Positions 1 through 25,590 of a stretch of 25,590 bases of DNA are shown here, in pieces. The DNA lies in IMG/VR virus record IMGVR_UViG_3300018065_000067, positions 1 through 25,590 of that record. One strand, given 5' to 3'. The first letter of the stretch is position 1. Every line of letters starts with the position of its first letter. This DNA is from a virus. The position numbers were made by a program, and so were the translations under genes. The notes under the pieces are model-generated. The model was not told the DNA's origin. It ran no database searches and was given only the letters and a program-made list of their open reading frames with translations.

Positions 1-11
1 ACTCCTATCTA

Positions 12-173
12 TCATTTTCCAGTAAACATATCAGTGATGAACGAAATTGGTATCGCTTCGAGATAAATTCCAAGCCCAACTGCCAATGCAGAGAATACAG
101 CCAAGCCTATGCGACGATAATGCTTGAACTTATCTGAAACTGGTTTTTCGTCATTTGTCGTTTGTTCGGTCAT
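12..173 (-). CDS. Small single-span membrane protein (53 aa)
   Basis: Unrecognised small protein. It reads MTEQTTNDEKPVSDKFKHYR, then one hydrophobic stretch (about residues 21-38, IGLAVFSALAVGLGIYLE), then a short tail ending MFTGK and TGA. The pattern suggests a charged cytoplasmic N-terminus and a single transmembrane helix. Its ATG lies inside the 3' end of regA in another frame (23-nt overlap), typical of translational coupling in phage operons. In T4 the gene after regA is the DNA polymerase gene 43. Here a small membrane protein comes first, and what follows is outside the window. No function can be assigned from sequence alone. Confidence 0.55.
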   Translation of the reverse strand: MTEQTTNDEKPVSDKFKHYRRIGLAVFSALAVGLGIYLEAIPISFITDMFTGK

Positions 174-615
174 GTTTTTTCCTACCTATTGCATACTTTG
201 GTTTCAACAACCATTTGTCTTTTTCTTTGTATGGAATAACCTTTAAGGTTTTGTACAAGGACGTTTGTTGATCCTCTACCATATCGGCATTGATAATTTC
301 TACCAATCCCCACGATTCGAGAAGCTTGGCAATCGTATTACGCCTCGCTCTGTCTTCATCGGTAAAGTCAGTTTCTCGCCCCTTACTTGCCCAACCCTTT
401 TCCTTGCGAATGTGTTCATCCAGCGCAAACAATTCTTTGAAATGAACAATATAGAATTTTCCGCGCTTGTGAAGGATATGACACGACTGCCACAAAATAG
501 GCTTGTCACCATCAATGTTGTGATGTTGCGGTATGCCAATCCTACTCAGCGTTTCGCGCACTTTCAGAAAGCTACCATCATCTTTCAATTTAACTTCTAC
601 GAATGTCTCTATCAT
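151..615 (-). CDS. regA: RegA-like translational repressor
   Basis: Resembles T4 RegA, an RNA-binding protein that represses translation of phage early mRNAs by binding their initiation regions. Recognisable family blocks are FLKVRETLSRIGI near the N-terminus, LWQSCHILHKRGKFYIVHFK in the centre, DEDRARRNTIAKLLESWGLVEI, and a C-terminal LKVIPYKEKDKWLLKPKYAIG. The protein is about 154 aa against 122 in T4. The extra length is an insertion after the central block (around HIRKEKGWASKGRE) and a basic C-terminal tail. I chose the ATG at 615 because it aligns with T4 MIEITL and has AGAGG 8 nt upstream. A longer reading from 648 would overlap gene 62. It is last in the 45-44-62-regA order, as in T4. 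Confidence 0.93.
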   Translation of the reverse strand: MIETFVEVKLKDDGSFLKVRETLSRIGIPQHHNIDGDKPILWQSCHILHKRGKFYIVHFKELFALDEHIRKEKGWASKGRETDFTDEDRARRNTIAKLLESWGLVEIINADMVEDQQTSLYKTLKVIPYKEKDKWLLKPKYAIGRKKHDRTNDK

Positions 616-644
616 AATACTGCCTCTTTCTAGAAAGGCATGTA

Positions 645-1004
645 TCATGCCTCCAAGTGTAAATCCCTTTTTATCTCAGCAAGTTGTTCGTCCGTTAGAA
701 CGGATAGGGCTTCCCTTGCTTTGTCTATGCTATATTTATAGACATTCGCAATTAGAGAAACATCAGCAGACGTTCTTTTTTTACTAAGAGGTTTCATGAA
801 TGGCCTCTTTTTTGGTCTAATCGAAGCCATCATGTAATCATAGTGCATTCGATCCGATATATCCTTACGGTTGATTTTGTTAACAACAAGTAAGCAATCT
901 GGATATTGGGAAAAAATATCATTGATAACCCACTGATTATAATCCGTTCCCAATTCAATTCGCTCGCCTGTGTTGATGGATTTCACATAATCAAACACCG
1001 ACAT
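645..1004 (-). CDS. 62: Clamp loader small subunit gp62
   Basis: The small subunit of the T4-type clamp loader, which pairs with four gp44 subunits to open gp45 and place it on DNA. It lies directly downstream of gene 44 and upstream of regA, the T4 order. The segment FSQYPDCLLVVNKINRKDIS followed by HYDYMMASIRPKKR matches the T4 region LSQFPECMPAVYAMN...HFNYLMAAVPRGKR. At 119 aa it is much shorter than T4 gp62 (187 aa). Compact versions of this subunit also occur in other T4-like lineages such as cyanophages. It lacks the long N-terminal part of T4 gp62. Confidence 0.88.
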   Translation of the reverse strand: MSVFDYVKSINTGERIELGTDYNQWVINDIFSQYPDCLLVVNKINRKDISDRMHYDYMMASIRPKKRPFMKPLSKKRTSADVSLIANVYKYSIDKAREALSVLTDEQLAEIKRDLHLEA

Positions 1005-1020
1005 TTCATCTCACTTTCGA

Positions 1021-1956
1021 TTACTTATCTTTCCACTCAGCAGCCGCTGAAATACTCAGCAACGCTGCACACAACGTAATATCAGGATTTGGTGCGCGTG
1101 TAGCCATGTCCTGATAATCAGCAAGAAGTGTTATGATACGCGCAGCAGAGGAAGGAACCCAATGGGCATCTGCGGTATCGTACAGCATGGTAAAAACATC
1201 CTGCACATCAATATCGTTTTCAGCAACGAATTTTCGAATGCTAGAATATGCCTTGTTGCGCATGAAGTCAACAAGCTGTTCCAACATAATCTTATCGAAG
1301 TTGACCAGAATTCCACTATCAATTTTGCCGTTAACAGAATAACGCTGCAAATCGTTAATGACTCTACGAATGTCTGGAAAATGTTTCTGGATCAAAGCAA
1401 CAACAGTCCTTTTGTCGTATGCAATATTCTCCTGATCCAAAAGCTTCAACATGCGTTGTGCGATCTTCTTCAAGATCGCCGCCTTCTCAGAAGACGTTAT
1501 ATCAAACTCGACAAGCGTACATCTCGAATGCAACTCCGGTGCAATTTTGTGTGGCCGATTGCACGTTAGTATAAAACCACAATTAGAACTGTATTCCTCC
1601 ATGAAATTGCGCAACCCCTGTTGCATATTATTTGATAGACCATCGGCTTCATCCAAAATGACAAACTTGCGCTTTCCTACCATTGACATAGTAGACGCAA
1701 AATCTCGTATCTCATTTCGCAGAGTGTCTTTGGTGCCATCCAGCGAACCGTTGATAAGCATGTACGAACATCCCAATTCGTCACACATTGCCTTTGCAAC
1801 AGTTGTCTTTCCAATACCAGCACGACCAGTGAAAATCATGTTTGGAATACTACCGCTCTCGACCATAGTGGTAAACATTTCTTTGTATCGGTCTGGCAGT
1901 ATCGTATCTGCTATTTTCCTTGGTCTATATTTCTCAGTCCACAAATATTCTTTCAT
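1021..1956 (-). CDS. 44: Clamp loader ATPase subunit gp44
   Basis: AAA+ ATPase of the sliding-clamp loader, working with gp62 to load gp45 at primer-template junctions. The N-terminus WTEKYRPRKIAD is the classic clamp-loader opening. Walker A is GRAGIGKT (residues 44-51), Walker B is VILDEAD (about 99-105), and the arginine-finger SRC motif is at 144-146 (ELHSRC). Length is 311 aa against 319 in T4, so it is full length. In T4 gene 44 directly follows 45. Here three extra genes (two phosphoribosyltransferase-like and one unknown) separate them. It is followed after 16 nt by gene 62. Confidence 0.97.
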   Translation of the reverse strand: MKEYLWTEKYRPRKIADTILPDRYKEMFTTMVESGSIPNMIFTGRAGIGKTTVAKAMCDELGCSYMLINGSLDGTKDTLRNEIRDFASTMSMVGKRKFVILDEADGLSNNMQQGLRNFMEEYSSNCGFILTCNRPHKIAPELHSRCTLVEFDITSSEKAAILKKIAQRMLKLLDQENIAYDKRTVVALIQKHFPDIRRVINDLQRYSVNGKIDSGILVNFDKIMLEQLVDFMRNKAYSSIRKFVAENDIDVQDVFTMLYDTADAHWVPSSAARIITLLADYQDMATRAPNPDITLCAALLSISAAAEWKDK

Positions 1957-1959
1957 GCA

Positions 1960-2376
1960 TCACCCGTGTTTGAGTAAGTCGAATGCGATGATCAGATCAC
2001 CGTCACCAAAACCAAGTTCCTTTGACGATGTTTCAAAAACACAACCAGGAAGCAATACATTGTGGTTGGAAACCAACGGAAATACATATCTCGTTGTGTC
2101 GTCAATTTGTTCATCGTCAATAGAATCGCCGTTCCTCACTATAGAAATGAAGACACAATTGCTATTGGTTCTGGTCTCGATTATTTTGATGAACGCTGCA
2201 ATCTCTGGCCACGAAAATGGATATCCATATCGCAACGATCCACTGACGTTCTTAACATCACGCTCTACGAATTTCAATAGCGTAATGTGATTTCCTTTTC
2301 CCCAAGCATACTGACGCTCATCAATTTCTTGCGAGATTAGAGTAGTTGGAAATTTGAGTATCTGTTTTTCTGACAT
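1960..2376 (-). CDS. Unknown protein between PRTase-like genes and gene 44
   Basis: Not recognised. The product is about 138 aa starting MSEKQILKFPTTLISQEIDE. It is a mixed alpha/beta-looking soluble protein with an acidic stretch (DSIDDEQIDDTTRY) and a C-terminus ELGFGDGDLIIAFDLLKHG. The ATG at 2376 lies inside the end of the upstream phosphoribosyltransferase-like gene (56-nt overlap). An in-frame start at 2445 would lengthen the overlap further and is less likely. The stop lies just before the start of gene 44. Tight packing with the two upstream PRTase-like genes suggests one inserted cassette that may share a pathway. That is inference from position only. Confidence 0.6.
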   Translation of the reverse strand: MSEKQILKFPTTLISQEIDERQYAWGKGNHITLLKFVERDVKNVSGSLRYGYPFSWPEIAAFIKIIETRTNSNCVFISIVRNGDSIDDEQIDDTTRYVFPLVSNHNVLLPGCVFETSSKELGFGDGDLIIAFDLLKHG

Positions 2377-2971
2377 CAACTGGCTCCCAATATGTCTCAC
2401 GATTGTATTCGAAGTTAAACTCAGATAGCTGAAATAAACCATCAATCTGATTGTTATTTGTGATGATACTGACTTTCTTACAGGTTGCTATCAAACCCAA
2501 TTCACGCAACACGATGCTTTGTGCTCTGTTAATTGAATTTCCTGTGTTGGCAAAATCATCAACGTATATGATAGGAAGATGATTTGGAATGCCTTCTATC
2601 CAATTGAACAAACCGCTCGATTTGCGATCCTTTCTCACCGTGAACGCATTGACGTTGATTCCTCTCGATCTCATCAAATGCCACTGCATGTGCGTTACAA
2701 CAGGAAGGCTTCCAGTTTCCAACCCAACCAACTGAAAAGGTGTTTTTGGAAACATATCATCCATCAATCTCATCACGTGGTTCATCATTTCGATGTTGTG
2801 TGTCAATCTTCGCATAAAGACAATCCAGTCATTGCCAGATACGTTCAAGATTGATGGCGAAAGAACCTTGCCAACAACCTCATCATTATATGCCTTCTCT
2901 GGATTACACCGAAAAATAACCTTTTCATCTATAAACTGTTTGACCAGATTTCGCGTTGATTCATAAGACAT
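2321..2971 (-). CDS. Phosphoribosyltransferase-like protein, copy A
   Basis: Carries a PRPP-binding signature of type I phosphoribosyltransferases: hydrophobic strand, two acidic residues and a small-residue loop (IIYVDDFANTGNS, residues about 134-146). The segment LETGSLPV (about 84-90) resembles the upstream family strand-loop. Such enzymes transfer a ribose phosphate from PRPP to a base or small molecule. The specific substrate cannot be read here. The start at 2971 is favoured by a strong GGAGATA ribosome-binding site just upstream. The protein is about 216 aa. It shares (F/W)IEGIPN..P..(I/V)VDD.AN with the next gene upstream, so the two are tandem paralogues. It could act in nucleotide salvage or base modification, but neither is shown. 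Confidence 0.7.
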   Translation of the reverse strand: MSYESTRNLVKQFIDEKVIFRCNPEKAYNDEVVGKVLSPSILNVSGNDWIVFMRRLTHNIEMMNHVMRLMDDMFPKTPFQLVGLETGSLPVVTHMQWHLMRSRGINVNAFTVRKDRKSSGLFNWIEGIPNHLPIIYVDDFANTGNSINRAQSIVLRELGLIATCKKVSIITNNNQIDGLFQLSEFNFEYNRETYWEPVDVRKTDTQISNYSNLARN

Positions 2972-3543
2972 ATTATCTCCTGTCCAGAATGTGCATCCCA
3001 CAGCATATTACCATTCTTATTCACAATAGCCAAACATTGCTCACAAACCGGCATCTTTCGAGCCAGCAGAAAATCCTTGCAGTAGGAAAAAGCATTCGTC
3101 GAATTTGCCATATCATCAACGATGAGACACGGTTTATCGTTTGGTATGCCTTCTATGAAATTGTGTTTGGCATAACGCTTTCTCGACTCACGTATCCAGA
3201 AATAGTTTACACCAAAGTAACTAGACAATGAGGCAGCAAATGCTATGCCATTTATTTCTCGACAAACGAACTGCACGTTTGGCAAATCAATGTCAGCTTC
3301 TTCCAGAAGAAACCCTAGTGCACGACATACACGAGACATCATAGCCGGATTTGTAGTAAGGTTGGTTAGATAATATTGTCCAAAATATCTATCGCCCGGT
3401 CCTTTACCAAGCATGTCACCATGAGGTGATTCATAATAACAATGCGAACGAATGTACTCAGCAACATCTCTTATAGTTGAAGGAACAACAGACAACCGCT
3501 GATATTCGCGACTGTCTGTCATCCAACTGCCATAGTCCACCAT
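2929..3543 (-). CDS. Phosphoribosyltransferase-like protein, copy B (degenerate PRPP loop)
   Basis: Paralogue of the adjacent downstream gene. It shares the block FIEGIPNDKPCLIVDDMANS (residues about 129-148), where copy A has WIEGIPNHLPIIYVDDFANT. In copy B the PRPP-loop residues after the acidic pair read ANSTNA rather than ANTGNS, losing the glycine typical of the loop. It may therefore bind PRPP poorly or have another role. The ATG at 3543 overlaps the stop codon of the clamp gene by one base (TAATG), so translation is probably coupled to gp45. A 12-codon upstream in-frame extension exists but would overlap gene 45. About 204 aa, overlapping copy A by 43 nt. Possibly the two copies form a heteromer (inference). 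Confidence 0.65.
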   Translation of the reverse strand: MVDYGSWMTDSREYQRLSVVPSTIRDVAEYIRSHCYYESPHGDMLGKGPGDRYFGQYYLTNLTTNPAMMSRVCRALGFLLEEADIDLPNVQFVCREINGIAFAASLSSYFGVNYFWIRESRKRYAKHNFIEGIPNDKPCLIVDDMANSTNAFSYCKDFLLARKMPVCEQCLAIVNKNGNMLWDAHSGQEIICLMNQREIWSNSL

Positions 3544-4211
3544 TACTCGAACGTCGATTTTGCTGACATGATAACCCAATACTCCGCAACTTCACCCTTA
3601 AAATGCACCAGACCATTTCTGTCAATCGTAACATCATAATCGCCTGGAATCATTTTCATGTTGCCGAGGCTCATGATGCAATTGAACGTCTTGTCTGTTT
3701 GACCAAGATTGGCCGAATATGTATCAGACATTCCGTTTTCAATTCGAGTTGACAACGCTTGAATACTGAGTTTTCCGTTATCACCAACAAAGGCAAATTC
3801 AGTGAAACTCATGATACCCATTGCCTTATGAACCTGCTGCCAAACTTCGTCCTTAAGAGTGAATTGCACGTCTTTAGATCGAAGCTTGATTTTCTTGCCA
3901 TCGGGAGGGGCATCGATAAGCCCCTCCGGTGAATACGCATATTTTACTTCAAAGTCCCCTTGCTTGATGATAATACATTCATCACCAAACGTGACATCTG
4001 GATCACCATCACCAAGAGTTAACAGATTGAGAAATTTCTTCAAATCAACGATAGGTATCGTTCTTGGAAATGTTTCTGCTACATCAGCACGAGCGACAAT
4101 CACATCTTGTCGTTGCGTAGTAATAACAGAACCAGCACGCAAAACAATAGACTTGTTGATCGAGTAGAAATTCACCAATATGTCGATAGTCTCTTTCGAT
4201 ATTTTCATCAT
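3543..4211 (-). CDS. 45: Sliding clamp gp45
   Basis: DNA polymerase processivity clamp. In T4 the homotrimeric ring tethers gp43 polymerase and, bound to gp33 and gp55 on RNA polymerase, activates late transcription. The product is 222 aa against 228 in T4. It opens MKISKETIDILVNFYSINKS, ahead of a predicted beta-rich two-domain body, with the middle segment LKKFLNLLTLGDGDPDVTFG typical of the family. Two ATG codons stand in tandem (MM). GAGG is 5 nt before the first and 8 before the second. Gene 45 is 13 nt from the intein-bearing gene upstream and overlaps the next gene by one base. gp33 and gp55 are both encoded in this window, so the full late-activation set is present. Confidence 0.93.
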   Translation of the reverse strand: MMKISKETIDILVNFYSINKSIVLRAGSVITTQRQDVIVARADVAETFPRTIPIVDLKKFLNLLTLGDGDPDVTFGDECIIIKQGDFEVKYAYSPEGLIDAPPDGKKIKLRSKDVQFTLKDEVWQQVHKAMGIMSFTEFAFVGDNGKLSIQALSTRIENGMSDTYSANLGQTDKTFNCIMSLGNMKMIPGDYDVTIDRNGLVHFKGEVAEYWVIMSAKSTFE

Positions 4212-4224
4212 CTAATCCTCGATG

Positions 4225-6267
4225 TTACTTGTTTTCTCGACGCTTTTTCTTCTCACGATTCTTCTGGATTATACCAGCATCCGCAGTCGCCGCAACCCCC
4301 ACAGCAGCCAAATCAGGAAGAGAACCGCCGAAAATGTATGTTCCAACATGGAATGTTTTCATCCAAGGACACAACCATGTTTGTAAACCAGCTTCCTGTA
4401 CGCGCTGACAGAACCAGTAATCCTCTGAAAGATATCTCTTCGAAGTTTTTGCCTTCGAGTCATCATACTCTTTCATGATATCATGAATCTCGGATTCCGA
4501 TTTTGCATTTCGCATTTTTTCAATCAAACGATCCTTATTAGGAGCATCGATGGCAGCCTGAAAATACATCATGATTTCACGTGTGCCGTCGAAATGTTCT
4601 GTGCGCACATGGTCAGGCTTGTACAGCAACTCTGGAAATTTCTTGTTCATGACTTCAAAACATTTGCGCTTGATCATCATGAAACCAGTTCCAATTTCGA
4701 GAACTTCAACAGGCTCACCGATAGGTATACGTTCACCACCAGCCTTTGGATTGAAGACAAAATCACCAACGAATTTTTCAAGTTCATTCGGATCATCATC
4801 AGCAAAACCCTTGTCTACGGCAGCTTTGACTTTTTCCCAAGAGATACAATTGTGCGACACATAATGATTAGCTACAAAATTGAAATTATCAGCAACGCCA
4901 ATATCATACTGATCGCTATTCGTATCATGTGGCTGCACAGAAACCTTCTTAGCACAAATATCCATTGGCGTGAAATCGTATTCATATTTTTCGCCGCCAC
5001 AATGCTCAGAAGGCATTTTATATTCCATCGACTTGATTACATAAGGAGCAATCAATTTGAAGAAATCATTTACGGATACTTGAGCTATGCGAACACGCCA
5101 ACCATTACCACATTTGTTGATACTAGATGAAATACCAAATTTTGTGGCGAGCATATCAACAATAGATTCAACTTCATCGTACTGATAATTATCAGTACAT
5201 AACATTACATGATGTCCTTGTTGATGATTATTCGTCAATGAACCATCATCCATATACCACATAGCCAACGCGCGTTCATCAACCATATGCAATACATTCT
5301 TCAAAGTTTTTTGTGAGGTGAGCAATTCACCAAGACGCGTTACTTGAGCATTCCTCGGACACCACAAATATTCCGCATGATATTCAGTTCCTTTATACTC
5401 ACCGATCATTTTTTGTTCGGAGATTTTACCACCAAATAACTCTTGCTTAAATCTAAGATAGTCTTTCTGATTAACAGAGTGTCCAAATTTCAGATACCCT
5501 TTAATATCAATAGAACCATCACCAAGCAAAGTACCGATCAAACATTGCAACTGATCTTCATTATAGAAGTGATTCTCGTTATTTGTGCCCTCGCGCCTAT
5601 TTGGTTTTCGAGCAACATACAAACCATCACAATCTTTTGCTTCCAACCAAGTTACCTTCGGATTCAGAACATCACGAATAACTGCAAGTTCATGATCCTC
5701 AGTAACTACAAGAGCTTTCTGATTTGTAGCTTGTACTGATACCCAACGTTTTCCGTTTGATGGAAATCTAGAATGACTTATGATCGGCTTCCATTCAAAT
5801 TTATTGGTTTGTGTATTCAGAGACAACACATCACAATACCATTCATTATCAACAATATCGCCAATCTTTTTGAGCCCATCCTTTGTTGAAACTAACGTAT
5901 TTTTATCGTAACTCTTTTTCGGATATGGACCACCCATAATGTCATAATCGCTATCGTCTTCCATCATAGCCAGAATGGCAATAATGTCATTTGCATTAAA
6001 CCCAATGTCGCTGTCAATAAACAACATGTGCGTACAATCACTGCGCATAAATTCATCGCAACAATAATTGCGTGCCCTTGTTATCAACGATTCGTTGAAG
6101 AGAAAATACGGTTGGTGTGCAATGTTCATCCGAGTGAGAAGATTTGTCAATTCCATCATTGACCTTGCATACATCCCTGCACATTGGCCTCCGTACATGG
6201 GAGTTGCAATAAAAAGCTTTCGTTTTTTGGCAAGTTCCTCAATATTAACTTCAAGTTTGAAACCCAT
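4225..6267 (-). CDS. Glycosyltransferase-like protein interrupted by an intein
   Basis: A 680-aa precursor. The host protein (about 325 aa after splicing) looks like a GT-A-fold glycosyltransferase. It starts with a strand KLFIATPMYGG, contains an RARNYCCDEF segment, and has the acidic metal-binding style motif LFIDSDIGF (residues 82-90). After the intein it continues CISWEKVKAAV and a C-terminal part with GTGFMMIKRKCFEVM, LSEDYWFCQRV and TWLCPWMKTFHVG. The reading frame is open across the intein, so a precursor is translated and must self-splice. The likely job is sugar transfer to phage DNA or to a surface molecule, but the acceptor cannot be told. It lies 13 nt upstream of gene 45 in transcription order. 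Confidence 0.8.
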   Translation of the reverse strand: MGFKLEVNIEELAKKRKLFIATPMYGGQCAGMYARSMMELTNLLTRMNIAHQPYFLFNESLITRARNYCCDEFMRSDCTHMLFIDSDIGFNANDIIAILAMMEDDSDYDIMGGPYPKKSYDKNTLVSTKDGLKKIGDIVDNEWYCDVLSLNTQTNKFEWKPIISHSRFPSNGKRWVSVQATNQKALVVTEDHELAVIRDVLNPKVTWLEAKDCDGLYVARKPNRREGTNNENHFYNEDQLQCLIGTLLGDGSIDIKGYLKFGHSVNQKDYLRFKQELFGGKISEQKMIGEYKGTEYHAEYLWCPRNAQVTRLGELLTSQKTLKNVLHMVDERALAMWYMDDGSLTNNHQQGHHVMLCTDNYQYDEVESIVDMLATKFGISSSINKCGNGWRVRIAQVSVNDFFKLIAPYVIKSMEYKMPSEHCGGEKYEYDFTPMDICAKKVSVQPHDTNSDQYDIGVADNFNFVANHYVSHNCISWEKVKAAVDKGFADDDPNELEKFVGDFVFNPKAGGERIPIGEPVEVLEIGTGFMMIKRKCFEVMNKKFPELLYKPDHVRTEHFDGTREIMMYFQAAIDAPNKDRLIEKMRNAKSESEIHDIMKEYDDSKAKTSKRYLSEDYWFCQRVQEAGLQTWLCPWMKTFHVGTYIFGGSLPDLAAVGVAATADAGIIQKNREKKKRRENK
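4849..5913 (-). mobile_element. Intein with LAGLIDADG homing endonuclease
   Basis: In-frame insertion of residues 119-473 (355 aa). The splice junctions read YPKK|SYDKNTLV at the N-side, with Ser1 as first nucleophile, and YVSHN|CISWE at the C-side, with His-Asn ending the intein and Cys as +1 residue. Block B is TEDHEL (189-194), with the Thr-x-x-His catalytic pattern. The two LAGLIDADG helices are CLIGTLLGDGSI (242-253) and ALAMWYMDDGSL (333-344), each with the metal-binding acidic residue. Block F is QYDIGVADNFNFVANHY. All splicing and homing residues look intact, so it is probably active in both. Insertion is directly after a GGPYPKK motif near the glycosyltransferase-like active site, the usual kind of conserved intein target. 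Confidence 0.92.
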
Positions 6268-6276
6268 ATTGTTCTC

Positions 6277-6618
6277 CTATTCTAATACTACAATGCTCTC
6301 ATCACTTCGTATATATGTGATGTAATAATCGGATGGTGTTTCTGTCTTGTAATCGATAAATTCATCAGTGCTTTCATGTGGACCACTGCAAATCGCTTTG
6401 ATCTCTTCAATGCTTTGTTGATTATACTTTATCGGGTCTACATGAACAACAAACGGAGCTTCACTTTTCTTGACTGCCCACATCTCAAATGGTTGTGTTA
6501 CAGAGACATCAATATTTTCATCTGGTCGAGCGTAATCATTTTCCCCCAAGAAAACACGCAAATCACCGTTCTTTTCGAGTATGTCTTCAAGTTTCTTGAT
6601 CAATTCGCTTATCTTCAT
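6277..6618 (-). CDS. Unknown small protein (113 aa)
   Basis: Not assigned to a family. The start MKISELIKKLEDILEKNGD is a predicted amphipathic helix followed by LRVFLGE. This resembles small phage and bacterial proteins that open with such a helix and then a beta core. The C-terminus YYITYIRSDESIVVLE is a probable beta hairpin. The ATG at 6618 has GGAGC upstream with about 9 nt spacing and is preferred over the in-frame ATG at 6636. It overlaps the preceding DUF3310 gene by 32 nt and stops 9 nt before the glycosyltransferase-like gene, in one operon. Confidence 0.65.
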   Translation of the reverse strand: MKISELIKKLEDILEKNGDLRVFLGENDYARPDENIDVSVTQPFEMWAVKKSEAPFVVHVDPIKYNQQSIEEIKAICSGPHESTDEFIDYKTETPSDYYITYIRSDESIVVLE

Positions 6619-6979
6619 TTGAATAGTGCTCCACATAAAGCATGAGAAATATGTAATGAAGCGCCTTCAACAAATCATCTTTGTTGTTGCCATTTTTCTT
6701 CCCATAGCGCCAAATATATTTAAGTGCGGTGTTGCGAAAAGTTGGTGCGCTATCACCAAGCGCAATCCATGCATCAAAACACTCAATATTCGAACTGTCA
6801 GACTTGTAGTGTTGTTTGTAAGTTGACGCCAAATATTCCTTAAGGTCCGCAAGGATTTGATCTTCACAATACTTCCATGGAATGTTTGATGGAGGAAAGG
6901 AAGCATCTTCTTTGCTTTCAAGTGGAATATATTTGCCCAACATTGGATCATATTTTTTCCTAGCAACTGGTCCTGTCAT
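6587..6979 (-). CDS. DUF3310-like protein
   Basis: The C-terminal half carries the pattern of the DUF3310 family (sometimes labelled nucleotide kinase in phages): ECFDAWIALGD, then TALKYIWRYGKKNGN, then DDLLKALHYIFLML. That is, a helix ending in a K-Y-x-W-R-x-G-K-K motif followed by D-L-x-K-A-x-x-Y. Many tailed phages encode this domain and its biochemical role is not settled. The protein is 130 aa. The N-terminal 50 residues (MTGPVARKKYDPMLGKYIPL) are not part of the domain. Its ATG overlaps the upstream gene stop in an ATGA arrangement, so translation is probably coupled. Confidence 0.75.
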   Translation of the reverse strand: MTGPVARKKYDPMLGKYIPLESKEDASFPPSNIPWKYCEDQILADLKEYLASTYKQHYKSDSSNIECFDAWIALGDSAPTFRNTALKYIWRYGKKNGNNKDDLLKALHYIFLMLYVEHYSNEDKRIDQET

Positions 6980-7422
6980 ATTCGTCTCCTAGAATTATCT
7001 ATAACAAAATTCGTTCGGTTTGCCTTTTTTGTGGTTATGGTCTCAAGTTCCTTCAACATGTTATCAGTCTCTTCTGTAAACTTGTTATCGGATTCAATCT
7101 TTTCTCCATACCGCAAAATAGGCTTACCAGTATGAGGATTGACAACAGTACCATCTGGTTTTTCTTCAATTATCGGCTCTTCTTCTGGCTCAGTATCATC
7201 GTCTTGCTGCAAAAGATGTATGGCGTTTGCCAAATCCTTAATGGCATCCTGATAGAACTCGATTTTGAATTCCACAGAATCACAATCAACAGCACCTATG
7301 ACGGAAAACACAATGCGATCTTCGAGCGTTCGAATTCCATTCGGCAATTGATTAATTTTCACTGGTGGGCGATTTTCCAACCTAGATATCTGCTCTTTGA
7401 GTATTTTTGTAACTGGATTCAT
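6976..7422 (-). CDS. Unknown acidic protein (148 aa)
   Basis: Not recognised. The N-terminus MNPVTKILKEQISRLENRPP is probably helical. A very acidic linker (QQDDDTEPEEEPIIEEKPDG) sits in the middle, followed by VVNPHTGKPILRYG, and the C-terminus is basic (TTKKANRTNFVIDNSRRRI). The ATG at 7422 has GAGGGG closely upstream, and the stop overlaps the DUF3310 gene start by 4 nt. A strong hairpin lies just upstream, between this gene and the preceding one, so this gene may begin a new transcript or depend on read-through. Confidence 0.65.
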   Translation of the reverse strand: MNPVTKILKEQISRLENRPPVKINQLPNGIRTLEDRIVFSVIGAVDCDSVEFKIEFYQDAIKDLANAIHLLQQDDDTEPEEEPIIEEKPDGTVVNPHTGKPILRYGEKIESDNKFTEETDNMLKELETITTKKANRTNFVIDNSRRRI

Positions 7423-7442
7423 GATCCCCTCATAGCACTAAA

Positions 7443-7470
7443 GGACCGCACCGAATTAACGATGCAGTCC
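7443..7470 (-). terminator. Hairpin, probable terminator or attenuator
   Basis: On the minus strand an 11-bp stem (GGACTGCATCG with CGGTGCGGTCC) closes a TTAATT loop and is followed by TTTAG. Two of the pairs are G-U wobbles in minus-strand RNA and would be A-C mismatches in plus-strand RNA, so the structure fits minus-strand transcription. The T run is short, so termination may be partial. Confidence 0.6.
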
Positions 7471-7491
7471 CATTAATGACAATAGCGTTGA

Positions 7492-7827
7492 TTAGGCTTT
7501 TGTTTTGCGTGTCTTGGCAGTCTTGGCAGTCTTGGATGCTGCCATCGCCTTTTCAGCACCAGCAGGCGTCTTAGACGCTTTACCAAACACATAAACATCC
7601 CAACGTGCTGCATCTTCGAGTTTGATTGTCGAAGTGCGCTTATTGACATACTTGTCCGCATTTGGATTGTTTGGTCCTAAACGACCATGACACTTAACGC
7701 TAAGTTTGGTGCCAGCCGTTTTGTTACTGACTGTGATTGCGGTACGAACCGCTTCGAGTTTCGCCATGTCCGACTTGCTGGACGGGTTAACGGTCATCAC
7801 ATATGATTCAGATTTACGATCACTCAT
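7492..7827 (-). CDS. Unknown protein with Lys/Ala-rich basic tail (111 aa)
   Basis: No family recognised. The first 85 residues look like a compact beta-containing domain (SYVMTVNPSSKSDMAKLEAV, then SVKCHGRLGPNNPNADKYV and WDVYVFGKAS). The C-terminus is a low-complexity basic tail (about residues 90-111, with repeats of the type KTAKTAKTRKTKA), like histone H1-type or nucleic-acid-binding tails. A role in binding DNA or RNA is possible but not shown. AAAGGA lies upstream of the ATG. The upstream 80-bp gap holds a perfect inverted repeat (GTCTTG TT CAAGAC) and a weak late-promoter-like CTAAATA, so this gene may be transcribed separately. A hairpin terminator follows it. Confidence 0.65.
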   Translation of the reverse strand: MSDRKSESYVMTVNPSSKSDMAKLEAVRTAITVSNKTAGTKLSVKCHGRLGPNNPNADKYVNKRTSTIKLEDAARWDVYVFGKASKTPAGAEKAMAASKTAKTAKTRKTKA

Positions 7828-7909
7828 TGCATTTTCCTTTCAATTTTAATAAACATTGCAACGTCTTGAACAAGACTGCTGCTATATTTAGTGCACCAAA
7901 AATTCTAAG

Positions 7910-8425
7910 TCAATGACCTGTTTGATTTTTTTCCAGTCTGCGCTTTCTTTTCTTGGCAGTTTCAAGGTGATATTGCGTAGCGCGTTGCTGAAAAGTGATG
8001 CCATCAAGATGATCCAATTCGTGTTGAATAATTCTTGCTGTCATGCCTTCAAAGCGCTCTGTCTTGATGTCTGCATTTGGTTGTGTGTATCTCACGCGTA
8101 TGACACTCGCGCGTTTTATCTTAATCACCAGATTAGGATAGCTCAGACAACCCTCTTCCATGTATTCTTCACCAAGCGATTCACCAACGATCTTTGGATT
8201 AAACATGCATATCATCGGATTTGCCTTAATGATGAATGCTCTATGTGGCAAACCAATTTGTGGAGCAGCCAAACCAAGGCCATTGTGCTTCAAACATGTT
8301 TGAGCCAACATATGTGCCAATTCAAGCGGATCAATTGGTGGATTGAGGAAGTCGAAAAGTTCGGTCTCCTGGTGCAATATTGGATCGTTGCCAGGAACAA
8401 GTTCTCTTGTCATGTCTTCTTGCAT
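7910..8425 (-). CDS. def: Peptide deformylase
   Basis: Metalloenzyme removing the N-formyl group from new proteins. All three family motifs are present: GLGLAAPQ (residues 49-56), EGCLS (91-95, with the metal-binding Cys93) and HELDH (135-139, two metal-binding His and the catalytic Glu). The protein is 171 aa, normal for the family, with a basic C-terminal tail (KKRKRRLEKNQ). Phage-encoded deformylases are known from cyanophages and Vibrio phages, where they are thought to help rapid maturation of phage or host proteins during infection. The alternative start is the internal ATG at 8413. It lies 2 nt after a small unknown gene in the gene 46 operon. Together with the tmRNA and tRNAs it forms a translation-support theme. 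Confidence 0.95.
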   Translation of the reverse strand: MQEDMTRELVPGNDPILHQETELFDFLNPPIDPLELAHMLAQTCLKHNGLGLAAPQIGLPHRAFIIKANPMICMFNPKIVGESLGEEYMEEGCLSYPNLVIKIKRASVIRVRYTQPNADIKTERFEGMTARIIQHELDHLDGITFQQRATQYHLETAKKRKRRLEKNQTGH

Positions 8426-8427
8426 TT

Positions 8428-8616
8428 TTAGAATTCCTCATCTAGAAAGTCTGCAACTAACTGATCATCAACATCAATTGTTCTGCTAATTACAACAGTT
8501 TTTTCAAAGAAACTGTTTGCAACGTTCTTCATAAGAAACCCACATATAACATCGGTCGATTCAAACAAATCCCGCAAAATAAGATTTATATCAAAGACTA
8601 GTAGCGCACTTTTCAT
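8428..8616 (-). CDS. Unknown small protein (62 aa)
   Basis: Not recognised. MKSALLVFDINLILRDLFES opens like a hydrophobic strand-helix unit, and the C-terminus is acidic (DVDDQLVADFLDEEF). Its ATG overlaps the gene 46 stop codon by one base (TAATG), indicating translational coupling, and its own stop is 2 nt before the deformylase gene. Its tight fit between two clear genes supports it being real. Confidence 0.6.
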   Translation of the reverse strand: MKSALLVFDINLILRDLFESTDVICGFLMKNVANSFFEKTVVISRTIDVDDQLVADFLDEEF

Positions 8617-10322
8617 TATCGCCCTCGTTTCGCTCTGGAAAAATTCTTTCTCTTTTCAACTTCAATGATGTTATCAAACTTGTCGCTCATTTGATCAACA
8701 CGATGGCTTATGATGATTACGTTGTTATCTTTTGTCAATTGTCTAATAATGTCGAGAAAATCATCGGTTCCTTGAACATCAAGCGCCGAATCCATTATCT
8801 CATCAAGAATAAGCAAATTGCAATGCGTCACCTTCTTTTGTCGAATGATGTCTCTCCACGCAAACAGCAAAGATAGATCAATTCGCATTTTTTCTCCCTG
8901 GCTGAAATTCTCATAGCTCATGTCTTCCTTATTGAGCGATTTGATTTCCATATCAAACTTCTCATTGAGATGAAACTTAACATAGAATTCCATTCGTTCT
9001 AAGTACCGATTCACCAGCGTATTGATGATAGGGATATATTGTCGTATGATTTGAGATTTGATGCCATCGTCTTTCAAAAGACCAGCAGCCAATGCAAAAA
9101 CTTTACCATTCTCAACCAGTTCTGTTTTGTTCTTCAACACTACATTCAATTCACCTTTGTAGTCACGAACATCACGCTGTTTGTTGGTGTCTCCGACATT
9201 TTGCATATCTTCAAGCGCATTCTGTACGCCGCTTTGTAACGCGCTGATATTCATGTTGCAAGTATGCACATCAGAAGTTAACTTGGTCTTTTTGTCCATC
9301 AGTTCTTGCATCTCTGCCAGAGACTGGTTTGCATCATTCAACAACAAGACAAGCTTATCGCGAACCCGTTTGCTCTTGTGAAGCTTCTCTTGTTCTTCTG
9401 CCAACTTTGACATTCGAAAATCGTCATCAATGGTTTGTTTGCAAGTGGGACAATTCACATTCTCATTATAGAATGAGATATCGCCGGAAGTACGCGTATC
9501 ATGAACATCAATCGTGTGAAGCTTGTTGGTCAATTCATCTATTTTACTCTTGACGCTTGGCATATTCACCAGTTTCATATCGATTTCATCGATCTGATCT
9601 TGAAGGTCTTTTTTCTTGGCTTCCAAAGACGAAATTTTTGTCTGACACTCTGCAATCTTCGCCTTCTTTAAGGCAATCAAATCGTCGCTCTGTCGCTTCA
9701 ACTCCTTCTCGTGTTTCTCTTGCATTTCTATTGAATTGTTCAACACAGAAATGTCTTTTTCAATGGTGGTTATTTTTTCTTTCAGGATTCCTTGTCTGTC
9801 CTTGAGAATGTTATTCATCACAGTGAAAATTTCGATGTTCAGCATATCCTCCAAGACCTTGCGCCGTTCGGCAGCAGTCAATGACAAGAAGGCTTTCCAA
9901 TTGGCAGCACCGAGAACGACAATCTGACAGAAGGTGTCATAGGATATTTGCAGGATTTCCTTTTCCAGCTTATCCTGATAATCTTTGCTCGCAGCATCCT
10001 GATCAATCATCTTGCCATTTTTGTATATTTCAAAGATGGTTGGTTTGATGCCTCGAACTACTTTGAACGGAACGTCACCAATACGAAAATCAATCTCGAC
10101 AACACAATCCTTTTTGTTGATCATGTTGACGAGAGTTGGTTTGTTGATTTTCCTAAACGACTTTCCATAAAGACCGAAACATAAGCCATCAATCAGAGTG
10201 GATTTTCCAGCACCGTTTCGACCACATATCAAAGTCGTCTTGTGTTTATTCAATTCATATCGTGAAAATGCATTGCCAATTGACAGGAAATTCTTCATGC
10301 CAATTCGTTCTATTGTCAGCAT
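8616..10322 (-). CDS. 46: Recombination endonuclease subunit gp46 (Rad50/SbcC-like)
   Basis: ATPase subunit that with gp47 resects double-strand breaks and drives recombination-dependent replication, and in T4 helps degrade host DNA. It begins with a strand and the Walker A GRNGAGKS (residues 34-41). A long coiled coil with many Lys, Glu and Gln surrounds a zinc hook CPTCKQ near the middle. The ABC signature NFSQGEKMRIDLSL comes next, then Walker B LLILDEIMDSALD, and the D-loop/H-loop region ends IIISHRVDQM. At 568 aa it is close to T4 gp46 (560). The start overlaps the preceding gene stop by one base. One small gene, gene 47 and gene 55 lie upstream, an order compatible with T4-like genomes. 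Confidence 0.96.
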   Translation of the reverse strand: MLTIERIGMKNFLSIGNAFSRYELNKHKTTLICGRNGAGKSTLIDGLCFGLYGKSFRKINKPTLVNMINKKDCVVEIDFRIGDVPFKVVRGIKPTIFEIYKNGKMIDQDAASKDYQDKLEKEILQISYDTFCQIVVLGAANWKAFLSLTAAERRKVLEDMLNIEIFTVMNNILKDRQGILKEKITTIEKDISVLNNSIEMQEKHEKELKRQSDDLIALKKAKIAECQTKISSLEAKKKDLQDQIDEIDMKLVNMPSVKSKIDELTNKLHTIDVHDTRTSGDISFYNENVNCPTCKQTIDDDFRMSKLAEEQEKLHKSKRVRDKLVLLLNDANQSLAEMQELMDKKTKLTSDVHTCNMNISALQSGVQNALEDMQNVGDTNKQRDVRDYKGELNVVLKNKTELVENGKVFALAAGLLKDDGIKSQIIRQYIPIINTLVNRYLERMEFYVKFHLNEKFDMEIKSLNKEDMSYENFSQGEKMRIDLSLLFAWRDIIRQKKVTHCNLLILDEIMDSALDVQGTDDFLDIIRQLTKDNNVIIISHRVDQMSDKFDNIIEVEKRKNFSRAKRGR

Positions 10323-10849
10323 TATTTCTCCTTCTGCATGCGTTCGAGCGTTTCATACAGCGCTCGCATTTGCGGCGTCATTGTTTCCTTAGCCTGTTCT
10401 TCCTCACTTTTTTCGGTTTCTTCTTCAAGACTTGGAATGGTCGTATATTGGTGATAAGCATCATATGGGGTAGTGTTTGCTGCTTGTTTGTATTGATCAT
10501 CAGGGCGAAAATGCGAATTGTATTTATTCAATTCGCTGGCAATTTTCTTTTCCATCTTCGATCTAGTCTCATTAGTGTTTACTTTCTCTGATTGGTTTTG
10601 CGACGGATTTTCATGTCGTTTGCCTCGGGGTTCAACAACCTCAATCGACATTTCATAATTTGTAGAAGCGTTTATAGCGTCCTTTGCAACAACAAGTTCA
10701 TAATTGCTGTTTATAACAATCTCTTCTGCAATACTCCTTGCAGCATCTAACAACTTTTGCCTTAACAAGTCCTTTTCAAATCTAGGATCAATCATATTCA
10801 TGTATTGATCATCAATTACGAATATTGTTCTGTATTTGTGCGTTGTCAT
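10322..10849 (-). CDS. Unknown protein between genes 47 and 46 (175 aa)
   Basis: Not recognised. The N-terminal 75 residues (HKYRTIFVIDDQYMNMIDPR, then LLDAARSIAEEIVINSNYEL) look folded, alternating strands and a helix. The rest is polar and probably disordered: GKRHENPSQNQSEKVN, a Tyr/Asp-rich stretch, then a Glu-rich segment (SLEEETEKSEEEQAKETM) and a final helix ALYETLERMQKEK. It lies between the two nuclease subunits, 9 nt after gene 47 and coupled (TAATG) to gene 46. In T4 the genes between 47 and 46 are also small and of unclear role. Confidence 0.65.
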   Translation of the reverse strand: MTTHKYRTIFVIDDQYMNMIDPRFEKDLLRQKLLDAARSIAEEIVINSNYELVVAKDAINASTNYEMSIEVVEPRGKRHENPSQNQSEKVNTNETRSKMEKKIASELNKYNSHFRPDDQYKQAANTTPYDAYHQYTTIPSLEEETEKSEEEQAKETMTPQMRALYETLERMQKEK

Positions 10850-10858
10850 GTACCATCC

Positions 10859-11899
10859 TCACTTTTCTATAACAAAATTGCTCGCTTCTTTGTACAGTTC
10901 ATGCATCAGATTTTTCAAATTGACCTTTACACCATCTTCAAGTTCAAGTCTAGCGTCTATTGATCTATCGATGATAGTTTCTGTGTTATCAGCACCACTG
11001 ACAATCACTTCTTCTCCCACTTGTGTGATGGGTTCAACTACTCTCAATTCGAGTGGTTGTTGTGCAACCAATTTGTCGTGCCACAGATCAAATGCAAATG
11101 GGTCTGGTTTTTCTTTGACAATTAATCGCACCCATGTATTCGCTATGTTTGGAACCTGCGATGTGTCTGTGTTCTTGTCAAAAAAGATTTTGTTGAACAT
11201 GCTTCGCGTGTTCTGATGAAACTTCAATTCAAGCGTGTCTGTATCAAAGATGTGAAAGCCACATCGGTTATCGGCTTCACCCCAATTCATGTGGTATGGT
11301 GAGCCGAGATAATGTATGTTGTCGAAGCTCGATTTCAAATGAAAGTGGCCAGTGAAAACACGACTAAATTTTTCAAAGACCTTATGATTCAGGCCATGAT
11401 GACACATTTGTCCCTTTATCATTTGAAATCCAGAAAGCTCAAGGTGCCCCATTACAATCGGTGAATCTGTTCTTGCTATCATGTCCATGGTATCATCATA
11501 ATTCGTTTCTGTTATCCATGGAACATAGAGAAACCAATTATTTTGCCACTGTTTGTTAATGGCTCCAATGTATACATTAATGTACCTTCGATCATCAATC
11601 AATTCAGTAAGAGCATTTAGTTGGTTTGTGTTCTTGTAATATGTGTCGTGATTGCCACATATAATGTCCATTGGAATTTTGATACGATCAAGAAACTCTT
11701 CACGCATCGTTTTCAGCGTTTTGATATTGATGTACTTTCGCCTATCAACCAAATCGCCAAGATGAATAATACCATCGCAATTTTCTTCTTCGATGGTTGG
11801 AAAGAACTGGTCTCGATAGAACTCCACCATCGAATTTCGCAATTCATCATTGTCTCCGCGCGCACCCCAATGTGTGTCAGTTATCAAAGCTAGCTTCAT
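10859..11899 (-). CDS. 47: Recombination nuclease subunit gp47 (Mre11/SbcD-like)
   Basis: Metallophosphoesterase partner of gp46. All phosphoesterase motifs are visible: ITDTHWG (residues 6-12), HLGDLVDRR, CGNHDTYY, VMGHLELSG and FTGHFHLKS, with the usual Asp, His and Asn metal ligands. About 346 aa against 339 in T4. I chose the ATG at 11899 because it starts MKLALITDTHWG, placing the first motif at the extreme N-terminus as in Mre11 proteins, and has AAGGAA 5-6 nt upstream. The longer in-frame reading from 11947 adds an unsupported 16-residue extension. The gene overlaps the end of the small gene upstream by 23 nt. Confidence 0.96.
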   Translation of the reverse strand: MKLALITDTHWGARGDNDELRNSMVEFYRDQFFPTIEEENCDGIIHLGDLVDRRKYINIKTLKTMREEFLDRIKIPMDIICGNHDTYYKNTNQLNALTELIDDRRYINVYIGAINKQWQNNWFLYVPWITETNYDDTMDMIARTDSPIVMGHLELSGFQMIKGQMCHHGLNHKVFEKFSRVFTGHFHLKSSFDNIHYLGSPYHMNWGEADNRCGFHIFDTDTLELKFHQNTRSMFNKIFFDKNTDTSQVPNIANTWVRLIVKEKPDPFAFDLWHDKLVAQQPLELRVVEPITQVGEEVIVSGADNTETIIDRSIDARLELEDGVKVNLKNLMHELYKEASNFVIEK

Positions 11900-12080
11900 G
11901 TTTATTCCTTGAATCAAAATCTTTTCGTAATTGCACATATGGATCAAACGAAATGCCTTGATGTGTCAACAAGTAAATTTCAAAATGAAGTCTGGTTGTA
12001 ATAAGACAACTAAAACCACGAGAACATGTTTGATCAGCCAATGTACGCAAGTCACGCAAATCTGAAAGAATACTGCTCAT
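11877..12080 (-). CDS. Unknown small protein (67 aa)
   Basis: Not recognised. MSSILSDLRDLRTLADQTCS suggests a short helix, and the middle (CLITTRLHFEIYLLTHQGIS) is mildly hydrophobic. It starts 2 nt after the gene 55 stop, with AGAGGA about 11 nt upstream of its ATG. It overlaps gene 47 by 23 nt. The position fills an otherwise empty gap, so it is probably translated. Confidence 0.55.
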   Translation of the reverse strand: MSSILSDLRDLRTLADQTCSRGFSCLITTRLHFEIYLLTHQGISFDPYVQLRKDFDSRNKHEASFDN

Positions 12081-12082
12081 TG

Positions 12083-12661
12083 TTATACATCCTCTTCATA
12101 GAAGTCGCTCAATGTAACTCCTGGTTTCAATCTATTGAGTCGTTTGCGCTCTTTTTCCTGTTCCATGTCTCGTTCATATGAAGAAATGTACTGATTGCTG
12201 ATGTCATTCAACTCAGGAGGACATGCGCCTGATTGCCCAGCAAGCTGTTCTTCGATCTGAAAATTTTGGTACGTCTTGTATCTACTATACATGTTCTTGC
12301 GCTCATCCTTGATGCGCTGTTTGAACGTGTTGATAACATACTGTGTGAAGTATGAAAAGGGCCTATTCTTGATTAATTCACCAGTCTCAGGGTCTAAGCG
12401 ATGAGACTTAAAGTTGCGTATGTACTTGACGCAATTAAGTACGCTGTCGCTCTGCATTTCTTCGAGGAATGTGTACTGAGAGAAGTTGGACGCCTTGCCA
12501 ACATTCTTAGCCAGTAGGAGGAAGCAATGTCCCAAAAATTCTGGTATGCGTGGCTGTTCTTCGCCAGCGAGATCAGCTTTGTCACACGCATCTAGATATT
12601 CAACCAGCGCATCATAAAATTCGTCGTTGTTGATATAGTCAGTTCTATGCTTTTTTTTCAT
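12083..12661 (-). CDS. 55: Late-transcription sigma factor gp55
   Basis: Resembles T4 gp55, the small sigma-family protein that directs host RNA polymerase to TATAAATA late promoters. Matching blocks are DYINNDEFYDALVEYL at the start (T4 YVNNKELLQAII), FLGHCFLLLAKNVGKASNFS, and the sigma region 2-like part SVLNCVKYIRNF followed by PFSYFTQYVINTFKQRIKDERK (T4 [22 protein letters not shown]). The C-terminus is LSDFYEEDV, equivalent to the T4 clamp-binding tail SLDFLYE. The ATG at 12661 is preferred because it aligns with the T4 start. An in-frame ATG at 12697 adds 12 residues. Transcription likely starts at the consensus sigma70 promoter about 300 bp upstream, giving a long repeat-containing leader. 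Confidence 0.9.
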   Translation of the reverse strand: MKKKHRTDYINNDEFYDALVEYLDACDKADLAGEEQPRIPEFLGHCFLLLAKNVGKASNFSQYTFLEEMQSDSVLNCVKYIRNFKSHRLDPETGELIKNRPFSYFTQYVINTFKQRIKDERKNMYSRYKTYQNFQIEEQLAGQSGACPPELNDISNQYISSYERDMEQEKERKRLNRLKPGVTLSDFYEEDV

Positions 12662-12730
12662 AAACGGTTTTCTCACCAAAATCCCAAGACTGTACAAATG
12701 CTACACTAGTTATCTCAACTAGTGAACTCA

Positions 12731-12853
12731 ACTAGTATATTTCAAAGATGTTACACTAATCAGTTAACCTAACTAGTATATTTCAAAGATGTTACACTAA
12801 TCAGTTAACCTAACTAGTATATTTCAAAGATGTTACACTAATCAGTTAACCTA
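12731..12853. repeat. Three tandem 41-bp direct repeats
   Basis: The unit begins ACTAGTATATTTCAAAG and continues to CAGTTAACCTA. It is repeated at 12731, 12772 and 12813 with an exact 41-bp period. A partial flanking copy (ACTAGTGAACTCA, then ACTAGTATAT) lies on either side. Each unit carries the palindromes ACTAGT and GTTAAC. There are no variable spacers, so it is not a CRISPR array. Confidence 0.95.
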
Positions 12854-12962
12854 ACTAGTGAACTCAACTAGTATATTTTTCAAACTGGTTATTGACACTA
12901 GTGTATCAACTGGTGTAACTTGTTGATTAACTAATAGGTATCTAACCTGTTTTCCTAAGTAC

Positions 12963-12991
12963 ATTATACTAATTTCAAAAACAGGTGTCAA
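12963..12991 (-). promoter_or_regulatory. Perfect sigma70 promoter for gene 55
   Basis: On the minus strand TTGACA (12991-12986), a 17-bp spacer and TATAAT (12968-12963). Both hexamers are exact consensus with optimal spacing, so host RNA polymerase should use it strongly from the start of infection. Transcription would begin near 12956 and run through the repeats into gene 55. Confidence 0.85.
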
Positions 12992-13007
12992 TAGCCTAAA
13001 CGACTTT

Positions 13008-13394
13008 TTAGTGAAAAGATGTAGAAATTATTGTTTCATCTTCTTCAATCTCATTGAGAAGCATCGATTCGACCATATATTCATTCACTTTTGAAATTCG
13101 CTCCAATTGTTTTTCCATTGCTTTCTTGCTATTGAATAACGATAATTCATAGTGCCTTTCCACAATAGGGTGTACAGGAACACAAGAAATAATCTTGTCT
13201 GCTGATACCTCAATAAAATCATGTTCTGGTTTGGCAAATGGAAGATAAGATACCAGAACTACTGCACTACCAGTAGTAGTCTCGATCTCAGTAGAGATTA
13301 ATGGTTCATATATAACGTAAACTTCGTCTTCATGTTCAACAGAACCAAAGATTTCATCTCCATTACACAGTCGAATATGTTGAATTTTACTCAT
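13008..13394 (-). CDS. Small beta-rich, possibly Sm-like protein (128 aa)
   Basis: Starts MSKIQHIRLCNGDEIFGSVE, then VYVIYEPLIST, VVLVSYLPFAKPEHDFIEV and ADKIISCVPVHPIVERHYELS. The pattern of strand, N-G-D-E-I-x-G turn, strand and E-P-L is reminiscent of Sm-like (LSm/Hfq) folds and of small hypothetical proteins in other T4-like phages. This comparison is from memory and not proof. The C-terminus is a helical acidic segment. The ATG at 13394 has AAGGAC just upstream and overlaps the uvsW stop by 8 nt. If it is Sm-like, an RNA-binding role would fit its place between the helicase UvsW and the sigma gene. Confidence 0.65.
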   Translation of the reverse strand: MSKIQHIRLCNGDEIFGSVEHEDEVYVIYEPLISTEIETTTGSAVVLVSYLPFAKPEHDFIEVSADKIISCVPVHPIVERHYELSLFNSKKAMEKQLERISKVNEYMVESMLLNEIEEDETIISTSFH

Positions 13395-14850
13395 TAGTGT
13401 CCTTTCTGTAGCCATACTTCTTGATCTTGTATGGAAACCGTTCAGCTACATAAATTTTCAATCGTTCATAGAAATGAAGCATACTGAAATTTTGTTTCTT
13501 CTGATACGATAGATCATCAACAATGTCATAGAGACATGCACTGGTTTTTTCATTGGATCGTCTCAGCACACGACCAATTGCTTGAAGTGTTGTTATTCTA
13601 GATTTGGATGGGTGAGTGAAGTAGATATTATTTAGTCGTTTGATGTTTGTACCAGTAGCAAATGCCTTTGTGGTAGCAAGTATTATTGCATCAGTTTCAT
13701 TCTCAATTTGTGCTCTGTAGCCATCTCTAACGTCTGCTGGTACACCACCATGAATATAATAGATTGGCCTGTCAGTGGCTTTCTGTAGCATTTCTAGAAG
13801 GTGTTTAGCGTGCTTGTCTACGAAATTCACTAGAACCAGATTGTTACCGGGTTTGTTCACAACCATTTGTGTAATGATCTTGTTACGTTTCTCATTATTG
13901 ACAATCCAGTCCACTTCTTCTTGATATGTATACTGAGATACAACTTGGCATGCTTTGTCATCCCATTTCAGCAATATGCAGTTAACAGAAAAGTCTGCTA
14001 GAACTTCTTTCTTGATAAGATTATCTGTTGTCACAACTCTTGACACAGCACCAAGCAATCCTTCGATCACCAGTTCGTTTGCTTCGGTTCCATCAAGTGT
14101 ACCAGTAGTTCCAAACCTGTACTTGGTGTTGGTCATCTTTTCTAGTATGCCAGTGAGTGATTTAGCTTTTGCACCGTGCACTTCGTCAACAATGACGCAG
14201 CCAAATTGCTGAAACCAAGTGCGAGGCATTTTGAAAATGCTTTGCCAAGTTGATATGCCTATCATCTCATCAAAATTTTTGTCTCGTCCAGAATAGATCA
14301 AATGACAGTCTTCATCATAGCCATAGTTCTTGAAATCCCCTTGCATCTGATGCAACAAGCTGGTAGTTGGTGCAATGATTAGCGTCTTGACATTCAACAA
14401 ACGAGCCAGTAGGTATATGCACAATGATTTACCACCGCCAGTAGGAATGAGAATAGTTTTACGTTCTGCATTCAGAGCATCAAGCACCGCTTGAAACTGA
14501 TAATCATATGGTGTGAGGGTGAGTTCGAGACTGTCAATTGCTGATTGCAATTGTTCGCGTGTCCAGTTAGTTGAAGAAGGAATTTTCGGATCAACTTCTA
14601 CATCATAATCGCGATCTTTTGCGAATTGAATTATTCGTTGCAACAACCCTACATAGACCAATTTGGTCTGTTGATTGTACAATCGTATTTTACCGTCCCA
14701 TGAGCCACGCTTGTATGCTGGCATATAACGAAACCCAGGAATGAAAAACGAAAACGTATCGCGAAGTTCGTGTTCTAATCCTTCATTTGAACCAGTCACA
14801 AACATGTGAACTTCGTTGTAGTATCCGATAAATAATTTCTCTGCCACCAT
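13387..14850 (-). CDS. uvsW: DNA/RNA helicase UvsW
   Basis: Superfamily 2 helicase that in T4 unwinds R-loops and branched recombination intermediates and switches origin-dependent to recombination-dependent replication. It has an N-terminal DNA-binding domain (FFIPGFRYMPAYKRGSWDG, around residue 35). Motifs are Y-Q near 117-118, Walker A PTGGGKS (136-142), DEVH (222-225), TGT motif III, then VNFVDKHAKHL and the C-terminal ATTKAFATGTNIKRL and QAIGRVLRR (motif VI arginines). The length is 487 aa against about 500 in T4. It is divergent from uvsY on the other side of a 62-bp gap. In T4 the same two genes are also close neighbours. Confidence 0.96.
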   Translation of the reverse strand: MVAEKLFIGYYNEVHMFVTGSNEGLEHELRDTFSFFIPGFRYMPAYKRGSWDGKIRLYNQQTKLVYVGLLQRIIQFAKDRDYDVEVDPKIPSSTNWTREQLQSAIDSLELTLTPYDYQFQAVLDALNAERKTILIPTGGGKSLCIYLLARLLNVKTLIIAPTTSLLHQMQGDFKNYGYDEDCHLIYSGRDKNFDEMIGISTWQSIFKMPRTWFQQFGCVIVDEVHGAKAKSLTGILEKMTNTKYRFGTTGTLDGTEANELVIEGLLGAVSRVVTTDNLIKKEVLADFSVNCILLKWDDKACQVVSQYTYQEEVDWIVNNEKRNKIITQMVVNKPGNNLVLVNFVDKHAKHLLEMLQKATDRPIYYIHGGVPADVRDGYRAQIENETDAIILATTKAFATGTNIKRLNNIYFTHPSKSRITTLQAIGRVLRRSNEKTSACLYDIVDDLSYQKKQNFSMLHFYERLKIYVAERFPYKIKKYGYRKDTNE

Positions 14851-14856
14851 AACCTC

Positions 14857-14885
14857 TTGCTAAGAATTGGTATATGGTGTATATA
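14857..14885 (+). promoter_or_regulatory. Candidate promoter for uvsY
   Basis: TTGCTA, a 17-bp spacer and TATATA in the divergent uvsW/uvsY gap. The -35 box matches 4 of 6 and the -10 matches 5 of 6 consensus bases with optimal spacing. Position is right for a transcript starting about 20 nt before the uvsY start codon. Confidence 0.45.
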
Positions 14886-14912
14886 TGATCCAGTCACTTA
14901 CGGAGAATCAGA

Positions 14913-15344
14913 TTGACAACAGATGATATCATAAACGAGTGGAATCAAGACGCTCCTATCAGCGAATTGGAATTGGGACGATCAGCACGCACAATACCTG
15001 AATTGCATTCTAAGTATTATGCGATGTACATCGATGCTAAGCGAGAACAAGCAAAGGCTCGAATCTTGCTCAAGCGGCTTAAAAGCGAGAAGACTGAATT
15101 CTTGATCAATCCAAGTATGGAAGTAGCACAAGAAAAATCTTGGGATATTCCAGACAGAAAAGTTCTCAAGGGAGAAATAAAGGATTACTTGGAGGGCGAC
15201 AGCGATATTTCTAAGTTGGAATACAAGGTTATGGAATGCGAATTGAAAGTCGAGACGTTACAGGAAATATTGAAACAAATTCACAATCGCAATTGGATCA
15301 TCAAAGCGGCTCTGGATGATAGAGCATTTTTACACGGAGAATAA
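14913..15344 (+). CDS. uvsY: Recombination mediator UvsY
   Basis: UvsY loads UvsX recombinase on gp32-coated single-stranded DNA. The 143-aa protein has the family layout: a short acidic N-terminus, a helix YYAMYIDAKREQAKARILLKRL, a central LKGEIKDYLEGDSDISKLEY (corresponding to T4 LAADKDVLKVE), and an ending QIHNRNWIIKAALDDRAFLHGE like UvsY C-termini (RxxxIKxxxExxxFxxG). T4 UvsY is 137 aa. Its neighbour is uvsW, as in T4. The reading frame begins with TTG, preceded by CGGAG with 7-nt spacing. No ATG is in frame until well inside the conserved part, so a TTG start is the best choice. Confidence 0.85.
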   Translation: MTTDDIINEWNQDAPISELELGRSARTIPELHSKYYAMYIDAKREQAKARILLKRLKSEKTEFLINPSMEVAQEKSWDIPDRKVLKGEIKDYLEGDSDISKLEYKVMECELKVETLQEILKQIHNRNWIIKAALDDRAFLHGE

Positions 15345-15345
15345 G

Positions 15346-15546
15346 ATGTTTGCAATCAAAGTCATCTTTGAAGATTCATATTTGTATGTAATGAGTGATG
15401 CAGAAAGTGAATTGCCTATGATGTTCGAAACCAAAGAGTTGGCAGAAAAACATGCCAATCTCTGGATCACAGACAACACGCCAGATAATTTTGCTATCGT
15501 CGTTCCATATCCTATGGATATGCTGGAACCCAAAAAAGAGTCTTAG
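15346..15546 (+). CDS. Unknown small protein after uvsY (66 aa)
   Basis: MFAIKVIFEDSYLYVMSDAE followed by MMFETKELAEKHANLWITDN and FAIVVPYPMDMLEP. This looks like a small alpha/beta protein with two strand pairs around a helix, a common type of small T4-like phage protein with unknown role. The ATG at 15346 follows the uvsY stop by one base and has GGAG 6 nt upstream, so it is preferred over the upstream in-frame ATG at 15316 that would overlap uvsY. Its stop overlaps the convergent HNH gene. Confidence 0.65.
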   Translation: MFAIKVIFEDSYLYVMSDAESELPMMFETKELAEKHANLWITDNTPDNFAIVVPYPMDMLEPKKES

Positions 15547-16067
15547 GGGCCTTCCATGAGCATTTTGATAAACGGAAGAAATTGTTCTTCTGTAAAATCG
15601 TTTTTTGCGATGTTAATAGAATAGCAAACAAATTGAACATTTCCTTTTACATATCCATTTGAAGAATCAATGCGATCTAATGATGCAAGATTGGGCTGTT
15701 TTTTGCTATTCCATTTTGGTTTGATCATTGGTATTTTGGTGTAAGAACACAAACCATTTTGTTTTTCCCATATCTCTATAAGATAGTCATCATCGATGTC
15801 AAATGGTTTGCCAGCTTTCTTTGCTCGTGTTCTACAACGTTTCAATATTTCCGCGAATTCTCCCTTTTTACTATATTGATTTCCCCACTGAGAAGCGGGA
15901 ACTCTTCTAGTTGTATGAAATCGATTTGCATGACTTGATGTGCAAGATCGGCTACAAAAAAATCTATCCACTGGACGACCATTTTTCACCTTTCTTCTGA
16001 ATTCCTTAGTCTTTAGACTAAATTCTTTTTGACATTCGTAACATTTCATTGGCATGGTACTTGACAT
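15543..16067 (-). CDS. HNH endonuclease, probable homing type
   Basis: The protein is about 174 aa. The N-terminus has a zinc-ribbon-like CYEC...CSRSC arrangement (residues about 9-42). The C-terminus has an HNH-type core: GLCSYTKIPM, then LASLDRIDSSNGYVKGNVQFVC, the pattern of phage group I intron-type and freestanding HNH endonucleases. It is the only minus-strand gene in an otherwise plus-strand region and overlaps its convergent neighbour, typical of a mobile endonuclease gene. The ATG at 16067 has AGGAGA 6 nt upstream. A longer reading from 16097 would run across the tmRNA late promoter. The likely target is a nearby site, such as the tmRNA or uvsY region in phages lacking the gene (inference). 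Confidence 0.85.
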   Translation of the reverse strand: MSSTMPMKCYECQKEFSLKTKEFRRKVKNGRPVDRFFCSRSCTSSHANRFHTTRRVPASQWGNQYSKKGEFAEILKRCRTRAKKAGKPFDIDDDYLIEIWEKQNGLCSYTKIPMIKPKWNSKKQPNLASLDRIDSSNGYVKGNVQFVCYSINIAKNDFTEEQFLPFIKMLMEGP

Positions 16068-16083
16068 CTGAAATCTCCTGGTA

Positions 16084-16091
16084 TATAAATA
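16084..16091 (+). promoter_or_regulatory. T4-type late promoter for tmRNA
   Basis: Exact TATAAATA, the late-promoter box recognised by gp55-RNA polymerase. Transcription is expected to begin about 6-8 nt downstream, immediately before the tmRNA acceptor piece. gp55, gp33 and gp45 genes are all in this window. Confidence 0.8.
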
Positions 16092-16097
16092 GAACAC

Positions 16098-16363
16098 TGA
16101 CGCTTGAGACTGCTGTTGAAGCAGACCAGACAGGATGTGCGACTCATCCTCGCCTCCACCAAAAGCTCATATAGTTTCGATTATGTGAGTTTCTGGGGGG
16201 CGCGTAGGATCGATGGATGTGGATAGAGTATAGTCGATGTTGGTCGGTATGGCAAGCACCGTTATCGCGGCTCACAACTAGATGCAAACGATAATGCACC
16301 TATTGCTTTGGCTGCATAGCTAAGCGGGGTTTGGTGGTTTCCCTGGCAACAGAAAAACCACCA
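16098..16363 (+). ncRNA. ssrA: Circularly permuted (two-piece) tmRNA
   Basis: tmRNA rescues stalled ribosomes and tags the aborted peptide for proteolysis. The acceptor piece comes first. It has a hairpin CTGCT/AGCAG, a T-arm-like AGGATG(TGCGACT)CATCCT, then CGCCTCC-ACCA ending at 16161. A 34-nt spacer (16162-16195) folds into an 8-bp hairpin (CTCATATA/TATGTGAG) and is expected to be cut out. The coding piece starts GGGGGCG at 16196. It pairs with CGCCTCC in 7 bp, with a G-U at exactly the third pair, the alanine-tRNA identity element. GGATCGATGG corresponds to the conserved D-loop analogue. UAGAU precedes the resume codon. The tag frame 16284-16319 reads ANDNAPIALAA-stop, close to E. coli ANDENYALAA. 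A 9-bp hairpin closes the end. Exact RNA ends are estimated. Confidence 0.93.
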
Positions 16364-16367
16364 TTTT
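16332..16367 (+). terminator. Hairpin at end of tmRNA coding piece
   Basis: TGGTGGTTT pairs perfectly with AAACCACCA (9 bp, 14-nt loop) and is followed by TTTT, whose last T is the first base of tRNA-Asn. It may be a terminal tmRNA helix, a processing signal or a leaky terminator. The tRNA start directly at its foot suggests processing rather than full termination. Confidence 0.45.
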
Positions 16368-16441
16368 CTACCTAACGCACAAGGTGTGCGGCAGCACTGT
16401 TAATGCTTGTGAGCTTGGTTCGATTCCAAGAGGTAGAGCCA
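16367..16441 (+). tRNA. tRNA-Asn (GTT)
   Basis: Cloverleaf: acceptor TCTACCT/AGGTAGA (7 bp), D-stem CGCA/TGCG, anticodon loop CTGTTAA with anticodon GTT and U33, T-arm CTTGG(TTCGATT)CCAAG, discriminator G and an encoded CCA. One mismatch closes the outer end of the anticodon stem (C-T). It probably decodes AAC/AAU, which is abundant in this AT-rich genome. Confidence 0.93.
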
Positions 16442-16459
16442 GTTTAATAGAGGATCGAT

Positions 16460-16693
16460 ATGATGAATCTGAAAGAAGCGAAAGCTGAATGTGAGCGTTG
16501 GTTTGCATATCTTGAAAGTCAAAAAGAGCGTTCATTGCAATTCCAAAAATTGGCCGCTAAACGAAGAAACAACGAAATCAGTCTTGAAGAAGCAAGACGA
16601 GTACAGCGCAATCTTGACAACTCCATCAGAGTTTTTGATGGAGCCAAACTTGAAATTGCTGTCAAAACGCTGCTCAAACACGTGAAGGAATAA
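16460..16693 (+). CDS. Unknown helical protein (77 aa)
   Basis: Not recognised. Almost wholly helical and charged: MMNLKEAKAECERWFAYLES, then RSLQFQKLAAKRRNNEISLE and VFDGAKLEIAVKTLLKHVKE. It is compatible with a small coiled coil or helical bundle. GAGG stands upstream of two tandem ATG codons (16460 and 16463), either of which may be used. It follows tRNA-Asn by 18 nt and may be co-transcribed with the tmRNA from the late promoter. Confidence 0.6.
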   Translation: MMNLKEAKAECERWFAYLESQKERSLQFQKLAAKRRNNEISLEEARRVQRNLDNSIRVFDGAKLEIAVKTLLKHVKE

Positions 16694-16697
16694 TAAT

Positions 16698-17123
16698 ATG
16701 CGTTTCATGGTCTTTAGGTATGATGATTATTATTGCCATGGTATTCAAAGCAGCTTCGAGGGATTCGCTTCTTCTTTGGAAACTGCGAAGGATATTCGAG
16801 GCGAACGATACGAAAATCAAAACCTCGAAGTTATTGACACCGACACTGGCGAAATTCATGTTTTTCGTTGGAGACCAACATATAGATATGAATCGAAAGG
16901 TTATTATGTACAAGAAAATGCAGACGGGAAATTGATTCCAATCAGCTTTGAACAATATAGGAATCAAAAATCCACATCTAGTGTAAAAAGCAAACAATGG
17001 CTTGTTTCTAGACACGTTAAAGATGGTGAAATTCCTGAAATTATTCAGGATCAGGATGATAACTTTGAAAAATTTGAACAACTAGGTTACTGGTCAACCG
17101 ATATTGAAGATTACGATTATTAA
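16698..17123 (+). CDS. Unknown protein (141 aa) directly before tRNA-Met
   Basis: Not recognised. It is rich in Tyr, Asp and Glu: MRFMVFRYDDYYCHGIQSSF, then VIDTDTGEIHVFRWRPTY and a very acidic end (FEQLGYWSTDIEDYDY). AAGGAA lies upstream of the ATG. The start MRFMVFRYDDYYCHG and the following helix look like a small beta-helix domain. The stop codon TAA (17121-17123) is immediately followed by the first base of tRNA-Met, so mRNA and tRNA must be separated by processing. Confidence 0.6.
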   Translation: MRFMVFRYDDYYCHGIQSSFEGFASSLETAKDIRGERYENQNLEVIDTDTGEIHVFRWRPTYRYESKGYYVQENADGKLIPISFEQYRNQKSTSSVKSKQWLVSRHVKDGEIPEIIQDQDDNFEKFEQLGYWSTDIEDYDY

Positions 17124-17201
17124 TGCGGAGTAGAGCAATCTGGTTAGCTCGCTGGTCTCATAATCCAGAGGTTGTGGGTTCGAATCCCACCTCCGCAACC
17201 A
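17124..17201 (+). tRNA. tRNA-Met (CAT) with initiator-like features
   Basis: Acceptor TGCGGAG/CTCCGCA (7 bp), D-stem GAGC/GCTC, anticodon loop CTCATAA (anticodon CAT), T-arm GTGGG(TTCGAAT)CCCAC, discriminator A and encoded CCA. The D-stem has a purine-pyrimidine pair at 11-24 (A-T), a mark of bacterial initiator tRNAs, and the body resembles tRNA-fMet (GCGG..GTAGAGCA..CTGG..AGCTCG). Against an initiator are a paired T1-A72 rather than a mismatch, and only two G-C pairs with a T-T mismatch at the loop end of the anticodon stem. The elongator Met or Ile2 alternatives remain open. Confidence 0.92.
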
Positions 17202-17222
17202 ATTACGCAAAATGTGCGCTTC

Positions 17223-17230
17223 TATAAATA
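17223..17230 (+). promoter_or_regulatory. T4-type late promoter for 39-aa peptide
   Basis: Exact TATAAATA followed by GAAAG, as at 16084. The predicted start is about 17237. The leader contains a 6-bp hairpin GATGCC(AAGAC)GGCATC at 17251-17267 before the ribosome-binding site. Confidence 0.75.
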
Positions 17231-17292
17231 GAAAGTGTACATGGACACACGATGCCAAGACGGCATCACATTTCAACTTAAGGGAGACATCA

Positions 17293-17412
17293 ATGTTCGA
17301 CAAAGTTAAAGAGTGGGTTGCCGATTTCAAAGTTTGGGCAACAGCCGCTATCGCATTCCTTGCTGAATGGACATTCGGCATCATCGACATTCTCAAAGGT
17401 CTGTTCAACTAA
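17293..17412 (+). CDS. Late-expressed amphipathic/membrane peptide (39 aa)
   Basis: MFDKVKEWVADFKVWATAAI followed by AFLAEWTFGIIDILKGLFN. It combines a short amphipathic start and a hydrophobic segment (about residues 14-35) with several tryptophans, so membrane association is likely. It has its own exact late promoter, a leader hairpin, GGGAGA upstream of the ATG, and a strong terminator right after it. It is therefore a stand-alone, probably highly expressed late transcription unit. No homologue is recognised. It could be a small virion or lysis-related membrane peptide, without proof. An in-frame upstream ATG at 17212 lies before the late promoter box and is rejected as the start. Confidence 0.65.
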   Translation: MFDKVKEWVADFKVWATAAIAFLAEWTFGIIDILKGLFN

Positions 17413-17436
17413 CACGAACTGACTGTAGAAAAACCT

Positions 17437-17474
17437 AAATACCCTCTGAAAGCAAATTCAGGGGGTATTTTATG
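17437..17474 (+). terminator. Strong terminator overlapping the nuclease ribosome-binding site
   Basis: A 14-bp stem (AAATACCCTCTGAA with TTCAGGGGGTATTT, one G-U) with loop AGCAAA, followed by TATG. It ends the 39-aa peptide unit. The only Shine-Dalgarno-like sequence for the nuclease gene (AGGGGG) is buried in the 3' arm. Confidence 0.8.
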
Positions 17475-17909
17475 TACATCTATAACGTTACTATTCGAGA
17501 AGTAATCGACGGCGACACAGTAAAAGTTGATATCGATTTGGGTTTCGATATGTGGCTGTTGAATCAAAACATTCGTCTATATGGCATTGATGCGCCGGAA
17601 TCTCGAACTTCTGATTTGGTAGAAAAGAAATTCGGATTGTTGACCAAAGCAGAAGTCGCAAAATATCTACCAATAGATTCAAAACAGCAAATGGTTTCTG
17701 TATTGTCGCAAAAAGGCAAATTTGGTAGAATCTTGGGTGAGTTTTTGGTAGAAGATATAACAGGATCGCATCGCTTTAATTTAAATCGATACCTTGTTGA
17801 CAATAAATTCGCCGTTTCGTATGATGGTCAAAGTTCAAGAGACGAATTGAAAGAAAAACACCACGAAAATAGAAAATATCTTTTGGAGAATGGAATAATT
17901 CATGGATAA
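17472..17909 (+). CDS. Thermonuclease-like nuclease (SNase family)
   Basis: Staphylococcal nuclease-type fold. REVIDGDTVKVDIDLGF matches the family start IDGDTVKL. NIRLYGIDAPES carries the catalytic Arg and acidic residues (SNase RLLLVDTPE). KGKFGRILGEFLV matches the region with the second catalytic Arg (KYGRGLAYI). The C-terminus has the family end NLNRYLVDNKFAVSY. 145 aa, near the usual length, with no signal peptide. Phage SNase proteins may degrade host DNA or RNA, or recycle nucleotides. The start codon sits directly at the foot of a terminator hairpin that hides its ribosome-binding site, so expression may be delayed or coupled. It overlaps the next gene by 8 nt. Confidence 0.9.
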   Translation: MYIYNVTIREVIDGDTVKVDIDLGFDMWLLNQNIRLYGIDAPESRTSDLVEKKFGLLTKAEVAKYLPIDSKQQMVSVLSQKGKFGRILGEFLVEDITGSHRFNLNRYLVDNKFAVSYDGQSSRDELKEKHHENRKYLLENGIIHG

Positions 17910-18165
17910 AGGCGATACTGTAATACAAGACACGAGCTTTGAGTTGATTGAGAAAATAGGCAATGAAATTATCGCCATGGTAGAAACACATGGTATTGAT
18001 TACATCGATGCTTGTATTGAGATAGCGAATATATATGACGTAGATTATGATGATGTTGGTGACATGATAACCAAACATCAGCGACTAAAAGAGTTAGTTC
18101 GTAAAGACGCAAAGAAATTGAATTACTTGAAGGCAGACAATAAAACTGAATTCGAATACGAATAA
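17902..18165 (+). CDS. 33: Late-transcription coactivator gp33
   Basis: Resembles gp33, which binds the RNA polymerase beta-flap and links it to the gp45 clamp to activate late promoters. The family core is visible as IEKIGNEIIAMVETHGIDYIDACIEIANIY, which compares with T4 FIIEKMVEEFGMSYLEATTAFLEENSI, then LKELVRKDAKKLNYLK, compared with T4 IIEKIQSEAIDENLL. It is 87 aa against 112 in T4, a length common in other T4-like groups. The C-terminus EFEYE would be the hydrophobic-acidic clamp-binding tail (T4 LDFLL). It lies close to gene 32 as in T4, though gene 59 is not between them. It overlaps the nuclease gene by 8 nt. Confidence 0.8.
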   Translation: MDKGDTVIQDTSFELIEKIGNEIIAMVETHGIDYIDACIEIANIYDVDYDDVGDMITKHQRLKELVRKDAKKLNYLKADNKTEFEYE

Positions 18166-18169
18166 GAAT

Positions 18170-18326
18170 TCGCACCACACCAGTTATCGATGAAGCGGCG
18201 GTAAGACGTGGAGATAGCTAGGGTTTTACCGATCCTCGCCATTAAAGGCGTCAAGCCTAGTATTACGGGCGCTGGCACTGCGATATGGCCATTTATGCAA
18301 GTGCGATGGGAAAGGGTGTGGTGCGA
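18170..18326 (+). ncRNA. Structured RNA with 12-bp closing stem and possible pseudoknot
   Basis: A 181-bp gap without a gene. TCGCACCACACC (18170-18181) pairs perfectly over 12 bp with GGTGTGGTGCGA (18315-18326). Inside are hairpin CGCC(ATTAAA)GGCG at 18237-18250 enclosed by CTAGG/CCTAG (18218-18222 with 18256-18260). CGGTAA (18199-18204) is complementary to TTACCG (18226-18231) and crosses the latter stem, giving a possible pseudoknot. A hairpin GCACTGC/GCAAGTGC with a bulged A lies at 18275-18304. It is more GC-rich than its surroundings. It does not match tRNA, RNase P, 6S or SRP RNA as I know them. It is either a free ncRNA or a leader element for the gene at 18347. Confidence 0.7.
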
Positions 18327-18346
18327 TACTCATATAGGAGGACCAA

Positions 18347-18748
18347 ATGGTAGATAACGAAAAACCTTGGCCATGGAATGTTTACGACAAAATTGATCGC
18401 GAAAAGGAAGCGTTGGTGCGAGCAGCAAAAAAACTTGATGCTGACGTTGAACAACTCGAAAAGGATATTGAGGAAGAAGTCAAATCCAAAGCCTTGACAG
18501 TCAAAGAAGTTAAGTCTGGCATTGTTGATCGTGTCAAAGGATGGTTCAAGACTGAGAAAAAAACAGAAGAAAAGCCAGTCGTGATTGAAAGACCAAAAGT
18601 AGAAAAGAAAACAGTTTCGTTTGAGGTTCCACGAAATGCAAAGAAAATTGTGGTGACGGTTACTAAATCCAATGGTGCGACGAATTCGTATGTTGTGAGT
18701 AATTACATCAATTTAGATGCTAGTGACATCATTAAAATAGAGGCTTGA
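18347..18748 (+). CDS. Unknown charged protein (133 aa)
   Basis: Not recognised. It starts MVDNEKPWPWNVYDKIDREK. Residues about 20-55 form a strongly charged probable coiled coil. A basic/acidic linker rich in Lys, Glu and Pro follows (KTEKKTEEKPVVIERPKVEK), and a C-terminal beta-rich part of about 45 residues (VSFEVPRNAKKIVVTVTKSN, then NYINLDASDIIKIEA). AGGAGG lies 5 nt upstream of the ATG, a perfect ribosome-binding site. The structured RNA directly upstream may regulate it. Confidence 0.65.
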   Translation: MVDNEKPWPWNVYDKIDREKEALVRAAKKLDADVEQLEKDIEEEVKSKALTVKEVKSGIVDRVKGWFKTEKKTEEKPVVIERPKVEKKTVSFEVPRNAKKIVVTVTKSNGATNSYVVSNYINLDASDIIKIEA

Positions 18749-18749
18749 T

Positions 18750-18977
18750 ATGGAACTACTGTTTTATTATGCGATATCGGTGGTCATGATGACCATCATT
18801 ATGTTTGGCGTTTCTTACGTGTATTCTGTTTATCACGCACGAGAAGTGTCGTTTTTTAACCATTTGATATTCGCCCTAACGATGTCTGCGGTTTGGCCGC
18901 TTTCAGTCACGCTGGTTTTACTGGCGTGGCTGTATTATTTGATATTTGGGAAGATAAATAATTGGTTAGGTCATTGA
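18750..18977 (+). CDS. Small two-span membrane protein (75 aa)
   Basis: Two hydrophobic segments (about residues 4-27 and 39-66) separated by a short polar loop (YHAREVSFFNH). The C-terminus IFGKINNWLGH is short and polar. The architecture fits a holin-like or other small inner-membrane phage protein, but no family is recognised. It starts one base after the preceding stop. Confidence 0.65.
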   Translation: MELLFYYAISVVMMTIIMFGVSYVYSVYHAREVSFFNHLIFALTMSAVWPLSVTLVLLAWLYYLIFGKINNWLGH

Positions 18978-18996
18978 TTTTCAACGAAAATACACA

Positions 18997-19025
18997 TATA
19001 AATATTCCGTCGTTCCGTAAGGAAC
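18997..19025 (+). promoter_or_regulatory. Late promoter and 5' hairpin of gene 32
   Basis: Exact TATAAATA at 18997-19004 places a start near 19010. The 5' end of that RNA would carry GTTCC(GTAA)GGAAC at 19012-19025, a 5-bp hairpin with a GNRA tetraloop, about 40 nt before the gene 32 start codon. T4 gene 32 has a translational operator with a 5' pseudoknot, so this is a candidate analogue. Confidence 0.65.
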
Positions 19026-19062
19026 AAAAATATAGCGTAATACGAGAAAAGGATTATGACAA

Positions 19063-19992
19063 ATGGACTTTGAAAAACTTAAATCAAACAAGTCTGCAAC
19101 ATTGGATGCTCTACACAAGCAGCTTGAAGAACTGACGAATCCCGGCAAAAAGGGAAAAGACGATTACAAGGATGATCGCTTTTGGCAACCAACTGTCGAT
19201 AAAATGGGCAATGGCGGTGCCGTCATTCGTTTTCTACCATCGTGTAAAAGCGATACACCATTCGAGAAAATTTGGTCACACGGATTTCAGGGACCAACTG
19301 GATTGTGGTACATAGAAAACTCACGAACAACCATAGGTGAAAAAGACCCCTGTGGCGATTACAACACTAAACTTTGGAATGCTGGTAATGAGGATCAGGC
19401 ACGCAAACAAAAACGCAAATTGAGTTTCATTGCAAACATCCTGGTTATTAAAGACCCAAGCAATCCAGCCAATAATGGCAACGTCTTTCTGTTCAAGTTT
19501 GGCAAGAAGATTTTCGAGAAGATCGATCAGGCATTGAATCCGCCTTTTGATGAAGAAGGCAATCCGCGTTTGCTCGATGACAATACTCCAAACTCCGCAT
19601 ACAATCCAACCAATGCAATCGATCCATTTAACATGTGGGAAGGTGCGCCGTTCCGGTTGCTTATTCGAAAGGTTGATGGATATCGCAATTACGATCTGTC
19701 AAAATTCGATGCTCCTGCACCGATTGAGGATGATGACGAAGACATTCGAGAAATCTATGAGATGACGTATGATGTCAAAGAATTCGTCCAGCCTGATCAA
19801 TTCAAGAGCTATGAAGAATTGCAAAGCCGTTTGAACAAAGTCATGGGCTTTGAATCCGATGTTGAGCATAGTTCTGAACCGAAAAAGTCCAAGAAAAAGG
19901 ATTTTGATGAGCCAGAATCAAAGTCAACTGTTTCTGACGATGATGATGATGAAGATGTTGATTTGGATAAGCTAATGGAAGAACTTGGCTAA
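19063..19992 (+). CDS. 32: Single-stranded DNA-binding protein gp32
   Basis: The T4-type ssDNA-binding protein that coats replication and recombination intermediates and interacts with UvsY and polymerase. Matches are the basic LAST-like N-terminus (KSNKSATLDALHKQLEEL), AVIRFLPS, WYIENSRTTIG (T4 WYVENCSSTHG), ANILVIKDPSNPANNGNVFLFKFGKKI (T4 [27 protein letters not shown]) and SYEELQSRLNKVMG (T4 FEELNTKFGQVMG). The acidic tail DDDDDEDVDLDKLMEELG resembles the T4 partner-binding tail. 309 aa against 301. The T4 zinc site (His plus three Cys) is not kept, and only Cys97 remains of the three. It has a late promoter, leader hairpin and terminator, so it can be transcribed as a separate unit. Confidence 0.95.
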   Translation: MDFEKLKSNKSATLDALHKQLEELTNPGKKGKDDYKDDRFWQPTVDKMGNGGAVIRFLPSCKSDTPFEKIWSHGFQGPTGLWYIENSRTTIGEKDPCGDYNTKLWNAGNEDQARKQKRKLSFIANILVIKDPSNPANNGNVFLFKFGKKIFEKIDQALNPPFDEEGNPRLLDDNTPNSAYNPTNAIDPFNMWEGAPFRLLIRKVDGYRNYDLSKFDAPAPIEDDDEDIREIYEMTYDVKEFVQPDQFKSYEELQSRLNKVMGFESDVEHSSEPKKSKKKDFDEPESKSTVSDDDDDEDVDLDKLMEELG

Positions 19993-20003
19993 TTTTTCAA
20001 TTG

Positions 20004-20026
20004 GGGGGGCTTCGGTTCCCCTTTTT
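20004..20026 (+). terminator. Rho-independent terminator after gene 32
   Basis: GGGGGGC(TTCG)GTTCCCC with two G-U pairs and a stable UUCG tetraloop, followed by TTTTT, 12 nt after the gene 32 stop. Confidence 0.9.
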
Positions 20027-20121
20027 GCAATCAATTGGTAAAATTCTGTGGTTCCTAAATAGCATTGGAGGAAGTGGCTTCTCTTCCATTTCATTGTGTT
20101 AGCTAACCATAGGAGAAAATT

Positions 20122-20634
20122 ATGTCTGAGAGTTTTCCATCTGATGTCTTTAACCACGATGTTCTGTGGTTGTATGACATGCTTCGTCGTTTCCACCAGG
20201 AAATGGCTCGTTCGCAGTCTGCGCCGGTTTCTGGCATGATTGCTGCGGATCAAACCCGACTGGAATCGTATCTGGGCACGTTGCGTCAAGCACTCGCCTG
20301 GATTCAGGATTCGCCGCTTCTTGACTTGCCAGAGACGCATCCGCGTCCATATCAGCTTGAAGCATTTCCTGAAGAAGTGAATGTCGAGAACGAATCGCTT
20401 AACGTGATTATGCGACTGTTCCGAGCATCTGCGGTAGAATTGGTGAATAGCCAATCTGCTCGATATTCGTCACGACTGCAAAAATTCGATTATGATCGTT
20501 TCAATGCAGTGGTTGACAAGATCGATGCCTTCCTTAACAACTTCGTGCGTGCCAACGCGGTTCCGCTTGACATGCCTGAGAGTTCGCCGGAAGAAGTTAT
20601 CGGTGGTGATGGTAAGATGGGCCTTAACCCATAA
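20122..20634 (+). CDS. Unknown helical protein (170 aa), more GC-rich than neighbours
   Basis: Not recognised. Predominantly helical: VLWLYDMLRRFHQEMARSQS, then ADQTRLESYLGTLRQALAWI, SLNVIMRLFRASAVELVNSQ and VVDKIDAFLNNFVRANAV. No cysteines and no signal peptide. Codon third positions look richer in G and C than in flanking genes, consistent with high expression or recent acquisition (by eye only). AGGAG lies upstream of the ATG, a weak late-box-like CCTAAATA at 20055-20062 lies in the leader, and terminators stand on both sides. It is thus a single-gene transcription unit, perhaps late. Confidence 0.75.
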   Translation: MSESFPSDVFNHDVLWLYDMLRRFHQEMARSQSAPVSGMIAADQTRLESYLGTLRQALAWIQDSPLLDLPETHPRPYQLEAFPEEVNVENESLNVIMRLFRASAVELVNSQSARYSSRLQKFDYDRFNAVVDKIDAFLNNFVRANAVPLDMPESSPEEVIGGDGKMGLNP

Positions 20635-20659
20635 GCCATTCATACAACACGTAAATAGA

Positions 20660-20691
20660 AGTCAAGGGGCCAAAAACCCCTTGACTTTTTT
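20660..20691 (+). terminator. Rho-independent terminator
   Basis: AGTCAAGGGG(CCAAAAA)CCCCTTGACT, a perfect 10-bp stem with a 7-nt loop followed by a T run, 25 nt after the preceding stop. Confidence 0.92.
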
Positions 20692-20753
20692 GGTTTATGG
20701 GTGTAAGAATTTGCGTACCTGTGGTGGACAAATACATGAAAAGGCAAACCGAT

Positions 20754-20969
20754 ATGTATGAATTGGAAATTACGGTGAAGTACAGAAACGCGGATGGAGA
20801 AAACGTTATCACCAAACGCACGGCAACTCCGCTAAACTACCGTGAAGCAGTCTCGCTGTTGCATTCAGCAACATCAGACTATTATTCGTCGAATGACGAA
20901 ACGGAAATCAAAATCGCAGAAACTGAATATGATTTCATGCATGAGCATGGAATTCCAAAGTGGTTGTAA
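20754..20969 (+). CDS. Unknown small beta-rich protein (71 aa)
   Basis: Not recognised. MYELEITVKYRNADGENVIT followed by RTATPLNYREAVSLLHSATS and IKIAETEYDFMHEHGIPKWL: two strands, a helix, and a strand-helix end. The ATG at 20754 has AAAAGG 9 nt upstream. Longer in-frame starts at 20736 and 20697 exist, but the latter lies right behind the terminator with no ribosome-binding site. Confidence 0.6.
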   Translation: MYELEITVKYRNADGENVITKRTATPLNYREAVSLLHSATSDYYSSNDETEIKIAETEYDFMHEHGIPKWL

Positions 20970-20986
20970 TGAAAGGACAATAAGAT

Positions 20987-21205
20987 ATGGAAAAAAACAA
21001 AGCCCCGCTGGCTATTTTCGATCCTACTCGCCTTCCCAAAGAAGGCGAAATTGCACCAGACATCAAGATTTTTGAAATGCAGAGAGATGGTTCTTATACA
21101 GCCAATTGGCAACAAATGGTGCTGGCAAAGGATCGTTTTTTGACAGGATCGCGTGATCCTGCTGATGTTGTCGCAGCCGCCATTTGGTTCTGCAAAAACA
21201 CATAA
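20987..21205 (+). CDS. Unknown small protein (72 aa)
   Basis: Not recognised. MEKNKAPLAIFDPTRLPKEG, then APDIKIFEMQRDGSYTANWQ and RDPADVVAAAIWFCKNT. AAAGGA upstream of the ATG. It is the last plus-strand gene before the convergent minus-strand structural cluster, separated by only 5 nt from the stop of the baseplate gene. Confidence 0.6.
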   Translation: MEKNKAPLAIFDPTRLPKEGEIAPDIKIFEMQRDGSYTANWQQMVLAKDRFLTGSRDPADVVAAAIWFCKNT

Positions 21206-21210
21206 TCTGG

Positions 21211-22131
21211 CTATCCTGTCGATAGTCCTGTGTTCGCGTCCAAGTCGAAATTCATCAATCTCTCGAATTGATTTACAACGCTATCTATAGCAGCATCACT
21301 GACCAGATTGATGTTTTTCGTCTTCTCGCGCTGTTCCAATTCCCAATCATAGAAACTGACAGGGCTGTAATAAGCAAATTCGGTGTTGGAGATGTTCTCA
21401 AATAGCGTCACAACATCATTTGCTGAAACGTTGGCACCGCTGGTTATTCCAATCAAATCGACCACAATAGAAGCGTTGGCAAACGTGTTGCCGCTGACGT
21501 TCATGACGCGAACCATGGTGCTGTTCGAAGTGACAACCTGACCATTTGCATGCGCATCTGTGTCGCCAGTATACTTAATGTCAACCAGTTCGTTCGGTTG
21601 CAATGCTATCGTGTCGTTGTTGGATGAAATTGTGTACTGTATGATTTGATTGGTGTTTCGAACAATGTCATCTTCACGCCTGACATAATGAGAAATTTCT
21701 GTTGGTCGGATGTAAACAGGCTTCCAATATTTTTTCAGAGTATCATCAATGGTATTGTTGTAGTATGCAACCGACAATTCAGTCTCATCATCTGCCCAAT
21801 TGTTGATGTAATGTTTGATGTATTTCTGTGCGGTAACAACATCACCATACTTATCAACAATGAGCTTATTGAAGGTGGCGTCATCCATGTACCAGCCATA
21901 GTATGGATCGATGATATCGTTTGACAAAAGTGCCATCCATTCCAAATACGCATCATTGTAATAGTATTCTGCCAACTGATCTGTTCGAATATTGTCGGTG
22001 ATTTCATATGGATAAAAGTTCACGTCAAGCCCTGTGGATTTCAAGTTGACCACAGTTCGACGTGAAATATCGCGTACCAGAGTGTTTGCATATGACAGCA
22101 ATGGAAGATTTTGAAAGTAGGGCGATGCCAT
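21211..22131 (-). CDS. 53: Baseplate wedge subunit gp53
   Basis: Structural protein of the myovirus baseplate wedge. The family hallmark is seen as RTDQLAEYYYNDAYLEWMAL followed by LSNDIIDPYYGWYMDD, corresponding to T4 PEELANAIYGNPQLYWVLLMCNDNYDPYYGW. The start resembles wedge proteins with a conserved YFQNLPLLSY. At 306 aa it is considerably longer than T4 gp53 (196 aa). The extra C-terminal part is beta-rich (LQPNELVDIKYTGDTDAHAN, then NVSGNTFANASIVVDLIGIT) and may form an additional domain exposed on the baseplate. It is last in a minus-strand operon with the tail-tube-like and internal-protein-like genes. Confidence 0.88.
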   Translation of the reverse strand: MASPYFQNLPLLSYANTLVRDISRRTVVNLKSTGLDVNFYPYEITDNIRTDQLAEYYYNDAYLEWMALLSNDIIDPYYGWYMDDATFNKLIVDKYGDVVTAQKYIKHYINNWADDETELSVAYYNNTIDDTLKKYWKPVYIRPTEISHYVRREDDIVRNTNQIIQYTISSNNDTIALQPNELVDIKYTGDTDAHANGQVVTSNSTMVRVMNVSGNTFANASIVVDLIGITSGANVSANDVVTLFENISNTEFAYYSPVSFYDWELEQREKTKNINLVSDAAIDSVVNQFERLMNFDLDANTGLSTG

Positions 22132-22148
22132 AAAGTCTTACCTTGATT

Positions 22149-22370
22149 CTATTTGATGTCGCCTTTATCGGCCATTTGATCTGCTTCTGTGCGAAGCTTC
22201 TCTATTAGTTCAAGCGAATCTTCTCCATAAACAGTTTCTCTTGTATTACAGTTTAGAGGAACTGGTTTTTTGGCAGATTCAGACAATTTTTCTGCCAGTT
22301 TGTGAACATCAATGCCAGTAACATAACCTCTGTTTAACAGATACTCTGCTTGTGTGTGATAATCAGACAT
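22149..22370 (-). CDS. Unknown small protein (73 aa)
   Basis: Not recognised. MSDYHTQAEYLLNRGYVTGI, then VHKLAEKLSESAKKPVPLNC and LELIEKLRTEADQMADKGDI: two helical parts joined by a short polar segment. Its ATG overlaps the stop of the preceding tail-tube-like gene by one base (TAATG), so it is probably coupled in translation. Confidence 0.6.
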   Translation of the reverse strand: MSDYHTQAEYLLNRGYVTGIDVHKLAEKLSESAKKPVPLNCNTRETVYGEDSLELIEKLRTEADQMADKGDIK

Positions 22371-22906
22371 TAAATTGTCTCCACTTCATACTTGGTGTAT
22401 TTGAACGTCGCTGCTGCTGTTACGTATTGAACGTCTGCCTGTGCTTGATCAAATATCGTTGATGACAACGAAGTTGGAAAAGCATCTTGAAAGATAACAT
22501 TGAGAATCGGGTTTCTGTTCGAGTTGCAAATGACAAGTGAAATGTCTGATGTCAGACCAGTGCCCAATCCAGGCGCAACACCACTTAAAGCTCTGTATTC
22601 GCTGTATTCTTTAGGAAAACCCATTGATCGAATCCAATTGTGAATTTCGAGCCAGTCTGCCATGCTTTCCTGCACTTTGAAGTTTATAGTGATGTCATCA
22701 TATTCGATGTGATCGCCCCAATAAGGAATTTTGACAAATGGGTTGGGTTGTCCTTCTGTTGGTTGCAAATGTATTCCAGGCAAATTGACGTTTTGCACGA
22801 AGAAGTTCAAATTCGGTGTTTTTTTGATCTGTAGTTTGTAGACAAGCGGCGACAGAAAATTTACATCACTTGGCGTTTCATCGAGTGCAGTGCCGAATTC
22901 AGACAT
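22370..22906 (-). CDS. Tail-tube-like structural protein
   Basis: 178 aa beta-rich protein. FVQNVNLPGIHLQPTEGQPN, then VKIPYWGDHIEYDDITINFK and ADWLEIHNWIRSMGFPKEYS follow the layout of T4 gp19-type tail tube and tube-initiator (gp54/gp48 fold) proteins: an N-terminal beta segment with LPG, a conserved DDITINFxV strand, and a helix before the C-terminal strands. Paralogues of gp19 occur near baseplate genes in T4-like phages. Whether this is a baseplate tube initiator or a second tube protein cannot be decided here. It lies between a small GTG-started gene and a small unknown gene upstream of gp53. Confidence 0.65.
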   Translation of the reverse strand: MSEFGTALDETPSDVNFLSPLVYKLQIKKTPNLNFFVQNVNLPGIHLQPTEGQPNPFVKIPYWGDHIEYDDITINFKVQESMADWLEIHNWIRSMGFPKEYSEYRALSGVAPGLGTGLTSDISLVICNSNRNPILNVIFQDAFPTSLSSTIFDQAQADVQYVTAAATFKYTKYEVETI

Positions 22907-23080
22907 TTAGTTTCTCCCGGTAAGATACTGCATTTTTAGAGCAAGCAGTTGTAAATCGTATTTAGTCATGCGACGTATTTTTGCTTGAACATGATTAGCC
23001 ATACCTCGGCGTTCTGCTTCGTCGCCAAGTATCTTTCGTGCAAAGTGTGCCGTGTTTTTCAGTTCAATAATATTGGTCAC
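22907..23080 (-). CDS. Small helical protein with GTG start (57 aa)
   Basis: Reads MTNIIELKNTAHFARKILGD, then EAERRGMANHVQAKIRRMTK and YDLQLLALKMQYLTGRN: basic and helical. The GTG at 23080 overlaps the upstream TGA by GTGA, the usual sign of translational coupling. Its TAA lies immediately before the ATG of the tail-tube-like gene. It fills a 170-bp gap that otherwise has no gene. Unknown function. Confidence 0.65.
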   Translation of the reverse strand: MTNIIELKNTAHFARKILGDEAERRGMANHVQAKIRRMTKYDLQLLALKMQYLTGRN

Positions 23081-23367
23081 TTTGAATACAACCTATTAGA
23101 ATCTCGTTCAATTTTGTTCAAGACACGATCTGTGGATGTTTTTCCAAGCTTCCGAAGATTATTCTTTTCCGTGTTATTTCGTTCTCCCTTATCGTAAGGA
23201 ACACCATCTGTGGAATCGCTATTTTTGTTTCGTGGAGAAATGCTTAAATCTGCCTTTGGTCTAACGCGACTTTTTATCATCCCAGCACTAGTGTCTGGTG
23301 CAGAAAGGGGATCAGAAAATGATGTTTCCGATAACCATGTCTTGTATTCTTCAAATATCTTCGTCAT
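23077..23367 (-). CDS. Candidate internal (packaged) protein, 96 aa
   Basis: The N-terminus MTKIFEEYKTWLSE|TSF matches the layout of the T4 capsid targeting sequence MKTYQEFIAE|A: an aromatic, two residues, then an aromatic and a hydrophobic, any residue and Glu, the gp21 prohead protease cut site. The remainder is polar, basic and probably disordered (SRVRPKADLSISPRNKNSDS, then NNTEKNNLRKLGKTSTDRVL). It would be delivered into the capsid core, cut after Glu14, and possibly injected with DNA. The mature role is unknown. It overlaps the upstream gene by 17 nt. Confidence 0.65.
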   Translation of the reverse strand: MTKIFEEYKTWLSETSFSDPLSAPDTSAGMIKSRVRPKADLSISPRNKNSDSTDGVPYDKGERNNTEKNNLRKLGKTSTDRVLNKIERDSNRLYSK

Positions 23368-23701
23368 TGTTGTTATCTTTTCGATATGATTGTTTTCCAG
23401 ATTCTTTTGCTTTCTTGCGAGCCTTCACTTTATATGAAGTGTCCTTTGTCTTGTCATAAAAACCACCAACCTTATCTGTCCCATATTCCCTTTTCAGAAT
23501 GTCGGAAACCATCTTCGACGTGCCCTCGGTGTTGTCTACACCACGATTGGCAGCAATGCGTTTCAGTGTTGGTTTCGACAAGTTGCGCAGCGTCTCGTAT
23601 TCCTGCCCAACTTGTGGATAATTTTCAGCATCATGAGCATCCTTGGAATAGTGTGCCTTTTTACGTTCTTGCAGTTGCACCCATTCAGTAAAGCGAAGCA
23701 T
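23351..23701 (-). CDS. Candidate internal (packaged) protein, 116 aa
   Basis: Starts MLRFTEWVQLQE|RKKAH. It has an LQE cleavage-like motif (LxE) and an amphipathic aromatic leader, although the spacing differs by one residue from its four relatives. The rest is basic and soluble: KDAHDAENYPQVGQEYETLR, then KRIAANRGVDNTEGTSKMVS and a Lys-rich tail (KVKARKKAKESGKQSYRKDN). It is coupled by a one-base overlap to the upstream gene. The assignment rests on the leader and the operon. Confidence 0.55.
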   Translation of the reverse strand: MLRFTEWVQLQERKKAHYSKDAHDAENYPQVGQEYETLRNLSKPTLKRIAANRGVDNTEGTSKMVSDILKREYGTDKVGGFYDKTKDTSYKVKARKKAKESGKQSYRKDNNNDEDI

Positions 23702-24189
23702 TATTTTTTCTCTTTGGTGGGTTCATGACCAACCTGTTGTGCAACATAATCATCAAGCTGTTTTGCAGCATCGAGAATTTGATCTTGATGCTCTTTGTTG
23801 TTTGGATTGAGTTTCAATATAACGGCAGCGAGTTTTTGCACAGTTTCGTCATCTCCATGATCTTGAACCATTTGTTGAGCATACTGTTGTGCGTTTTGAA
23901 TTTCTGTTGTGTTAGAGCGACGTACTTTGTCCCAATGCTCGCCTTCGTTTAGATTATCGCCGCTTTCCAAACGAGTCACAATTTTTTTCATCTGGGAATC
24001 AAACTCCTTTTTGTTCAATCCATGAGATTCCATTGTGTGTTTGGTAGCATGTTCTCTTGCTTCATCGAAATTATCAGCATCAGGATCATATGCGTTTCCG
24101 AAATGGCTTTGATATGTTTTAACAAAATCTTGATCTGAAACTTTAGATGTTTCGTTGAGCCATTGTTTATACTCGTTCAATAATGACAT
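23701..24189 (-). CDS. Candidate internal (packaged) protein, 162 aa
   Basis: The leader MSLLNEYKQWLNE|TSK fits the YxxWLxE form of the T4 capsid targeting sequence exactly. The mature part is acidic to neutral and helical: KTYQSHFGNAYDPDADNFDE, then AREHATKHTMESHGLNKKEF and QYAQQMVQDHGDDETVQKLA, with a Lys/Glu tail. No known effector domain is recognised. It starts 10 nt after the gene at 24200 and shares the operon with its relatives. Confidence 0.65.
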   Translation of the reverse strand: MSLLNEYKQWLNETSKVSDQDFVKTYQSHFGNAYDPDADNFDEAREHATKHTMESHGLNKKEFDSQMKKIVTRLESGDNLNEGEHWDKVRRSNTTEIQNAQQYAQQMVQDHGDDETVQKLAAVILKLNPNNKEHQDQILDAAKQLDDYVAQQVGHEPTKEKK

Positions 24190-24199
24190 TACAGTCTCC

Positions 24200-24541
24200 T
24201 TAAACTATTGCCGAACCCTGAACAGTTATAATGCCCTTTTGAGCAACTGTTGTGGTGTTCGATGATGTTTCGTTAAGAGTTACGGTATATATGTACCGAT
24301 CAGCTTTCATCGTTGTCGTGGTTGCAGCATCAAGGGAGAACGTCAGCAAGCCATTGGCTACGCCAGTTGCCGTGGCATTAATTGTGGTGTTGGATTCATC
24401 GTGCTTTTGCAACTTGGCAGTGAGTGTATATCCAGAAGAAATGTCTCGAACAGCACCATTGGAAAAAGTGGTATCAACGGTGAAAATCAGATTAGCACCT
24501 TTGGTGATTGAATAGTTGCGTATTTTTGTTTTGTAACTCAT
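24200..24541 (-). CDS. Beta-rich structural-type protein (113 aa)
   Basis: MSYKTKIRNYSITKGANLIF, then DTTFSNGAVRDISSGYTLTA, TGVANGLLTFSLDAATTTTM and YIYTVTLNETSSNTTTVAQK: rich in Thr, Ser and Asn with strand-turn periodicity, like an Ig-like or BppU-type baseplate/fibre domain. It lacks the capsid-targeting leader of its neighbours. A virion decoration or baseplate part is plausible but unproven. The upstream neighbour ends one base before its start. Confidence 0.6.
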   Translation of the reverse strand: MSYKTKIRNYSITKGANLIFTVDTTFSNGAVRDISSGYTLTAKLQKHDESNTTINATATGVANGLLTFSLDAATTTTMKADRYIYTVTLNETSSNTTTVAQKGIITVQGSAIV

Positions 24542-24542
24542 T

Positions 24543-24767
24543 TCACCTTAAACCGATGTTTGTCGCTTTTCGTGCGACTATTGGCATTGCTGTTTTTGCG
24601 TCTGAAGGCAACTCTGGTCGTCTCATCAGCATACGCTTTACTTTATCTTTTCTTTTATCTTTGAAAACACTTTTCACGAAATCATCAATCGGGTTACCAT
24701 CTTCTGAATTAGTGGATGGTAACCTGTTCTCTTTGAGCCATTGCTTATATTCTTCAAACAGCATCAT
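24543..24767 (-). CDS. Candidate internal (packaged) protein, 74 aa
   Basis: Starts M(M)LFEEYKQWLKE|NRL, again the YxxWLxE targeting and cleavage leader. The mature part is short, strongly basic and probably nucleic-acid-binding: FVKSVFKDKRKDKVKRMLMR followed by RPELPSDAKTAMPIVARKAT. Two ATG codons stand in tandem at 24767 and 24764. The gene overlaps the upstream stop by 4 nt. Confidence 0.65.
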   Translation of the reverse strand: MMLFEEYKQWLKENRLPSTNSEDGNPIDDFVKSVFKDKRKDKVKRMLMRRPELPSDAKTAMPIVARKATNIGLR

Positions 24768-25030
24768 TTAGTTGCCATTTCTTTAGCATGTTTTTTGTTC
24801 TTTTTGTAGAAATCAACCATTCTATCCCAATCTGGGTGGTTTTTATGTTCACCGGGATCAGTCTTATGCACAACAAACTTTGCAGCAGCAATATTTGCTA
24901 GTGTTCGTTTAGCAACCTCGTTTTGTCTATCACTGAAAAATGCAGATTCTTCGACTGGTTTTTTAAAGCCCATTCCGCCTTCTTTTTTCTGTTCCCTGAT
25001 GAAATCTGCGTATTTGTCTATGATGCTCAT
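24764..25030 (-). CDS. Candidate internal (packaged) protein, 88 aa
   Basis: The leader MSIIDKYADFIRE|QKK has the same form with FI in place of WL, even closer to T4 YQEFIAE. The rest is basic and helical: ESAFFSDRQNEVAKRTLANI, then AKFVVHKTDPGEHKNHPDWD and a Lys-rich tail VDFYKKNKKHAKEMATK. It is first in the minus-strand operon. A CATAAATA late-type box lies 40-47 bp upstream. Confidence 0.65.
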   Translation of the reverse strand: MSIIDKYADFIREQKKEGGMGFKKPVEESAFFSDRQNEVAKRTLANIAAAKFVVHKTDPGEHKNHPDWDRMVDFYKKNKKHAKEMATK

Positions 25031-25069
25031 GTAGCCTCTCCTTGACGTTTGAGTCGGTTTGGTGTATGG

Positions 25070-25077
25070 TATTTATG
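25070..25077 (-). promoter_or_regulatory. Late-type promoter for the minus-strand structural operon
   Basis: CATAAATA on the minus strand, one mismatch from TATAAATA, in the divergent gap before the first gene. A start near 25063 is expected. It would drive the whole operon down to gp53 late in infection. Confidence 0.5.
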
Positions 25078-25114
25078 TGTACGCGTATCTTGATGAATGT
25101 GTGTCTGAGAGAGA

Positions 25115-25369
25115 ATGAAAAATAAGATGCTTGGAGAACAAACTAGGGACCAAGTCTGGTGGCACGTTGATAAACAAGCCAAGAGGCAAGTCGCGTGGCA
25201 ATTCTTGCGACACGTTGATTGGCCAATAGATTGGAAAATAAGACAGCAAGTCGAGGATCGAGTCAGGCAGCAAGTCAGGCAGCAAGTCTGGCGGCAAGTT
25301 TGGTGGCAAGCCAGACAACGTGTCTGGATGCAAGCATGGGATCAGCTAGAAAATGATTATGATGAGTGA
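25115..25369 (+). CDS. Tetrapeptide-repeat (x-Q-V-x) protein, first in array
   Basis: 84 aa, almost entirely tandem four-residue units with Gln/His/Arg at the second and Val/Ala/Ile at the third place, for example RQQV-RQQV-WRQV-WWQA. About 17 units are followed by an acidic end (LENDYDE). Very rich in Trp, Gln, Arg and Val with no cysteine, glycine-poor and no signal peptide. In DNA the repeat is 12 nt long (forms of AGGCAGCAAGTC). GAGAGA directly precedes the ATG. The ORF ends in a short overlap with the next paralogue. Function unknown. Such regular patterns may form an elongated helix or an assembly scaffold, but that is speculation. Confidence 0.6.
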   Translation: MKNKMLGEQTRDQVWWHVDKQAKRQVAWQFLRHVDWPIDWKIRQQVEDRVRQQVRQQVWRQVWWQARQRVWMQAWDQLENDYDE

Positions 25370-25540
25370 AGAACGAATCGAGCAGCAAATCTGGCGGCAA
25401 GTTGAGTGGCAATCCGGGCGGCAAATTGAGCAGCAAGTTCATTGGCACGTCGAAGGGGAATGCTGGTGGCAACTCGGGGAGCCAGTTTTGCAGCAAGTCG
25501 GGTGGCAAGTCGATGATCAAGTCAGGAAGCAATTGAGAGA
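25131..25540 (+). repeat. Imperfect 12-nt tandem repeats coding for the tetrapeptide units
   Basis: Repeated 12-base units around GGCAGCAAGTCT and GGCGGCAAGTTG run through both complete array genes. Because 12 is a multiple of 3, several other frames on both strands are also open. Those are not genes. Confidence 0.8.
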
Positions 25541-25559
25541 AGAGTATCATGATAAGTAA
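25353..25559 (+). CDS. Tetrapeptide-repeat protein, second in array
   Basis: 68 aa. Starts MMSEERIEQQIWRQVEWQ (ATG choices at 25353, 25359 and 25362) and continues with the same x-Q-V-x units: RQIEQQVHWHV, QQVGWQVDDQV, and an acidic end REEYHDK, much like the end of the first copy. It overlaps the first copy by 17 nt and the third by 11 nt, consistent with translational coupling. Confidence 0.55.
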   Translation: MIMMSEERIEQQIWRQVEWQSGRQIEQQVHWHVEGECWWQLGEPVLQQVGWQVDDQVRKQLREEYHDK

Positions 25560-25590
25560 AGAACGAATCGATAAGCAAGTCGGGCGGCAA
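25549..25590 (+). CDS. Tetrapeptide-repeat protein, third in array (partial, runs off window)
   Basis: Only the start is visible: MISKERIDKQVGRQ, aligning with MMSEERIEQQIWRQ of the second copy. The ATG overlaps the second stop by 11 nt. The array continues beyond the window. Confidence 0.55.
   Translation, partial: MISKERIDKQVGRQ

Follow-up and report, generated by a model that had tools for sequence, protein, structure and literature searches.

A phage two-piece tmRNA gene and its predicted hybrid early/late promoter

The T4-like phage Melnitz, which infects OM43 methylotrophs, carries a two-piece tmRNA of the alphaproteobacterial type that was described in 2022, together with a count of 53 two-piece tmRNAs among 18,146 phage genomes, 50 of the 53 being marine or aquatic (PMC9004378). 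Early expression of the Melnitz gene was proposed on the basis of a program-predicted sigma70 promoter (PMC9004378). A tmRNA database of 2025 holds 79 bacteriophage tmRNA sequences (PMC11915505), and a one-piece mycobacteriophage tmRNA is listed in a phage of cluster C1 (PMC13097058). Phage two-piece tmRNA has been known since 2022, and the gene reported here is not the first of its kind.

The late promoter box of T4 lies at -13 to -6 (PMC1524935), and T4-like phages that lack MotA have been proposed to replace the middle mode of transcription by early and late promoters that overlap (PMC2984593). In T4-infected E. coli, host SsrA is among four host transcripts that remain stable, host tRNAs are degraded, and host tmRNA has been suggested to be needed throughout infection (PMC9697503). 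These observations touch on the phage need for trans-translation and its timing: the sole published account of a phage two-piece tmRNA places it early, from a promoter program, and a preliminary description of the locus analysed here placed it late, from the element TATAAATA.

Anatomy of the tmRNA gene and its genomic setting

The DNA analysed (the window, meaning the whole stretch) is an IMG/VR virus record of 25,590 bases with 40% G+C. The preliminary description had proposed that it encodes a permuted two-piece tmRNA, and had suggested a search with the alpha-tmRNA covariance model. That search gave a match above the cut-off (RF01849 alpha_tmRNA, 16057-16365, + strand, 92.6 bits against a cut-off of 50, E = 2.8e-24), as did the RF04321 tmRNA_permuted model (16096-16319, 82.4 bits against 47), and both scores bear the proposal out. 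The gene has the permuted layout, in which a CCA-bearing acceptor piece is followed by a spacer and then by the coding piece. The acceptor piece (16096-16161, +, its start being that of the RF04321 match) closes with the 3' half of the acceptor stem, CGCCTCC (16151-16157), and an encoded ACCA (16158-16161), both read from the sequence and from the RF01849 and RF04321 alignments. The intervening spacer of 34 nt (16162-16195, +), delimited by model alignment, takes a hairpin form in a computed fold. The coding piece (16196-16363, +) was placed from the sequence and the Rfam alignments, with its 3' end set at the closing hairpin GGTGGTTT/AAAACCACC (16333-16362, +); the RF01849 match reaches 16365.

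As read from the sequence, GGGGGCG at the start of the coding piece (16196-16202) pairs with CGCCTCC in an acceptor stem of 7 bp that includes G3-U70. A tag frame (16284-16319, +; from the sequence and by script) begins with the resume codon GCA (16284-16286) in the context TAGAT-GCA and runs for 11 codons, encoding ANDNAPIALAA, a short tag ending in small non-polar residues, up to the stop TAG (16317-16319). The acceptor pairing with G3-U70, the CCA end at 16161, the hairpin spacer of a removable type and the resume context with its tag had all been noted in the preliminary description, and each is present in the sequence. Removal of the spacer is predicted, and by analogy with known two-piece tmRNAs its excision would be expected to leave two RNA pieces. 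The outermost helix of the RF04321 model is formed by the first nucleotides of the acceptor piece together with the coding piece; in a covariation test of this helix, own pairs scored 5.12 and swapped pairs 4.71, with the best of 100 swaps at 5.09, a marginal difference that is not counted as support for the helix. Over 5,541 bases, the tmRNA gene among them, a second contig of this phage (L122) matches the window at 100% identity, which makes an error of assembly an unlikely source of the sequence.

The permuted order, T-domain, acceptor stem and ANDN tag start are common to the window gene and alphaproteobacterial ssrA (RF01849; for example that of Caulobacter), whereas in the bacteria the 5' part of the gene is longer, with one more hairpin, and a TATAAATA promoter is absent. 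Mycobacteriophage tmRNAs are phage-encoded, as in the window, but do not stand under a T4 late promoter, and the one-piece tmRNAs of mycobacteriophages are not permuted. The Melnitz SsrA gene (MZ577097.1, 45984-46436) is, like that of the window, a two-piece gene of the alphaproteobacterial type in a T4-like phage, with the same promoter, TTGACA-N17-TATAAATA, and a tag, ANDNYVPVDYALAA, that likewise ends in ALAA. The two differ in that the Melnitz spacer is much longer, that no adjoining tRNA is annotated in Melnitz while a tRNA-Asn gene lies one base on in the window, and that a glutamine riboswitch (RF01739) directly follows the Melnitz tmRNA (confirmed here at 1604-1652 of the Melnitz locus L319, 52.8 bits) and is absent from the window in an Rfam search. 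The nearest tag among the matches listed, ANDNAPIAMALAA, belongs to IMGVR_UViG_3300025410_000589, in which the promoter is again hybrid (TTGACT-N17-TATAAATA); unlike the window gene, this relative has a spacer of 95 nt and a T-stem of 5 bp. A tag is encoded by most of the examined relatives with a hybrid promoter, in many cases with ALAA at its end. Four tmRNA-like phage loci (L052, L060, L091 and L104) carry an unusually long tag, ANDNALSNVTFVDFSAPVTAVNEDFALAA.

A T4-like gene set surrounds the tmRNA gene, including a RegA-like translation repressor, the gp44 clamp loader, gp45, gp55, a UvsW helicase, gp32 and a baseplate wedge protein. The gp55-type late sigma factor, which reads TATAAATA, is encoded at 12083-12697 (-; phrog_234, E = 2.2e-38), and the gp45-type sliding clamp, a co-factor of late transcription in T4, at 3543-4211 (-; phrog_223, E = 9e-58). 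When the gp55 sequence was used as a query against viral contigs, the only match was the second contig of the same phage. A divergent gene of the endonuclease VII/HNH type (15543-16067, -; phrog_3322, E = 6.7e-31) lies upstream of the tmRNA gene, and its ATG, as read from the sequence, overlaps the -35 element described below. SmpB was found neither in the window nor in 30 phage records.

The promoter in the window and in phage relatives

An exact TATAAATA (16084-16091, +) precedes the tmRNA gene; it is both a late promoter element of the T4 type and a sigma70 -10 element (TATAAA). Exactly 17 nt before it stands a perfect -35 element, TTGACA (16061-16066, +), which the preliminary description had overlooked. 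The resulting TTGACA-N17-TATAAA agrees with the sigma70 consensus at 11 of 12 positions, the last base of the -10 being the one that deviates, with the consensus assumed to suit the host. TATAAATA occurs four times in the window against 0.93 expected, and TTGACA-N15-19-TATAA would be expected 0.18 times in the whole of it. By analogy with the position of the box at T4 late promoters, transcription is predicted to start at 16097, the second base of the RF04321 match; gp55 is encoded in this genome, and the distance from TATAAATA to that start, about 6-13 nt, is that of a T4-type late promoter. The site at 16061-16091 escaped an early-promoter scan that accepts nothing but T as the last base of the -10.

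BLASTN of the window tmRNA against 50,697 phage records returned no real relative (best E of about 1), and relatives were for this reason gathered by DNA patterns. Viral contigs, mostly fragments, were selected by T-arm and acceptor-stem patterns that do not touch the promoter and that pick acceptors ending in CGCCTCC-ACCA. After dereplication at 80%, TATAAATA was found exactly at the tmRNA promoter position in 113 of 187 relatives among the matches listed, shared ancestry remaining, so that counts of loci are not counts of independent events. In 89 of these 113 loci, among the matches listed, it overlaps a sigma70-like promoter, most often at an offset of 0 (73 loci), followed by +5 (8) and +3 (7). 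At the 73 offset-0 loci a single box would serve both promoters, and at 16 more, again among the matches listed, TATAAATA and the -10 are distinct, 3, 5 or 7 nt out of register. Neither element is universal, since an exact TATAAATA is missing from 74 of the 187 loci and stands without a sigma70-like partner in 21, and at 54 neither is recognisable (all among the matches listed).

With a looser definition (at least 7 of 8 positions of TATAAATA and at least 5 of 6 of TTGACA, 16-18 nt apart), the hybrid promoter was present at 84 of 188 dereplicated loci, with a spacer of 17 nt in 76 of the 84 (among the matches listed); in shuffled upstream sequence it arose in 0.2%. When 120 loci among the matches listed were aligned on TATAAATA, two blocks stood out as conserved, CTTGACA at positions -37 to -31 and a TG directly ahead of the -10 that resembles an extended -10 promoter, with little conservation between them. 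All five of the hybrid-bearing contigs of at least 100 kb that were searched (L044, L162, L165, L182 and L183) encode gp55. The possibility that the -35 is imposed by the start codon of the divergent gene was rejected, as the element is kept where the upstream genes differ.

A plain late promoter neither needs nor conserves a -35, and the window promoter is not of that kind because TTGACA at 17 nt is kept in relatives. Transcription by gp55 polymerase after replication only, with TTGACA present by chance or as part of the start of the divergent gene, would agree with the exact TATAAATA, with the presence of gp55 and gp45 in the contig, and with the 21 relatives, among the matches listed, that have TATAAATA and no sigma70-like partner. 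We nevertheless regard a purely late promoter as improbable, given the conservation of the -35 at exact spacing across loci with differing upstream genes and the low frequency of the hybrid in shuffled sequence. Nor do most other late promoters in these phages have the -35: in a first set of loci, among the matches listed, a -35 accompanied 24 of 34 TATAAATA elements at tmRNA genes versus 4 of 79 other TATAAATA sites on the same contigs. Across 17 phage records, about 178 TATAAATA sites were found, TTGACW-N16-18-TATAAATA occurring at 18, of which 12 are tmRNA promoters by position.

The converse view, that of the Melnitz authors, is that of an early promoter alone, a sigma70 -10 that happens to read TATAAATA. 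It has in its favour the near-consensus -35, the 17-nt spacer and the TG resembling an extended -10, as well as the published early call (PMC9004378). Set against these are the other early promoters of Melnitz, which end in T (TATAxT), with TATAAATA in one exception; the full 8-mer in register at the 73 loci and shifted at the 16 others (among the matches listed); and the host genes, in which TATAAATA was never seen at the ssrA promoter position, whether in 84 dereplicated host promoters (0 of 84) or in 385 alphaproteobacterial genomes (0 of 385, of which 249 match the T-arm/acceptor pattern, some by chance). An exclusively early promoter therefore seems to us rather unlikely; were it correct, late transcription should be indifferent to loss of gp55 or to a change of TATAAATA to TATAATGC. 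The host counts also led to rejection of the idea that TATAAATA is the ordinary -10 of host ssrA genes.

The complete Melnitz genome gives a similar picture. A -35 is lacking at 23 of its 25 TATAAATA sites, which precede structural genes, many of them directly (for example those for the major capsid protein and the tail sheath), and all 32 other near-consensus sigma70 sites have T, not A, at the last -10 position. Only two hybrids were found in Melnitz, at the tmRNA and at gene 15 (hypothetical). The gene 15 hybrid promoter lies at 12133-12163, and at gp32 (48660-48692) a TTGACT-N17-TATTAT runs into TATAAATA; both genes are candidates, from their promoter motifs, for the same early-and-late class. 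A BLASTN search with the Melnitz tmRNA did not recover Mosig or AG-345-P14, two further phages named in PMC9004378.

The late promoter of the preliminary description can accordingly be kept in part. Its element is real and specific to phages, being present in 113 of 187 relatives (among the matches listed) versus none of the 385 alphaproteobacterial genomes, but with a perfect TTGACA at 17 nt the promoter is not simply late and is equally of the sigma70 type. Because this -35 is conserved at tmRNA genes, the proposed late takeover of ribosome rescue should be reworded as a tmRNA supplied early and late.

Predicted expression and role

We consider it likely, from the sequence evidence, that the window encodes a functional two-piece tmRNA of the alphaproteobacterial type whose transcription is driven by a hybrid early/late promoter. 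Shortly after the phage enters, sigma70-bearing host RNA polymerase would read TTGACA-N17-TATAAA, and once replication has begun, polymerase with gp55 and the gp45 clamp would read the same TATAAATA. Both transcripts would start at about 16097, the first nucleotide of the acceptor piece, and 5' trimming would for that reason be unnecessary. By analogy with known two-piece tmRNAs, two cuts in the precursor, one at either end of the hairpin spacer and presumably made by host enzymes, would then yield a CCA-ending acceptor piece and a coding piece, with the tRNA-Asn freed from the same transcript. Alanyl-tRNA synthetase would charge the tmRNA through G3-U70, and host EF-Tu and SmpB would use it, SmpB delivering it to ribosomes stalled on broken mRNA. 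The rescued product would carry ANDNAPIALAA, the ALAA end of which fits host ClpXP, and would be degraded by host proteases. For the phage, the benefit may be a steady rescue of ribosomes during shut-off of host transcription and degradation of mRNA.

Overlaps in RB49, S-PM2 and Syn9, which lack MotA, similarly place an early sigma70-like and a late TATAAATA promoter over one gene (PMC2984593). There they serve protein genes of the middle class, whereas here the gene is for an RNA and the two promoters are mostly fused in one box. The sequence elements of this overlapping type, as in RB49 and S-PM2, are present at the window tmRNA, and activity in both phases is predicted. The promoter comparisons suggest that phage two-piece tmRNA genes are widely marked by a hybrid early/late promoter, a finding that appears to be new with respect to the literature searched.

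More tentatively, and with less than even confidence, we suggest that MotA-less T4-like phages possess a class of hybrid promoters in which one TATAAATA box serves both sigma70 and gp55, that phage tmRNA is its main user, and that this tmRNA is expressed from entry to lysis and ribosome rescue limits growth throughout. If this were so, tmRNA would be one of few phage genes that are on for the whole of that period, and phage growth would be limited by ribosome rescue at every stage of infection. TTGACA-N17-TATAAATA would offer a simple signature of early-and-late genes in such phages. The conservation of both elements together in dozens of phage lineages leads to the prediction of one start, used before and after replication, and Melnitz, a cultured isolate with the same promoter, makes this early-plus-late prediction practical to test.

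The gene might instead be a passenger with no role, picked up from a host through integration at ssrA; this is a common site of integration, and the possibility was raised for phage tmRNA (PMC9004378). With a phage-specific promoter, a 5' end shorter than in host genes and tags that are conserved over dozens of phage lineages in which the sequence has diverged, we hold capture without function to be extremely unlikely.

T-arm, adjoining tRNA and other features of the window

The T-arm of the window copy (16132-16150, +), AGGATG-TGCGACT-CATCCT, has a 7-nt loop on a stem of 6 bp, as read from the sequence, and the Rfam alignment needs an inserted pair to accommodate it. Permuted tmRNAs are expected to have a T-stem of 5 bp, as the relatives do, and no 6-bp T-stem was seen in relatives among the matches listed; it is a feature of the window relative to alphaproteobacterial ssrA as well. 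Membership of the tmRNA family rests on the other features, as the models score well above their cut-offs despite this stem. ARAGORN, which calls a permuted tmRNA in most hybrid-promoter relatives, did not call that of the window, likely because of the 6-bp stem. Together with the acceptor stem, it makes a stack of 13 bp, and use by EF-Tu or SmpB could perhaps be weakened. The acceptor/T-arm stack of bacterial tRNA-Sec is equally long, at 13 bp.

The odd T-arm, and the failure to find a phage SmpB in 30 records, would suit a decoy, an RNA that competes with host tmRNA and lowers trans-translation, and in E. coli, expression of a tag-less tmRNA from mycobacteriophage DS6A does inhibit the host tmRNA (PMC11915505). 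A decoy would, however, need no tag frame, stop codon or G3-U70, all of which are intact here, with the tag intact in most relatives as well, and we think a decoy role very unlikely.

ARAGORN places a tRNA-Asn (GUU) gene with an encoded CCA at 16367-16441 (+), directly after the tmRNA, with which it is probably co-transcribed; this gene, too, had escaped the preliminary description.

Elsewhere in the window, a perfect TTGACA-N17-TATAAT (12964-12991, -) lies about 270 nt upstream of gp55, as would fit a late sigma factor that is itself expressed early. Just upstream of gp55 there is also a tandem repeat of about 41 nt (12730-12859), the copy number or arrangement of which differs in the second contig of the same phage. 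Judged by eye from its translation, an ORF of 680 aa (4225-6267, -) has the look of a glycosyltransferase interrupted by an intein, which would extend from about SYDKNTLVSTKDGLKKIGDI to NFVANHYVSHN followed by C. Two adjacent, related ORFs (2321-3579, -) contain, also by eye, the phosphoribosyltransferase-like motifs YVDDFANTGNS and LIVDDMANSTNA. At the right end of the contig, two ORFs (25115-25559, +) consist of short repeats rich in RQVWWQV/RQVEWQ.
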